From contig JADCBP010000009.1 in assembly GCA_020253445.1 (NCBI GenBank), positions 124,001 through 188,000 on the forward strand: a stretch of DNA of 64,000 bases, read 5' to 3'. Position numbers and translations under genes: made by a program. The number at the start of each line of letters is the position of its first letter. The first letter of the stretch is position 1. Below, piece after piece: positions 1 to 64,000 of the stretch. Origin of the DNA: Methylobacterium sp. (GTDB taxonomy: Bacteria; Pseudomonadota; Alphaproteobacteria; Rhizobiales; Beijerinckiaceae). Below the pieces are notes generated by a model. That model worked only from the letters and a program-made list of their open reading frames with translations. It was not told where the DNA came from and made no database searches.

Positions 1-80
1 GCGTCCCGGATGGTGCCACACCGATCGCGATCGCGTGCCCGGCATGCCTTTCCGCTGTTCCGCGCAAGGCCGCCAGCATC

Positions 81-128
81 CGCGCCGGAATCATCCTCGC
101 CGGAATCATCTGCGCCGGAATCATCCGC
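81..128. repeat. 15-bp tandem repeat, three copies
   Basis: Three consecutive copies of a 15-bp unit GCCGGAATCATCNNC lie at 84-98, 99-113 and 114-128. The core GCCGGAATCATC is identical in all three and only the last three bases vary. A 15-bp period keeps reading frame: on the minus strand it would read Asp-Asp-Ser-Gly-Ala/Glu repeats. I see no convincing gene in bases 1-258, so it is unclear whether the repeat is coding or lies between genes. Confidence 0.8.
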
Positions 129-258
129 GCATCCGTCGCATCTCAGCGGAATGCCTCCTGAAGGCCTGCCTCATGATCGGGCGGCAGGCTGGTCGCAGCC
201 CCGTCGCAGCCGTCAATTCGGCGTGGCTGGGGTCCTCGACCGGGGTGAGCCTGATCGG

Positions 259-1185
259 TCAGGATGCGTGATCGCCATTGCCGCGCGCTGCCCGTTCCCG
301 TGCCTCGCGCGCCCGCACATGTTCGCGATGCGCCGTGTAGATGCCGCTCGCGACGATGAGAATCGCACCGGCGGCGATCCAGCGATCCGGCAGGCTGCCG
401 AAAACAAGGTAGCCGAGGATCGTCGCCCAGACGAGCTGCGCATAGGAGAAGGGCGCGAGGAACGAGGCACTCGCGCGCTCATAGGCGAAGACCAGCATGG
501 AATGGCCCACAATCGAGATGCCGCCGATCAGGCTCATCAGCAGCCATTCCTGCCCGTTCATGGGGCGCCAGAAGAAGGGAATCAGGACAGTGGCGCCTGC
601 GAGCATCACAAGGCTCGTCCAGACGAGTGTCGTCGCGGCGCGGTCATGGGCGGAGACCGAGCGGGTCACCACCGCCGCGAAGGACCAGAGCAGGGCCGCG
701 CCCAGCGGATAAAGGGCGGCCATCTGGAAGGCGCTGGTTCCGGGCCGGATGATCAGCAGCATGCCGGCAAAGCCCAGAAGCGTCGCGGCCCAACGCCGCA
801 CGCCTACCTTTTCCTTCAGCATCAGCACCGAAAGAACCGTGATCAGCAGGGGCCAGACGAAGTTGATCGCGCTCGCATCCGCCAGCGGCAGATGCGAGAG
901 CCCGGATACGAACAGGAAGGACGAACCGAGGATCGCGAAGCCGCGAAAGACCTGTGTCTTCGGATGATCGGTATGGAAAACCGCCGGTCCGATCTTCCAC
1001 AGCGCATAAGGCACCGTGAAGGCCACGACGATCGCGCAACGCACAAACAGCATCTGCACGGGGTGGAGCGTGCCGACAGCGAGCTTGGCGATGGAATCGC
1101 CGGTCGCGAACATCACTGTCGTCAGCAGAAGCAGGAGAAGTGCGACCGGCTTGTTTTCGGCCGGCCGTTCGTAGGAGTCGGACAT
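259..1185 (-). CDS. DMT-superfamily transporter (EamA family)
   Basis: Inner-membrane carrier of 308 residues. The translation shows about ten hydrophobic segments arranged as two tandem EamA repeats of roughly 140 residues, with a short polar N-terminus and a charged Arg/Glu-rich C-terminal tail. The second half of the first repeat contains the helix pattern LPLADASAINFVWPLL typical of the family. Members export metabolites such as amino acids, nucleobases or S-adenosylmethionine; nothing here identifies the substrate. The gene is last in a minus-strand run nadC-selO-DMT, about 110 bp after selO, so co-transcription is possible but not shown. Family assignment is firm; the substrate is unknown. 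Confidence 0.88.
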   Translation of the reverse strand: MSDSYERPAENKPVALLLLLLTTVMFATGDSIAKLAVGTLHPVQMLFVRCAIVVAFTVPYALWKIGPAVFHTDHPKTQVFRGFAILGSSFLFVSGLSHLPLADASAINFVWPLLITVLSVLMLKEKVGVRRWAATLLGFAGMLLIIRPGTSAFQMAALYPLGAALLWSFAAVVTRSVSAHDRAATTLVWTSLVMLAGATVLIPFFWRPMNGQEWLLMSLIGGISIVGHSMLVFAYERASASFLAPFSYAQLVWATILGYLVFGSLPDRWIAAGAILIVASGIYTAHREHVRAREARERAARGNGDHAS

Positions 1186-1268
1186 CTCTGGGCGCGTCGC
1201 GTTCCGGCCCGGGTTTGCCGAGTCGGGCCTGATTTTATCTTGCGATGGTTTGGCGCCCTGTGTCGATC

Positions 1269-1288
1269 ACGGTTTTGCGAAAAACCGT
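1269..1288. terminator. Perfect stem-loop just downstream of selO
   Basis: ACGGTTTT and AAAACCGT form a perfect 8-bp inverted repeat around a 4-base loop (GCGA on the plus strand). It starts 9 bases past the selO stop on the minus strand. No long T-tract follows on either strand, so this is a weak or attenuating terminator or an mRNA 3' stabiliser at best. Confidence 0.4.
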
Positions 1289-1296
1289 TCGGCCAT

Positions 1297-2718
1297 TCAT
1301 GCGGCGAGCGCATAGGCCTCGCGCATTGTCTCGATCTCCGTGAGCTTGGCGTAGAAGATGCTCCAGTCATCCCGCGCGGCGATCGGTTCCCAGAGCGCCT
1401 CGATATCGGGATAGAGCAGGGTGTAGGGGTTGGCGCGCTGGAAATAGGGATGCGCGAGATTGGCGCCGGCGCCAGGCTTGCGGGCTTCCAGCATCGCCTT
1501 CACGGGCTCGAAGCCGGGATGGGTGTAGAAGCTCGCGCGTTCTCCCGCGAGCGCCTTCCGAAGCCGCGCCGGGCCGCCATGAAGGTCGAACATCGCGGCC
1601 TCGAAGGGAATGGCACTCTCCTTCAGGAACTGGAACAGCGCCTTGGAGAAGGCATCCGCCTCGGCGTCCGAGATCGGCGCAAGTCCGAGCCGGTCCGACA
1701 GGGCCTCGCGCATCGCGGGCCAGAAGAAATCGGGGTAATGCTCCAGCCGCTCCTGCAGCGGCTCCACCGGCGCGACGAGCAGCAGCGTCTCCGCCAGCCG
1801 CGCGCAGTTCCAGGCGATCGTATCCGCCTGCCGGCCGAAGGCGTAGAGCCCGGTCTGGTCGAAATAGGCCGCGGTGAAGCCGGGATCATAGACCGGCAGG
1901 AAGCGATAGGGCCCGTAATCGAAGCTCTCGCCCGTCACGTTGATGTTGTCGGTGTTGAGCACACCATGCACGAAGCCCGCGGCCACCCATCGCGCGGCTG
2001 TCGCGGCGGTCTTCCTCATCACGCTTTCAAGGAAGGCCGTCGCCTCCTCGGCCGGATCGTCGCGCCGCGCCTCCGGCGCGTAATGCGTCACCACATGGGC
2101 GAGCAGCCGCCCAAGCCCCTCCGCATCGTTCAGCGCGAGCAAGCGCTGGAACGAACCGATCCGGATATGCGAATGCGAGAGCCGCACGAGCACGGATGAT
2201 CGCGTGGGCGAGGGCTCGTCGCCCCGGTAGAGCTGCTCGCCGGTCTCGATCAGCGAGAAGCTTTTCGAGGTATCGACCCCCAGCGCCTCAAGCATGGCGG
2301 TCGCCAGCACCTCGCGCACGCCACCCTTCAGCGTGAGGCGACCGTCGCCGCGCCGCGACCAGGGCGTCTGGCCCGAACCCTTCGTGCCGAGATCGAGCAA
2401 CCTTCCGCGATCATCCCGCATCTGCGCGAAGAGAAAGCCGCGCCCATCCCCGAGATCGGGGTTGTAGGAGCGGAACTGATGCCCGTGGTAGCGAAGCGCC
2501 AAGGGTTCGGGCAGCGAGCCGGGCAGCGGCTCGAAGCGGGCGAAATGCGCAACCCATTCCGCATCCGAGAGATCACGCAGGCCCACGCGCCCGGCATGGG
2601 CGTCGTTCCGGTAGCGCAGGATGGTTTTCGGGAAATCCGCGGGCCTGACCACGTCATAGAAGGCGTCGCCAAGCGCGAGATGCGTCGTTTCCGGGCGGAA
2701 GGCGGGGGAAGGGGGCAT
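1297..2718 (-). CDS. selO: Protein adenylyltransferase SelO (YdiU/UPF0061 family)
   Basis: SelO is a pseudokinase-fold enzyme that transfers AMP from ATP to Ser/Thr/Tyr side chains of target proteins and has been linked to oxidative-stress responses. The product has 473 residues, close to the usual 480. Visible signatures are DLGTKGSGQTPWSR (Lys113), VREVL (Glu136), and HGVLNTDN followed by FDYGPYRF near 251-271, which carry the catalytic-base Asp and metal-binding Asn/Asp of the inverted active site. I chose the ATG at 2718; a TTG at 2739 would add seven residues and overlap nadC. This ATG lies five bases beyond the nadC stop, so the two genes look translationally linked. The family's C-terminal selenocysteine is a eukaryotic feature and is absent, as in other bacterial members. 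Confidence 0.93.
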   Translation of the reverse strand: MPPSPAFRPETTHLALGDAFYDVVRPADFPKTILRYRNDAHAGRVGLRDLSDAEWVAHFARFEPLPGSLPEPLALRYHGHQFRSYNPDLGDGRGFLFAQMRDDRGRLLDLGTKGSGQTPWSRRGDGRLTLKGGVREVLATAMLEALGVDTSKSFSLIETGEQLYRGDEPSPTRSSVLVRLSHSHIRIGSFQRLLALNDAEGLGRLLAHVVTHYAPEARRDDPAEEATAFLESVMRKTAATAARWVAAGFVHGVLNTDNINVTGESFDYGPYRFLPVYDPGFTAAYFDQTGLYAFGRQADTIAWNCARLAETLLLVAPVEPLQERLEHYPDFFWPAMREALSDRLGLAPISDAEADAFSKALFQFLKESAIPFEAAMFDLHGGPARLRKALAGERASFYTHPGFEPVKAMLEARKPGAGANLAHPYFQRANPYTLLYPDIEALWEPIAARDDWSIFYAKLTEIETMREAYALAA

Positions 2719-2722
2719 GGGT

Positions 2723-3580
2723 TCACAGATCGATATCAAGACCGATATCGAGCACCTTAACGGAATGCGTGAGCGCGCCGATGGAGATCATGTCCACGCC
2801 GCTTTCAGCGATCGCGCGCACGGTGTCGAGCCGCACGCCACCGGAGGCCTCGACCTTCATGCGGCCGGCGACGCGGGCCACGCCCTGGCGCATCAGATCG
2901 GGGTGCATGTTGTCGAGCATCACGACATCCGCGAGGCCCGTGGCCAGCACCTCGTCGAGCTGATCCAGATTATCCACCTCGATCTCGATCTTGACGAGAT
3001 GCCCCGCATGGGCGCGCGCGGCTTCGAGCGCGCTCTTCACGCCGCCGGCAACGGCGATGTGGTTGTCCTTGATCAGGATCGCATCATCAAGGCCGAAACG
3101 GTGGTTCATGCCGCCGCCACAGCGCACGGCGTATTTCTCGATTCCCCGCAGTCCCGGCGTGGTCTTGCGCGTGCAGACGATGGCCGCGCGCGTATGGCTC
3201 ACCTCCCCGACATAGCGCGCGGTGGCGCTGGCGATGCCGGAGAGCCGGCCGAGAAAATTCAGCGCCACGCGCTCGCCCGAGAGGATGGTGCGGGCGGCGC
3301 CCGTGACCTCGGCGATGATGTCGCCCTTTTCGAGCCGCGACCCATCCGGCTTGAGAATCACCGTCAGGGTTCCCGGTCCGACGAGGCGGAACGCGGCCTC
3401 GATGAATTGCGTGCCAGCCAACACGCCAGGCTCGCGGGCGCGAAACACGGCCTTCGTTTCCAGGTTCGCGGGGATCGTCGCCTGCGAAGTGATGTCCCCG
3501 GCATGGCCCAGATCCTCGATCAGCGCCATGCGCGCGAGATCATCGACCAGGAGGGGCGAAAGCGGCGCGGGCAGGGGCAT
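2723..3580 (-). CDS. nadC: Nicotinate-nucleotide diphosphorylase (carboxylating), quinolinate phosphoribosyltransferase
   Basis: Converts quinolinate and PRPP to nicotinate mononucleotide, CO2 and pyrophosphate in de novo NAD synthesis; cytoplasmic. The 285-residue length is normal. The family signatures are clear: [12 protein letters not shown] near the N-terminus, then [23 protein letters not shown] and ILIKDNH, which line the quinolinate/PRPP site, and the (beta/alpha) barrel motif [10 protein letters not shown]. NadA and NadB are not in the window, so the pathway is split. The gene lies between the ABC-importer ATPase (57-bp gap upstream) and selO (downstream, nearly abutting). Confidence 0.96.
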
Positions 3581-3637
3581 GGTCGTCTCCGGGCAAGGGC
3601 CCGAGAGGATTAGCGGCTTTCGTCTGCCAGGGAAACC

Positions 3638-4684
3638 TCAGACCGGCAGCACCATGGCCGCGCCGGGCTCGATCTCGAGCCGCACATGCGCGCCATTCGG
3701 CAGGATGGCCTCGCGCACGGGCCGCACGATCAGCATCTCACCCCAGGGCGCATCGACGACATATTCGCGCGAGGGGCCGATATAGGCCTGCCGGCGGATC
3801 TTCAGCGGGCTCGCGGCATCCACCGCAAGGCTGGCGCGATCGGGCCGGAAGGCCAGCGTCTTCGCATTTTCGGGCACGCTCACCGCGCCGAGTTCCAGCT
3901 TGGTGCCCCCGGCGGTGAATGTGACCTTGCCCGCCTTCTCGCTGAAGGTGCCGTCGATCAGGTTCGCCTCGCCAATGAAATCCGCGAGGAAGCGGGTCTT
4001 CGGCCTCTCGTAAAGATCGGCCGGCGTGCCTTCCTGCGCGATCACGGCATTGTCCATCACGATCACCTTGTCGGATACGGCGAGCGCTTCCTCCTGATCG
4101 TGGGTGACGTAGAGCACGGTGAGCCCAAGGCGCTGCTGCAGGTCACGGATGTCATCGCGCACCTTGCGACGAAGCTTCGCATCGAGGTTCGAGAGGGGTT
4201 CGTCGAAGAGCAGCACGGAGGGTTCGAGCACGATGGCGCGCGCCACCGCGACGCGCTGCTGCTGGCCACCCGAAAGTTCGGAGGGAAGGCGCTTCTCGAA
4301 GCCCTTCAGGCCCACGAGGCCCAGCTTCTCGATGGCCATCGCCTCGGCATCCTTCCTGGAGGCGCCGGAGACGAGCGGGCCATACATCACATTATCCAGC
4401 ACATTCATGTGCGGAAACAGCGCGTAGGACTGGAAGACCATGGAGACATCGCGTTCGGCCGCGCCCAGTTGCGTCACGTTCTCGTTGCCGATCCGGATCG
4501 TGCCTTCGGAAGCGAGTTCGAGGCCTGCCACGAGGCGCAAAGTCGTCGTCTTGCCGCAGCCCGAGGGGCCGAGCAACGTGACAAGCTGGCCCGCCTCCAC
4601 CTTGAAGGAGACGTCGCGCACGGCGGTGACCTGCCCGTAGCGCTTGAAAACATGGATGAACTCGACGCTTGCGGCTTTCGCCAT
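3638..4684 (-). CDS. ABC importer ATPase, FbpC/AfuC/PotA type with TOBE domain
   Basis: Nucleotide-binding subunit of an ABC importer, 348 residues. Walker A GPSGCGKT is at 39-46, the Q-loop Gln at 85, signature LSGGQQQR at 137-144, Walker B VLLFDEP at 157-163 and the H-loop His at 195. A C-terminal TOBE region of about 100 residues follows, as in FbpC, PotA and AfuC. It is the third gene of an SBP-permease-ATPase unit, 12 bp after the two-domain permease. This subfamily serves ferric iron, putrescine, 2-aminoethylphosphonate, thiamine or sugar phosphates; the substrate must be judged from the binding protein and neighbours, which here suggest a phosphorylated polyol. Confidence 0.93.
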   Translation of the reverse strand: MAKAASVEFIHVFKRYGQVTAVRDVSFKVEAGQLVTLLGPSGCGKTTTLRLVAGLELASEGTIRIGNENVTQLGAAERDVSMVFQSYALFPHMNVLDNVMYGPLVSGASRKDAEAMAIEKLGLVGLKGFEKRLPSELSGGQQQRVAVARAIVLEPSVLLFDEPLSNLDAKLRRKVRDDIRDLQQRLGLTVLYVTHDQEEALAVSDKVIVMDNAVIAQEGTPADLYERPKTRFLADFIGEANLIDGTFSEKAGKVTFTAGGTKLELGAVSVPENAKTLAFRPDRASLAVDAASPLKIRRQAYIGPSREYVVDAPWGEMLIVRPVREAILPNGAHVRLEIEPGAAMVLPV

Positions 4685-4696
4685 CCTGAAAAACTC

Positions 4697-6829
4697 CTAG
4701 CGGCCGACCGAGACAGGCGCGGGCGCGTTGCCCGGAACCTGCCGGCGGCCGATCTTGCGTTCGCCGATGCCGATCTGGATCGCCAGAACAACGACCAGCA
4801 TGAAAATGATGAGCAGCGAGGAATAGGCAATCGCCAGCGGGTATTCGCCGGCATCCACGCGGTTCACGATGTAAGCCGTCGCCATGTTGTATTTCGCGGT
4901 GACGAGAAACACGATCGCGCTGACCGAGGTCATGGCATGGACGAAGGAAAAGACCAGGGTGGCGATGATCGCGGGCTTCAGCAGCGGCAGGGTCACGCGG
5001 CGCACGGTCGTGCCGGTGGATGCGCCGAGAGTGGTCGAGGCTTCATCCAGCGATTTGTCGATCTGGCTCAGGGCTGCGATGCCGGCGCGCACGCCCACGG
5101 GCATGTTGCGGAACACGAAGCAGATGATGAGGATCAGCCCCGTGCCCGTGAGTTCCAGCGGGGCCACGTTGAAGGCCACGATATAGGCGACGCCGATCAC
5201 GGTGCCCGGAATGGCGAAAGCCAGCATGGTGATGAATTCGAAGGTCCGCCTTCCAACGAAATCATGCCGAACCAGCACATAGGCCGTGAGAATGCCGATG
5301 ATCGTCGTGAGCGGTGCTGCGATCGCGGAGACCTGCACGGTGGTGATGAAGCTGTCCCAGGCGGACCCCGCGAGAAACAGCCCGTGCTGTGTCCATTCGA
5401 TGGCGAAGCCCGTGTGGAAATGCTCGAAGGTCGGCTGCATCGCGCCGCGGCCGATATCCTGCACGAAGCCACCGACCACGATGATTCCGTAGATGAGGAT
5501 CGTGAGAATAACCCATGGAATAACAACGGAAAGCGTGCCGATGCGCACCGCTTTCGGAAGCGGCAGCGGCTGGCCGGAATCGCCCTTGCCGGTCACGGTC
5601 ACGTAGCTCTTCCTGCCCAGCCAGGCGAGCTGCATCCAGAAGGCGGTGAGGGTGAGGGCGAGCAGGATCACCGCGAGGATCGCCGCGCGTCCCGGATCAT
5701 GCTGCGCGCCGGCCACTGCGAAGAAGATCTTGGTCGAGAGCACCTCGAACGACCCGCCGAGCACCAGCGGGTTGCCGAAATCCGCGAGGCTTTCCACGAA
5801 GCCGAGCAGGATCGAGGCGGCGATCGCGGGTCTCAGAAGCGGCCAGGTCACAGTGCGGAAGGTCACCCAGCGGGAGGCGCGAAGGGTCTGCGCGGCTTCC
5901 TCCAGCGAGGGCGAGATGCCCTGCAGGGCGCCGCGCAGGATCATGTAGGAGAGCGGCGTCTGCGACAGCACCTGCGCAATCAGCACGCCCGGCAGCCCAT
6001 AGATCCAGCGCGAGCGCGGGATGTTGAGCCAGTTGTCCAGAAACGTCGTGATGATGCCGGTGCGGCCGAACAGCACCACGAGCGCCAAAGCGATCACGAA
6101 GGGCGGGGTGATGATCGGCAGCACCGAGAGCGCATCGAAGATGCGCGTGTTCTTCAGCCCGCCCCGCTGCGCCAGAAGCGCGAAGGCAAGGCCGAGAAAG
6201 GTCGAGATCACGCCCGCGAGCACGCCGAGCAGCACGGTGTTCGGCACCACGCCGCAGGAGGCGCTGGAATAGAAACAGGCGAGAGCCCAGACATCCGGCG
6301 CCGTGAGCCGCGCCCAGAACAGTGTGAGATCGAGGTTTCCCGCCTTGTCGAGAAAGGCGCTGCCCAGCACTTTCGCCACCGGGAAGAACACGAAGGTCAG
6401 CACCAGCGCGAGGATGGTGACGGTCGTGGTCGCGACCCAGCGATCGGCCTTGAAAGCCCCGAGGCTCGCGAGCGCGCGGGTGCCCTGCAGCAGAAGCGCC
6501 GAGGCAATCAACCCCGCACCGAGGCCGTGGGCCAGAAGCGGCCGGCCATCGATCAGATTTCCGTGGAAGCCGTAGAGGATCATCCAGAAAAGGCCGGAGC
6601 CGGCCAGAGCGAGCCGCATTCCGGCGGTTGTCACGCCCTGCCGCGCAAGGAAGGCGGCGGCAAGGCTTGCGATAACCGGAAGCAGGAAGGCCCAGCGGCC
6701 ATCGAGCAGCCAGCCGAGGCCGGAGCGCAGATCGCCGACAAAGGCAAAGGGAAGCAGCAGAAACGCGATCGAAGCGACCCCGGCCGCGCCAAGATCCACA
6801 ATCCCCCGATCCGCCCGTCTGCGTTGCAT
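4697..6829 (-). CDS. ABC importer permease, duplicated FbpB/AfuB type
   Basis: Inner-membrane subunit of 710 residues with two tandem BPD_transp_1 domains, as in FbpB and AfuB. Each half contains an EAA-type coupling loop: EEAAQTLRASRWVTF in the first domain and DEASTTLGASTGTTV in the second, each followed by a PLL-PAI segment. The N-terminal roughly 180 residues carry additional hydrophobic segments before the first transport domain. It is translated between the binding protein (about 140 bp upstream) and the ATPase. One fused polypeptide provides both halves of the pore, so the importer would need one permease and a dimer of the ATPase. Confidence 0.92.
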   Translation of the reverse strand: MQRRRADRGIVDLGAAGVASIAFLLLPFAFVGDLRSGLGWLLDGRWAFLLPVIASLAAAFLARQGVTTAGMRLALAGSGLFWMILYGFHGNLIDGRPLLAHGLGAGLIASALLLQGTRALASLGAFKADRWVATTTVTILALVLTFVFFPVAKVLGSAFLDKAGNLDLTLFWARLTAPDVWALACFYSSASCGVVPNTVLLGVLAGVISTFLGLAFALLAQRGGLKNTRIFDALSVLPIITPPFVIALALVVLFGRTGIITTFLDNWLNIPRSRWIYGLPGVLIAQVLSQTPLSYMILRGALQGISPSLEEAAQTLRASRWVTFRTVTWPLLRPAIAASILLGFVESLADFGNPLVLGGSFEVLSTKIFFAVAGAQHDPGRAAILAVILLALTLTAFWMQLAWLGRKSYVTVTGKGDSGQPLPLPKAVRIGTLSVVIPWVILTILIYGIIVVGGFVQDIGRGAMQPTFEHFHTGFAIEWTQHGLFLAGSAWDSFITTVQVSAIAAPLTTIIGILTAYVLVRHDFVGRRTFEFITMLAFAIPGTVIGVAYIVAFNVAPLELTGTGLILIICFVFRNMPVGVRAGIAALSQIDKSLDEASTTLGASTGTTVRRVTLPLLKPAIIATLVFSFVHAMTSVSAIVFLVTAKYNMATAYIVNRVDAGEYPLAIAYSSLLIIFMLVVVLAIQIGIGERKIGRRQVPGNAPAPVSVGR

Positions 6830-6971
6830 GCCGCTCCCCCGAGCCTGTTCTTTCAGGTGTCATTCACGGCGCCGGCATGGGCCAGCGGACGGAAATCGGG
6901 TATTCCACCCACGATCCCGGATTCCCGCGCGCTGCTGCCGCATCGTCGGGAATGACAGAAGCGATGTCGCC

Positions 6972-8012
6972 TCAGCGGCGCGGCGCGTTGCGCACCTCGG
7001 CATCCCATTTCTGCAGGATGCGCGTGCGCTCGGCGGAGGAGCCATATTTCGCGAAGTTGTAATCGATCAGCTTGATTTCCGAGAGGTTCGGCGATTCCTT
7101 GGGCACTTCCGAGGCCTTGTTGGAAGGCACCTGGTAGCTCTTCGCAGACAGCGCGATCCTCTGCGCTTCAGGGGTCAGAGCCCAATCGTAGAACTTCTTG
7201 GCGTTCTCCATGTTCTTGGCGCCCTTGATGATCGACATCGAGCCGATCTCGTAGCCCGTGCCTTCGCAAGGGGCCACGATCTGCACCGGCGCGCCGCTCA
7301 CGGCCTGGGTCACGGCGTCATGCAGGAAGGTGATGCCGATCAGGCTTTCGCCGGTCGCGGCCGCGCGCGCCGGGGCGGCGCCCGACTTGGTATACTGATT
7401 GACGTTCTTGTGCATGGCCTTCATCAGTTCGAAGGCCTTGTCCTCGCCGAAGAGCTGGATGAGCGTCGCCACCTTGGTATAGGCCGTGCCGGAGGAATTC
7501 GGGTCCGCGACCTGCACCTCGTCCTTGTATTCCGGCTTTGCAAGGTCCGCCCAGCATTTGGGTTCGGGCAGCTTCTTGCGGGCGATCTGCTCCTTGTTGA
7601 AGGAGAAGCCCAGCGCGCCGGCATAGATGCCGACGGTCTTGAAGCCGGATTGTTCGGCCTGCTTCACCGCCCAGGGCAGAAGCTCGCCGAGCTTGGCGGA
7701 TTTATACGGCTCGGTGAGGTTCTCCTCGGCCGCCTGCAGATGCGGATCGCCCGTGCCGCCCCACCACACATCGCCGCGCGGATTGGCGGCTTCGGCCTTG
7801 ATCTGGGCATAGGTCTCGCCGGACGACTTGCGGGTCATCGCGACCTTGATGCCCGTGGCGCGCTCGAAAGCCTGCGCCATCGGGCGGCACCATTCCTCCT
7901 GCACCGAGCAATAGAGCACCAGCTCACCCTGAGCGGCGGCGGGCGATGGGGCCAGACCGCCCATGGCGGTGGCGGCAAGAAGCGCAAGCGCGAAAGAACG
8001 GCGTGTCGCCAT
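6972..8012 (-). CDS. Periplasmic substrate-binding protein of the FbpA/AfuA-like importer
   Basis: Exported binding protein of 346 residues. It begins with a signal peptide with two arginines (ATRRS) and a hydrophobic stretch ending at Ala-Gln near residue 28. The body is a type II periplasmic fold (LVLYCSVQEEWCRPM; ISLxFxKEQI-like region; DPNSSGTAYT). The adjacent tyrosines that bind iron in FbpA are not seen. The corresponding region reads ITFLHDAVTQA, followed by a Glu in PCEGTGYEIG. The His-Asp and Glu recall the sugar-phosphate ligands I remember for AfuA, though this parallel is from memory and not aligned. Gene context (inositol phosphatase, inositol dehydrogenase) suggests a phosphorylated inositol or polyol as ligand. 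2-Aminoethylphosphonate is an alternative. Confidence 0.88.
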   Translation of the reverse strand: MATRRSFALALLAATAMGGLAPSPAAAQGELVLYCSVQEEWCRPMAQAFERATGIKVAMTRKSSGETYAQIKAEAANPRGDVWWGGTGDPHLQAAEENLTEPYKSAKLGELLPWAVKQAEQSGFKTVGIYAGALGFSFNKEQIARKKLPEPKCWADLAKPEYKDEVQVADPNSSGTAYTKVATLIQLFGEDKAFELMKAMHKNVNQYTKSGAAPARAAATGESLIGITFLHDAVTQAVSGAPVQIVAPCEGTGYEIGSMSIIKGAKNMENAKKFYDWALTPEAQRIALSAKSYQVPSNKASEVPKESPNLSEIKLIDYNFAKYGSSAERTRILQKWDAEVRNAPRR

Positions 8013-8061
8013 CGTGGTTCTCCTCCCCTGGATCCGGTGGCGGTTTGTAACCCGCTCCCCG

Positions 8062-8077
8062 TGTCACAGATGTGACA
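8062..8077. promoter_or_regulatory. 16-bp perfect palindrome upstream of the importer binding-protein gene
   Basis: TGTCACAGATGTGACA is a perfect inverted repeat (7 + 2 + 7) located 50-65 bases before the ATG of the minus-strand binding-protein gene. Its length, symmetry and position fit an operator for a dimeric repressor. The regulator is not identifiable from the window. Confidence 0.55.
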
Positions 8078-8122
8078 TTTGCCAGCTAACTTATCGTCTT
8101 CCAGAATTCCGTCAATGGGTTT

Positions 8123-8137
8123 TGTAGCATTCCTACA
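8123..8137. promoter_or_regulatory. Inverted repeat TGTAG-N5-CTACA upstream of the importer genes
   Basis: TGTAG and CTACA form a 5-bp inverted repeat with a 5-base spacer, 46 bp from the neighbouring 16-bp palindrome. The surrounding sequence is AT-rich compared with the flanking genes, as expected for a promoter region. It could be a second operator (GntR-type sites have this kind of shape) or chance. Confidence 0.35.
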
Positions 8138-8159
8138 TTTTATGACGAATTCATACACT

Positions 8160-8963
8160 TCAGGCCAGCGCGATCCCGCTTTCGCGCGAGACGATCTCGG
8201 CGATTCCCGGTGCCGCGACGAGAATGGGGTTGCCCTCCGTGATCCAGTTGCCGGAGCAGAATGCGTTGATGCGGCATCCCGCCTCGCCCGCGATCACGAG
8301 CCCGGCCGCGACATCCCATGAATTGATATGCGTCTCGATATAGGCATCCGTGCGCCCGTTCGCCGCATGGGCGACGCCCAGCGCGCCCGAGGCCGAACGC
8401 TTCACGCTGGAACCTTCCGCGAAGAGCCGCGTGACGATCCCCAGATATTCCTCGGTGGGCCGGCGGGTGGACCAGCCGCATTCGATGGTCGAGCGCCTCA
8501 GGTCGGTATTGGTCGAGCAGCGGATCGGCACGCCGTTCAGCGTCGCGCCCCCACCCCGCCGCGCGAGCCACATCTCGCCCAGGGCCGGGGCATGGATCAG
8601 CCCCAGTTCGGGCCGGCCGTTCAGCACGAAGCCGATCGAAACGCACCATTGGCGGTCGCCGCGCGCAAAATTCGAGGTGCCATCGATCGGATCGATGATC
8701 CAGAGCCGCTCGGATGCGCCGCCGCCCTGTTCCTCGCCCATCACCGCGTCTCCGGGAAAGGCTTCGGCGATCATCGCGCGGAATTCCCTCTCCACCGTGC
8801 CATCGGCGATAGTGAGCCAGTCCTGGAAACCCTTCATCGAGATTTCGAGCGCATCGGTCCGTCCGAAATAGGAGAGGGCCGTTTCCCCCAGTTTCAGCGC
8901 CATGCCATGCGCGGCATGATAGCGGGCGGAGAGCATCGCGTTGTCGGTCATCGGATCGGCCAT
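8160..8963 (-). CDS. Inositol-monophosphatase-family phosphatase
   Basis: Mg2+-dependent phosphatase of 267 residues. The three metal-site motifs are present: GEEQGG (Glu77/78), WIIDPIDGTSNF (90-99) and WDVAAGLVIAGEAG near the C-terminus. Relatives hydrolyse myo-inositol phosphates, histidinol phosphate, 3'-phosphoadenosine phosphate or fructose-1,6-bisphosphate. The motif-3 region and the link to iolG favour an inositol or polyol phosphate. I chose the ATG at 8963 over the TTG at 8966: it overlaps the iolG stop as TGATG, implying translational coupling. The importer genes follow after a 147-bp gap that holds two palindromes. It may be a dedicated catabolic enzyme rather than the housekeeping SuhB. 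Confidence 0.88.
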   Translation of the reverse strand: MADPMTDNAMLSARYHAAHGMALKLGETALSYFGRTDALEISMKGFQDWLTIADGTVEREFRAMIAEAFPGDAVMGEEQGGGASERLWIIDPIDGTSNFARGDRQWCVSIGFVLNGRPELGLIHAPALGEMWLARRGGGATLNGVPIRCSTNTDLRRSTIECGWSTRRPTEEYLGIVTRLFAEGSSVKRSASGALGVAHAANGRTDAYIETHINSWDVAAGLVIAGEAGCRINAFCSGNWITEGNPILVAAPGIAEIVSRESGIALA

Positions 8964-9955
8964 CAATAGACGGGGCGCACGGGCTTGCCGGTCTGCGCGG
9001 ATTCGGTTGCGGCATCGGCGAGCACCTGGGCCTTCAGCCCGTCAATGCCCGAGGGCGATGGCTGGATCCCCTTCACCATGCAATCGAGAAACGCCGCGAG
9101 TTCGGCGCGATAGGCGGCGGCATAGCGCTCGAGGAAGAAGGGCAGGACGGGATCGGCGCGAAAGCCCCGGGCATCGGCGGTCTCCACCGTGGTCAGCGGC
9201 ACGTTCCGGGCCCGCAACATGCCCTTTTCGCCGTGCACCTCGAAGCGCTGGTCGTAGCCGTAGCTCGCGCGGCGGGAATTCGAGATCTGCGCGATCTTGC
9301 CGGATGCCGTTTTCAACAGGACGGCGGCGGTATCGACATCGCCCGCTTGCCCGATCGCCGGATCGACGAGGCAGGAGGCCACTGCATGCACCTCCACCGG
9401 GTCTTCGCCGAGAAGGAAGCGGGCCATGTCGAGATCATGGATCATCATGTCGCGGAACAGCCCGCCCGAACGCCTCACATATTCCACCGGCGGCGGACCG
9501 GGATCGCGCGAGAGAATCGTGACCAGCTCGATCTTGCCGACATCACCGGCCACGAGGCGGCGCCTGGCTTCCGCGAAATTGGGGTCGAACCGGCGGTTGA
9601 AGCCGATCATCAGCGGCTTGCCCGAGACTTCGACCGTCTTGAGGCAGGCCCGGATGCGATCGGAGGAGAGGTCCACCGGTTTTTCGCAGAAAACGGCCTT
9701 TCCGGCCTTCACGGCTTCCTCGATGAAATCGGCGTGGGTGTCGGTGGGCGAACAGATCATCACGCCGGCAATGGCCGGGTCCGCCAGCATCGCCTCGCGG
9801 CTGGTGGCCTTGGTGCCGAGTTCGTTGGCAAGGCTCTCCGCCGCCGGGGCGAGCGCGTCGCTCACCGCCAGCAATCGGGCCCCCTTCGAAGCCGCGACAT
9901 TTCCCGCGTGGATGCGCCCGATGCGCCCCGCGCCGATGATACCCAGTCCGATCAC
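8963..9955 (-). CDS. iolG: Gfo/Idh/MocA oxidoreductase, probable inositol 2-dehydrogenase
   Basis: NAD(P)-dependent dehydrogenase of 330 residues. The N-terminal Rossmann motif GIIGAGRIGRIHAGN begins five residues after the chosen GTG start at 9955, as in IolG proteins; a GGGGA ribosome-binding site precedes it. The catalytic EKP lysine lies near residue 95, and the second-domain motif MMIHDLDMARFLLG carries the conserved Asp and His of inositol dehydrogenases. The reaction expected is myo- (or scyllo-)inositol to the 2-keto-inosose. It is the first gene of the minus-strand unit and overlaps the phosphatase gene. Specificity within Gfo/Idh/MocA cannot be settled by eye, but the adjacent divergent iolC supports inositol. 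Confidence 0.85.
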   Translation of the reverse strand: MIGLGIIGAGRIGRIHAGNVAASKGARLLAVSDALAPAAESLANELGTKATSREAMLADPAIAGVMICSPTDTHADFIEEAVKAGKAVFCEKPVDLSSDRIRACLKTVEVSGKPLMIGFNRRFDPNFAEARRRLVAGDVGKIELVTILSRDPGPPPVEYVRRSGGLFRDMMIHDLDMARFLLGEDPVEVHAVASCLVDPAIGQAGDVDTAAVLLKTASGKIAQISNSRRASYGYDQRFEVHGEKGMLRARNVPLTTVETADARGFRADPVLPFFLERYAAAYRAELAAFLDCMVKGIQPSPSGIDGLKAQVLADAATESAQTGKPVRPVY

Positions 9956-10082
9956 GAAAATTTTTCCCCGCAGGCTGACGATCTGTTTCGGTTTTTCCGG
10001 AAGACTAGAATTGGAACGGGACTCACGCAATGCTCGCGCGCCGATAATCTCAGCCGGCAAAGGGCGCGAATGGGGAAACACG
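9956..10082. promoter_or_regulatory. Divergent promoter region between iolG and the SDR-iolC unit
   Basis: This 127-bp gap must hold the promoters of both divergent units. It contains the 8-bp palindrome TTCCGGAA at 9995-10002 and a further GGAA about 10 bases on. Inositol regulators of rhizobia are reported to use GGAA/TTCC-type half-sites, so this could be an operator. No clear -35/-10 pair was found. Confidence 0.35.
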
Positions 10083-10895
10083 ATGGCTGCAGGCGCGGGT
10101 CGGCTTTCAGGCAGGATCGCAGTGGTGACGGGTGCGACGCAGGGACTGGGCGAAGCCATCGCCCGCGCCTTTGCGGCAGCGGGTGCCGCCGGGCTTTGCC
10201 TGACCGGGCGAAACGCCGCCCGTGGCGCGCGCATCCGGGATGAACTCGCCCGCCAGGGAACGGCTTCGATCTTCGTGCAGGCTGATCTTTCGAGGATGGA
10301 CGATGTCCGCTCGGTGATCGCGGCGGCGGATCACCGGTTCGGCCGGGTGGATGTGCTGGTGAACGCGGCGGGGCTGACCGATCGCGGCACCATCTTCGAC
10401 ACCACGCAGGAGCGGTTTGACGAACTCTTCGCGGTCAATGTTCGCGCGCCGTTCTTCCTCGCGCAGGATGCCGTGACGATCATGGCGCGCGAGAGGATCG
10501 CAGGCTCGATCATCAATATCCAGTCGATGTCCGCGCATGGCGGGCAGCCCTTCCTTTCAGCCTATTCCTCCACGAAGGGCGCGCTGGCGACGCTGACGCG
10601 CAACCTCGCCCATGCGCTGGTTAAGCACCGGATTCGCGTCAACGGCCTCAATATCGGCTGGATGCACACGCCCGGCGAGGAGCGCGTGATGCGCCTCTAC
10701 CATGGCGCGCAGGATGGCTGGCTGGAACAGGCGGTGAAGGATCGGCCCTTCGGTCGTCTCATCAGCCCCGAGGAGGTGGCGCGGGCCTGCCTCTATCTGG
10801 CGAGCGACGAATCCGGCCTGATGACCGGCTCGAATATCGATTTTGATCAAACCATTGTCGGGATCGGCGCCGATCCCCTCGAACCGGGGATTTAG
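10083..10895 (+). CDS. Short-chain dehydrogenase/reductase of the inositol locus
   Basis: Classical SDR of 270 residues. The cofactor motif TGATQGLGEA is near residue 20, NAAG near 95, the catalytic Ser in INIQSMSAHG near 143 and YSSTK near 156-160. The ATG at 10083 follows GGGGA at a proper distance. The gene diverges from iolG and ends one base before the iolC ATG, so the two are co-transcribed. In inositol loci such SDRs may oxidise isomeric inositols or inosose derivatives; the exact substrate cannot be read from the sequence. Confidence 0.85.
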   Translation: MAAGAGRLSGRIAVVTGATQGLGEAIARAFAAAGAAGLCLTGRNAARGARIRDELARQGTASIFVQADLSRMDDVRSVIAAADHRFGRVDVLVNAAGLTDRGTIFDTTQERFDELFAVNVRAPFFLAQDAVTIMARERIAGSIINIQSMSAHGGQPFLSAYSSTKGALATLTRNLAHALVKHRIRVNGLNIGWMHTPGEERVMRLYHGAQDGWLEQAVKDRPFGRLISPEEVARACLYLASDESGLMTGSNIDFDQTIVGIGADPLEPGI

Positions 10896-10896
10896 G

Positions 10897-12747
10897 ATGA
10901 AGGATCTCGATCTCGTTACCATCGGCCGCTCTTCGGTGGATCTCTATGGCCAGCAGATCGGCGGACGGCTGGAGGATATGGCGAGTTTCGTGAAGGCGGT
11001 CGGGGGCTGTCCGGCCAACATCGCCATCGGCGCGGCCCGTCTCGGTTTGAAAACCGCGCTGATTTCCCGCGTCGGTGACGAGGCGATGGGCCGCTTCATC
11101 CGCGAGCAGCTCCTGCGCGAGGGTGTCTCGGTCGACGGCCTTGCGACCGATCCGCATCGCCTGACCGCGCTGGTGCTGCTTGGCGTGCGCGACCAGGAAA
11201 CCTTCCCGCTGATCTTCTACCGCACGGATTGCGCCGATGCCGCGCTCGACGAGAGCGATATCACCCGCGATCTCATCGCCCGCTCGCGTGCCGTGCTGGT
11301 CACCGGCACGCATTTCGCCAAGGCGAACAGCGATGCCGCGCAGAAGAAGGCCATTCGCCTCGCGCGGGAAACCGGCGCGAAAGTGATCCTCGACATCGAT
11401 TACCGCCCCAATCTCTGGGGGCTGGCCGGGCATGGGGCAGGGGATAGACGTTACATCCCGTCCGATCAGGTCAGTGCCCATCTCGCGGGCATCCTGCCGG
11501 ATTGCGATCTGATCGTCGGCACGGAGGAGGAACTCCACATCGCCGGCGGCACCACGGATACGATCGCGGCATTGAAGGCCATCCGCAAGCTCGCGCCCGG
11601 GGCGCTGATCGTGGCAAAGCGCGGCGCCGAGGGCTGCGCGGCTTTCCCCGAGGCCATCCCGGCGAGCCTCGACGAGGGCATTCGCGGGCCGGGCTTCCCG
11701 GTCGAGGTTTACAATGTGCTGGGCGCGGGCGATGCCTTCATGGCCGGTTTCCTCTCGGGCTGGCTGCGCGACGCGCCGCTCGAAACCTGCTGCACCTATG
11801 CGAATGCCTGCGGCGCCATGGCGGTTTCGCGCCTGCTGTGCTCGCCCGAATATCCCGGCACGAAGGAATTGATGCATTTCCTCGCGCATGGCTCAAGCCA
11901 CCATGCCTTGCGTTTCGATGCCGTGCTCAATCACCTGCACCATGCCACGACACGTCGCCCCGTGCCGCGGAAGCTTGCGATCCTCTCGATTGATCACGGC
12001 TTCCAGGATTTCGAGCAATATGGCAAGGGCCGGCATGTCGATGCGGGGCGCGTCGCCTATTTCAAGACGCTGGCGGTGAAGGCGGCCGCGGAAGCCGGCG
12101 CGCAATTCAAGGAGCGAAACGGGCTCGGCGTCGGCATGTTCCTCGACGGCATGCTCGGCCGGGAAGCCTTGTTCCGAGCCGAGGATCACGATTTCTGGAT
12201 CGCCCGGCAGCTGCCGCATGGCGAGCGCGTCCGCCTCACGGAATGGCCAATGCGGCAGGTTGCGAAGCTCATCGCCAATGGCCGCTCGGATGCGCGCACG
12301 CCCTACAGCCAGCATGTCTCCGAGATCCGGCAGGTCTTCGCGGCCGCGCAGGCCCTGGGCCGGGAAGTGCTGATCGAGGCGCTGCCACCCGAGGGGGAAA
12401 CCACGGCGATGATGCTCGAGCGCCTCTATGGCGAGGGGCTGAAGGCCGATTACTGGCTCATCGAATTGCAGCACGATGCCGCTGCCTGGGCTGCCATCGA
12501 TGCGGTGATCGGGGCGCAGGACCCGCTCTGCCGGGGCGTGATCGTGATTGCCCGCAACGCCCAATCCGGCCCGGACCTGAAGAAGGCGGGTCGCCAGCCG
12601 CGTGTGATGGGCTTCGTGGGCGGGCGCTCGGTCTTCGGCGTGGCCTTCCGGCTCTGGCTGGGCGGGGATATCGATGATGTCGCGGCCATTACCCTCATGA
12701 AGAAGCAGTTGCAGCATTTTGCGGCCGACTTCGCGGGTGAAGGCTGA
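10897..12747 (+). CDS. iolC: 5-dehydro-2-deoxygluconokinase fused to a DUF2090 domain
   Basis: Two-domain protein of 616 residues. Residues 1 to about 320 are a PfkB-family sugar kinase with GGCPANIAIGAARLG and the catalytic-base motif GAGDAFMAGFL. From about 330 onward the protein is a DUF2090 domain, related to the IolJ-type aldolase fold, starting at PRKLAILSIDHGFQDF. IolC phosphorylates 2-deoxy-5-keto-D-gluconate; the second domain is thought to cleave the product to malonate semialdehyde and DHAP. This fusion is common in proteobacterial inositol clusters. The ATG at 10897 is one base after the SDR stop. The usual partners iolD, iolE and iolB are not downstream, so either they lie elsewhere or the pathway here is different. 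Confidence 0.92.
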   Translation: MKDLDLVTIGRSSVDLYGQQIGGRLEDMASFVKAVGGCPANIAIGAARLGLKTALISRVGDEAMGRFIREQLLREGVSVDGLATDPHRLTALVLLGVRDQETFPLIFYRTDCADAALDESDITRDLIARSRAVLVTGTHFAKANSDAAQKKAIRLARETGAKVILDIDYRPNLWGLAGHGAGDRRYIPSDQVSAHLAGILPDCDLIVGTEEELHIAGGTTDTIAALKAIRKLAPGALIVAKRGAEGCAAFPEAIPASLDEGIRGPGFPVEVYNVLGAGDAFMAGFLSGWLRDAPLETCCTYANACGAMAVSRLLCSPEYPGTKELMHFLAHGSSHHALRFDAVLNHLHHATTRRPVPRKLAILSIDHGFQDFEQYGKGRHVDAGRVAYFKTLAVKAAAEAGAQFKERNGLGVGMFLDGMLGREALFRAEDHDFWIARQLPHGERVRLTEWPMRQVAKLIANGRSDARTPYSQHVSEIRQVFAAAQALGREVLIEALPPEGETTAMMLERLYGEGLKADYWLIELQHDAAAWAAIDAVIGAQDPLCRGVIVIARNAQSGPDLKKAGRQPRVMGFVGGRSVFGVAFRLWLGGDIDDVAAITLMKKQLQHFAADFAGEG

Positions 12748-13090
12748 ATCTCCGGGCCAGGCCATGCCGCTTCCGGTGGCGCAGCCTCTTCTGATGCATC
12801 GACGCCAGATACCCTCGACATGCATCGAGAACGATGTTCCGTTCGGGTGCCGCTCGATGCGTGCCGCGGGCGAGGAGATGGGGCTCTCCTTCGTGGAGCG
12901 CGGCAGCATCCTTGCGCGGCCGTGAGAGGATTCCGCGAGATTTCACCGGTTTTGGCTTAAAGGCTCCCTGTTCTCGACGATCTTGGTGAACCAGACGCTG
13001 CGAAACAGGCGCGTCATGGGCCGAGGTTTAGACCTTCCTTTGACCAGCCGGGCCTACACGATGCTCTCCCGCCAGAGTGAGGAGGCATCC
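12748..13090. other. Gap between iolC and the secreted hypothetical gene
   Basis: 343 bp without a convincing gene. An open frame at 12763-12925 (plus) could encode about 53 residues but has no good ribosome-binding site and no family I recognise. No iolD, iolE or iolB remnant was recognised. A good GAGGAGG site near the right edge belongs to the next gene. Confidence 0.5.
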
Positions 13091-14836
13091 ATGCCGTGGG
13101 TTCGGATATCGTGTTTGCGGAAACGCCTGGCCGCGCTGGGCTGCATTCTCGTGGGCCTTCCGAGCCTTTACGGTTTCCCGCCCCTGATCGCGGCCGATGA
13201 GCCTGCGCTCACGCTCCGCATCGATCTCAGTGATCGGTCGCGCTGGCGGGTGGAATGGAGGCAGGCGCAGGATACAAGGCTTCAGCGCCGTGACTGGCCG
13301 GAAGAGCCGTTCCTGCGTGAGGGGCTCGCACGCCTCGAACGCTTCTGGCCGGAGGCACCGCGTCAAGCCGCGCTGGGAGCGCGGACAACCGATCAGCTGC
13401 ATGATGGCGATGTCGCGCCGCGCCCATCCGCCCGGCAAGGCGCATTCTGGCTCAGCCCCTTGGCTGCCGGGCAGGGGCTCGACCAGACTTTCGCCTTTCC
13501 GCCCGAGATGGGCGGCGGCCAGGTGGTGATCGAGATTGTCGGCCATGCCGAAGGGATCGGCATCGAGTATAGTGGCCTGCGGCTGACTTCGCCGGTGATT
13601 CCCGGCCATGCGATCCGGCTCACGGGGCAGATCGCGACCACGCAGCACCGTTCGGGCGGAATGATCGGCGCGCTGCGTTTGCACCTTTCGAGCCATGCCA
13701 GCCCGGAGGCGCTGGCCGCGGCCATTCGCGCGCCATTCGATCTGCCGGGGCCGCCCATCACCGGGAAGCCCCCCATTCCCGATCGTGCGGAACTTGCGCG
13801 CCTCATGGCGTCGCTGGGTGCGCACGGACTGACCGGTTCCGGTTTCGCCCGGCCAGCCCCGGGCGGGAATGGCCCTGCATGGTCGCCGGAAGAACAGCGC
13901 GCGCTTGCGCCGCTGGAGCGCGCGATGCTGCTGCAGGGTGAAATCCTGCGCCGGGGCTGGACCAGCCATCTGGTGCTGTCGAACCGTCGCTCTCTTCCCG
14001 CGCTGACCCTGCGGCCGGCCTTCCTGTTCGACACGGTGATGGTCGAGGTGCCGCAGGCTCGGCTATTGCTCGATCCCTCGCGCCAGCTGCTGCTCGATTC
14101 CGATGTGCCGCACCCGGATCTCGGCGGAAAACACGCGCTGGTTCTTGCAGCATCCGGGCCGGAACTGCGCGCTTTCCGGATGCTCAGGCCCGCAGATCAG
14201 CATGTGGTCGTGCGGGCGGAACTCAGTCTCGATCATCACGGCACGATCAACGGCCATTCACGCACCGAAGTTCGAGGGGCGGCCCGCCCGATCCTCGCCA
14301 ATCTCACGCAGCGGCTGGGTCAACAGAATGATGCGATGCAGGATCTGCTGCGACGCCAGGGCCTTGTCGGCACGGCCCGGCTTGGGCCCAGCGAGCAGGA
14401 TGACAACAGCCTCAGTCAGCATCTGGAATTCCGGCTGGAGAACCGGATGCGCGGTTCGGTGCGGATGCCGATCCATGCCGGCGGCGGTCCGCGCCTCTAC
14501 CGGGCGCCGCTTTCGCACCTTCTGCCCGCCCTTCAGGCCGGCAGCGAGGTCGCCGTCACCTGCCAGCCGATGCGGCTCGAACAGGATATCGTGATGCATC
14601 TGCCCGATCGGCGCAGCCTGCTCGATGTTCCGCCCGATCTCCATGTGGAAGCAGCGCATTCGCGCTACCTGGCGATCTATCGCCTTGAATCGACGCATCT
14701 ATATATCCGTCGGCTCCTGGAACTCGATCCGCCTGGCGCAACGTGCCCGGCCGGACTGATCCGCGAGATGGCGCCCGTCCTGCGCGCGGCCGGGCTTGAT
14801 TTCGATCGCCCGCTCAATCTGCGTCTTTCGCCGTGA
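13091..14836 (+). CDS. Secreted protein with a degenerate transglutaminase-like (DUF3857-type) core
   Basis: Predicted export product of 581 residues with an N-terminal signal peptide (basic start, hydrophobic 11-27, cleavage near Ala-Ala-Asp at about 34-36). The ATG at 13091 follows a GAGGAGG site. The middle (about residues 275-370) resembles the tail of a transglutaminase fold as found in DUF3857 proteins: an Arg-Gly-Trp helix, then PALTLRPAFLFDTVMVEV, LLLDPSRQ, and DLGGKHALVLAASGPEL. The His that normally follows the Phe is replaced by Asp, and no catalytic Cys is apparent. This suggests a non-enzymatic or altered member. The C-terminal 200 residues look like the beta-rich domain of that family. 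It stands alone between iolC and a divergently read DUF2177 gene. Function unknown. Confidence 0.7.
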   Translation: MPWVRISCLRKRLAALGCILVGLPSLYGFPPLIAADEPALTLRIDLSDRSRWRVEWRQAQDTRLQRRDWPEEPFLREGLARLERFWPEAPRQAALGARTTDQLHDGDVAPRPSARQGAFWLSPLAAGQGLDQTFAFPPEMGGGQVVIEIVGHAEGIGIEYSGLRLTSPVIPGHAIRLTGQIATTQHRSGGMIGALRLHLSSHASPEALAAAIRAPFDLPGPPITGKPPIPDRAELARLMASLGAHGLTGSGFARPAPGGNGPAWSPEEQRALAPLERAMLLQGEILRRGWTSHLVLSNRRSLPALTLRPAFLFDTVMVEVPQARLLLDPSRQLLLDSDVPHPDLGGKHALVLAASGPELRAFRMLRPADQHVVVRAELSLDHHGTINGHSRTEVRGAARPILANLTQRLGQQNDAMQDLLRRQGLVGTARLGPSEQDDNSLSQHLEFRLENRMRGSVRMPIHAGGGPRLYRAPLSHLLPALQAGSEVAVTCQPMRLEQDIVMHLPDRRSLLDVPPDLHVEAAHSRYLAIYRLESTHLYIRRLLELDPPGATCPAGLIREMAPVLRAAGLDFDRPLNLRLSP

Positions 14837-14845
14837 GGCCGGCGC

Positions 14846-15256
14846 TCAATCGAACCAGCCCGCCAGGCGCCCCACGCCAAGGGAAGAGCCGGTCACGATC
14901 GCGGAGACGGTCGCGCCCCAGGCCATGTCCACGAGGGCGATGCGCGGGCCAAACCCCTTCAGGACCGCCCAGTTCGTAAGATCATAGGTGCCATAGGCGA
15001 CCAGGCCGAAGAAAAAGCCCATCGCAATCGCCTTGCCGATCTGCCCGTTTTCGGCGCCGGGCAGGATGACGAAAACCATCATGCCCGCAAGATAGAGAAT
15101 GTAGAACATTCCTGCGGCCATCAGGTCAGGCTGGGGTTTCAGCAGCGCCCCGATCTCCGCCTGATAGAATCCGCGCGCGATGACCAGCAGCCACAGCATG
15201 TCCAGGATGAGATACACAATGGCCGCGACGGCGAGCAGACCCAGCGTGATTTTCAT
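14846..15256 (-). CDS. DUF2177 family small membrane protein
   Basis: Inner-membrane protein of 136 residues with four hydrophobic segments. The pattern YLILDMLWLLVIARGFYQ at the start and MGFFFGLVAYGTYDLTNWA in the middle matches the DUF2177 (PF09945) family as I remember it. No function is established. It faces the secreted hypothetical gene tail to tail, with 9 bp between the stops. Confidence 0.85.
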   Translation of the reverse strand: MKITLGLLAVAAIVYLILDMLWLLVIARGFYQAEIGALLKPQPDLMAAGMFYILYLAGMMVFVILPGAENGQIGKAIAMGFFFGLVAYGTYDLTNWAVLKGFGPRIALVDMAWGATVSAIVTGSSLGVGRLAGWFD

Positions 15257-15344
15257 GGCGACCCGGCTTTCGGAAAGAGTGAGCTTGATGCTCTCCTACG
15301 CATGGGGCGTCCGAAAGGTTTTGGTCGAACGCCTCGTTCGACCA

Positions 15345-15413
15345 TTTTTCCTCCCCAGCTTTTCCCTCCCCAGCTTTTTCCTCCTCAGGTTTTTCCTCCT
15401 CAGGTTTTTCCTG
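15345..15413. repeat. Degenerate 15-bp tandem repeat upstream of ureD
   Basis: Four and a partial fifth copies of a pyrimidine-rich unit TTTTTCCTCCYCAGS occupy 15345-15413; two adjacent copies at 15375-15389 and 15390-15404 are identical. One strand is almost purine-free. The repeat ends about 45 bases before the ureD start and lies in the presumed leader or promoter of the urease operon. Confidence 0.8.
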
Positions 15414-15456
15414 GCCCGCTGCGTGCATGGCAGGGAAGCAGTTCTGCGGGATATCC

Positions 15457-16359
15457 ATGCTCCTTGATTTCACATCCCTTGCTGGCCGTGCACCATCCGT
15501 GGCCGCGGGCCATGATTTGCCCTCCTGCCTGCGTGTCGAGGCCCGCATGAGCCTCGCGGTGGGGCTGGAAGCGGGGCGTCTGCGCGTCACGGACCGGCAC
15601 GAGGCCGGGGCCTTCCGCTTTCGGATGCCCCGCCGCACGCCCGATGCGATCGAGGCGCTGATGGTGAATGTCGCCGGTGGGCTCGCGGGCGGGGACCGGC
15701 TGAGCCTCATGGCGCGAGCGGGAGAGGGCGCCTCGCTCGTCATTGGCAGTGCTGCGGCGGAGCGCATCTATCGCTCGGGTGGCGACACCACGCGGATATC
15801 CATCGCGCTTGCGGTCGAGCCCGGCGCGCGGCTTGTCTGGGTTCCGGCTGAAACGGTGATCCATCGAGGGGCACGCCTCACGCGCGAATTCTCGCTCTCG
15901 GTCGCGCCGGATGCGCGGCTTCTCGCGGGCGAGATGGTGCAGTTGGGCCGCGTCGCGAGCGGGGAGCGCTTCACGGCGGGGACATGGCGGGACCTCTGGC
16001 GCGTGCGGATCGGGGAACGGCTGGTGCTTGCCGAGGCGTTCCATCTCGAAGGCGAGCAGGCGCAGGCCGTCGGAAATCCCGGCGGATTGGCGGGTCATGC
16101 CTTTCTCGGAACCTTGCTGCTGGCCATGCCGGGAGCGGGTGAGCGCCTGCCGGCCATGCGCGCGGCGCTGACGGGCGAGCCCGGCGTCCATGCCGGTGCC
16201 ACCAGCCATTCCGGCCTTGTTCTTGCTCGCTTCCTGTCATCCGATGACGTGGCCCTGCGGCGTGCCTTCCTGGCGGCGCTGCGGGTTGCCGCCGGAGCCG
16301 ATCTGCCGCTCTCGCGGCTGCTTCTGTTGCAAGAGATGTCGAACCGAGGCCTTTCATGA
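15457..16359 (+). CDS. ureD: Urease accessory protein UreD (UreH)
   Basis: Scaffold protein of the UreD-UreF-UreG complex that loads nickel into apo-urease. The chosen start gives 300 residues, slightly longer than usual. Typical UreD features are the early [29 protein letters not shown] stretch (split here as [12 protein letters not shown] and [10 protein letters not shown]), ERIYRS and the EMVQLGR segment. The ATG at 15457 has GGGA five bases upstream; an in-frame ATG at 15427 lacks a site. It opens the urease operon and overlaps ureA by the ATGA of the ureA start. Confidence 0.93.
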
Positions 16360-16658
16360 ATCTCTCCCCGCGCGAAAAGGACAAGCTGATCGTCGCCATG
16401 GCTGCGATGGTTGCGCGCCGCAGGCTCGAACGCGGCGTGAAGCTCAACCACCCGGAGGCGGTTGCGCTCATCACCGATCACGTGGTGGAAGGCGCGCGCG
16501 ATGGCCGATCCGTGGCCGAACTCATGGAATCCGCCGCGAAAATCCTGACGCGCGCGCAAGTCATGCCGGGCATCGCCGAGATGATCCACGATGTTCAGGT
16601 GGAAGCCACTTTCCCGGACGGCACGAAACTCGTGACCGTGCACGAACCCATTCGCTGA
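16356..16658 (+). CDS. ureA: Urease subunit gamma
   Basis: Smallest structural subunit of urease, 100 residues, which is the family length. It starts [20 protein letters not shown] and contains [18 protein letters not shown] and the C-terminal [17 protein letters not shown], all diagnostic. Urease hydrolyses urea to ammonia and carbamate in the cytoplasm. The ATG overlaps the ureD stop, so translation is coupled. Confidence 0.98.
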
Positions 16659-16673
16659 AAAAGAGGCGTGTCG

Positions 16674-16904
16674 ATGAAAAAATATGCAGTTTGCCTTCTC
16701 ATGATGCTCCCGACGGCGGCGCTGGCCCACGCGGGTGACCACGGCCACTTCGATCTCGCCGCGCTGATCGCACATCTCTTCGAGCCGGATCACCTGTTCT
16801 TCGCGGCCGTGACGGTCATCGCGAGCATTCTCGCCTATCGCGCGGGGCGCCGGGCCGAGGCGCGTGCTCACCTGCGCAAGGATGCCGATCATGATCCCCG
16901 GTGA
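16674..16904 (+). CDS. Small exported/membrane protein between ureA and ureB
   Basis: 76 residues with a signal-like N-terminus ([18 protein letters not shown] then His-Ala-Gly), a His/Asp-rich stretch (HAGDHGHFD), a hydrophobic segment near 43-58 and a charged C-terminus rich in Arg, Ala and His. The ATG at 16674 follows AGAGG. It overlaps ureB by 14 bases, so it is part of the operon. The N-terminal His-Ala-Gly-Asp-His and [12 protein letters not shown] resemble the start of HupE/UreJ nickel permeases, which suggests a shortened relative or a metal-related envelope protein. Function is not established. Confidence 0.75.
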
Positions 16905-17196
16905 AATCATCACGAAGGACGGCGAGATCGAGATGAATGGCGGGCGCGCGACGCTCCGGCTTAACGTGGCCAATACGGGCACGCGGCCCATTCAGGTGGG
17001 CTCGCATTACCATTTCTTCGAGGCGAACGCCGCCCTGAAGTTCGAGCGCGAGAAGGCCAGGGGCTTCCGGCTCGATATTCCCGCCGGCACCGCCGTCCGC
17101 TTCGAGCCGGGCCAGACCCGCGAGGTCATGCTGGTGGAGATCGCCGGGAAACGCGAGGTCTACGGCTTTCGCGGGCTGGTGATGGGGAAGGTGTGA
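16891..17196 (+). CDS. ureB: Urease subunit beta
   Basis: Structural subunit of urease, 101 residues from the ATG at 16891. It begins [16 protein letters not shown], the normal start, and holds [17 protein letters not shown] and [15 protein letters not shown]. An ATG at 16882 would add three residues. It begins inside the preceding small gene and ends one base before ureC. The alpha, beta and gamma chains are separate, as in most bacteria other than Helicobacter. Confidence 0.97.
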
Positions 17197-17197
17197 C

Positions 17198-18910
<1,713 letters not shown>

Positions 18911-18979
18911 CCGGAGCATGGCTTCGCCTGAACAAACCGTGACTTGTGCTTCGCGGGATGTCGCGCCATCTCTCGGCCC

Positions 18980-19828
18980 ATGGATATCGCTTTTCCCTGG
19001 AATGACCGCCAAGGCCGTTTCGCACCTCTGAAGGCCTTGGCGCTCGCGGGTATCATCGCGCCGGGCCTGTGGATCGGCGGGCATGGGCTGAACGGCACGC
19101 TGGGCGCGAAGCCGCTGGAAGTCGCGTTGCATGAAACCGGCCTCTGGGCCGTGCGGCTACTGCTGGTGACGCTGGCGATCACGCCTCTCCGGCTCATTAC
19201 CGGCTGGGGAAAGCTCATGCAGTTGCGCCGCATGCTCGGCGTGGCGGCGCTCGCCTATACGCTCATCCACCTGTTCCTGTATGTCGTGCAGCAGCGCTAC
19301 GACCTTGTTGTCGTGGTGCTGGAGATCATCAAGCGTTTCTATCTCACCATCGGCTTCGTGGCCCTCGCGGCGATGGTCGCCTTGGGTGTCACCTCGACGG
19401 ATGGTTCCATCCGCCGGATGGGCGCGGAGAGCTGGAACAGGCTGCACCGGCTCATCTATCCGCTCACCGTGCTCGCGATTTTCCACGCCTTCCTGCAGGC
19501 GAAGATCAATGTGAGCGAGGAGGTGGTGCAGATCGGCGTGTTCGTCGTGCTCATGGCCGTGCGGTTTCTGCACAGGGGGCGCCGGCTCAATGTCTGGTCG
19601 CTGCTGGCGCTTGCGCTCCTCGCCGTGCCGCTGACGGCCGGGCTGGAGGCGCTCTGGTATGGCCTCGCGACGGGTGTGCCGTGGCGGCGCATTCTCGATG
19701 CAAACCTCATGCTCGCGCTTGCGCCACGCCCGGCTGTGGTGGTGGGGTTGCTCGCGCTGGTGCTTCCTCTGCTCGCGATTTTCCGTGCCCGGCCTTCCGC
19801 CGCCGGCACGCGCCGTGCTAGCCTTTGA
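18980..19828 (+). CDS. msrQ: MsrQ-like heme membrane subunit (ferric-reductase-like domain)
   Basis: Inner-membrane protein of 282 residues with about six hydrophobic segments. The family patterns are present: [20 protein letters not shown] and [21 protein letters not shown], each with a heme-binding His. MsrQ passes electrons to periplasmic MsrP, which repairs oxidised methionine. MsrP is not in this window. The gene lies inside the urease operon, 69 bp after ureC and 29 bp before ureE, in the same direction. This is unusual, so either the gene is a passenger or the operon needs a membrane redox function. Start chosen at the ATG 18980. The call rests on sequence pattern; a generic ferric-reductase-like protein is an alternative. 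Confidence 0.82.
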
Positions 19829-19857
19829 TGCCCGCATCAAGACCTTGGAGAGCCCTC

Positions 19858-20475
19858 ATGATCCGCGCCACGGAAGTCATCGCCCGGGGAGATTGGCGCG
19901 GCGATCCCGCCGATACCGTGGTGCTCGATTTCGATGATCGCCATCGCCGCCGCTTCGCCATGGAAGGCGTGGGCGGCCTGAATTTCCTGCTCGATCTGCC
20001 GGAGGCGGTCGCCTTGCGCACGGGCGACGCGCTGAAGCTCGAGGATGGGCGCCTGGTGGAAATCCTGGGCGCGAGCGAGCCTCTGGTGGAGATCCGCGCG
20101 GAAAGCCCGGAGCATCTGCTGCGCCTCGCCTGGCATCTCGGCAACCGGCATCTGCCGGTTCAGGTCGCGGGGCAGAAGCTGCGCATCCGCCGCGACCACG
20201 TGATCGAGGCGATGGTGCAGGGCCTCGGCGGGCAGGTCAGGGCTGTCGAGGCCGCTTTCGACCCCGAGGGCGGGGCCTATGCGCAGGCGATGCATACGCA
20301 TCATCATGGCCACGATCATCATCATGATCACGGTCCTCACCACCATGATCACCATCACCATGATCACTCCCACGCCCATGCTCATGACCACGCGCATGGA
20401 GAGGGCTGTGGCTGCGGCCATGATCATGACCATCACCATGATCATCATCGCGATCACGGCCACAAGCACCGCTGA
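19858..20475 (+). CDS. ureE: Urease accessory protein UreE with long histidine-rich tail
   Basis: Nickel metallochaperone of 205 residues from the ATG at 19858. Residues 1-80 form the peptide-binding domain and 81-140 the metal-binding domain with [14 protein letters not shown] and RDHVIEAMV. The tail 146-205 has 32 histidines in 60 residues plus Cys184 and Cys186, in patterns such as [10 protein letters not shown]. The tail is longer than the one in Klebsiella UreE and should bind and store several nickel ions. It stops three bases before ureF. Confidence 0.96.
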
Positions 20476-20478
20476 GCC

Positions 20479-21153
20479 ATGATGAGCCTCGAATTCCAGC
20501 GTCAGGCGTGGTTCTCGCCGGCCTTTCCGGTCGGCGGCTTCGCCTATTCGCATGGCATCGAGGCGGCGGTGGAGGAGGGGATCGTCACCAACGGTGCCGC
20601 CCTCGCGGGCTGGATCGGTGACATTCTCAGCCTGGGCACGGGCCGCAACGACGCGATCCTGCTCGGGGAAGCGTGGCGCCTCTCGGCCGACGGGGATGCG
20701 AGCGCCTTGCACGAACTTTCCGATCTTGCGCTTGCGCTGTCGCAGGCCGCCGAGCGGCGGCTCGAAAGCGCGCAGCAGGGCACGAGCTTTCTCTCGCTCG
20801 TCCGCCGCGCCTGGCCGCATCCGCGTCTTGCGAGCCTCTGGCCTCAGGAGGGGCGGGAAATCGCTTTCCCGGTTGCGGTTGGCCTTGCCGGCGGCCTTCA
20901 TGGCCAGCCGCTCGATGCACTGGCCGCGAGTTATCTGCAGGCCTTCGCGGGAAACCTGCTCGCGTCCGGCATTCGCCTCGCCATCATCGGGCAGGGCGAG
21001 GCGCAGCAGCGGCTCGCGGAGCTGCAGCCCCTTGTTCTCGAAGTGGCGCGGGCTTCCCTCCTGCCGCTTTCCGCGCTTGGCGGCTCGGCCCTGATGGCCG
21101 ACCTCATGGCGCTTCGGCACGAAACCCTCGACGGGAGGCTTTTCCGCTCATGA
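20479..21153 (+). CDS. ureF: Urease accessory protein UreF
   Basis: Cytoplasmic accessory factor of 224 residues that links UreD to UreG. The start has two adjacent ATGs (20479 and 20482). The diagnostic [23 protein letters not shown] occurs near the N-terminus in two pieces, and the helical pattern continues. The stop codon TGA overlaps the ureG ATG (ATGA). No unusual features. Confidence 0.95.
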
Positions 21154-21767
21154 ATGGACCTCTTCGCATCGGCATTGGCGGCCCGGTCGGTTCGGGCAAG
21201 ACGACCCTCACCGCCGCCCTCTGCCAGCGCCTGCGCGGTTCCTGCGATCTCGCGGTGATCACCAACGACATCTACACGAAAGAGGATGCCGAAATTCTCG
21301 CGCGGCTGCAGGCCCTGCCGCTGGAACGGATCATGGGCGTGGAAACAGGTGGCTGCCCGCATACGGCGATCCGCGAGGATTGCTCGCTGAACCTTCATGC
21401 CATCGCCGAAATGCGCAAGAAATTTCCGGCCCTGGAACTGATCCTCATCGAAAGCGGCGGCGACAACCTCGCCGCGACCTTCTCGCCGGATCTCGCGGAT
21501 CTCACGCTTTACGTCATCGATGTCGCGCAGGGCGAGAAAATCCCGCGAAAGGGCGGACCGGGCATCACGCGATCCGACCTGCTGGTCATCAACAAGACCG
21601 ATCTCGCGCCGCATGTCGGAGCGGACCTCGCCGTGATGGCGAGGGATGCCGCGAACCAGCGTGGCCCGCGCCCGTTTGTCTTCACAAACCTGAAGACCGG
21701 CGAGGGCGTGGCTGAGATCATCGCCTTCCTGCAAAAGCGCGGGGGACTTTCGCTGAAGGCGGCCTGA
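21150..21767 (+). CDS. ureG: Urease accessory GTPase UreG
   Basis: SIMIBI-class GTPase of 205 residues that couples GTP hydrolysis to nickel delivery. P-loop GPVGSGKT at 11-18, the metal-binding [15 protein letters not shown] (CPH motif), ESGGDNL and the NKTDL specificity motif are all present. It overlaps ureF at its ATG and is the last gene of the cluster; the next gene is on the other strand. No terminator was obvious after it. Confidence 0.98.
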
Positions 21768-21777
21768 TTTCCTAACC

Positions 21778-22155
21778 TCAAGCCGGTTCGATCAGGCTCA
21801 CCGTGAAAGTGTGCATCACGCCGTCTTCATCGCGGATCGACACGTAATCGCCGATATTGAAGCTGTGGGCACCGAAGCGGAAGCCCGCCTCGTCATCCTC
21901 GTCGCCGGCGATGTCGTAGGTGAAGGCCCAGCTGCCGCCCTTCGAACCACCGCGATGGACGAGGTGGCCGAGGTCGAATTCCTCATCCGCCCAGAAGCGG
22001 CGGACGGTGCAGGCTTGCTTCGCCTTTGCCCATTCCCCCGCCTCCAGATGCCCATTCCCGTCGAGCGGCGCGACCATCTCGTAGCCATGGGCGGCCGAGC
22101 CGTTCGGATACTCCTTGCTGCGGGCAAGGGTGAGCGTGATGCGCTGAAGCGGCAT
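21778..22155 (-). CDS. Conserved hypothetical protein
   Basis: 125 residues, no signal peptide and no membrane segment. The sequence is acidic and looks like a single folded domain: MPLQRITLTLARSKEYP, HGYEMVAPLDGNGHLE, RRFWADEEFDLGHLVHR and a C-terminal DYVSIRDEDGVMHTFTVS. I do not recognise a family with a known function. Its stop lies 10 bp from that of ureG (convergent), and it diverges from the next gene. Codon use is like that of its neighbours. Confidence 0.8.
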   Translation of the reverse strand: MPLQRITLTLARSKEYPNGSAAHGYEMVAPLDGNGHLEAGEWAKAKQACTVRRFWADEEFDLGHLVHRGGSKGGSWAFTYDIAGDEDDEAGFRFGAHSFNIGDYVSIRDEDGVMHTFTVSLIEPA

Positions 22156-22332
22156 GGAAAACTCCTGAGGGGCAACCGGTGATCTGATCTTCAGAATTCC
22201 CTATTTGCGTATCCGGGTCCATGATCTTCATCAAGGCGGGCCGGCAAGGCGGCGAGCCTTGCCGTTTGCCGGAATGCTCGCCCTCGGCTATGTCCGGAAG
22301 GAAAGCTTTTTTGGAATTTGCCGGAGCGGCAT

Positions 22333-23460
22333 GTGGACGACAACGGAGAAAGGGGTGGAGGTGCCGCGGAGGCGCCTGCCGAAAACGTGGCTGCGCCGCG
22401 CCTGCTTCTGCGCTCCGGCGCGCGCCCGGGTCCGGAAGCCGTCCGGTTCGGCAGGCCCGGCGGTCGCGATCCGCGTTATGCCGCGCTCGATCTCGGCACC
22501 AACAATTGTCGCCTGCTCATTGCCCGGCCGGATGGCGACGGCTTCCGCGTAGTCGATGCCTTCTCGCGCATCGTGCGGTTGGGCGAGGGAATCGCGACCA
22601 CCGGCAACCTCTCGGATGGCGCGATCGAGCGCACGCTCGAGGCGCTGGCCGTGTGCCGCCGGAAGATCGAGGAGCGTAACGTCTCCCGCGTCCGGCTGGT
22701 CACCACCGAAGCCTGCCGTGTCGCTCGGAATGGCGCGGCCTTTCTGGCGCGCGTGCGCCATGAACTTGGTCTCGAACTGGAACTGCTCGACCGCCGATCC
22801 GAGGCCCTGCTCGCCGCGGCCGGATGTTCGGCGCTGGCGCACAAGCAGGCCGAGAGCGTCGTGCTCTTCGATATCGGCGGCGGCTCGACCGAACTGGTCT
22901 GGCTGGCAATGCGGGAGAAGGCCGTGGCACCCGGCGAACCGGGAATCGCCAGTCGCGTGCGTGCCTGGGCTTCGCTTCCGGTGGGCGTCGTGACGCTCGC
23001 CGAGCGCCATGGTGGCGTGGACGTGACGCGTGACACTTTCGAGGCCATGGTGGCGGAGACGCGTTCGGCGCTTGCCGATTTCGCCGAGGCTGCGCGGCCG
23101 GCCACCGGTGGCGCCGGCTTCCATCTGCTGGGCACCTCCGGCACGGTCACGACGCTTGGTGGCCTGCATCTCGGGCTCGAGAAATATGATCGCCGCCGCG
23201 TGGATGGCTTGTGGATGCGCAAGGGGGAGGTGGATGCGGCGATCGAGAACCTCATCGACATGCCCTATGCCGCGCGGGCCGCGAATGGCTGCATCGGGCG
23301 TGACCGCGCCGATCTCGTCATTGCCGGGGCCGCGATTTTCGAAGCGATCCGCCGTGCCTTTCCCTCCGAGACCATGCGCATCGGCGATCGGGGCCTGCGC
23401 GAGGGCATGCTGATCGAGATGATGCGCGCCGATGGCGTGCTGAACAGGCACCGCCGATGA
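22333..23460 (+). CDS. Ppx/GppA family phosphatase
   Basis: Actin-like ATPase-fold phosphatase of 375 residues from the GTG at 22333, which has GGAG seven bases upstream; a TTG at 22318 is the alternative. Motifs: ALDLGTNNCRLLI near residue 48, VTTEACRVARN, DIGGGSTELVW and GTSGTVTTLGG. Relatives hydrolyse exopolyphosphate or guanosine pentaphosphate. The protein is shorter than full-length Ppx, lacking its C-terminal HD-type domain. The first 40 residues are Gly/Ala/Arg-rich and may be partly untranslated. The gene overlaps rlmE by ATGA. Confidence 0.9.
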   Translation: MDDNGERGGGAAEAPAENVAAPRLLLRSGARPGPEAVRFGRPGGRDPRYAALDLGTNNCRLLIARPDGDGFRVVDAFSRIVRLGEGIATTGNLSDGAIERTLEALAVCRRKIEERNVSRVRLVTTEACRVARNGAAFLARVRHELGLELELLDRRSEALLAAAGCSALAHKQAESVVLFDIGGGSTELVWLAMREKAVAPGEPGIASRVRAWASLPVGVVTLAERHGGVDVTRDTFEAMVAETRSALADFAEAARPATGGAGFHLLGTSGTVTTLGGLHLGLEKYDRRRVDGLWMRKGEVDAAIENLIDMPYAARAANGCIGRDRADLVIAGAAIFEAIRRAFPSETMRIGDRGLREGMLIEMMRADGVLNRHRR

Positions 23461-24257
23461 CGGACAAGCCCAAAGATCCCCCGATGAAAAACCACACGCC
23501 CGGCAAGCAGAAGGGCAAGGCCAGGGTTTCGGGCCGCGAAATGGCGGTGCGCCTGCGCACAGCCGGCAAGCGCACCACGAGCCAGCAGAAATGGCTCGAG
23601 CGGCAATTGAACGACCCTTACGTCGCCAGGGCCAAGGCGGAGGGCTGGCGCAGCCGCGCGGCCTACAAGTTCAAGGAAATCGACGACAAGTATCACCTGC
23701 TGAAGCCGGGCATGCGCATCATCGACCTCGGCTGCGCGCCCGGAGGCTGGTGCCAGCTCGCGGCCGAGCGCGTGCGCGCGGCGGATGAGGGCACCTCCGG
23801 CCCGGCCGATGCGGGCGAAAAACTGCCCGGCGGTTTTTCGCGGCAAGCATCGGCCAAGGGAAAAGTGATCGGCGTCGATCTTCTCCCGGTTGATCCCATC
23901 CCCGGCGTGAAGCTGCTGGAGATGGATTTCATGAGCCCCGAAGCCGATGACCGCCTCAAGGCCGAGCTTGGCGGGCTGGCCGATGGCGTTCTCTCGGACA
24001 TGGCGGCGAATACCACGGGGCACAAGAAGACCGATCACCTGCGCATCATCGGCCTTGCGGAAGCGGCGGTGGCCTTCGCCCGCGAAGTGCTGGCGCCTGG
24101 CGGCTTCTTCCTGTGCAAGCTCTTCCAGGGCGGGGATACGGCGAAGCTCGTGACCGAACTCAAGCGCGATTTCGCGACCGTGCGCCACGTGAAGCCTCAG
24201 GCGAGCCGCGCCGATTCAAGCGAGCTCTATGTGCTGGCGACGGGATTCCGGGGATAG
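23457..24257 (+). CDS. rlmE: 23S rRNA (uridine2552-2'-O)-methyltransferase RlmE (FtsJ/RrmJ)
   Basis: SAM-dependent methyltransferase of 266 residues, longer than the E. coli enzyme of about 209. The K-D-K-E tetrad is present: Lys71 in SRAAYKFKEI, Asp181 in LSDMAANTTG, Lys221 in FLCKLFQGGD, and the Glu in SSELYVLATGF. The SAM site IIDLGCAPGGW is near 88-98. Extra length comes from a basic N-terminal extension of about 50 residues and an insertion at about 108-135 (Gly/Ser/Ala-rich, after the SAM loop). It methylates U2552 in the ribosomal A-loop. The stop codon TAG is the first part of a palindromic repeat element. Confidence 0.93.
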   Translation: MTDKPKDPPMKNHTPGKQKGKARVSGREMAVRLRTAGKRTTSQQKWLERQLNDPYVARAKAEGWRSRAAYKFKEIDDKYHLLKPGMRIIDLGCAPGGWCQLAAERVRAADEGTSGPADAGEKLPGGFSRQASAKGKVIGVDLLPVDPIPGVKLLEMDFMSPEADDRLKAELGGLADGVLSDMAANTTGHKKTDHLRIIGLAEAAVAFAREVLAPGGFFLCKLFQGGDTAKLVTELKRDFATVRHVKPQASRADSSELYVLATGFRG

Positions 24258-24302
24258 AGCATTTTCCGATCCACTGGATACCGGTTGGTCGAAGAAAATG
24301 CG
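24256..24302. repeat. Palindromic repeat element, copy A
   Basis: 47-bp copy of the element also found at 35083-35130 and 50005-50052. Its ends GCATTTTC and GAAAATGC pair perfectly. The first two bases belong to the rlmE stop codon. The downstream stretch to about 24355 (cgatcaagcaaagagatag... region) looks like a longer version of the same element. See findings. Confidence 0.8.
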
Positions 24303-24359
24303 ATCAAGCAAAGAGATAGAGCATCCGAGCTCATTCAATCAGATCGCAATCCGCTCCAG

Positions 24360-24593
24360 TCACTTTCCCAGGTTTTCGTCCATCCATGCCTCGATGTCAT
24401 CAAGGCTCGCGCAGAACGGGTAATCCTGGTCGCCGAAGACGATCTTCATCGTCTCGCCGTCGCGCAGCATGTAGCCGCCATGGGCCAGAACCCGCTTGTC
24501 CGGCTTCTGGCAGGTCATGATATGCAAATTGTAGCGGATGGCGAGGCGCTTCGCCCGCCGCTCGCGCGAGGCAATGGCTTCTTTCCGACTCAT
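24360..24593 (-). CDS. Small conserved hypothetical protein
   Basis: 77 residues. The N-terminus is basic and helical (RKEAIASRERRAKRLAIRYN), then TCQKPDKRVLAHGGYMLRDG and an acidic C-terminus with FGDQDYPFCASLDDIEAWMDENL. The ATG is preceded by GGAG-TAAGG, a good ribosome-binding site, and codon use matches the genome. I do not recognise a functional family. It is isolated between rlmE (convergent) and the amidohydrolase. Confidence 0.72.
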   Translation of the reverse strand: MSRKEAIASRERRAKRLAIRYNLHIMTCQKPDKRVLAHGGYMLRDGETMKIVFGDQDYPFCASLDDIEAWMDENLGK

Positions 24594-25093
24594 GCGAGCC
24601 TTACTCCCACTCGATTATTGACCGGCTCGACAACCGTCTTGCTGTGATCCCGATGCTTATCCGGATGAAACCAGAATCCCTGGTTGAATTTTGCGCGGTT
24701 GCGCCGACGGAGCAACAGGGGATCTGCGTCGCGGTTCAAGGCGCAAAGCCGATCGCCCCTTGCGGTGAGCGGGGCGGCGAAGACCGCCGGGGGCTGCTGG
24801 CCGAGGGCGGAATGAGGCCGTATTGACTGATTATCCGGTTTGAGGAATTGATTCCATCAGTGGCGATAACGTTCCGGGTCCCAATCATGGCCAGGTGTTT
24901 GGTTGCGAGGTCCAGCATCGGATCCCGCTCGTGGCCGATGCGGATCTGCATGAATCCCTCATCACCAACGGGAAGCCGGAGGCCAGGAACGCTTTGACGG
25001 GTTCCGGCTTTGGTCTTGACCGGCATGAGGGTAATGCGCCCTTGCTCATCTCCGCCTTCCTTATTGCCCGCAACCAAGCCCGAGAGACCCGCC
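24594..25093. other. 500-bp region without an assignable gene
   Basis: No recognised gene. An open minus-strand frame from 25095 to 24736 would encode about 120 residues that look protein-like (ERDPMLDLATKHLA), and a plus-strand frame from 24895 to the amidohydrolase start is also open. Neither has a known family or a clear ribosome-binding site. The base composition is slightly lower in GC than the flanks. It may be a decayed gene or an island remnant. Confidence 0.4.
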
Positions 25094-26329
25094 ATGGCCG
25101 CAACGCTGATCACCAATGCCCGCATCGTCGATGGCACCGCCGATCGCCCGACCGATCCCGTGAATGTGCTGATCGAGGGCGGAATCATCCGCGAGGTCGG
25201 CGCGAAGGTTCGCGGCGGGAAGGCGCGGGTGATCGATGTGGGACGCCGCACGCTGATGCCCGGCCTGATCGACGCCCATGTGCATGTGGTGGCCGTGAGC
25301 GCCAATCTCGGCACCAATGCCGAATTGCCGGATTCGCTCGTCACGGCGCGCTCGTTCAAGGTGATGAACGGCATGCTGATGCGCGGCTTCACCACCGTGC
25401 GCGATGTCGGCGGGGCCGATCACGGGCTGGAGGTCGCGGCGGAGGAGGGGCCCATCCCCGCGCCGCGCCTCGTGCGTTCGGGCAAGGCGCTCAGCCAGAC
25501 CGGCGGGCATTGCGATTTCCGCGGCCGCTTCAACGATCGCCCCGCAATCCAGAGCGGCTTCCGCCTCGGCGCGCTGGGCCGGCTCTGCGATGGCGTGGCC
25601 GAGGTGCGAAAAGCGGCCCGCGAGGAAATCAAGCAGGGCGCGGCCTTCATCAAGATCATGGCGAATGGCGGCGTGGCCTCGCCGACGGATCCCATCCACT
25701 TCCTCGGTTTCGCGCGCGAGGAAATCCTCGCGGCGGTGGAGGAAGCGAAGAATGCAGGGACTTATGTCTCCGCGCATCTCTACACGGCCGAGGCCATCCA
25801 GCGCGCGGTGGAATGCGGGGTGCATTCCCTCGAACATTGTAACCTCATCACGCCGGAGGTCGCCAAACTCGCGGCGAAGGCGGGTGCGGTGGCTGTCCCC
25901 ACGCTCGTCACTTACGACAAACTCGCTTCCGACGGCCCGAAGCTCGGCTTCCCGGCGGAATCGGTCGCGAAGATCGACGATGTGCGCCTCAAGGGCCTCG
26001 AATCCCTCGCGATCATGCGGGAGGCGGGCCTTGCCATGGCCTATGGCAGTGATCTGCTCGGCGCGATGCATGCCTATCAATCCGAGGAATTCGTCATTCG
26101 CGGCCGGGTTCTGCCGGCCAGGGAAGTCATCGCCTCGGCCACGCATGTCGCCGCGAAGCTCTGCCACATGGAGGGCCGCATCGGCGTGGTCGCGCCGGGC
26201 GCGCATGCCGATCTCATCGTGGTGGATGGCGATCCGCTGAAGGATCTCTCGCTCCTCACCGGGCAGGGTCGCCACATGCCGCTCATCCTGCGCGGCGGCA
26301 AGGTCGTGAAGCGCAAGGCCATCAACTGA
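25094..26329 (+). CDS. Amidohydrolase-superfamily enzyme, probable dipeptidase-like
   Basis: Metal-dependent hydrolase of 411 residues from the ATG at 25094. Features in order: GLIDAHVHV (HxH, near 58-66), AFIKIMANGG (Lys that can be carbamylated, near 185), SAHLYTAE (His), HSLEHCNLI (His) and AYGSDLL (Asp, near 320). This set fits a binuclear amidohydrolase. The GHCDFRGRFN segment recalls Xaa-Pro or Xaa-Arg dipeptidases of this superfamily, but I cannot fix the substrate. It is 63 bp before a LIV-type binding protein and is probably in the same transcript, so the imported compound may be its substrate. Confidence 0.87.
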   Translation: MAATLITNARIVDGTADRPTDPVNVLIEGGIIREVGAKVRGGKARVIDVGRRTLMPGLIDAHVHVVAVSANLGTNAELPDSLVTARSFKVMNGMLMRGFTTVRDVGGADHGLEVAAEEGPIPAPRLVRSGKALSQTGGHCDFRGRFNDRPAIQSGFRLGALGRLCDGVAEVRKAAREEIKQGAAFIKIMANGGVASPTDPIHFLGFAREEILAAVEEAKNAGTYVSAHLYTAEAIQRAVECGVHSLEHCNLITPEVAKLAAKAGAVAVPTLVTYDKLASDGPKLGFPAESVAKIDDVRLKGLESLAIMREAGLAMAYGSDLLGAMHAYQSEEFVIRGRVLPAREVIASATHVAAKLCHMEGRIGVVAPGAHADLIVVDGDPLKDLSLLTGQGRHMPLILRGGKVVKRKAIN

Positions 26330-26392
26330 TAAGCCAAATCCGAAACCCAAACAACCAGAAGGCGCGCATGCGCTTCAACAGGGGAGACCATC

Positions 26393-27616
26393 ATGACGAT
26401 TGATCGCAGAACCATCCTTCAGGCGGGCGCCGGCGCCCTGGCCCTCGGGCTTGCGCCGCAGGGGGCGTTCGCGCAGGCCGAGGCCTTCCGCATCGGCGCG
26501 CTGAACCCGGTGACGGGTGCCGGCAGCCCTTACGGCTCCGGCATGGCCGCGATGATCCTCGCGGCGGTCGAGGAAGTGAATGCCGCGGGCGGTGCCGGCG
26601 GCCGCCAGCTGCAGGTCTTCGCGGATGACACGCAGACCAACCCGCAATCGGCCGTGCTCGCCGCGAAAAAGCTGATCGAGGTGAACAAGGTCAACGCGAT
26701 TCTCGGCACCTGGTCCTCGGGCGTGTCGCTGGCGGTGATTCCGCTCGTGAATGATGCGAACATCCTTTTGATGCATACCTCCGGCGCGCCGGCTCTTTCC
26801 GTGCCGCCGGCCAATGCCAAGGGCTATGGCTATCGCTTCCAGGCCACGAATGACCGCTTCGGCCGCGCCTTCGCGGAGATCGCGGTGAAGGAGGGCTACA
26901 AGCGCCCGGCGACGATGGCCTTCAACAATGCCTCGGGCATCGGCAACACGCAGGGCTTCAAGAAGGCCTGGGAGGCGAAGGGCAACCAGGTGGTGGCCGA
27001 GGTCGTCTATGAACCCAATCAGCCGAGCTACCGCGCCGAGCTGCAGCGGGTGATGGCCGCGCGCCCGGATGTCATCGTGATGGGCTCCTTCCTGCCGGAT
27101 ACGACGATCATCCTGCGCGAGGCCTTCCAGACCGGCGCGAACGTGAAATGGATCATTCCCGGCTGGGCCGCGAACCCGCAGCTGGTATCCGCGCTCGGCA
27201 ACGAGCCGACCGAGGGGATCATTTCGGTCGATTCCGTCTCGAACGAGCAGGCGGCCTCCTTCGCCCGCTATGATGAAGCCTATCGCCGGAAGATGTCCCA
27301 GCCCGGCGCGTCCAATGTCTATGCCGCGATGACCTATGACATGGTGATCGCGCTGGCCTTGGCGATCGAGGCGGCCGGACCGGGTGCCGGCACGGCCCAG
27401 ATCAACGCGAAGATCCGCGAAGTGTCGAACCCTGGCGGCGAGAAGGTCTTCACCTTCGCCGATGGCAAGGCCGCGCTGAAGGCCGGCAGGAAGATCAATT
27501 ACGAGGGGGCCTCCTCGGTGCTGGATTTCGACGAGTTCGGTGATGTCACGCCCGATTTCGGCGTGTTCTTCATCACCAAGGGCAAGCTCGATCGCCGCTA
27601 CGTGGTCAAGATCTGA
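26393..27616 (+). CDS. livK: Branched-chain amino-acid type ABC transporter, substrate-binding protein
   Basis: Periplasmic type I binding protein of 407 residues. The N-terminus has a twin-arginine-like motif (DRRTILQ) and a hydrophobic stretch ending AFAQA near residue 26, suggesting Tat export. The body follows the LivK/LivJ plan: RIGALNPVTGAGSPYG, ADDTQTNPQSAVLAAKKLI, and GTWSSGVSLAVIPL. It does not show the UrtA start typical of urea-binding proteins. The ligand is likely an amino acid, dipeptide or amide; the neighbouring amidohydrolase hints at a compound that is then hydrolysed. Confidence 0.88.
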   Translation: MTIDRRTILQAGAGALALGLAPQGAFAQAEAFRIGALNPVTGAGSPYGSGMAAMILAAVEEVNAAGGAGGRQLQVFADDTQTNPQSAVLAAKKLIEVNKVNAILGTWSSGVSLAVIPLVNDANILLMHTSGAPALSVPPANAKGYGYRFQATNDRFGRAFAEIAVKEGYKRPATMAFNNASGIGNTQGFKKAWEAKGNQVVAEVVYEPNQPSYRAELQRVMAARPDVIVMGSFLPDTTIILREAFQTGANVKWIIPGWAANPQLVSALGNEPTEGIISVDSVSNEQAASFARYDEAYRRKMSQPGASNVYAAMTYDMVIALALAIEAAGPGAGTAQINAKIREVSNPGGEKVFTFADGKAALKAGRKINYEGASSVLDFDEFGDVTPDFGVFFITKGKLDRRYVVKI

Positions 27617-27684
27617 CGGCGTGGGGCCCGGCGCGCTCGCCCTCGCCGGGCCCTGACCTTCTTCCGCGTGGCATTGGTTCCCGC

Positions 27685-28551
27685 ATGGCATTCTGGATCG
27701 AATTGCTGATTTCCGGCGTGGTGGCCGGGCTGATCATCGGGCTTTCCGCCCTGTCGATCACGCTCGTCTTCGGCATCGCGCGGTTTCCCAACGCGGCGAC
27801 GGGCGACACCATGACCGTCGGCGCCTATGGCGCGCTCCTGGGGCATCGCGCGACGAATTCGCTGCTGGTCGGCGGCCTCACGGGGGCAGCGGCCGGGGCG
27901 CTTGTGGGTTTCCTCGGCTACTGGTTCATCTTCCGCAAGCTCGCGCAGCGCTCCAATGTGGCGCTTCTCGTGGCTTCCATTGGCCTGGCTTTCGTGCTTC
28001 GCGCCATTCTCGGGGTCTCGTTCGGGCATTCGCAGCAGGTCTTCCAGTTGCCGCTGGTGCGGCCCTGGCGGATCGGCGGGGTGCCGGTCCATCCCAATGA
28101 TCTCGTGCTCGCTGCGGCCTGCGCGATGATCCTCGCCATCGTCTTCGCGATCCTGCATCTCACGCCCGTCGGCCGGCGCATGCGCGCGGTGGCGGATGAT
28201 CCGGCGCTCGCGCGTGTCTCGGGGATTTCCCCGTCGGGGGTGATGACCGTGCTCTGGTTGCTGGCCGGCGCGGTTTCGGCCTCGGCGGGAATCGTCGCGG
28301 GCATCAAGACCGTAGTTTCGCCGGAAATGGGGTGGGACCTGCTGCTGCCGGCCTTCGCGGCGGCGATTGTCGGCGGCATCGGCAGCCCGGTCGGCGCGGT
28401 GGCGGCGGGTCTGCTGATCGGCGTGGTGCAGGAACTCGCGACGCCCTTCGTGGGCTTCACCTACAAGATCGCCCTGTCATTCCTGATGATGCTCGTGGTG
28501 CTGCTGGTGCGCCCGCGCGGCCTCTTCGGCAAGCTGGAAGGCGCGCGCTGA
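27685..28551 (+). CDS. livH: LIV-type ABC transporter permease LivH
   Basis: Inner-membrane permease of 288 residues with about eight hydrophobic segments. It shows GLSALSITLVFGIARFPNAATGD and, near the C-terminus, AFAAAIVGGIGSPVGAVAAG, the LivH signature loop. The stop TGA overlaps the livM ATG (TGATG). It belongs with livK, livM, livG and livF. Confidence 0.94.
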   Translation: MAFWIELLISGVVAGLIIGLSALSITLVFGIARFPNAATGDTMTVGAYGALLGHRATNSLLVGGLTGAAAGALVGFLGYWFIFRKLAQRSNVALLVASIGLAFVLRAILGVSFGHSQQVFQLPLVRPWRIGGVPVHPNDLVLAAACAMILAIVFAILHLTPVGRRMRAVADDPALARVSGISPSGVMTVLWLLAGAVSASAGIVAGIKTVVSPEMGWDLLLPAFAAAIVGGIGSPVGAVAAGLLIGVVQELATPFVGFTYKIALSFLMMLVVLLVRPRGLFGKLEGAR

Positions 28552-29438
28552 TGGAAGCCTATCTCATCGCCATCCTGATCGTCACGGCGATCTATGTGCT
28601 GCTCTCGCTCGGCCTCACGCTGCAATACGGGCTGACGGGCCTCATCAATTTCGGCCATGTCGGCTTTTTCTGCATCGGCGCTTACGCCGCCGCGATCCTC
28701 TCGACCGCTGGCGGCATGCCCATTGGCGTGGGGCTTCTCGCCGGCATGGTGCTCGCGGGTCTCGCGGCCATCCCCATCGGGCTCGTGGCCTTGCGATTGC
28801 GCGATGATTACTTCGCGATCGTCACGCTCGGCTTCTCTGAAACCGTGCGCCTTGTCGTGACCTCCGAGGGGTGGCTCACCAAGGGCGTGCAGGGCATTCC
28901 CGGCATCCCCAAGCTGATCGACGGGGTGGGCACAGGCCCTGCGCTGACGATCCTCGCGCTGGTTGGCCTCGCGAACCTCCTCGCGGTGATGGCCTTCCTG
29001 CGCATCGTGAGGAGCCCGTTCGGCCGGATGATCGAGGCAATCCGCGACAACGAGGATGCGGTGAAGGCCCTGGGCAAGGACCCCGCGCGCTTCAAGATCC
29101 AGGTTCTGGTGCTGGGGGCCGTTCTCGCCGGGCTCTCGGGCGGGTTCTACGCGCATTACATCGGCTATGTCTCGCCGGATCAATTCCTGCCGATCGTCAC
29201 CTTCTATGTCTGGATGGCGATCATCATGGGTGGTGTCGGCCGCATTTCCGGAGCGCTGGTGGGCACCTTGCTGCTGATGGGCTTCCTCGAGGGATCGCGC
29301 TTCCTTCGCGACCTGCTGCCCTTCATCTCGGCGGTGGAGATGGCGAGCATCCGCATCGGCGTTGTCGGGCTCGCGCTGATCCTCTTCACGCTCTACCGGC
29401 CTCAGGGCCTGATGGGCGACTATACGAGGCGCAAATGA
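28551..29438 (+). CDS. livM: LIV-type ABC transporter permease LivM
   Basis: Second inner-membrane permease, 295 residues. It has the typical start LTLQYGLTGLINFGHVGFF, then the LivM segment RDDYFAIVTLGFSETVRL and the C-terminal loop MAIIMGGVGRISGALVGT. The ATG at 28551 overlaps the livH stop; the stop overlaps the livG ATG (ATGA). Pairs with LivH to form the pore. Confidence 0.95.
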   Translation: MEAYLIAILIVTAIYVLLSLGLTLQYGLTGLINFGHVGFFCIGAYAAAILSTAGGMPIGVGLLAGMVLAGLAAIPIGLVALRLRDDYFAIVTLGFSETVRLVVTSEGWLTKGVQGIPGIPKLIDGVGTGPALTILALVGLANLLAVMAFLRIVRSPFGRMIEAIRDNEDAVKALGKDPARFKIQVLVLGAVLAGLSGGFYAHYIGYVSPDQFLPIVTFYVWMAIIMGGVGRISGALVGTLLLMGFLEGSRFLRDLLPFISAVEMASIRIGVVGLALILFTLYRPQGLMGDYTRRK

Positions 29439-30193
29439 AGCTGAGCCTCAATGACATTTCCGTCCGCTTCGGCGGCTTCAAGGCGGTGGATGGCGTGAGC
29501 CTTGCAATCGAGCCGGGCACGCTCGTGGGCATTATCGGCCCGAATGGTGCGGGCAAATCGACCCTGTTCTCGATGGTCACCGGCTTCCTGCAGAATGGCG
29601 AGGGGACCGTGCTTCTGGGAGATGCCGATATCTCCCGCGAGGCGCCCTTCGACCGCGCGCGCCACGGCATGGTGCGCACCTTCCAGGTGCCGCGCGAATT
29701 CGCCCATCTCACGGTGCGCGAGAACCTGATGGCGGCGGCCCCCGGCCAGAGCGGCGAAAACCTCGTCGATCTCTTCTTCCGGCCCGGCAGGGTGCGCGCC
29801 GAGGAAGAGGCGATCCGCCGCGAGGCGGAGGAAACCATCGACTTCCTGAAGCTCAGGGCGGTGGCGGATACCTCCGCCGGGCGGCTCTCGGGCGGCCAGA
29901 AGAAACTGCTCGAACTCGGCCGCGCGCTCATGACGAAGCCGAAGCTCATCCTGCTCGACGAGCCTTTCGCGGGTGTGAACCCGGTGCTGATCGAGGCACT
30001 CTCGGGCCATATCCGGGCGCTCAACCGGCGCGGCATCGGATTTGTCATCATCGAGCACGATCTCTCCGCGCTCTCCCGCCTTGTCAGCGTGCTGCATGTG
30101 ATGGATCAGGGCAGGCTGCTGGCCTCGGGCACGCCCGCCGAGGTTCTCGCACGCAAGGATGTGCGCGAAGCCTATCTGGGAGGCGCGGCATGA
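29435..30193 (+). CDS. livG: LIV-type ABC transporter ATPase LivG
   Basis: ATP-binding subunit of 252 residues. Walker A GPNGAGKS near 37-44, signature LSGGQKKLLELGRALM, Walker B LILLDEPFAGVNP and a switch His in IIEHD are all present. The short C-terminal extension is typical of LivG. It overlaps livM and livF at its ends. Confidence 0.95.
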   Translation: MKLSLNDISVRFGGFKAVDGVSLAIEPGTLVGIIGPNGAGKSTLFSMVTGFLQNGEGTVLLGDADISREAPFDRARHGMVRTFQVPREFAHLTVRENLMAAAPGQSGENLVDLFFRPGRVRAEEEAIRREAEETIDFLKLRAVADTSAGRLSGGQKKLLELGRALMTKPKLILLDEPFAGVNPVLIEALSGHIRALNRRGIGFVIIEHDLSALSRLVSVLHVMDQGRLLASGTPAEVLARKDVREAYLGGAA

Positions 30194-30897
30194 GCGTGCT
30201 CGAGGTCGTCAATCTCAGCGGCGGCTATTCCGAGGTGAACATCCTGAACGGCGTCACGGTCTCGGTCGGCCGCGGCGAGATCGTGACAGTGGCCGGCACC
30301 AACGGCGCGGGCAAATCCACCCTCGCCAAGGCCGTGGTGGGCCTGCTGCCCCGCGTGGAGGGCGAGGTCCGCTTCGAAGGGATGGTGATCAACGCCGTGC
30401 CGACGGAAATGCGCGCCAATCGCGGCATCGGCTATGTGCCGCAGGTCTCGAACATCTTTCCTTCCCTCACCGTGCAGGAAAATCTCGAGGTCGTGGTGGG
30501 GGTCGCCGACCGGCGGCAGCGCATCGCCGAGCTTTTTTCGGTCTTCCCCGCGCTTGCCGCGCGTCGCCGCGCGCGGGCCGGCTCGATGTCCGGCGGCGAG
30601 CGTCAGCAACTGGCCTATGCCCGCGCGCTGATGACCCGCCCGCGGCTGATCGTGCTGGACGAACCCACGGCAGCTCTTTCGCCCGCGCTCGTGTCGGAAA
30701 CCTTCGAGCGCATCCGGGCGCTTCCCGGCATCGGCGCGAGCGTGCTGCTCATCGAGCAGCGCGCGCGGCAGGCCTTGAGGATCTCCGATCGCGGTGTCAT
30801 CCTTGATGGCGGACGTGTCGCGATGGAAGGTCCGGCCGATCGCCTGCTGGCCGACGAGCGGGCGGCAAACCTCTATCTTGGTCAACATCACGGCTGA
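30190..30897 (+). CDS. livF: LIV-type ABC transporter ATPase LivF
   Basis: Second ATP-binding subunit, 235 residues. Walker A GTNGAGKS near 36-43, signature MSGGERQQLAYARALM and Walker B LIVLDEPTAALSP. The switch His is replaced by Gln in LLIEQRARQAL, as in other LivF proteins, so LivG probably does most of the hydrolysis. It overlaps livG and stops four bases before the next gene. Confidence 0.95.
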   Translation: MSVLEVVNLSGGYSEVNILNGVTVSVGRGEIVTVAGTNGAGKSTLAKAVVGLLPRVEGEVRFEGMVINAVPTEMRANRGIGYVPQVSNIFPSLTVQENLEVVVGVADRRQRIAELFSVFPALAARRRARAGSMSGGERQQLAYARALMTRPRLIVLDEPTAALSPALVSETFERIRALPGIGASVLLIEQRARQALRISDRGVILDGGRVAMEGPADRLLADERAANLYLGQHHG

Positions 30898-30901
30898 TTC
30901 C

Positions 30902-31984
30902 ATGCTCAAGGAAAGCGAATCCCTGTTCTGCTATGCGGTTTCCGAATTTGGCGAGCCGCTGGTTCCGCTGCGCATGCCGATGCCGGAGCCGAAGGGGACC
31001 GAGGTTCTGCTGAAGGTCGATGCGGCGGGCGTGTGCCACAGCGATCTTCATATCTGCCATGGCTTTTATGATCTTGGTGGCGGCAAGCGTCTCCTGATGG
31101 GGGATCGGGGCATCAGGCTGCCGGTCATCATGGGGCACGAGATCTGCGGCACCGTGGTCAGCGCGGGGCCGGAGGCGGAGGGCGTCACGACCGGCGTGCG
31201 CAAGCTCGCCTTTCCGTGGATCGGCTGCGGCTCCTGCGAGACCTGCGCGCGCGGGGAGGAGCATTACTGCCTCTCGCCGCGCTTTCTCGGCATCTTCCGG
31301 CCGGGCGGCTATGCCAGCCATGTGCTGGTGCCGCATCCGCGCTATCTGCTCGACATCGGCGCGATGGAGCCAGCCATTGCGGCACCCTTCGCCTGTTCCG
31401 GGCTGACGGCCTACAGCGCCCTGCGGAAAATCCCCGAATCCGTGCTGAAGAGCGAGCCGATCGTGCTGTTTGGTGCCGGCGGGGTGGGTCTCATGTGCCT
31501 CACGCTGCTCGGCATGCTCGGCGCGCGGGGTGCGATCGTGGTCGATATCGACGCGACGAAACGCGCGACGGCGCTGGAACTCGGGGCCCTCGCGGCTTTC
31601 GACGGGCAGGACCCCAACCTCGTGGATTTGATCAAGGCGGCAAGCGCGACCGGGAAAGGTGTTCGTGCCGCCATCGATTTCGTCGGCGTGCCATCAACGG
31701 TGCAGACCGGGTTCGATTCCCTCATGAAAGGCGGAACCCAGGTGATCGTCGGGTTGATCGGCGGTGCGATCAGCCTGTCGATCCCGCTCATCGCCTCCCG
31801 GGCCATCGCCATCCAGGGCAGTTATGTCGGCAGCCTCGCCGAACTCGATGAACTGATGCAGCTGGTTCGCAGAAGGCCGCCCGCGCCGCTGCCTGCCCGC
31901 CGGCGGGCGCTGGCCGAGGCGAATGCCGCCCTCGCAGAACTCGAGGCCGGCCGCGTCATCGGGCGCACGATTCTCTGTCCCTGA
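30902..31984 (+). CDS. Zinc-dependent alcohol dehydrogenase family protein
   Basis: Medium-chain dehydrogenase of 360 residues from the ATG at 30902. Catalytic-zinc ligands: Cys in AAGVCHSDLHIC and the His-Glu of GHEICG. The structural-zinc cysteines are in CGSCETCARGEEHYC. The NAD site is ILFGAGGVGLMCL-like (VLFGAGGVGLM). It starts four bases after livF and so belongs to the same transcript. The substrate is unknown; it could oxidise an alcohol released from the compound imported by the LIV system. Confidence 0.9.
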   Translation: MLKESESLFCYAVSEFGEPLVPLRMPMPEPKGTEVLLKVDAAGVCHSDLHICHGFYDLGGGKRLLMGDRGIRLPVIMGHEICGTVVSAGPEAEGVTTGVRKLAFPWIGCGSCETCARGEEHYCLSPRFLGIFRPGGYASHVLVPHPRYLLDIGAMEPAIAAPFACSGLTAYSALRKIPESVLKSEPIVLFGAGGVGLMCLTLLGMLGARGAIVVDIDATKRATALELGALAAFDGQDPNLVDLIKAASATGKGVRAAIDFVGVPSTVQTGFDSLMKGGTQVIVGLIGGAISLSIPLIASRAIAIQGSYVGSLAELDELMQLVRRRPPAPLPARRRALAEANAALAELEAGRVIGRTILCP

Positions 31985-32380
31985 GATTCCGCAAGGCAAA
32001 GATGCCAGACCAGCCCGAGAGGCGGCTTGGCCGCTGCCCGGGCGGGGTGATGAGCCTCGCCGAGCTTGCCTGAGGGCTGTTTCAATTGGCTCCACGCCGC
32101 GGCCTGTCTCAACAAGAAATCGTCGCCCGGTCTCTGTCGAATCCACCCCTTGCGAGGTGCGCTCGAACAGCGGGACTGCGAGCGCATCTTCAACGTCCGG
32201 GATTGCCCGGATGATCAATGGGGGCAGGGTCCGTCAGCAGGCACGCCAGACGCATTCCATGCCCACCGCATTCCATGCCCACCGATAGACATCGATGGCA
32301 TTGTGCTTGATTATTTCTGTTCGTCAGTGGTTTAAGTCGTATCATGCCGCCGTTTCGCACGCGCTCCGGGGGGTCAGAAA
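31985..32380. other. Gap between the alcohol dehydrogenase and guaA, containing a broken gene
   Basis: 396 bp with no intact gene. The right-central part (about 32060-32218, minus strand) encodes a LysR-type DNA-binding fragment, listed separately. The rest holds no recognised coding sequence; bases 32280-32340 are relatively AT-rich, possibly the former promoter of the lost regulator. Confidence 0.5.
32060..32218 (-). pseudogene. LysR-family regulator remnant (partial helix-turn-helix)
   Basis: The minus-strand frame encodes RAIPDVEDALAVPLFERTS and then a helix reading TETGRRFLVETG. This matches the second half of the LysR winged helix (AIrdLEdaLgvpLFeRts). The first helix and the whole effector-binding domain are missing, and the frame then runs into unrelated sequence. 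It may be the former regulator of the liv-adh operon. Confidence 0.7.
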
Positions 32381-33955
32381 TCATTCCCACTCGATCGTGC
32401 CGGGCGGTTTCGAGGTGATGTCGTAGGTGACGCGGTTGATGCCCTTCACCTCATTGATGATGCGCGTCGCCACGCGGCCAAGGAAGGCCATGTCGAAGGG
32501 GTAGAAATCGGCCGTCATGCCATCCACCGAGGTCACGGCGCGCAAGGCGCAGACGTGATCATAGGTGCGGCCATCGCCCATCACGCCGACACTGCGCACC
32601 GGCAGCAGCACGGCGAAAGCCTGCCAGATCGTGTCGTAGAGCCCGGCCTTGCGGATTTCCTCGAGATAGATCGCGTCCGCCTCGCGCAGCATATCGGCTT
32701 TCTCGCGGGTGATCTCGCCGGGAATGCGGATCGCGAGGCCCGGGCCGGGGAAGGGATGACGCCCCACGAAGGTCTCGGGCAGGCCGAGTTCGCGGCCAAG
32801 CGCCCGCACCTCGTCCTTGAAGAGCTCGCGCAGGGGTTCCACGAGCTTCAGCTTCATGCGCTCGGGCAGGCCGCCCACATTGTGATGGCTCTTGATGGTG
32901 ACGCTGGGTCCACCCGAAAAGCTCACGCTTTCAATCACATCCGGGTAGAGGGTGCCCTGAGCGAGGAATTCCGCCGGCTTTCCATCTTTTCCTGCGATCT
33001 TGCGTGCTTGCGCCTCGAACACATCGATGAAGAGCTTGCCGATGGTCTTGCGCTTCACCTCCGGGTCGGAGATGCCGGCCAGCGCGCCAAGGAATGTCTC
33101 GCTCGCATCCACATGCACGAGCGGAATGTGATAGTGCCCGCGGAACAGGTTCACCACCTCCTCGCTCTCGCCCTTCCGCATCAGCCCGTGATCGACATAG
33201 ACGCATGTCAGCTGGTCGCCGATTGCCTCGTGGATCAGCACGGCGGCGACGCTCGAATCCACCCCGCCGGAGAGGCCGCAAATCACCTTGCCCTTGCCCA
33301 CCTGCTCGCGGATTTTCGCAATCATCTCCGCGCGATAGGCGCCCATGGTCCAATCGGATTTGAGCCCCGCGATGTGATGCACGAAATTCGCGATCAGCCT
33401 GCCGCCATCGGGCGTATGCACGACTTCGGGGTGGAACATCGTGGTGTAGATGCGGCGCTTTTCATCCGTGGCGATGGCGAAGGGCGCGTTCTCGCTCACA
33501 GCCTTCACGCTGAAGCCCTCGGGGAGCTTCGTCACGCGGTCGCCATGGCTCATCCAGACCGGATAGCGCTGGCCCACTTCCCAGAGCCTGTCGAAGAGCG
33601 CTGAAGCCTCCTTGATCTCGATATCCGCACGGCCGAATTCGGCCGCATGCCCGCCCTCCACCACGCCGCCGAGCTGAACGGCGGTGGTCTGCTGGCCGTA
33701 GCAGATCGCCATGATCGGCAGGCCACTTGCGAACACCGCCTCCGGCGCGCGGGGGCTGCCCTCGCGCGTCACGCTATCCGGCCCGCCCGACAGGATGATC
33801 GCCTTGGGGCGCACCTTCAGGAAGGCCTCATCCGCCTTCTGGTAGGGGTGGATTTCGCAGTAGACACCGGTCTCGCGCACGCGCCGGGCGATGAGCTGTG
33901 TCACCTGCGAGCCGAAATCGATGATGAGAACGGTGTCGTGGTTGGGAAGCGTCAT
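32381..33955 (-). CDS. guaA: GMP synthase (glutamine-hydrolysing)
   Basis: Converts XMP to GMP with ATP and glutamine in purine synthesis. 524 residues, the normal length. The glutaminase domain has Cys85 in MAICYGQQ with the His-Glu pair in MFHPEVVHT; the PP-loop [10 protein letters not shown] is near 230; and the C-terminus ends KPPGTIEWE as usual. It is read in the same direction as the methyltransferase upstream (17-bp gap). guaB, the preceding step, is about 2 kb further upstream. Confidence 0.97.
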
Positions 33956-33972
33956 GGCCAGCCTTTCGGCAA

Positions 33973-35340
33973 TCAGGTGGAGCGTGTGGAAACGGACATG
34001 AAAAAGCCGTCGGTATCCGTGCGATGCGGCGAGAGCAGCAGGCCAAGCCCGGAAACGTCCCGATGCTGGCCGATGGAATCCAGCCCGGCGGCCCTGGCAT
34101 TCGCGGCGGGGTCGAGAACCCTGAAATCCGGGTTTGCGGCCAGAAAGTCCCTGATCTGCGCGCCATTCTCGGCATCAAGCAGCGAGCAGGTGATGTAGAC
34201 GAGCCGGCCACCAGGCTTCACGTAACGCCTGGCCTGCGCGAGCAAGCCGCGCTGCTCTTCGCGGCGCATCTCCAGCGCGTTGGGCCTGAGGCGCCATTTC
34301 GCATCGGGGTGCCGGCGCCATGTGCCGGTGCCAGTGCAGGGCGCATCGACCAGCACGAGATCGCATTTGCCGGCAAGATCGTCGAGCTTCGCCGGTTCCT
34401 TCCCCTTGGGCGTGCGCACCTGCACGTTCCGCACACCGGCGCGCGTGAGGCGCTCATGGATGGGGGCGAGGCGACGCGCATCGTTGTCGGTCGCGAAGAT
34501 CTGGCCCTTGTTGTTCATCTCCGCGGCCATGGCGAGGGTCTTGCCGCCCCCGCCCGCGCAGAGATCCAGCACCTGCATGCCCGGCTTGGCGCCTGCGAGG
34601 AGCGAAGCCAGTTGCGAGCCCTCATCCTGGATTTCCACCGCCCCCTTGATGAAGGCCGGCTCGGCCTGAATATAGGGCGCGCGTCCCTCGGCATTGGGCT
34701 TGAACCGCAGGCCATAGGGTGAGTAGCGCGTGGCCTCGGGTTCGAGATGGCCAAGCGCCTCCATCGCCTTGAGGCGGATGAGCTTCAGCGCGTTGACGCG
34801 CGCATCGACCGGCGCGCGGGAGGCGAGCGCAGCCGCCTCTTCCACACGGGCCTCGCCGAAGCTCCTGGCGAGTTCCGCATCGAGCCATTCCGGGTAGTTG
34901 CCACGCACATGCGCCGGCGCACCGGAGAGATCGGCCGCGGAAAGCGCCGCGCGCTCGGCCCCGGAGAGCGGGGCGGGTGCGAAGCGTTCGCCTGTGAAAA
35001 GCGCAGCGATCGCCTCCGCCTCCATGCCGCGCAGCAGGCGCAGCATGCCGAGCAGGGCGGCGCGGCCGGATTGTGTTCTCAACGCATCGTCTTCACGCGA
35101 ACCGGTATCCACTTCGCTTGGCGATGCTTCTGCTTCGGCCCGCCAGCCCATGATCCATTGGGCCGAGGCTTTCACGCGCAGGGTGTCATGCACGAGGTTG
35201 CCGATGGCATTGCGATCGCCCGAACCGGCATAGCGGTTGGCCTTGCCCCAATCCGCCAGAGCGGGCCCGAGCGGCCGCTTGCGGTCGAGAATCTCGTCGA
35301 GAAGCGCAATGGCGGCGGAGAGGCGGGCAGAGGGGGTCAT
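33973..35340 (-). CDS. rsmB: RsmB-type 16S rRNA (cytosine-C5) methyltransferase
   Basis: SAM-dependent RNA m5C methyltransferase of 455 residues. The SAM site is [16 protein letters not shown], the catalytic cysteines lie in [15 protein letters not shown] and [10 protein letters not shown]. Residues about 70-86 ([15 protein letters not shown]) are encoded by a palindromic repeat element inserted in frame between the helices QWIMGWRAE and [12 protein letters not shown]. This insertion is foreign to the family and lies on the N-terminal domain surface, so the enzyme may remain active. Known role: methylation of C967 or an equivalent in 16S rRNA. The NusB-like N-terminal region is present in reduced form. 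Confidence 0.9.
35083..35130 (-). repeat. Palindromic repeat element, copy C (inside rsmB)
   Basis: 48-bp copy of the element seen at 24256 and 50005, here read in the direction of rsmB and lying in frame. The outer stem is GCATCG and CGATGC instead of GCATTT/AAATGC; both arms changed together, so pairing is kept. See findings. Confidence 0.75.
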
Positions 35341-35504
35341 TGGCGGATCGCTTGGCGTGAAGGCCCGGACAAGTCAAGCCAATCGGCCGCCGGAAACGGA
35401 TCGTTACCCTTTCCTCACCATTTCCCTTCAAAAACAATTCATGCGCCGCGTTTCTGCCACGATTCGGGCCGAAGCCCTCAAGCCGCTGGTTCTGCGGTCG
35501 AACC

Positions 35505-35521
35505 GGCTCCACGGTGGAGCC
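35505..35521. promoter_or_regulatory. Stem-loop in the leader of the small lipoprotein gene
   Basis: GGCTCCA and TGGAGCC form a perfect 7-bp inverted repeat around CGG, about 40 bases before the lipoprotein ATG. It could be an operator or an mRNA stem-loop. No function is assigned. Confidence 0.4.
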
Positions 35522-35562
35522 TGTCCGCCCGCAGATTCAGTTCGTTTATCAGGAGTAGACTC

Positions 35563-35721
35563 ATGAAGAAGATCATCAACGGCATGTTCGCGGCCGCCAT
35601 GCTCATCTCGGTCGCGGCTTGCGCCTCCTCGCAGGCTCAGCAGACCGATCTGACCCCGCCGGCGCGTGGCATTGATGCCAAGACGCAGCTCGAATGCGGC
35701 ACGAAGCGCGCCTGCCGCTGA
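35563..35721 (+). CDS. Small predicted lipoprotein
   Basis: 52 residues. A signal peptide (MKKIINGMFAAAMLISVAAC) ends in a lipobox-like VAAC, so Cys20 would be lipidated. The mature part of about 33 residues is Gln/Thr/Pro-rich and ends in an Arg-Ala-Cys-Arg tail with two further cysteines. AGGAGT precedes the ATG at 35563 and a strong terminator follows the stop. Entericidin-like proteins have this size, but the sequence is not an obvious match. Function unknown. Confidence 0.78.
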   Translation: MKKIINGMFAAAMLISVAACASSQAQQTDLTPPARGIDAKTQLECGTKRACR

Positions 35722-35746
35722 GCGGTTCACGCCTTTTTCGAAATCG

Positions 35747-35773
35747 AAAGCCCGCCTCACGGCGGGCTTTTTC
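35747..35773 (+). terminator. Rho-independent terminator after the small lipoprotein gene
   Basis: AAAGCCCGCC, loop TCAC, GGCGGGCTTT then TTC: a 10-bp perfect stem with a T-run, 26 bp after the lipoprotein stop. Confidence 0.9.
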
Positions 35774-35826
35774 ATTGGGGCCTTTGCTCATGAGGGCCTT
35801 TTTTCATGGCGCGCTTTTCTCATGGC
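35763..35826. repeat. Degenerate 16-17 bp tandem repeat after the terminator
   Basis: About four imperfect copies of GGGCCTTTTCTCATGGC follow the terminator, beginning at its right arm. They look like slipped duplications of the terminator's right arm plus tail. They lie between the lipoprotein gene and the guaB 3' end. Confidence 0.5.
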
Positions 35827-35861
35827 GGGCAGGATCGCAAGGACGATAAATCGCCCGCACC

Positions 35862-37720
<1,859 letters not shown>

Positions 37721-38305
37721 ATGGCCGCGCTGAACGGGCTTGTCGCCGGGCTCGTGATCTTTCTGGGAGGGCATCTCGTCTCCCGCTTCACCGGGCTCCG
37801 TCAGGCCCTGGTGAGCCGTTTCGGACCGAACCTCTATCGCTCGCTCTATTCGCTGGTGGCCGTGATGGGTTTCGCGCTCATCATCCATGGCTTCGGCGTC
37901 TATCGCGCCGCCGGCTATATCCCGGTCTGGGAGCCGCCGCGCTTCCTCTCTCATCTCTCGGTCCTGCTGGTCTGGCCGGCCTTCATCCTGCTTGCCGCGA
38001 CCTATCTGCCGGGATTGATCAAGGCGAAGGCGAAGCACCCGATGCTCGCGGCCGTGAAGCTCTGGGCCACGGCGCATCTGCTGGCGAATGGCGATCTTGG
38101 TTCCATCCTGCTCTTCGGCTCGTTCCTGGGCTGGGCGGTCTATGCCCGGATCGCGCTGAAGCGCGCGGGGGCGGCGACCATGCCCGCGCCATCCGGTTTT
38201 ACCCGGAATGACGTGATCGCCGTGGTTGTCGGCACGCTTGTCGCGCTTGTCTTCATGTTCGGCCTGCACCGCACGCTGATCGGGGTAGGAATCTTCGGCG
38301 TTTGA
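37721..38305 (+). CDS. NnrU family membrane protein
   Basis: Inner-membrane protein of 194 residues from the ATG at 37721 (GGAGAGAGGA upstream), with about five hydrophobic segments. It begins LVIFLGGHLVSRF and continues with RSLYSLVAVMGFALIIHGFG and HPMLAAVKLWATAHLLANGD, the usual NnrU pattern. NnrU was first linked to nitrite/NO reduction in rhizobia, but many members lie outside denitrification clusters, and no nir or nor genes are here. Function in this organism is unclear. Confidence 0.88.
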   Translation: MAALNGLVAGLVIFLGGHLVSRFTGLRQALVSRFGPNLYRSLYSLVAVMGFALIIHGFGVYRAAGYIPVWEPPRFLSHLSVLLVWPAFILLAATYLPGLIKAKAKHPMLAAVKLWATAHLLANGDLGSILLFGSFLGWAVYARIALKRAGAATMPAPSGFTRNDVIAVVVGTLVALVFMFGLHRTLIGVGIFGV

Positions 38306-38325
38306 CGCTAAAGCGACGCCACGAG

Positions 38326-38351
38326 AAAAAAAAGGCCGCATCCGCGCGGCC
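38326..38351 (-). terminator. Terminator-like hairpin facing the minus strand
   Basis: On the minus strand GGCCGC, loop GCGGAT, GCGGCC is followed by eight T residues. Both flanking genes are on the plus strand, so it would stop antisense transcription. On the plus strand the A-run comes first and no T-run follows, so it is not an ordinary terminator for nnrU. Confidence 0.65.
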
Positions 38352-38373
38352 CGCTTGAGAATTGGGAAGCCCG

Positions 38374-39039
38374 ATGTCGGATATCTTTCGCGAGGTGGAT
38401 GAGGAAGTCCGCCGCGACAAGGCGCAGGAAATCTGGAGAAAGCACGGACCGAAATTCATCGCGGCTGCGCTGCTGTTCATCGCCAGTGTCGCCGGTTGGC
38501 AATTCTGGCAATCCCAGCAACTCAAGCAGCGCGCCGCCGCCGGCGCGGCCTTCGAGGCGGCCATTGCCGAAGCCAATGGCGACAAGCCCGAGGCGCAGGC
38601 CAGCCTGACCGCCCTTTCGGCCGGCAGGAGCGGCTCCTATCCCGCCCTGTCGCGCATCCGGCTCGCTTCCGAAATGGCCCGCACCGCGAAGGACGACGCG
38701 GCACGCGCCAATGCGATCTCCGCCTTCGACGCGATTGCCGCCGATTCGGCGCTGCCGAATGAATGGCGCGAGCTTGCGAAACTGCGCGCGGGCCTGCTGC
38801 TCATCGATTCCGCGCCGCTCGCGGAGATCGAGAAACGGCTCTCGCCGCTGATTTCGGCCAATGGCATCTTCCGCCATTCCGCGCGGGAGGGCGTGGCGCT
38901 CTCAGCCTGGAGGCACAAGGAGAACGCGAAGGCGCTCGACGCGCTGCAGGCGATCATCCTGGATGCCGAAACGCCGCAGGGCTTGCGCCAGCGCGCCGAA
39001 TTGCTGCTTGCGGTGGTGCGCGCCGGCCCGATCAGATGA
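38374..39039 (+). CDS. YfgM-like tetratricopeptide membrane protein
   Basis: 221 residues. A cytoplasmic start ([25 protein letters not shown], in pieces), one transmembrane helix near 31-47 ([18 protein letters not shown]) and a periplasmic region of TPR-like helices rich in Ala, Leu and Glu. The layout matches the YfgM family, an ancillary factor at the SecYEG translocon. It precedes der by 7 bp. The link to der resembles that of E. coli, where yfgM and bamB precede der; no bamB is present here. Confidence 0.85.
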
Positions 39040-39046
39040 GGCCGTC

Positions 39047-40474
39047 GTGCTGAAACTCGCGCTGGTGGGGAGACCGAACGTCGGCAAATCGACCCTGTTC
39101 AACCGCCTCGTGGGCAAGAAGCTCGCGCTGGTGGATGATCGGCCGGGCGTGACGCGCGATCGCCGTCTCGGCGAAGCCCGCATCGGGCCGGAACGTTTCA
39201 CCGTAATTGATACGGCGGGCCTCGAGGATGCCGCCGCCGACAGCCTCTTAGCGCGCATGCGCCAGCAGACGGAAGCGGCCATCGCGGAAAGCGATGGCGT
39301 GATTTTCCTCATCGACGGCCGTGCGGGGCTCATGCCGGATGATCGGCATTTCGCCGAACTCGTTCGCCGATCTGGCAAGCCCGTCATTCTCGTTGCCAAC
39401 AAGGTCGAGGGAAAGCAGGGCATGGCCGGTGCCTATGAGGCCTTCAGCCTCGGCCTCGGCGATCCGCTCGCGATTTCGGCCGAGCATGGCGAGGGCATGG
39501 GCGAACTTTATGAGGCCATTCTCGCGCAGCTCGATGCCAAGGCCGGGCGCGAGGCGACCCCGGTGCCCGAGCCGGAGAGCGATGAGGCCGAGACCGATCT
39601 CGACGTTTTCGACGCGGATGACGAGGAAAGCGAGGATCTCGAGAATTCCAGCAAACCCCTGCGCATCGCGATTCTGGGGCGTCCGAATGCGGGCAAATCC
39701 ACACTGATCAACACGATGCTGGGCGAGGATCGCCTGCTTGTCGGGCCGGAGGCGGGGATCACCCGCGACTCCATCGGGCTTGATTGGGAGTGGCGCGGGC
39801 GCAAGGTGAAGGTGTTCGACACCGCCGGTCTCAGGAAGCGCGCGCGCATCGAGGACAAGGTGGAGAAGCTCGCCGCGGGCGATGCCATCCGCGCCGCGAA
39901 ATTCGCGGAGGTCGTGGTGGTGCTGCTCGACGCGACCATCGCGCTCGAGAAGCAGGATCTCACGATCATCGATCTCATCGAGCGCGAGGGCCGCGCCGTG
40001 GTGATCGGGCTCAACAAATGGGACCTGATCGAGACGCGCGGCGCCACGCTCTCGACGCTCAGGGAAGAGACGCAGCGCCTGCTGCCGCAGGTGAAGGGTT
40101 GCCCGATCGTGCCGCTTTCGGGCCTTGCGGGGCAGGGCATCGACAAGCTCATGGAAGGCGTCGTTTCCGCCTGGAAGGTGTGGAACGCGCGCATTTCCAC
40201 GGCGAAGCTCAACCGCTGGCTGGAGGGCGTCACGCAGAACCACCCGCCGCCCGCTGTTTCCGGCCGCCGCATCAAGCTGCGCTACGCGACACAGGTGAAG
40301 ACGCGGCCGCCGCATTTCGCGATCTTCGGCAACCAGCTCGACGCCTTGCCCGAGGCCTATCGCCGCTATCTCGTGAATTCGCTGCGCGAGAACTTCAACC
40401 TGCCGGGCACGCCGATCCGCCTCTCCTTGCGCACCAGCGAGAACCCTTACGAGAACCGCCGCAAGCGGGGTTGA
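39047..40474 (+). CDS. der: GTPase Der (EngA), ribosome biogenesis
   Basis: 475 residues with two GTPase domains in tandem, unique to Der. G domain 1: GRPNVGKST (8-16), DTAG, NKVE. G domain 2: GRPNAGKST near 210, DTAG, NKWD. A C-terminal KH-like domain follows ([16 protein letters not shown]-type region; actual [14 protein letters not shown]). An acidic linker of about 40 residues separates the domains. It helps to assemble the 50S subunit. The start is GTG at 39047; no good ATG is nearby. Confidence 0.96.
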
Positions 40475-40667
40475 TCTGCGCCTTGCGCGATGGCGCGTTC
40501 AGCCTGACGATCCCGCCAATCTCGGTCTTCACGCAGGTATCGAGGCAGGTCTTTCGGCTGCTCTTGCGGTGCGGGATGTTTCCCCACGCCCCACCGCCGC
40601 TTTGGCCAAGGTGGAGAAGGCCACGTCTTGCGGCACATCAACAGCAAGCCGGCGGAACGGATCCGGG

Positions 40668-41414
40668 TTACGCAGGCGCGCGGAAGCTCAGCACCGCCCG
40701 GCGGGGGAAATCGAAGATCTTGCCCGTCTCCTGCCAGTCCGGCGCGGCCATGGCCACGAGATGGGGGGTGATCTCGTGCGGGGCGGGAAGCGTCATCGGG
40801 TCCTCGCCCGGCGCGGCCTCGGCGCGCATGCGGGTGCGCGTGCGGCCCGGATTGACCAGCATCACCTTGATGTTCGTGATGTTCCTGACTTCCTCGGCCC
40901 AATCCCGGCACATCAGGTCGAGTGCCGCCTTCGAGGCGCCGTAGCAGCCCCAATAGGCGTTCGCATTCGAGCCCGCGGCTGAGGAGATGAAGATCGCGCG
41001 ACCGGCTTTCGAAGCCCGAAGCAGCGGGTCCATCGAGCGGATGAGACGGAAATTCGCCGTCACGTTGATCGCGAAAACGCGCTCCCAGTGCTTCGGCTCG
41101 ATATGGTTCAGCGGCGAGATCGGCCCGAGGGTCGCGCCATTGCCAACCAGCACATCCAGCTTGCCCCAACGCTCGTGGATGGAAAGCCCGAGGCGATCCA
41201 GCGCATCGAAATCCGTGAGGTCGAGCGGCACCAATGTCGCTGAACCGCCGATGGCCTTGATCTCGTCATCCAGCGATTCGAGCCCGCCCACCGTGCGCGC
41301 CAGCGCGATGACATGGGCACCGGCTTTGGCGAAGGCGAGGGCGGTTTCCCGTCCGATGCCGCGCGAGGCGCCCGTGACGAGCGCGATGCGGCCGGAAAGC
41401 ACTTTCTCGGTCAT
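40668..41414 (-). CDS. SDR-family oxidoreductase (YciK-like)
   Basis: 248 residues. Cofactor motif TGASRGIGRE near 15-23, NGATLGP near 92, and the catalytic YGASK near 160-164 with a Ser upstream in ISSAAG. Helix content is typical of classical SDRs. It lies just downstream of purF on the minus strand, with 4 bp between purF's stop (41419) and its ATG, and may be co-transcribed. No substrate can be named. Confidence 0.88.
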   Translation of the reverse strand: MTEKVLSGRIALVTGASRGIGRETALAFAKAGAHVIALARTVGGLESLDDEIKAIGGSATLVPLDLTDFDALDRLGLSIHERWGKLDVLVGNGATLGPISPLNHIEPKHWERVFAINVTANFRLIRSMDPLLRASKAGRAIFISSAAGSNANAYWGCYGASKAALDLMCRDWAEEVRNITNIKVMLVNPGRTRTRMRAEAAPGEDPMTLPAPHEITPHLVAMAAPDWQETGKIFDFPRRAVLSFRAPA

Positions 41415-41418
41415 GGTG

Positions 41419-42906
<1,488 letters not shown>

Positions 42907-42949
42907 GACCGACAATCCTAGCAGGGGAGACGAATGCGCCGGGTCGTCC

Positions 42950-43555
42950 TCAGGGCTTGGGCTGGGGGGCGGCCGGCGGCGTTACCGGGGCCGGAGGCAC
43001 AGGGGCACCGGGACCGGATTGCTTGAATTCCTCCGTCGCCTTCTTGATGGGCGTTGCGATCGACTCGTCGAGATTTTCCGGCAGTATCGCCTTCAGCCGT
43101 TCCCAGCTCGTGGTGAGGACGGGCCGGAACTTCGCTTCCGAAACCCATTGCGGCTGCTGCTTCTCGGCCACGAGCCAAGAAAAGAAGCCGAAGCCGATGA
43201 TGGCGAGCAGGAAACCACGCGCTGCGCCGAACAGGAAGCCGAGCGTGCGATCCAGCGCGCCAATGCGGCTGTCGAGAATGAAATCCGAGAGCTTCGAGGT
43301 GACGATGTAGCTCACCATCAGGGTGGCAAGGAACACGCTGCCGAATGCAAGGCCATTCACCAGCAGCGGCGGCTGCTTGGCCACATATTGCACCACATAG
43401 GGCGCGGCCTGCGGATAGAAGAAATAGGCGACAACGGCCGCTATCGCCCAGGAGGCAATCGCCAGCACCTCACGCGTGAAACCGCGCACCATCGCAAGAA
43501 GGCCTGAAACAAGCACGATTCCAATGACGAGAAGATCGAGAATGGTAACCGGCAT
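42950..43555 (-). CDS. cvpA: CvpA family membrane protein
   Basis: 201 residues with four membrane segments in the first 150 (TILDLLVIGIVLVSGLLAMVRG start, in pieces; ARGFLLAIIGFGFF). A Pro-rich C-terminal tail (PVPPAPVTPPAAPQPKP) is cytoplasmic or periplasmic. CvpA relates to colicin V production and bile/envelope stress. It is upstream of purF, as in many proteobacteria. Confidence 0.9.
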   Translation of the reverse strand: MPVTILDLLVIGIVLVSGLLAMVRGFTREVLAIASWAIAAVVAYFFYPQAAPYVVQYVAKQPPLLVNGLAFGSVFLATLMVSYIVTSKLSDFILDSRIGALDRTLGFLFGAARGFLLAIIGFGFFSWLVAEKQQPQWVSEAKFRPVLTTSWERLKAILPENLDESIATPIKKATEEFKQSGPGAPVPPAPVTPPAAPQPKP

Positions 43556-43632
43556 TGGGACTCCTTGGGGCGAACGCCAATGCGCCGCATATAACGGCTC
43601 GCTTCGGCTTCGTCACCCCGTCTCGGCGGTAC

Positions 43633-45048
43633 TCAGCCGGAAATTGACGCGGAACTTCGGGGTTTGGCCTTGCCGCCGGCAATCTTGGCCACGACATCGG
43701 CGATCTGACGAACGGGATGCAGGGCAAGGCCCAGCTTCGCCCCGGCATCCTGCACCCCTTCCGGCAGCAGGGCTTGCGTGAAACCGAGCTTCACGGCCTC
43801 CTTCAGCCGCGCGGCCGCTTGCGGAACGGGCCGCACCAGGCCGGAGAGGCTCACCTCGCCGAACAGCGCCATCTGCGCGGGGATCGGCACATCCGCGAGC
43901 GAGGAGACGAGCGCGGCCGCCACCGCGAGATCCGCCGCCGGTTCCATGATGCGGAATCCGCCCGCGACATTCATGTAGACATCATGCTGTCCCAGGCGAA
44001 CGCCCGCGCGCGCTTCCAGCACGGCCAGCACCATGGCGAGGCGGCTCGAATCCCAGCCCACAACCGCGCGGCGTGGCGTGCCGAGCGCGGAGGGTGTCAC
44101 CAGCGCCTGAATCTCGATCAGCAGCGGCCGCGTGCCCTCCATGCCGGCAAAGACCGCCGTGCCGGAGACCGTGGCGTCGCGCGCGCCGAGAAAGAGGGCA
44201 GAGGGGTTCGGCACCTCGACGAGACCCTCGGCGCTCATCTCGAAGACGCCGATCTCATCGGTTGCGCCGAAGCGGTTCTTCACCGCGCGCAGGATTCGGA
44301 AATGATGGCCCGCATCGCCCTCGAAGCTCATCACGGCATCGACCATGTGCTCGACCACGCGCGGGCCCGCGATCTGCCCGTCCTTGGTCACGTGCCCCAC
44401 GAGGATGATCGCCGCGCCGGAACTCTTGGCGAAGCGGATCAACCCTTGCGCTGCCGCGCGCACCTGGGTCACCGTGCCGGGCGCCGCCTCGGCCGCTTCG
44501 GTCCACATGGTCTGGATCGAATCAATAATGACGAGGCGTGGCGGGGCGCCCTGGCCGAGGGTGGTGAGGATATCCTCGACGCTCGTCTCCGCCGCGAGTT
44601 CCACCGGGGCGGATTCCAGCCCGAGACGCTGGGCGCGCAGACGCACCTGCCCCGCGCTTTCCTCGCCCGAGATGTAGATCGCGCGGAAATTCCTGCGCGC
44701 CACCGCGGCTGCCGCCTGGATGAGCAGCGTGGATTTCCCGATGCCCGGTTCGCCACCGAGCAGGATCACCGAGCCTTTCACGAAGCCGCCGCCGGTCACG
44801 CGGTCCAGTTCCGCGATGCCGCTCGCGATGCGCGGGGCATCCATCGCTTCGCCCGTCAGGTTCTCGAGCGCGAAGACGCGTCCCTTCCTCAGCCGCGCGC
44901 CACCACTGGCAACTGGCGCGGCTGTGGCAGCCGTTGCGGCTTCCTCGGCGATGGAATTCCATTCGCCGCAGGCATCGCATTTGCCCTGCCAGCGCTGGTG
45001 GACCGCGCCGCAGGCCTGGCAGGCAAAGGTGGATGTGCGCTTGGCCAA
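43633..45048 (-). CDS. radA: DNA repair protein RadA (Sms)
   Basis: 471 residues. Zinc finger with Cys10, Cys13, Cys24 and Cys27 (CQACGAVHQRWQGKCDACG region). RecA-like ATPase with Walker A GEPGIGKST (99-107), the KNRFG motif, and a C-terminal Lon-like domain (QVALMAVVLASLADVPIP-type; actual VSSLADVPIPAQMALFGEVSLSG). RadA processes recombination intermediates as a branch-migration helicase. cvpA follows after 77 bp. Confidence 0.95.
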   Translation of the reverse strand: MAKRTSTFACQACGAVHQRWQGKCDACGEWNSIAEEAATAATAAPVASGGARLRKGRVFALENLTGEAMDAPRIASGIAELDRVTGGGFVKGSVILLGGEPGIGKSTLLIQAAAAVARRNFRAIYISGEESAGQVRLRAQRLGLESAPVELAAETSVEDILTTLGQGAPPRLVIIDSIQTMWTEAAEAAPGTVTQVRAAAQGLIRFAKSSGAAIILVGHVTKDGQIAGPRVVEHMVDAVMSFEGDAGHHFRILRAVKNRFGATDEIGVFEMSAEGLVEVPNPSALFLGARDATVSGTAVFAGMEGTRPLLIEIQALVTPSALGTPRRAVVGWDSSRLAMVLAVLEARAGVRLGQHDVYMNVAGGFRIMEPAADLAVAAALVSSLADVPIPAQMALFGEVSLSGLVRPVPQAAARLKEAVKLGFTQALLPEGVQDAGAKLGLALHPVRQIADVVAKIAGGKAKPRSSASISG

Positions 45049-45216
45049 GATCTTTCCGTTCGGGCGCGAGGGCTGAGACGAATCCGTCGCATGTTAGGCT
45101 GGTTTCGTGAGGCATTGAAATGGGGGGCGGACCCGGATCGGAAGTCTGGAGGCAGGGATCCTTTAAGAGTCGCATGCTAAACTACCGGTTGCAATTGATG
45201 GATCTGGAGCCGCTTC

Positions 45217-45438
45217 ATGTCTTCCGGGGTCAGCGCCTCGACGTTCGCCCGTGCCAGCTCATCCTCGTCGGCCAATGCCCTGGCCCTTCGCAAACGCGTG
45301 CTGACCCAATTCCAGATCCGCACTGAGAAGGACGCGGCGAACGCGACCGTGAATGTGCTGAACCAGAGCCTTGAAGCCCAGCGTATCCGCAAGCCCGACG
45401 CGCGATCGCTGATGCAGATCCTCAATATTCAGGCCTGA
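45217..45438 (+). CDS. Small hypothetical protein
   Basis: 73 residues. Ser/Ala-rich first 20 residues, then ALALRKRVLTQFQIRTEKDA, a likely helix, and the C-terminal segment RKPDARSLMQILNIQA. The ATG follows GGAG at seven bases. It ends convergent with alr and overlaps its 3' end by 10 bp. No family was recognised. Good ribosome-binding site and typical codon use support it, but it is not certain. Confidence 0.55.
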   Translation: MSSGVSASTFARASSSSSANALALRKRVLTQFQIRTEKDAANATVNVLNQSLEAQRIRKPDARSLMQILNIQA

Positions 45439-46586
45439 TCCACGTAAACCCGCTCGTATCGCCTCCCGAGATTGGTGAGGATTTCGTAGCCGATGGTCCT
45501 CGCGGCCTCGCCCACGCGGTCGATGTCGAGGCCATCGCCGATCAGCGTCGCGAAATCGCCGATCTTCACGCTGCCCCGGGGCAGGCGGGTGATATCCACC
45601 GTGATGAGATCCATCGAGACATTGCCCGCGAAGGGGCATTCCCGGCCCGCGATGATCGCATAACCGCCGGCGCGATCAGGTTTCGCGCCGGCATTGCGCG
45701 GATAGCCATCGGCATAGCCGCAGGAGAGAGTTGCGATCAGGCTGTCGCGCGTCGCGCGGAAATTCGAATTGTAGCCCACGGTCTCGCCCGCCGGGACGGG
45801 CGTGATCTGGATCACCGGCGCCTCAAGCCGCACAACGGCGCGCATCGGGTTCTTCCGTCCCGGCGTGGGATTGCCACCATAGAGCGCGTAGCCGGGCCGC
45901 GAGAGCGGATAGCGGCCGGCCGCGGCCGTGAAATGTCCCGAGGAATTGCAGAGGCTTAGGCGAAGAGGCTGATTCGATGTCGAAAGTTCCGGAATCGATG
46001 CGCGAGCTTTCTCAATCAGCGTCGCAAGTTCGCCGAACACCCCGATCTGCCGCGCCGTCATCATGTCATCCGGCACTTCCGACGAGACGAAGTGGCTCAT
46101 GACAAGCGATAGGTCGTCCCACGGGATTTCACCGGCCGCCAGAAGATCGCGGAAGGCCTCCGGGCGCAGGCCCAGCCGGTTCATGCCGGTATCGACATGC
46201 AGGGCCGCGCGCTCCGCCTCGGGCTCCTCATCGCGATAAGCCTTCCAGGCCGTGATTTCCGACATTGTTCCGAGCACGGGCGCGAGCCGATGGGCGCGAT
46301 AGGCCGCGAGGTCGCCCGCAGCGAGGCCGTTCAGCACGAAGATTTCGCCATCCGGCAGGGCAGCCCGCGCGCGGACGCCCTCGGAGAGATGGGCGACGAA
46401 GAAGCTGCGGCAACCGGCCTTGTGCAGGGCCGGGGCGGCCTTCTCGATCCCCAGGCCATAGGCATCCGCCTTGATGACCGCCCCCGCCAAGCCCGGCGCG
46501 TTGAGCGCATTGAGTTTTCGCCAATTGTCGGCCAGCGCGCCGAGATCGATCGTGAGCCGCGCGGCCTGCGAGGCGAGGCGGCTCAT
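45429..46586 (-). CDS. alr: Alanine racemase
   Basis: PLP-dependent enzyme of 385 residues that makes D-alanine for peptidoglycan. Lys39 in AVIKADAYGLG binds PLP; the second-base Tyr lies in the C-terminal domain (ETVGYNSNF). The motifs MSHFVSSE, NSSGHF and RPGYALYGG are present. The ATG at 46586 overlaps the dnaB stop (ATGA). A second, catabolic racemase gene is not in the window. Confidence 0.95.
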   Translation of the reverse strand: MSRLASQAARLTIDLGALADNWRKLNALNAPGLAGAVIKADAYGLGIEKAAPALHKAGCRSFFVAHLSEGVRARAALPDGEIFVLNGLAAGDLAAYRAHRLAPVLGTMSEITAWKAYRDEEPEAERAALHVDTGMNRLGLRPEAFRDLLAAGEIPWDDLSLVMSHFVSSEVPDDMMTARQIGVFGELATLIEKARASIPELSTSNQPLRLSLCNSSGHFTAAAGRYPLSRPGYALYGGNPTPGRKNPMRAVVRLEAPVIQITPVPAGETVGYNSNFRATRDSLIATLSCGYADGYPRNAGAKPDRAGGYAIIAGRECPFAGNVSMDLITVDITRLPRGSVKIGDFATLIGDGLDIDRVGEAARTIGYEILTNLGRRYERVYVDQA

Positions 46587-48070
46587 TCCAGCCGCTCCGG
46601 CAGGTAATCTTCCTTCGCCAGATCCGAGAACTTCGTGATATTCGCCTCGAATTGCAGCTGCACCGTGCCGGTGGGGCCATGGCGCTGCTTGCCGATGATC
46701 ACCTCGGCCTTGCCGTGCACGCGCTCCATCTCCTGCTGCCACTTCAGGTGCTCTTCGCTGCCGGGCTTGGGCTCGCGGTTGTTGAGGTAATATTCCTCGC
46801 GGTAGACGAACATCACCACGTCCGCATCCTGCTCGATCGAGCCGGATTCACGCAGGTCCGAGAGCTGCGGGCGCTTGTCGTCGCGGCTTTCCACCTGGCG
46901 CGAGAGCTGCGAGAGCGCGATGATCGGTACATTCAGTTCCTTCGCCAGCGCCTTCATGCCCGTGGTGATCTCGGTCAGCTCCTGCACGCGGTTCTCGCCC
47001 TTCTTCGAGGCACCGGAAAGAAGCTGGAGGTAGTCGACCACGAGGAGATCCAGCCCGTGCTGGCGCTTCAGGCGCCGCGCGCGCGCCGCCAATTGCGCGA
47101 TGGAAATGCCGCCGGATTGATCGATATGGAGCGGAATGCTCTGCATTTCGGCGACAGCCTGATGCAGGCGGCCGAATTCCTCGCTCGAAACGTCACCGCG
47201 CCGGATCTTGAAGGAGGGCACGCCGGATTGTTCGGCGATGATACGGGTTGCGAGCTGTTCGGCGCTCATTTCGAGGCTGAAAAAGCCGACAATGCCGCCC
47301 GAGACCGTCTTCAACATGCCATCAGGCTGGCGTTCGCCGCGCCAGGCCCGCGCGATGTTGTAGGCGATGTTCGTGGCCAGCGAGGTCTTGCCCATGCCGG
47401 GGCGGCCCGCGAGGATGATGAGGTCGCTTCGCTGCAAGCCGCCCATGCGCTGGTCGAGATCGGAGAGGCCGGTCGCGGTGCCCGAAAGGCCGCCATCGCG
47501 CTTGTAGGCCTCGCTCGCCATCTGGATCGCGAGGGTCAGCGCCGAGGAGAAGCTCTGGAAGCCGCCTTCGAAACGGCCGCTTTCCGCGAGCGCATAGAGC
47601 TTGCGCTCGGCTTCCTCGATCTGCTGGCGGGGTATGTCCTCCACCGGCGCATCATAGGCGCGGCCCGCCATGTCCTCGCCGATGGTGATGAGCGTGCGGC
47701 GCAGCGCCAGATCATGCACCGTGCGGCCATATTCGCCGGCATTCGAGATGGTTGTCGCCGCCGCCGCCAGCCGGCCGAGATATTGAGCCACCGTGATGCC
47801 GCCAAGATCGACATCCGGCAGGTAGGTCTTGATGGTGATGGGTGTGGCGACCTTGCCCGCCTTCAGGAGCTTGCCCATCACGTCGAAGATCGCGCCGTGG
47901 ATCTTCTCGTAGAAATGCTCGGGCTGCAGGAAATCCGACACACGGTCGAAGGCCTCGTTGTTCACGAGGATCGCGCCCAGCAGGGCCTGCTCCGCCTCCA
48001 GATTATGCGGAGCGAGCCGCAAAGACTGTTCCGGTGAGCTGTCCGGGGCAAGGCGGGCGAGGGCAACCAT
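46583..48070 (-). CDS. dnaB: Replicative DNA helicase DnaB
   Basis: Hexameric helicase of 495 residues from the ATG at 48070. N-terminal domain PHNLEAEQALLGAILVNNEAF (in parts), then the RecA-like domain with Walker A GRPGMGKT (222-229), Walker B LLVVDYLQLLSG and the arginine-finger region. No intein. It follows rplI after a 268-bp gap containing a terminator, and alr overlaps its end. Confidence 0.97.
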   Translation of the reverse strand: MVALARLAPDSSPEQSLRLAPHNLEAEQALLGAILVNNEAFDRVSDFLQPEHFYEKIHGAIFDVMGKLLKAGKVATPITIKTYLPDVDLGGITVAQYLGRLAAAATTISNAGEYGRTVHDLALRRTLITIGEDMAGRAYDAPVEDIPRQQIEEAERKLYALAESGRFEGGFQSFSSALTLAIQMASEAYKRDGGLSGTATGLSDLDQRMGGLQRSDLIILAGRPGMGKTSLATNIAYNIARAWRGERQPDGMLKTVSGGIVGFFSLEMSAEQLATRIIAEQSGVPSFKIRRGDVSSEEFGRLHQAVAEMQSIPLHIDQSGGISIAQLAARARRLKRQHGLDLLVVDYLQLLSGASKKGENRVQELTEITTGMKALAKELNVPIIALSQLSRQVESRDDKRPQLSDLRESGSIEQDADVVMFVYREEYYLNNREPKPGSEEHLKWQQEMERVHGKAEVIIGKQRHGPTGTVQLQFEANITKFSDLAKEDYLPERLE

Positions 48071-48221
48071 GGTCGTGATCGTTTCCGTCCGGGTGTCCGG
48101 TCTCTTGCTTCGGTTCTGCGGCTCTTTCGGGGATTGATCGCGCCACGCGCCACGGCGGCCTGCCGATTGCCCGTTTCGCGATTCCCGCGCCGCCTTCAGC
48201 AGAAGCGCAAAGGCCGCGAAC

Positions 48222-48249
48222 AAAAAAGGCCCCCCGTTTCCGGGAGGCC
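48222..48249 (-). terminator. Rho-independent terminator after rplI
   Basis: On the minus strand GGCCTCCCG, loop GAAA, CGGGGGGCC is followed by six T residues. It lies 90 bp beyond the rplI stop and would end the rpsF-rpsR-DUF2232-rplI transcript before dnaB. Confidence 0.88.
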
Positions 48250-48338
48250 GCATGATGAGCGATTCACACAGTGATTCACAGGCAAAAAATATTGGCCGGG
48301 CGCTGTGCATCCTGCCGCTTGAGTGCGGCAGAAAAGCC

Positions 48339-48905
48339 TCAGAGCTCCGCGCCCGGGCCGGCATCGGCGAGGGCCGCGCCGATCTCGAGGCCGAGATCGT
48401 CGAGGTTGTCCTCCTCGCGCACCAGCACATTCTCGCCGCGTGACTGGCGCTCGGCCTCTTCGGGCGAACGGGCGACATTGATCGTCACGCCAACCGAGAC
48501 TTCCGGGTGCAGGACGATCGAGACCTGATGCAGGCCGAGCGTCTTGATCGGGGTATCGAGCGCCACCTGGCCGCGGTTCAGCGTGAAGCCGCCGGCGGTG
48601 ACCACATCGGTGATGTCGCGCGCGGAGACCGAACCATAGAGCACGCCCGATTCACCGGCCTGGCGGATGAGGGTGAAGCTCTGGCCATCGAGCTTGCCGC
48701 CCACGGCCTGGGCGTCCTTCCTGCGGGCGAGGTTGTTGGCTTCGAGCTGGGCGCGCTCGGCCGCGAATTTCGACTTGTTCGCTTCGGTCGCGCGGAGCGC
48801 CTTGTTGCGCGGGAGAAGGAAGTTGCGGGCATAGCCGTCCTTCACCTTCACCACATCGCCCATCTGGCCCAGCTTGGCCACGCGTTCGAGGAGAATCACT
48901 TCCAT
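48339..48905 (-). CDS. rplI: 50S ribosomal protein L9
   Basis: 188 residues. N-terminal domain [19 protein letters not shown] with [19 protein letters not shown], then the long connecting helix and C-terminal RNA-binding domain. The C-terminal tail after about 160 is acidic and longer than in E. coli (149). The order rpsF-rpsR-(membrane protein)-rplI is typical of alphaproteobacteria. Confidence 0.97.
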
Positions 48906-48956
48906 GGTCTTTGCTCCGTTTGAGGTCGTCTTGTCCGGGGTTGAGGTTCAGCGGTC

Positions 48957-49889
48957 TCAGCGCTTGCGGTTGCGCAGGTCGAGAAGGTGATCGGCTATGC
49001 CCACGCCCACGAGGAGCAGGGCCGGCAGACCGAAAATGAAGATCGAGCCCCAGGCTGCCGCCAGCAGCAGCCCGCGGCCATTCTGGCCGGCGAGGCGCAT
49101 ATGCAGCACCGCAAGGCCCTGAAGCATCAGCAGGAAACCAAGTCCCAAGGCGAGGATCGCCGCGAAGACACCGGTATAGCCATCCCACATGCCGACCAGC
49201 AGCGTGGCACCGAACAGGATGAGGCTGCCGCCGGGCAGGCGGAACCCGTTGAACGCGGGTTTCCCATAGATCAACCGGCCCGAACGCTCCGCCACCATCG
49301 CACCGAAGGCCGCGCTCATCACCAGCGTCACGATGATGATGAGACCGGAAAACGGCAGCATGATCGACGCCATCAGTTCGACGACCCGGTTGAAAGTTGC
49401 GGGGTCCGCCAGCGCCGGGTTGCCGGGGACGGACATGACCCGCAGGCCATCGGCCACGAATTCACGCAGATGCGACATGAAGCGCGCATAATCCGGCTCG
49501 ATCCAGAGTGAAGAGCCGACGATCACCATCGCGAGATAGCCCGTCATGACGAGCGCGAGCTGGCCGGTGACGATGCCGTCGCGGCGGATATCCCGATCCG
49601 GCGCGGCAAAGGCACGCTCGGCCGCCGCGGGGATGACGAAGGCCGGCAAGGCGAAAAGGGTAGCGAAGGCCATCGCGGCGCGATTGCCGGTGGCAAGGTC
49701 GATCAGGATCGCGCCGAACAATCCGGCAAGGGCGCCTGCCAGCGCGTGCCAGCCGAAGCTCGTGATGAAGAGCGGCAGCGGTGCCACGAGAAACAGGAAG
49801 GCGAGCGACACCACCCCCGGCGTCAGCATCCCCGAAAGGAGCGCCGAGGCAAAGCCCGCAAGGCCCGCCAGAAGGATGATCTGCACCAT
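48957..49889 (-). CDS. DUF2232 membrane protein
   Basis: 310 residues with about eight hydrophobic segments and no soluble domain. The pattern matches the DUF2232/YybS family, whose members in alphaproteobacteria lie between rpsR and rplI, as here. Function unknown; a transport role is possible. It starts 256 bp after the rpsR stop, a gap with a palindromic element. Confidence 0.82.
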   Translation of the reverse strand: MVQIILLAGLAGFASALLSGMLTPGVVSLAFLFLVAPLPLFITSFGWHALAGALAGLFGAILIDLATGNRAAMAFATLFALPAFVIPAAAERAFAAPDRDIRRDGIVTGQLALVMTGYLAMVIVGSSLWIEPDYARFMSHLREFVADGLRVMSVPGNPALADPATFNRVVELMASIMLPFSGLIIIVTLVMSAAFGAMVAERSGRLIYGKPAFNGFRLPGGSLILFGATLLVGMWDGYTGVFAAILALGLGFLLMLQGLAVLHMRLAGQNGRGLLLAAAWGSIFIFGLPALLLVGVGIADHLLDLRNRKR

Positions 49890-50004
49890 CGTCTCGTTGT
49901 CCCGAAACCGGATTTTCCGGCGGTTAGAAGCGAAAAGCGCGTGAGGCGGCGTCTTTTCGGTTCAGCGGATCCGAGCGGATTTCAACCGCCCGGACGACTT
50001 TCCA

Positions 50005-50052
50005 GGAGCATTTTCCAGCGAAGCCGAGCCCGGTCCGCGTGAAGAAAATGCG
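50005..50052. repeat. Palindromic repeat element, copy B
   Basis: 48-bp copy, most like the copy in rsmB in its centre (AGCGAAG...CCGGT.CGCGTGAAG) and with the same perfect ends GCATTTTC and GAAAATGC as copy A. It lies in the gap between rpsR and the DUF2232 gene. See findings. Confidence 0.8.
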
Positions 50053-50145
50053 CAGGGTCAAAACAGGGGCGGAAGCCCCTGGCCTCGAAACCGGCGAGCA
50101 GGCCCGCCGGTTCTGTTTTTCCGCAGGCGGCCAAAGCCGCTGCCA

Positions 50146-50382
50146 TCACTTGATCACGAAGGGCAGCAGGCCGAGGAAACGGGCGCGCTTGATCGCCTGG
50201 GCGAGGTCGCGCTGCTTCTTGGCCGAGACAGCCGTGATGCGGGAAGGAACGATCTTGCCACGCTCCGAGATGTAGCGCGAGAGGAGCTTCACGTCCTTGT
50301 AATCGATCTTCGGGGCGCCATTGCCGGTGAACGGGCAGGACTTGCGGCGGCGGAAGAACGGGCGGCGTGCGGGCTGGCTCAT
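50146..50382 (-). CDS. rpsR: 30S ribosomal protein S18
   Basis: 78 residues. Basic start [19 protein letters not shown] and conserved [19 protein letters not shown] and the C-terminal [13 protein letters not shown]. Its ATG overlaps the rpsF stop (ATGA). S18 binds S6 on the 30S platform. Confidence 0.98.
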
Positions 50383-50804
50383 CAGACTTCCTCCTCGGCG
50401 ACATCATCCACAACCGCATCTTCGCGGTCACGGCGGCGGGGGCGGTCATCGCGGCCGCCACGGTCGTCGTCGCGATCCCGGTCGCGGCGCTGGAGCATCA
50501 CGGAGGGGCCATCCTCGAGCGCCTCGACCTTCACGGTCATGAAGCGGAGAATGTCTTCGGAGATGCGCATCTGGCGCTCCATCTCGGCCACGGCCGCGGC
50601 CGGAGCGTCGATGTTGAACAGCGCATAATGCGCCTTGCGATTCTTCTTGATGCGGAACGCGAGGGATTTCAGCCCCCAGTATTCCACCTTCGTCACCGCG
50701 CCGCCCTTCTGCTCGATGACGGACTTGTAGGTCTCGGTCATCGCTTCAACCTGCTGCGCCGTGACGTCCTGGCGCGCCAGGAACACGTGCTCATACAAAG
50801 CCAT
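50382..50804 (-). CDS. rpsF: 30S ribosomal protein S6
   Basis: 140 residues from the ATG at 50804. [20 protein letters not shown] and [20 protein letters not shown] are diagnostic. The C-terminal tail ([20 protein letters not shown]) is strongly charged and ends in glutamates, reminiscent of the glutamylated tail of E. coli S6. First gene of the rpsF-rpsR operon. Confidence 0.97.
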
Positions 50805-51134
50805 AGCTCTTTGCCTTCTGTCATGCCCGGAATGGGCGTTTCTCCCCTCTGGCGCGAAGCCCTTCGAGCCGATGGAAGGCTCGATCCGTTCACGAAGGCG
50901 TTGACACGGGAGACCGAGGTTCGAAACCTCTGCCGGAAAACCGGCTCTCCGTTCAGCCACCGGCCATCGGGGAAGAGGTCTGCATACAGAAATTCTCGCA
51001 GCGCACAAGGGTTTTGCGGCCGAGAAAGACAGTTTCAAACCATGCACCTGCTTGACTTCGCCGCCATCGCCACGCATTGCCGCGCTGTTATGGACCAGAC
51101 GGGCCGAAAGACCGATTGAACGAGGCTTCGCAGC
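50805..51134. other. Divergent gap between rpsF and fabD with a candidate S6:S18 leader hairpin
   Basis: 330 bp. On the minus strand, about 20 bases before the rpsF ATG, GCCC-ATTCC-GGGC (50825-50837) forms a hairpin with CCG at its loop. The S6:S18 feedback RNA motif also exposes CCG in a hairpin, so this might be an autoregulatory leader; the match is short. The rest holds promoters for both sides and no gene I can see. Confidence 0.35.
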
Positions 51135-52073
51135 ATGAGCAGAACCGCTTTCCTCTTTCCCGGTCAGGGCAGCCAGGCCGTCGGCATGGGCAAGTCGCTG
51201 GCCGAAAATTTCGCTCCGGCGCGTGCGGTGTTCGACGAGGTGGATGCGGCTTTGGGCCAGAAGCTCTCGACCCTGATGTTCGAGGGCCCGGAGGATCAGC
51301 TGACCCTCACCGCCAATGCCCAGCCGGCGCTGATGGCGGTGTCGCTGGCGGTGATCCGCACGCTGGAAGCCGAGAAGGGCCTCGATCTCGGCAAGGCGGC
51401 GGATTTCGTCGCGGGGCATTCGCTGGGCGAGTATTCCGCGCTTACAGCCGCCGGTTCGCTCACGATTTCGGAGACGGCGAAGCTGCTGCGCATCCGTGGG
51501 GATGCCATGCAGGCGGCGGTTCCCGTGGGGCGGGGGGCGATGTGCGCGCTGATCGGCGCCGAATGGGAGCTTGCCGCCGAAATCGCCCGCGAGGCCGCCC
51601 AGAATGAAGTCTGCGATGTCGCGAACGACAATGGCGGCGGGCAGGTGGTGCTCTCCGGCCACAAGGGCGCGATCGATCGCGCCATCGAGATCGCCAAGGC
51701 GAAGGGCGTGAAGCGCGCGCTGCCGCTGCCGGTTTCGGCACCGTTCCATTCCTCGCTGATGCAGCCGGCGGCGGAAGCCATGCAGACTGCGCTCGCCACT
51801 GCGACGATTCTCGCGCCGAAGGTTCCGGTGGTCGCGAATGTGCTCGCCGCCCCGGTGACCGATCCGGAGGCGATCCGCCGGCATCTCGTGGAGCAGGTCA
51901 CCGGCTCGGTGCGCTGGCGCGAGAGCATGCTCTGGCTTGGCGCGAACGGCGTGACGCGCTTCGTCGAATGCGGCTCGGGCAAGGTGCTTGCGGGGATTGT
52001 GAAGCGCGTGGTCGCTGGAAGCGAGGCTGTGAGCCTTGGCACGGCGGATGATATTTCGGCCTATTCGGCCTGA
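51135..52073 (+). CDS. fabD: Malonyl-CoA:ACP transacylase
   Basis: 312 residues. Ser96 in [10 protein letters not shown] is the nucleophile, His205 in [14 protein letters not shown] the catalytic base, and [11 protein letters not shown] the N-terminal signature. It loads malonyl groups on acyl carrier protein. fabG follows after 12 bp. Confidence 0.97.
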
Positions 52074-52085
52074 CAGGAGACTTCC

Positions 52086-52823
52086 ATGTTCTCACTCACC
52101 GGCAAATTCGCCCTTGTCACCGGCGCCTCGGGCGGCATCGGGTCTTCCATTGCCGAGGCTTTGCACGCGCAGGGCGCGACCGTGTGCCTCTCGGGCACGC
52201 GCCGCGAGGCGCTGGAGGCCGTGGCCGGCAAGCTCGGCAGCCGCACGCATATCGTGACGGCGAACCTTTCGGATCGTGCATCCGTCGAGGCCCTCGTGCC
52301 CGAGGCCGAGAAGGCGCTTGGAGGGCTCGATATCCTTGTCAACAACGCCGGCATCACGCGCGACAACCTCTTCATGCGCATGAAGGATGAGGAATGGGAT
52401 CAGGTTCTTGCCGTCAACCTCACCTCGTCCTTCATCCTCGCGCGCGCCGCCGTGAAGGGCATGATGAAGCGTCGCTTCGGCCGCATCATCGGCATCACGA
52501 GCGTCGTCGGCGTCACCGGCAATCCCGGCCAGGCGAATTACTGCGCGGCCAAGGCCGGCATGATCGGCATGACGAAGAGCCTCGCGGCGGAAGTGGCGAG
52601 CCGGGGAATTACGGTCAATTGCGTGGCGCCGGGCTTCATCGAGAGCGCGATGACGGATGCGCTGAACGAAAAGCAGCGCGAGGCGATCATGGCCTCGATT
52701 CCGGCTGGCCGCATGGGCACGGGCGCGGAAATCGCCGGCGCCGTGGCCTATCTCGCCTCCGTGGAGGCCGCCTACGTCAACGGACAGACCCTGCATGTGA
52801 ATGGCGGCATGGCGCGCATCTGA
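52086..52823 (+). CDS. fabG: 3-oxoacyl-ACP reductase
   Basis: 245 residues. TGASGGIG at 12-19, NNAG near 86, Ser139, Tyr152 and Lys156 in the active site, and [12 protein letters not shown], the FabG C-terminal pattern. Reduces 3-oxoacyl-ACP with NADPH. Followed by a 157-bp gap before acpP. Confidence 0.96.
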
Positions 52824-52867
52824 GCCATCCTTTCCGGGAAATCCCCGAGTTTGGTTGCACCGCAACG

Positions 52868-52895
52868 TTGACATTCCTTTCCCAATCCTGAAAGG
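52868..52895 (+). promoter_or_regulatory. Candidate acpP promoter element
   Basis: TTGACA at 52868-52873, about 110 bases before acpP, is a good -35 match, followed by the imperfect inverted repeat CCTTTC...GAAAGG at 52877-52895. No strong -10 box was seen, so a separate acpP promoter is only suggested. AcpP is needed in excess over other enzymes, which would fit. Confidence 0.35.
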
Positions 52896-52980
52896 GAAGT
52901 CCCGGTTGCGACGCGCTTCGCCAAAGAGCGGGGATGTGCGCACGGGGGTATTCTTAAGTCAGAACAGAGAAGGTTTAGCC

Positions 52981-53217
52981 ATGAGCGATGTCGCCGAGCG
53001 CGTGAAGAAGATCGTGATCGAGCATCTCAGCGTCGATGCGGACAAGGTTGTCGAAGGCGCGAACTTCATCGACGATCTGGGCGCGGACAGCCTCGACACC
53101 GTCGAGCTGGTGATGGCGTTCGAAGAAGAATTCGGCGTCGAGATCCCGGATGACGCCGCCGAGACGATCCAGACGGTCGGCGACGCGGTGAAATTCCTCG
53201 AGAAGAACGCGGCCTGA
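52981..53217 (+). CDS. acpP: Acyl carrier protein
   Basis: 78 residues, acidic, with Ser37 in [10 protein letters not shown] for phosphopantetheine. The ATG at 52981 follows AGAAGG. Carries growing chains in fatty-acid synthesis. fabF follows after 13 bp. Confidence 0.98.
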
Positions 53218-53230
53218 CGGCGCGGGCCCC

Positions 53231-54496
53231 ATGCTGCGCCGGGTGGTCATCACGGGTCTGGGAATGGTCACGCCGCATGGCTGCGGCGTGGAACCGACCT
53301 GGAGGAACGTGCTGGATGGTCGCTCGGCGGCCCGGCCGGTGGAGCATTTCAACGTGGCGGATCTGCCGGCGCGCATCGCCTGCCAGATTCCGCGCGGAAA
53401 CGCCCCCGGCGAATTCAATCCCGACGACTGGATGGACCCGAAGGACCAGCGCCGCGTCGATCCGTTCATCGTCTATGCGATGGCCGCGGCGAAACAGGCG
53501 CTGGATGATGCCCGCTGGCACCCATCCACGCCCGACGAGCAGAACTCCACCGGCGTCATCATCGGCTCCGGCATCGGCGGCATCGAGGGCATCAGCGAAA
53601 CGGCCCTGCTTCTGGCCGAAAAGGGCCCGCGCCGCGTCTCTCCGTTTTTCATTCCAGGCCGGCTGATCAATCTCGCCTCGGGCTATGTCTCGATTGCCCA
53701 TGGGCTCAAAGGTCCGAACCATTCGGTCGTCACCGCCTGTTCCACCGGCGCGCATGCCATTGGCGATGGTGCGCGAATGATCGCGCTCGGCGATGCCGAT
53801 GTGATGGTCGCGGGAGGTGCGGAATCGCCAGTCTCGCGCATTTCGCTTGCGGGCTTCGCGGCCTGCCGTGCCCTGTCCACCAGCTTCAACGATACCCCGG
53901 AGAAGGCCTCGCGCCCCTATGACAAGGATCGCGACGGCTTCGTGATGGGCGAGGGCGCCGGCGTGGTGGTGCTCGAGGAACTCGATCATGCCAGGGCCCG
54001 TGGCGCCACCATCTATGCCGAGGTGATTGGCTACGGGATGTCTGGCGATGCCTATCACATCACCTCGCCCAGCGAGGATGGCGATGGCGCATTCCGCTGC
54101 ATGCAGGCGGCGCTGAAGCGCGCGGGCGTTTCGGCTGGCGAAATCGATTACATCAACGCGCACGGCACTTCGACGCCCGTGGGCGACGAAATCGAATTGC
54201 GCGCGGCCGAAAGGCTGCTCGGCAACCAGGCGGGGCGCGTCTCGATGTCTTCCACGAAATCCGCCATCGGCCACCTGTTGGGTGCCGCGGGCGCGGTGGA
54301 GGCGATCTTCACGACGCTGGCGATCCGGGATCAGGTCGCGCCGCCTACCATCAATCTCGACAATCCGTCGGTGGAAACACCGATTGATCTCGTGCCGCAC
54401 CGGGCCCGCAAGCGCGAGATCAACGTGGCGCTGTCGAACTCGTTCGGTTTCGGCGGCACCAATGCCTCGCTGGTCCTGCGTCGCTATGCGTCGTGA
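53231..54496 (+). CDS. fabF: 3-oxoacyl-ACP synthase II
   Basis: 421 residues. Active-site triad Cys170 (VTACSTGAHAIG), His311 (NAHGTSTPVGDE) and His348 (SAIGHLLGAAGA). The C-terminal GFGGTNASLVL loop is present. Condenses malonyl-ACP with acyl-ACP, including the C16:1 to C18:1 step. Confidence 0.97.
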   Translation: MLRRVVITGLGMVTPHGCGVEPTWRNVLDGRSAARPVEHFNVADLPARIACQIPRGNAPGEFNPDDWMDPKDQRRVDPFIVYAMAAAKQALDDARWHPSTPDEQNSTGVIIGSGIGGIEGISETALLLAEKGPRRVSPFFIPGRLINLASGYVSIAHGLKGPNHSVVTACSTGAHAIGDGARMIALGDADVMVAGGAESPVSRISLAGFAACRALSTSFNDTPEKASRPYDKDRDGFVMGEGAGVVVLEELDHARARGATIYAEVIGYGMSGDAYHITSPSEDGDGAFRCMQAALKRAGVSAGEIDYINAHGTSTPVGDEIELRAAERLLGNQAGRVSMSSTKSAIGHLLGAAGAVEAIFTTLAIRDQVAPPTINLDNPSVETPIDLVPHRARKREINVALSNSFGFGGTNASLVLRRYAS

Positions 54497-54607
54497 GCCT
54501 CAACCCGGCTTTCGCCATAATCCTGCGGGAAGAGGAGAGGGAAAGCGCGCCGTGTTCCGTTGGCCGCTTCGAAATGTCCGCTTCGGCGCGGACCCTGCGA
54601 GCCCGGC

Positions 54608-56002
54608 ATGACCTTGACGCCCGATCCGTCCAAACCCGATCCGTCCAAACTCGATCCGCCCAAGTCTGAAGCCGGCAGGGGCGAGCCGGAAAAGGCAGGC
54701 TGGCTGGCCCGCAAGCGCGCGCGCCCCGGAGCCGGCGAGGCCGTGAAGGCCGAGCCTGCACCGCCGCCGCCGCGCAAGAAGCGCAAGACCGGCATCACCG
54801 CCCTGTTCTCGGGGCTGATGACTGCGGCCGTGTTCCTGCTCGTGGCAGTTTTCGCGGGCGTAACCCTCGCCCATCGCGAATTCTCCGAGCCCGGCCCGCT
54901 GCAGACCGACAAGGTCGTGATCATCGAGCGCGGCTCGACCACCGAGGACATCGTCGAGACACTGACGCGCGAAGGCGTGGTCACCCGCCCCAGCCTGCTC
55001 TGGGCCGTGCTGCTCTGGCGCGATATCAGCTCGAAATTCAGTTCGGAAGGCGCGAACCGCCGGGCCAAGAGCGGTGAATATCTCTTCCGGCAATCCGCCT
55101 CGATGAGCGAAGTGGTGGATGTCATCACCTCGGGACGCTCGATCCAGCATGCGATCACCATTCCCGAGGGCCTGACCAGCGAGCAGATCGTCGAGCGCCT
55201 GATGCAGAATGAGCTGCTCACGGGGGAGATCGAGAGCATCCCCGCCGAAGGGGCGCTCCTTCCCGATACCTATCGCATCAATCGCGGCACCAGCCGCGAG
55301 GCGCTCATCGCCCGCATGGCCAGCGAGCAGCGCCGGGTGCTGAACGAGATCTGGAGCCGCCGCGCGAAGGATCTTCCCCTGCGCAATCCGCGGGAACTGG
55401 TGACGCTCGCCTCGATCGTCGAGAAGGAAACGGGCCGCGCGGATGAGCGACCGCGGGTCGCCAGCGTGTTCTACAATCGGCTTGAGAAGAAGATGCGGCT
55501 GCAATCCGATCCGACGATCATCTATGGCCTTGTCGGCGGCAAGGGCAGCCTTGGCCGGCCCATCAGCCGCGCCGATATCGATCGCCCCACGGCCTACAAT
55601 ACCTACACCATCCCGGCCCTGCCGCCGGGGCCCATCGCCAATCCCGGGCGCGCGGCCATGGAAGCGACCGCCAACCCTTCGCGCACGCGCGACCTCTATT
55701 TCGTGGCCGATGGCACCGGGGGCCATGCCTTTGCCGAGACGCTGGAACAGCATAACCGCAATGTTGCCCGCTGGCGCCAGATCGAGTCGATGCGGGCGGC
55801 GATACCGGCCGCTCCGGGGCTCCAGCCTGCGCCGGGCATGCCGGCGGCTGCCTCCGCCGATGATGGCGCCACCGCGCCGCAGGTGCAGGGCTTCTCCCAG
55901 CCGGATCGTCGGCCGGGCCAGGTCACCACGCCGGCTCCGGCAGGACGGCCCGCCGGCACGCCTGATCCTCCCGCGGGCCGGGCGGCCCCCCAGCCCAACT
56001 GA
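54608..56002 (+). CDS. mltG: Endolytic murein transglycosylase MltG (YceG-like)
   Basis: 464 residues from the ATG at 54608. A Pro/Lys/Asp-rich cytoplasmic start with a tandem PDPSK-type repeat, one membrane helix near 64-86, and the periplasmic YceG domain. The catalytic region LASIVEKETGRADERPRVAS (Glu272/274) and QSDPTIIYGL are present. C-terminal 70 residues are Pro/Gly/Ala-rich and unstructured. It cleaves nascent glycan strands to set their length. Follows fabF by 111 bp; gmk is next. Confidence 0.94.
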   Translation: MTLTPDPSKPDPSKLDPPKSEAGRGEPEKAGWLARKRARPGAGEAVKAEPAPPPPRKKRKTGITALFSGLMTAAVFLLVAVFAGVTLAHREFSEPGPLQTDKVVIIERGSTTEDIVETLTREGVVTRPSLLWAVLLWRDISSKFSSEGANRRAKSGEYLFRQSASMSEVVDVITSGRSIQHAITIPEGLTSEQIVERLMQNELLTGEIESIPAEGALLPDTYRINRGTSREALIARMASEQRRVLNEIWSRRAKDLPLRNPRELVTLASIVEKETGRADERPRVASVFYNRLEKKMRLQSDPTIIYGLVGGKGSLGRPISRADIDRPTAYNTYTIPALPPGPIANPGRAAMEATANPSRTRDLYFVADGTGGHAFAETLEQHNRNVARWRQIESMRAAIPAAPGLQPAPGMPAAASADDGATAPQVQGFSQPDRRPGQVTTPAPAGRPAGTPDPPAGRAAPQPN

Positions 56003-56040
56003 CATCTCCCTTCGGCCTCGTCCCATTCCCGGTGCGATCC

Positions 56041-56727
56041 ATGGTCCATGACGTTCCTTCTCGCTTAGCCGCCCGCAGGGGCGTGATGCTCGTCATCTCC
56101 TCGCCCTCGGGGGCCGGCAAATCCGCCCTGTCGCGCGCGCTGCTCGACAAGGATCGCGAGGGACGCCAGCAGATCGTCCTGTCGGTTTCGGTGACCACCC
56201 GCGCGAAGCGGGCGAGCGAGATCGACGGCGTGCATTATCATTTCGTGGATATCGAGACGTTCGAGCGCATGCGCGATCGCGGCGAATTGCTGGAATGGGC
56301 CGAAGTCCATGGCAATTTCTACGCGACCCCCCGCAAGCCGGTGGAAGCCGCGCTGACCGATGGCAGGGACGTGCTCTTCGACATCGACGTGCAGGGGACG
56401 CTGCAGCTCTACCGCACCATGCGGGACGATGTGGTGAGCGTCTTCATCCTGCCGCCCTCCATCGCCGAGTTGCAGAACCGGCTACGCCGCCGCGCGGAGG
56501 ATGCCGAAGCGGTGATCCAGCGCCGCCTGCACACGGCCGAGCGTGAGCTCGAGGCCTGGCAGGATTACGACTATGTGCTGGTGAACGAGGATCTCGACAC
56601 CTGCTTCCAGCAGCTTGAATCGATACTCGAATCCGAGCGGTTGAAGCGCGTGCGCAATCCGGCTCTGGCCGGGCGCCTGGCAATCCTGCAGCAAGATCTG
56701 AAGGATGTACTCGCTCAGCCGCGCTGA
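56041..56727 (+). CDS. gmk: Guanylate kinase
   Basis: 228 residues from the ATG at 56041. P-loop [13 protein letters not shown], then [21 protein letters not shown] and [11 protein letters not shown]. Phosphorylates GMP to GDP. yicC, which lies between mltG and gmk in many relatives, is absent here. The 3' end overlaps the convergent rsmA by 13 bp. Confidence 0.96.
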
Positions 56728-57563
56728 GCGTCGAGCGCGTTGGCGAGCGCCACGAACCCCGCCACAGGCACGGTCTCGGGGCGCGCCGTCGGGTCGATGC
56801 CCGCAATCGCCAGCGCGGCCTCAAAACCCTCGAGCGATTTCAGGCTCTGCCGCAGCATCTTCCGGCGCTGGTTGAAGGCCGCCGCCGTCACCTGTTCCAG
56901 CCTTTCGAGGCGGCAGGCAAGGGGCTTGGCGCGGGGACGGAGGGTTACGACGCTGGAAGTCACCTTCGGCGGCGGCGTGAACGCCGCAGGCGGGAGATCG
57001 AAGGCGATATGCGCCTCCGTCCGCCAGCCCGCGAGGATGCCGAGGCGCCCATAATCCGAAACCTCAGCCGGCGTGGCGACGATCCGCCGCGCCACCTCCC
57101 GCTGGAACATCAGCGTGAGGCTCTCCCATGCAGGAGGCCAGGGCAGGCGCAACCAGCCGATCAGAAGTTCGGTGCCGATGTTGTAGGGCAGGTTCGAAAC
57201 GATGCGCGTGGGGGTTCCCCGCGCCAGCGCTTCGTAATCCGCCTTGAGCGCATCGCCCTCGACGATGCGGAGGCGGCCGGGATAGCGCGCGGCAATTTCC
57301 TCCAGCGCGGCGATGCAGCGCCGGTCCCGCTCGATGGCCACGACTTCCGCCGCTCCGGCCGCGAGCAGCGCACGGGTGAGGCCACCCGGACCGGGGCCGA
57401 CCTCGATGACGCGTCGCCCCTCGAGCGGGCCAGCCTCGCGGGCAATCTTCGCCGTGATGTTGAAATCCAGCAGGAAATTCTGCCCAAGGCTCTTCAAGGC
57501 CGCAAGGCCATGGGCGCGGATGACCTCGCGAAGGGGCGGAAGGCCATCCTCGAAGGCCGCCAT
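56715..57563 (-). CDS. rsmA: 16S rRNA (adenine1518/1519-N6)-dimethyltransferase
   Basis: 282 residues. [33 protein letters not shown] (SAM site) and the catalytic [11 protein letters not shown] are diagnostic. Dimethylates two adenosines of 16S rRNA. It overlaps the SurA-like gene by ATGA. pdxA, usually between them in relatives, is missing. Confidence 0.96.
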
Positions 57564-58486
57564 CAGCGGTTCATCCGGATGTCCATGGTCTTGCGCAGTT
57601 CGGCGATATAGCTGCGCGCGCGCTCCGTGATGCGCTGCTGGCCGAGGCGCTCGGCCACTTCCGCGCGCAGCGCCTGCGATACGGGACGGGGATTGCGCTC
57701 GCAGACCGCGACCATCTCGATGCCCTGGTCCGTGCGGAATGGTGCCGTCAGCTTGCCGACGGGCGTGCGTTCGAGCAGGTTCAGCAGCGCCTCGCTAAGC
57801 TGGTCCGATGAGCGCAGCTGCGCCGGCCGGATCGCCACATCGGGGAGCGTCCGCAATTCGTCGAACCCCGTCTCGCAGCCGGAGAAGCGGGCTCGCGCGG
57901 CATTGGCCGCAGCCTCCCGCGCGCCAGGCGAGACACCGCGAGGCACGACGAAGACGACATTGCGGAGGAAGTAATCCACAATCGGCTTCTGCTTGCGCAT
58001 CTCCTCGTCGATGGCCTTCTCGAGATCGCCGGCGGAAACCTGCGATCCCTTCCGGGCCTGATCACGCAGCAGGACCTGCCAGGCGAGATCGGCGCGGATC
58101 CTGTCGCGCAGGTTGGAGGGCTCGATACCCGATTGCCGCAGCGCCGCATCGAAGGCCGCGATATCACGCCCGCCGCTCTTGGCGATGCGGGCATATTCCA
58201 CCTCCACGCCTTCCTCTGTCACGCGATAACCGGCGCGACGGGCCTGGATGAGCTTCACCTTGTCGTCGACCAGTTCCTCGATCGCGGCGCGGCGATCGAT
58301 GCGGCGCCCTTCGACGAGCTGCACGATCCGCATGCGCTGCGCGACGTCAAAATCCGTGATCGGCAGGCCGTTCACGGTCGCGATGACGTTCTGGGCATGC
58401 GCCGGAACGGCGGTCAACCCGGCAAAAGCGAGCGCCAAAACCGCGAGCAGCAGCTGTCGAACCCTTGTCATCATGCCAAAACCCAT
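57563..58486 (-). CDS. surA: SurA-like periplasmic chaperone
   Basis: 307 residues with a signal peptide (hydrophobic 9-31, cleaved near AHAQ). The SurA N-terminal domain starts [21 protein letters not shown] and runs to about 180. A single weakly conserved parvulin-like domain follows ([23 protein letters not shown]), against two in E. coli (428 residues). It should help outer-membrane proteins such as LptD fold. ATG at 58486 chosen; ATGs at 58474 and 58471 are alternatives. lptD precedes it by 12 bp. Confidence 0.88.
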
Positions 58487-58498
58487 GCCCGATGCACC

Positions 58499-61123
58499 TT
58501 ACCTCGTGCGGTTCGAGAACTGGCTCTCGATCAGATCCCGCAGCGTCAGGCGCATCAGGATCGTGCTGGTGGTGCGATTGGTCGGCTGGCCGCCGGCGGC
58601 GGTCAGCGAGAGATAATCGGAATTGGCGCGCGTATAGGTCACCGAGAAATCGGTGCACTCATCCCGGTAACCCATGCCCAACGTGGTGGCCGCCACGCGC
58701 CATTGCGTGCCGCTATAGGTCTGGCCCAGCGTATTCGCGACAGAGCGCTGGCTGAGATAACGATCCATATCGAAGAGAACGGAACCTGCCACGTAGAAAT
58801 TCTGCGGCAGATCCACCTTCGACTGCAGGAACAGGCCCTCGCGGCGCAGCGGGTAGCCCAGCTCGGGCTGCGGCGAGATCCGGGTATAGACCGCGCTGAA
58901 ATTCACCTTGCCCAGGGTGCTTGTCGCCGAGAGATCGAAACGACGCAGGCTCAGGTTCCTCTCGTCATATCGACCGCGTGCCGTGAAGTTCATGTTGGAG
59001 AAGGGCTGCACCGTGACCGCCGTCACGTAATCCGAGCGGGAGCTTTCGAGGCCTGAATTGCGGCCGGTATTCGCAAGATCAAAAGCCGCAAAGGAATTGC
59101 GGCCGGCCAGATGCACCGACTGGCCGAACAGAACAGAGGTGAAGAACTCGCCATTCGACCGGAAGGAGTAACGGCCGCCATAATTCAGGCGCGAGCCGCC
59201 TTCCACGCGGTCATAACCGGAGAACTTGTTGATCGAGAAGATCGAGTTCTCGTCAAAGACGAGGCTCTGCGCATCCTCGTTCGGCAGGTTGCCGATCTGG
59301 GTCTCGTTCGGCCTGAGGATCACCTGCGCGATGGGCTCGACATGGTGCGTGCCGAGCGCCGTCTGCGCGAAGAACGGATAGCGGTATTCGAGGCCCAGGC
59401 TCGGCATGGCCCGGAACAGGAAATTGTCGCGGTTGCTGCCAAGGAAGTTCGATTGCTGTGCATTCGAGAAGCCCGGGCCGTTAAAGCCCTGCAAAGTCTG
59501 GTCCGGCGAATTGAAGCCGCTGAGATTCTGCCGGAGATAGGCGAAATCCGCACGCATGCCGAAAAACGGAGTCCATTCCTGCCCCAGCGGGTCGATGAAG
59601 CGGCGGCGCCAGTTCATCTCGGCCGTGTTGCGGGCATATTCACCCGCGAAGCCGCGCAGCAGGCATTGGCCAGGGCGATAGGCGCCCTTCGTGGTCAAGC
59701 CGCCATCGGTCGAATAGATGCAAGGCATGTAAAGGCCGGTCGAGTTCGCGGCGTAAAGCAGGCCACCCGGGGTGAAGGTCGGGTTGCTCGGCTGCGCCAG
59801 GGCCTGGAACAGGGCCGCCTCGCGCTGGATGGCCGCGCCATTGGCGCTCAGCCGCAATTCGCCACCGAGATTATCGAGCGTGAAGCGACGGTCGAAATCA
59901 TAGGAGGGCGCCACGCGCTCGATCTGTTTCTGCCAGTCGCCCGCAGTCAGGCCGAGGAAGGCAAAGGCCGAGATGTCCATCCGGCTGCGCGCGCCCTGGC
60001 CGCGCAGGTATATCTCGGAGATCGATTCGCTCAGGAACATGTTCGAGAGCGTCTGCGGCTTGATCTTGTAATCCGTGAAATAGTGCTTGTCGGTCGCCCA
60101 GGCTGCATTCCAGCCGAAGGCCCACTTCTCGTTGAGGTAGAACTTGCCCCTGCTTTCGACGGAGCCGCGAAAATCCTTCGTGCCCGCGCCGAGAAATGGC
60201 TGGGTGGGGAAGAGCTCCGGACGTTCCTGCCAGATGCCGTTCACGCGGAGATTGTAGCTGCCATGCTCCAGCCGGTGACGCCAGAAAAGATCAAGATGCG
60301 CGCCCTGCCGGCTGAGGGCCGTGGGCGTGAAGGTCAGGTCATAGTTCGGCGCAATCGACCAGAAGATCGGCAGGCTCACGCCGCGGCCAAGGAGCGTTTT
60401 GTTCATGAAGCGTGGCGGCAGAACGCCGGAGAGATTACGGACCGAGGGATCAGGGGCGTTGAAGAACGGGATCCACGCCACCGGCACGCCCCAGAATTCG
60501 ATGGTGGCGTTCTCGTAATAGATGCGGCGCTCGGAATTCTTGTGAATGATGCGCGCGGCCTTCACCTGCCAGAGCGGCGGACGCTCCGGGTTGTCCTTGC
60601 AGGGTTCGCAGGAGGTGAAGGTGCCGTTCTGGAAAACGGTCGTCTCGCCATCCGTGCGCTCGGCGCGGGCGGCGGAGAACCGGTTGCGCTCGACGGTCTC
60701 GACGCGCAGGCTGTCGATGAAGCCGTCGCGGAAATCGTCGGTCAGGTCGAAGCGGGTGCCAAAGGACTTCGTGCCGTCCGAGTCGGTCATGCGCGCATTG
60801 CCCTCGGCATAGACGCGCTTGGTCTTGCGATCATAGATGACGCGATCCGCCTCCAGCACCTTGCCCTGGTAGTAGATCTGCACGTCGCCACTGGCGGTCA
60901 CGCGGTCGCGGTCGCGGTCGTAGATGATCTCCTTCGCGTCCACGAGCATGCGCGAGCGTTCGCCCGTCGCGCTGGCGCGCGTGAGCCGATCATTCAGGGT
61001 CTGAGCGGAAAGCCCGGTCGAATCGGCATCCAGCGCAAGCAGGAACAGCACCGAGAAAGCCGCCAGACCGAGCTTGCGGAACGTTAACCAACTCTCGCGA
61101 TTCTCCGGCGAATCGGCCCTCAT
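58499..61123 (-). CDS. lptD: LPS-assembly protein LptD
   Basis: Outer-membrane beta-barrel of 874 residues from the ATG at 61123, which overlaps the lptG stop. Signal peptide near 19-42. The OstA-like N-terminal domain starts MLVDAKEIIYDRDRDRVTAS and carries a DVQIYYQGKVLEADRV strand; the barrel follows. Several cysteines occur (FTSCEPCKD, YMPCIYS, GQCLLRG, DECTDF) that could form the disulphides known for LptD. Places LPS in the outer leaflet together with LptE. Confidence 0.95.
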   Translation of the reverse strand: MRADSPENRESWLTFRKLGLAAFSVLFLLALDADSTGLSAQTLNDRLTRASATGERSRMLVDAKEIIYDRDRDRVTASGDVQIYYQGKVLEADRVIYDRKTKRVYAEGNARMTDSDGTKSFGTRFDLTDDFRDGFIDSLRVETVERNRFSAARAERTDGETTVFQNGTFTSCEPCKDNPERPPLWQVKAARIIHKNSERRIYYENATIEFWGVPVAWIPFFNAPDPSVRNLSGVLPPRFMNKTLLGRGVSLPIFWSIAPNYDLTFTPTALSRQGAHLDLFWRHRLEHGSYNLRVNGIWQERPELFPTQPFLGAGTKDFRGSVESRGKFYLNEKWAFGWNAAWATDKHYFTDYKIKPQTLSNMFLSESISEIYLRGQGARSRMDISAFAFLGLTAGDWQKQIERVAPSYDFDRRFTLDNLGGELRLSANGAAIQREAALFQALAQPSNPTFTPGGLLYAANSTGLYMPCIYSTDGGLTTKGAYRPGQCLLRGFAGEYARNTAEMNWRRRFIDPLGQEWTPFFGMRADFAYLRQNLSGFNSPDQTLQGFNGPGFSNAQQSNFLGSNRDNFLFRAMPSLGLEYRYPFFAQTALGTHHVEPIAQVILRPNETQIGNLPNEDAQSLVFDENSIFSINKFSGYDRVEGGSRLNYGGRYSFRSNGEFFTSVLFGQSVHLAGRNSFAAFDLANTGRNSGLESSRSDYVTAVTVQPFSNMNFTARGRYDERNLSLRRFDLSATSTLGKVNFSAVYTRISPQPELGYPLRREGLFLQSKVDLPQNFYVAGSVLFDMDRYLSQRSVANTLGQTYSGTQWRVAATTLGMGYRDECTDFSVTYTRANSDYLSLTAAGGQPTNRTTSTILMRLTLRDLIESQFSNRTR

Positions 61124-62208
61124 CACCCGTCTTCCTTGTTCAGAAGCACGAGGACACTCATGGCGGAGGCAAACAGAGGGGAGGCCCAGGCGGCGAGCGT
61201 TGTGCTGACAACACCGGCATTTCCCAGGTCTTCGGCGACTTCCGTCGCGATATAGAGGCCAAAACCAGCCACCACTCCACCAAGCACCATTGTCGCCAGA
61301 CCACCAGAACGCAGAAATTTTAAAGAAAAACAAGCGGCAACGAGAACCATCGCAACCAGCAAGGCCGGCCGCGCCCATAACGACTGATAGATGAGGCGAT
61401 ACCGCGTCGTGTCGAGACCTGCAAGCTCCAGCCGCTCGATGATGCCGGGGAGGGACCAGAAGGAAACAGCCTGCCCCGGTCCGAGGGCCGAGCGCATCTC
61501 CTCCGGCGTGAGGTTGGTCGCCACGAGATAGACAGCGTAACTCTCGGGCTCATGATCCTCCGAGACCACACGGGCCTGCTCCAGCCGCCAATAGCCCGCT
61601 CGCAGACGGGCCACCGGCGCCTCGACGCGCTCCACAAACTGGCCGCGCTCGTCCATCACGAAGAATTGCACGCCGCGCAGCGTATCGTTGGCGGAATCGA
61701 GCGCCGTCGCGCGGATGATCGCCTCGCCATCGATCGAGCGCTGACGCAGCCAGATGACGCTGCCGAGGGTGGCGCCGCCGCGCCGGAAGAGATGGGCCTC
61801 CAGCGTGTTGGCCCGATCCTTGAACTTCGTCGCGACGGGATTGTAGACCGTCACCACAAGGCCGCCAATGACCAGCGCCAGGATGATCGCCGGCGTCAGG
61901 AACTGCCAGGCCGAATAGCCCGCCGCGCGCGCCACCACGAGTTCCAGCCTGCGGGAAAGGGCGATGAAGCTCGCCATCGCGCCGAAAAGCATGCCGAAGG
62001 GAATGACCTGCTCGGCGGTCGCCGGCGTGCGGAACAGGGCGAGCTTCGCCATGGTGCCGGTGCCGGCCCCCACGGAATCGCCCGCGCGGCGCATCAGCTC
62101 GACGAAATCGAGCGTGTAGATCAACGCGAAGATCGTGAGGAACACGATCATCATGGCGGAGAGAAACCGCCGGGCGAAATAGAACCCCAGCGTGCGGCCG
62201 ATCATCAT
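61123..62208 (-). CDS. lptG: LPS export ABC transporter permease LptG
   Basis: 361 residues; six membrane helices in two groups with a periplasmic beta-jellyroll between them. Starts GRTLGFYFARRFLSAMM. Forms the LptB2FG complex with LptF and LptB (not in the window). ATG at 62208 overlaps the lptF stop; a second ATG follows at 62205. Confidence 0.95.
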   Translation of the reverse strand: MMIGRTLGFYFARRFLSAMMIVFLTIFALIYTLDFVELMRRAGDSVGAGTGTMAKLALFRTPATAEQVIPFGMLFGAMASFIALSRRLELVVARAAGYSAWQFLTPAIILALVIGGLVVTVYNPVATKFKDRANTLEAHLFRRGGATLGSVIWLRQRSIDGEAIIRATALDSANDTLRGVQFFVMDERGQFVERVEAPVARLRAGYWRLEQARVVSEDHEPESYAVYLVATNLTPEEMRSALGPGQAVSFWSLPGIIERLELAGLDTTRYRLIYQSLWARPALLVAMVLVAACFSLKFLRSGGLATMVLGGVVAGFGLYIATEVAEDLGNAGVVSTTLAAWASPLFASAMSVLVLLNKEDG

Positions 62209-63383
62209 CCCGCGACCCTACGGCGGAAGGGCAGGCGCAGGAGGATCGCCCCCGGGATCCGCGCCCAGTCGAATTCGGGCAGCAGCTTCCGGCGCTGCGG
62301 CCAGAAGGATCGCCAGGCCATGAAGCCGGCAATCGCGGTCGAGAGCAACGGCACGGCATACATCAGCGGCACGCCCGCCGCATTGCGCACCGCAAAGCTC
62401 GCGGCCGCGAAACCGGCAATGCGCATCACCACCAATGCGACCACGGCGCCGAAAATCGCCTGGCCGCGCCCCTGCCGCGTCGTGCGCGCACTGCCGAGGG
62501 CGGCAAATGCAATCGCAAGCGTCGCAAAGGGGTAGAGCGGGTTTGTCAGCCGGTCATGCAGTTCGGAACGGAAACGCCCATAGATCGACTGCACGTAAGG
62601 ATCGTCCCGGTCGAGTGTGAGAAGCTCGCTCGTGCGGCGCTCGCGCGGCTTGAACTGGATCGGCCCGCGCCCCTGCTCGAACTGGTCGAGATCGAACACG
62701 TAGCGCTCGAAGCCGATGAGGGTGGAGCCGCGCGCGCCGCTCTCCTGCCGCTGCATGGAGCCTTTCTCGAGAACCAGGTAGGTCGCGCCATCCACCTCCA
62801 CGACCTGACCGCGCTCCGCGAGATAGGCCGCCGCGAGATTGGGGTCGCGCGAATCATGGATCATCACCCCGCCCATCGCGCCGCCGGGAAGCCGGTCGCG
62901 GTAATGGAAGGTGATGCCGCGTTCGAGCTCGATGAACTTCCCCTCCTGCAGGATCCGCGTCACCACATCCGCCCGCACCTTCGTGATGACGGTGCGGAGC
63001 GCCCGGAAGCTCTCCGGAATCGCGAACAGCGTGATGGAGCCCACGAGCAGGGTCACCACCACCGTGAGCATTGCGAAGGGCCGCAGGATGGTCATCGGCG
63101 AGAGGCCGGCCGCATTCATCACGATGAGTTCGCTGTCGGAATTGAGCCGGTTCAGCGTGTAGAGAACCGCGATGAACAGCGCGAGCGGCGCGATGATCAT
63201 CACGAGGGCCGGCACGCTCAGCATGGTCACTTCCAGGAAAAGCAGGATCGTCTGGCCCTTGCCGGTGACGAGGTTGAGCTCGCGCAGGGCCTGCGTGACC
63301 CAGATGATCCCGGTCAGCGCGAAGAGACAGGCGAAAAACGCCACCGCCGCAATCCGCAGGATATATCGCTCGATCATGCTCAT
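62205..63383 (-). CDS. lptF: LPS export ABC transporter permease LptF
   Basis: 392 residues from the ATG at 63383 (AGGAAAG upstream). It starts MSMIERYILRIAAVAFFAC and shows LPLALFIAVLYTLNRLNSDSELIVM-type sequence (actual APLALFIAVLYTLNRL). Same membrane layout as LptG. The pepA gene diverges from it by 227 bp. Confidence 0.95.
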   Translation of the reverse strand: MSMIERYILRIAAVAFFACLFALTGIIWVTQALRELNLVTGKGQTILLFLEVTMLSVPALVMIIAPLALFIAVLYTLNRLNSDSELIVMNAAGLSPMTILRPFAMLTVVVTLLVGSITLFAIPESFRALRTVITKVRADVVTRILQEGKFIELERGITFHYRDRLPGGAMGGVMIHDSRDPNLAAAYLAERGQVVEVDGATYLVLEKGSMQRQESGARGSTLIGFERYVFDLDQFEQGRGPIQFKPRERRTSELLTLDRDDPYVQSIYGRFRSELHDRLTNPLYPFATLAIAFAALGSARTTRQGRGQAIFGAVVALVVMRIAGFAAASFAVRNAAGVPLMYAVPLLSTAIAGFMAWRSFWPQRRKLLPEFDWARIPGAILLRLPFRRRVAG

Positions 63384-63610
63384 TTCGGATTCTTTCCTGC
63401 CGCGAAATCGCGGCGCTCGCAAGGCAGGTGATGCAAGGCACGGAGCGGGATCGCATTCTGCGTGCCGGATTAACGAAAACCTCGCCCAAACCCTTCTGGC
63501 CCTTGCGGGAAAGGGCGATCCGCTCCACGTTGTCCAAAGTGACCAACCGCCGGGAATCATGGGAATTTGCGCTTTCGCTCTCCCAGACCGGACGATCTGA
63601 CGAGGATTTC

Positions 63611-64000
63611 ATGGCCCAGAGCCCGACCATCACCTTCGTTCCCCTCACGCAGGAGCCGGCCAGTCCTGTGCTCGGCCTCTTCGCGAACGAGGCGGGCATT
63701 TCGGCGCAAACCGCCGCGTTGATCGGCGAGAAGCCGGCCCAGCGGCTGGCCCAGGCGATCAAGGCCGAGGAATTCAAGGGCAAGGGCGGTTCCTCGCTGT
63801 CGCTGCCGGCCGAGCCCGGCTTCGGGCAGGAGGCGACGCATGTGCTGCTGATCGGCCTTGCTGGCGACGAGGAGAACCCCGCGCCGAATGCCGTGCGTCT
63901 GGGCGGGCAGGCGCTGTCGAAGCTTCCGAAGAATCGCCCGGCGAGCCTCGTTCTGCTTGGACCAAAGGCTCCGTTCACGCCGCAGGAGGCCGCCGATTTC
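63611..64000 (+). CDS. pepA: Leucyl aminopeptidase (5' part, cut by the window end)
   Basis: First 130 codons, no stop before the window ends. The N-terminal domain reads ITFVPLTQEPASPVLGLF, then EKPAQRLAQAIKAEEFKGK and THVLLIGLAGDEENPAP, typical of PepA; the zinc-binding C-terminal part is outside. GAGGA precedes the ATG. Cytoplasmic, releases N-terminal residues from peptides. Confidence 0.87.
   Translation, partial: MAQSPTITFVPLTQEPASPVLGLFANEAGISAQTAALIGEKPAQRLAQAIKAEEFKGKGGSSLSLPAEPGFGQEATHVLLIGLAGDEENPAPNAVRLGGQALSKLPKNRPASLVLLGPKAPFTPQEAADF

What the first reader, a model, noticed from the sequence alone, without database searches (positions are those of the whole stretch)
3638..12747. 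Candidate system for uptake and breakdown of a phosphorylated inositol
On the minus strand, iolG overlaps an inositol-phosphatase-like gene, and a three-gene importer of the FbpABC/AfuABC family follows; an SDR and an iolC-DUF2090 fusion diverge from them. AfuABC imports sugar phosphates, and the binding protein here lacks the adjacent tyrosines of iron-binding FbpA but has an HD...E pattern. The simplest model is import of inositol phosphate, then dephosphorylation, oxidation and kinase/aldolase steps. I know of no described system with this set, but I cannot search. The ordinary inositol importer (IatA/IatP or IolT type) is absent here.
Basis: partly seen in the sequence, partly recalled or inferred. 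Interest (0 to 1): 0.78.

Follow-up and report, generated by a model that had tools for sequence, protein, structure and literature searches.

The report
Probable inositol-phosphate import and breakdown cluster
A group of bacterial genes looks like a system that pulls a phosphate-carrying form of the sugar-like compound inositol into the cell, strips off the phosphate and uses the rest as food, which would be a so far undescribed way for bacteria to feed on a common form of organic phosphorus.

The parts
3638..4684 (-). ABC ATPase (AfuC/FbpC-like) with TOBE_2 domain
   Evidence: under the NCBIfam cut-offs of the 25 models shown (best: ferric 348 of 496, PhnT2 339 of 458)
4697..6829 (-). fused two-domain permease, 710 aa
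   Evidence: PhnU2 model 255.9 bits, cut-off 593.25
6972..8012 (-). periplasmic binding protein, AfuA family; ring residues H231, D232, E255 and phosphate residues S64, S174-T176 kept; Q38, S63 and A212 differ from AfuA
8160..8966 (-). IMPase-family phosphatase, TTG start, no signal sequence seen by eye; motif residues E78, D92, D95, T97, E211, D218 present
8963..9958 (-). iolG, inositol 2-dehydrogenase (start approximate); the only one over the family cut-off in this genome
10083..10895 (+). short-chain dehydrogenase, divergent from iolG; substrate unknown
10897..12747 (+). iolC-DUF2090 fusion: 5-dehydro-2-deoxygluconokinase plus aldolase-like domain

Best explanation
The cluster imports a monophosphorylated inositol (or a close cyclitol monophosphate) intact through an AfuABC-type binding-protein-dependent ABC transporter. 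Inside the cell the IMPase-family enzyme removes the phosphate, IolG oxidises the freed inositol to the inosose, and IolE, IolD, IolB (encoded elsewhere in this genome) and the IolC-DUF2090 fusion take it to central metabolism; the SDR probably brings a second inositol isomer or inosose into the same route. Shown here: gene content, AfuA-type pocket, recurrent linkage and co-occurrence, presence of iolD/E/B, lack of a strong free-inositol importer candidate. Inferred: the ligand, the phosphatase substrate, the role of the SDR.
Against: Genome G287 of the same genus has a 79% identical binding protein with the same Q38+A212 pair but no iolD, no iolG over the cut-off (best 109 of 355 bits) and no IMPase match in its 19-kb locus. 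In L054, L055 and L058 the importer and an IMPase sit with zwf and edd, and these rows lie beside iol-linked ones in the tree, so importer plus IMPase alone does not mean inositol. AfuA does not bind glucose-1-phosphate, so a phosphate directly on the ring would need a reshaped pocket. S64 is Ala in 8 of 26 iol-linked proteins. In the order sample iol linkage is 5 of 60, not significant by itself against 0 of 39; the 80 named loci are biased towards the window. No IolR box lies before the window's own operon. Several families have iolD widely without the importer (f6 9 of 10, f11 6 of 7, f16 8 of 11, f24 8 of 9). No binding or growth data.
Confidence: 0.64

Rival explanations
1. The importer takes up hexose or heptose phosphates, as AfuABC does; the phosphatase is a general sugar phosphatase and the iol genes are neighbours because all serve plant- or plankton-derived carbon.
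For: Ring and phosphate residues of AfuA are kept; relatives sit with zwf and edd in L054, L055, L058 and L099, or with HAD phosphatases and two-component systems; G287 has the importer without iolD or a proper iolG.
Against: Recurrent iol linkage in several orders, an iol-associated phosphatase clade, zwf-linked proteins differ at two pocket positions, IolR-type boxes before four importer operons, co-occurrence with iolD within families. G6P entering through Zwf would need no phosphatase.
Confidence: 0.2
2. The ligand is another phosphorylated feeder of the iol pathway: a scyllo-, chiro- or methyl-inositol phosphate, glycerophosphoinositol, or a mixture, with the SDR (or the extra GFO/IDH/MocA enzymes of L108 and L119) handling the isomer.
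For: An SDR of at least 40% identity is in 18 of 80 loci, and an extra GFO/IDH/MocA gene follows iolG in L108 and L119.
Against: IolG here is over the cut-off of the inositol 2-dehydrogenase model; no phosphodiesterase was among the neighbours scanned, but only chosen neighbours were scanned.
Confidence: 0.1
3. The importer takes up free inositol; the phosphatase serves something else.
For: No strong free-inositol importer candidate was found elsewhere in the genome.
Against: The phosphate-side residues S64 and S174-G175-T176 are kept, AfuA itself binds no free glucose or fructose, and a phosphatase accompanies 58 of 80 and 34 of 60 relatives.
Confidence: 0.05

Closest known systems
AfuABC of Actinobacillus pleuropneumoniae (hexose/heptose-phosphate importer; PMC4546632) and the G6P-binding VcA0625 (8x1a)
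   Different: T11, G36 and I186 of the AfuA pocket are Q38, S63 and A212 here; genes linked to an IMPase-family phosphatase and to inositol catabolism; ligand not known
IbpA-IatA-IatP inositol importer with idhA/iol genes of Caulobacter and Sinorhizobium (PMC2597717)
   Same: Inositol catabolic genes with an ABC importer; an IolR-type box before the importer in some relatives
   Different: The importer is from another ABC family and a phosphatase is included; no strong candidate for an IbpA-type protein in this genome
P5PA pyridoxal-phosphate importer (PMC8427247)
   Same: Homologous binding protein for a phosphorylated ring compound
   Different: P5PA has Ala at the positions of D206 and E229; the window protein keeps Asp and Glu
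Bacterial myo-inositol (iol) pathway
   Same: IolG and IolC-DUF2090 here; IolD, IolE, IolB elsewhere in the genome
   Different: Entry would be through a phosphate ester rather than free inositol

Membership tests
AfuA-type sugar-phosphate binding proteins | Sequence and fold relationship to AfuA | tested here: met
AfuA-type sugar-phosphate binding proteins | His205, Asp206, Glu229 (each needed for G6P binding) | tested here: met
   H231, D232, E255; kept in 26 of 26 iol-linked proteins
AfuA-type sugar-phosphate binding proteins | Phosphate residues Ser37 and Thr150 | tested here: met
   S64 and T176 in the window; S64 is Ala in 8 of 26 iol-linked proteins
AfuA-type sugar-phosphate binding proteins | Further pocket residues Thr11, Gly36, Ile186 | tested here: not met
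   Q38, S63, A212
AfuA-type sugar-phosphate binding proteins | Binds G6P, F6P or S7P | not testable with these tools
   no binding assay
FbpA ferric iron binding proteins | Adjacent tyrosine pair | tested here: not met
2-aminoethylphosphonate importers (PhnS2/PhnT2/PhnU2) | NCBIfam equivalog cut-offs | tested here: not met
   phnS2 232.4 of 392.75; PhnT2 338.6 of 457.7; PhnU2 255.9 of 593.25
P5PA pyridoxal-phosphate binding proteins | Ala at the Asp206 and Glu229 positions | tested here: not met
   Asp and Glu in the window
IMPase family phosphatases | PF00459 and the metal-binding motif | tested here: met
   177.7 bits, cut-off 27; motif residues kept (the motif itself is recalled)
IMPase family phosphatases | Activity on inositol monophosphates | not testable with these tools
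   the best named models, HisN 142.6 of 275 and inositol-1-monophosphatase 129.8 of 332, are both under cut-off
iol pathway | IolG, IolC, IolD, IolE, IolB over curated cut-offs | tested here: met
iol pathway | IolA (malonate-semialdehyde dehydrogenase) | not tested
   not searched
IbpA-IatA-IatP inositol importer | Binding protein of the PF13407 type (type recalled) | tested here: not met
   the window binding protein matches SBP_bac_6, 11, 8 and 1 only

The most novel reading that the evidence does not exclude
A dedicated proteobacterial system for taking up inositol monophosphates intact and using them as carbon (and phosphate) source: an AfuABC-type importer with a retuned pocket, its own clade of IMPase, and the iol pathway, present in Hyphomicrobiales, Acetobacterales and Burkholderiales. 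It would add a cytoplasmic route to the breakdown of phytate- and phosphoinositide-derived organic phosphorus.
Probability: 0.58. Interest if true: 0.76.

Novelty: new variant of a known kind. Interest (0 to 1): 0.64.

Why it matters
Inositol phosphates are among the most abundant organic phosphorus compounds in soils (general knowledge), and their use by bacteria is usually explained by secreted phytases and phosphatases followed by uptake of free inositol (general knowledge). An importer for the phosphorylated form would change how carbon and phosphorus from these compounds are thought to be shared between cells, would correct naming of such binding proteins as iron or phosphonate transporters, and would show how the AfuA pocket is retuned between ligands. 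The gene set is in cultured, named strains, so it can be tested.

Tried and rejected
Iron and aminoethylphosphonate import: rejected on NCBIfam cut-offs, pocket residues and the ranking of folds. Pyridoxal phosphate: rejected on D232 and E255. Making inositol from imported G6P: no Ino1 family match in the genome. A phosphate exporter as supporting neighbour (Na/Pi transporter with PhoU domain beside L147 and L153): near full-length matches lie beside 10 of 80 named loci but also 3 of 39 controls (and weak or partial ones beside 3 more), so it tells little. IolR box before the window's operon: not found. Foldseek 'pdb' search was not obtained; VIA-align was used instead. The fewest changes of iol linkage on the binding-protein tree are 14; this was not tested against shuffled labels. 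The six Sugar_tr matches (best 96.1 bits) and the weak fifth PF13407 match were not followed; three other PF13407 matches were taken as LacI-type regulators by reading their translations. The script had a strand error; its numbers are not used and it was redone.

Literature: listings with the starts of abstracts for the ten searches (three of them and also 83 returned no paper); PMC4546632 passages and one section; PMC8427247 passages; PMC2597717 passages; PMC8812569 passages. By titles and abstract starts, none of the listed papers describes an inositol-phosphate ABC importer; the library holds open-licence PubMed Central papers only.

Full report
What is there. On the minus strand, in order of transcription, are iolG (about 9958-8963), an IMPase-family phosphatase (8966-8160, four bases of overlap with iolG), a periplasmic binding protein (8012-6972), a fused two-domain permease (6829-4697) and an ABC ATPase (4684-3638). 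On the plus strand an SDR (about 10083-10895) and an IolC-DUF2090 fusion (about 10897-12747) point away. The flanking genes (EamA, SelO, NadC on one side; an unassigned frame and a urease cluster on the other) show no tie to it.

The rest of the pathway. The window lies in a 3.28 Mb genome of 18 contigs. The most similar binding protein in a named genome is 96% identical, in a Beijerinckiaceae assembly. The genome has iolD (946 bits, cut-off 715), iolE (361, cut-off 290) and iolB (352, cut-off 205) side by side on contig 1 at about 104.8-108.3 kb. Of nine genes of that 18-kb stretch that I scanned, iolD and iolE included, the only transporter-like one is an EamA-type gene about 5 kb upstream. 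The window's iolG is the only one over its cut-off; the next match has 102 bits against 355. IolA was not searched. For free-inositol importers: of five PF13407 matches the strongest is XylF (417 bits, cut-off 390), three look like LacI regulators (by eye), and one weak match was not followed; the best of six PF00083 matches has 96 bits. So no strong candidate of these two types was found, which is not proof of absence. No Ino1 match is present. There are four further IMPase-family genes, 32-46% identical to the window's over the parts aligned, so the window's copy is an extra one.

Which relatives keep which genes. Among 297 genomes of the order, 64 have a binding protein of at least 45% identity (72 matches); below that comes a gap and a second group at 39% or less in that table (78 matches listed; the list was cut). 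I took 60 loci of the first group (59 of the 64 genomes, one genome with two loci, window included; flanks about 8 kb, less where contigs end; G014, G089, G094, G180 and G296 were left out) and 39 of the 78 listed loci of the second group as control. With the same thresholds the IMPase is in 34 of 60 and iol genes in 5 of 60; in the controls 0 of 39 and 0 of 39. Fisher gives 2e-10 for the IMPase and only 0.15 for iol. This set is biased towards the window and shares records with the first (for example L174 with L046, L113 with L042, L114 with L044, judged by equal contig lengths). The iol-linked loci come from Beijerinckiaceae, Bosea kin, Bradyrhizobium, Microvirga, Hyphomicrobiaceae, Acetobacterales (Roseomonas, Falsiroseomonas, Neoroseomonas, Asaia) and Burkholderiales, many of them metagenome assemblies. 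Full sets of iolB, E, D, C, SDR, G, IMPase and importer lie together in L104, L105, L147, L155 and L168.

Genome-level association. iolD (E up to 1e-150) is in 51 of the 64 importer genomes and 58 of the other 233 (odds ratio 11.8); genomes with only the second group of binding proteins have it in 12 of 45, the remaining 188 in 46. G137 counts as lacking it although a piece of iolD stands at the contig edge of its locus L069. To allow for kinship I permuted importer presence within the 21 families that have it (178 genomes, family labels): observed 51, mean 40.7, one of 20,000 draws reached 51. This controls for family, not for finer kinship.

Three finer signals. First, in a quick tree of 93 phosphatases (one outlying row, L181, and rows outside 230-340 residues left out) the window's enzyme is in a clade of 25 with SH-aLRT 100; 19 of the 25 are from iol-linked loci, against 5 of 68 outside. 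Rows from shared records count twice in this. Second, the pocket pair Q38 with A212 is in 24 of 26 iol-linked binding proteins, 0 of 4 zwf-linked and 38 of 116 others; in one clade of eight (support 95) the zwf-linked L054, L055 and L058 (Gly, Ser) differ at both places from L057, L059, L067, L069 and L173 (Gln, Ala). For this count the second binding protein of L103 and an outlying L170 row were left out. Third, an exact GGAA-N6-TTCC box, the motif tied to IolR control in Caulobacter (PMC2597717, passages), lies 96 to 108 bases before the first gene of the importer operon in 4 of 27 iol-linked loci (L045, L153, L155, L168) and in 1 of 113 others (at -259 in L071) (Fisher 0.005; shared records not removed). 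In L155 that operon begins with the phosphatase. The window has no such box.

Mechanism. The phosphatase starts without a signal sequence (by eye) and keeps the metal motif and a Glu (E211) that, as I recall, touches the inositol ring in animal IMPase; it is Glu in 24 of 24 iol-linked and 66 of 70 other rows, so it does not set the iol-linked ones apart. The simplest order is import of the phosphate ester, cytoplasmic hydrolysis, oxidation by IolG and the known iol steps. The recurrent SDR (18 of 80 loci; nearest solved relative 4nim, labelled versicolorin reductase) or, in L108 and L119, a second GFO/IDH/MocA enzyme after iolG suggests entry of a second isomer.

Results against. G287, same genus, has a 79% identical binding protein with the same Q38+A212 pair, but no iolD, no iolG over the cut-off and no IMPase match at the locus. 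Importer plus IMPase also stand beside zwf and edd in three loci, and zwf and edd stand beside a 45% identical paralogue in G082, whose other copy is iol-linked (L045). So the family as a whole looks like importers of phosphorylated carbohydrates, and the inositol link marks part of it. AfuA does not bind glucose-1-phosphate, so a ring-bound phosphate asks for a changed pocket; the three changed positions may be that change, which is untested.

Verdict. I hold the inositol-phosphate reading at 0.64 and a hexose-phosphate reading at 0.2. The importer works like AfuABC, and its binding protein belongs to the AfuA family by sequence and fold, with part of the pocket changed. The kind of system is known; the coupling of such an importer with its own phosphatase to the inositol pathway was in none of the papers listed by ten searches, which cover open-licence PubMed Central papers only.

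Noticed in passing
L103 0.6k-5.1k: The nearest relative carries a second AfuABC-type set (binding protein 56% identical) on the other side of its iolC fusion; none was seen there in the window.
   Followed up: no
L079, L080, L081, L082, L083, L085, L086: Two AfuA-like binding-protein genes in tandem before one permease and ATPase; in L082, L085 and L086 one of the two has Met-Glu instead of His-Asp in the ring site.
   Followed up: partly
L054, L055, L058, L099: AfuA-like importer beside zwf and edd, suggesting glucose-6-phosphate uptake feeding the Entner-Doudoroff route in these bacteria.
   Followed up: partly
L054, L067, L079, L173 (scanned); L055, L057, L058, L080, L081, L083, L092-L098 (by clustering): Sensor kinases (HAMP/PAS, some hybrid) and/or OmpR-type response regulators stand beside many of the importers; they may sense extracellular phosphorylated sugars.
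   Followed up: no
L147 14490-16202 and L153 14419-16128: Na/Pi transporter with PhoU domain directly after the importer operon in two Bosea-type genomes; could export surplus phosphate.
   Followed up: partly
L108 8016-9044, L119 8085-9101: A second GFO/IDH/MocA dehydrogenase follows iolG, before the phosphatase, in Burkholderiales assemblies, where other loci have the SDR.
   Followed up: partly
window 15427-18910: Urease gene cluster (urease alpha subunit 1052 bits; the frames before it look by eye like accessory and small-subunit genes).
   Followed up: no
window 12983-14836 (+): Long open frame with no Pfam match next to the iolC fusion.
   Followed up: no
L063 9578-10331: The phosphatase match next to this importer is split over two pieces in different frames, so the gene looks broken in that genome.
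   Followed up: no
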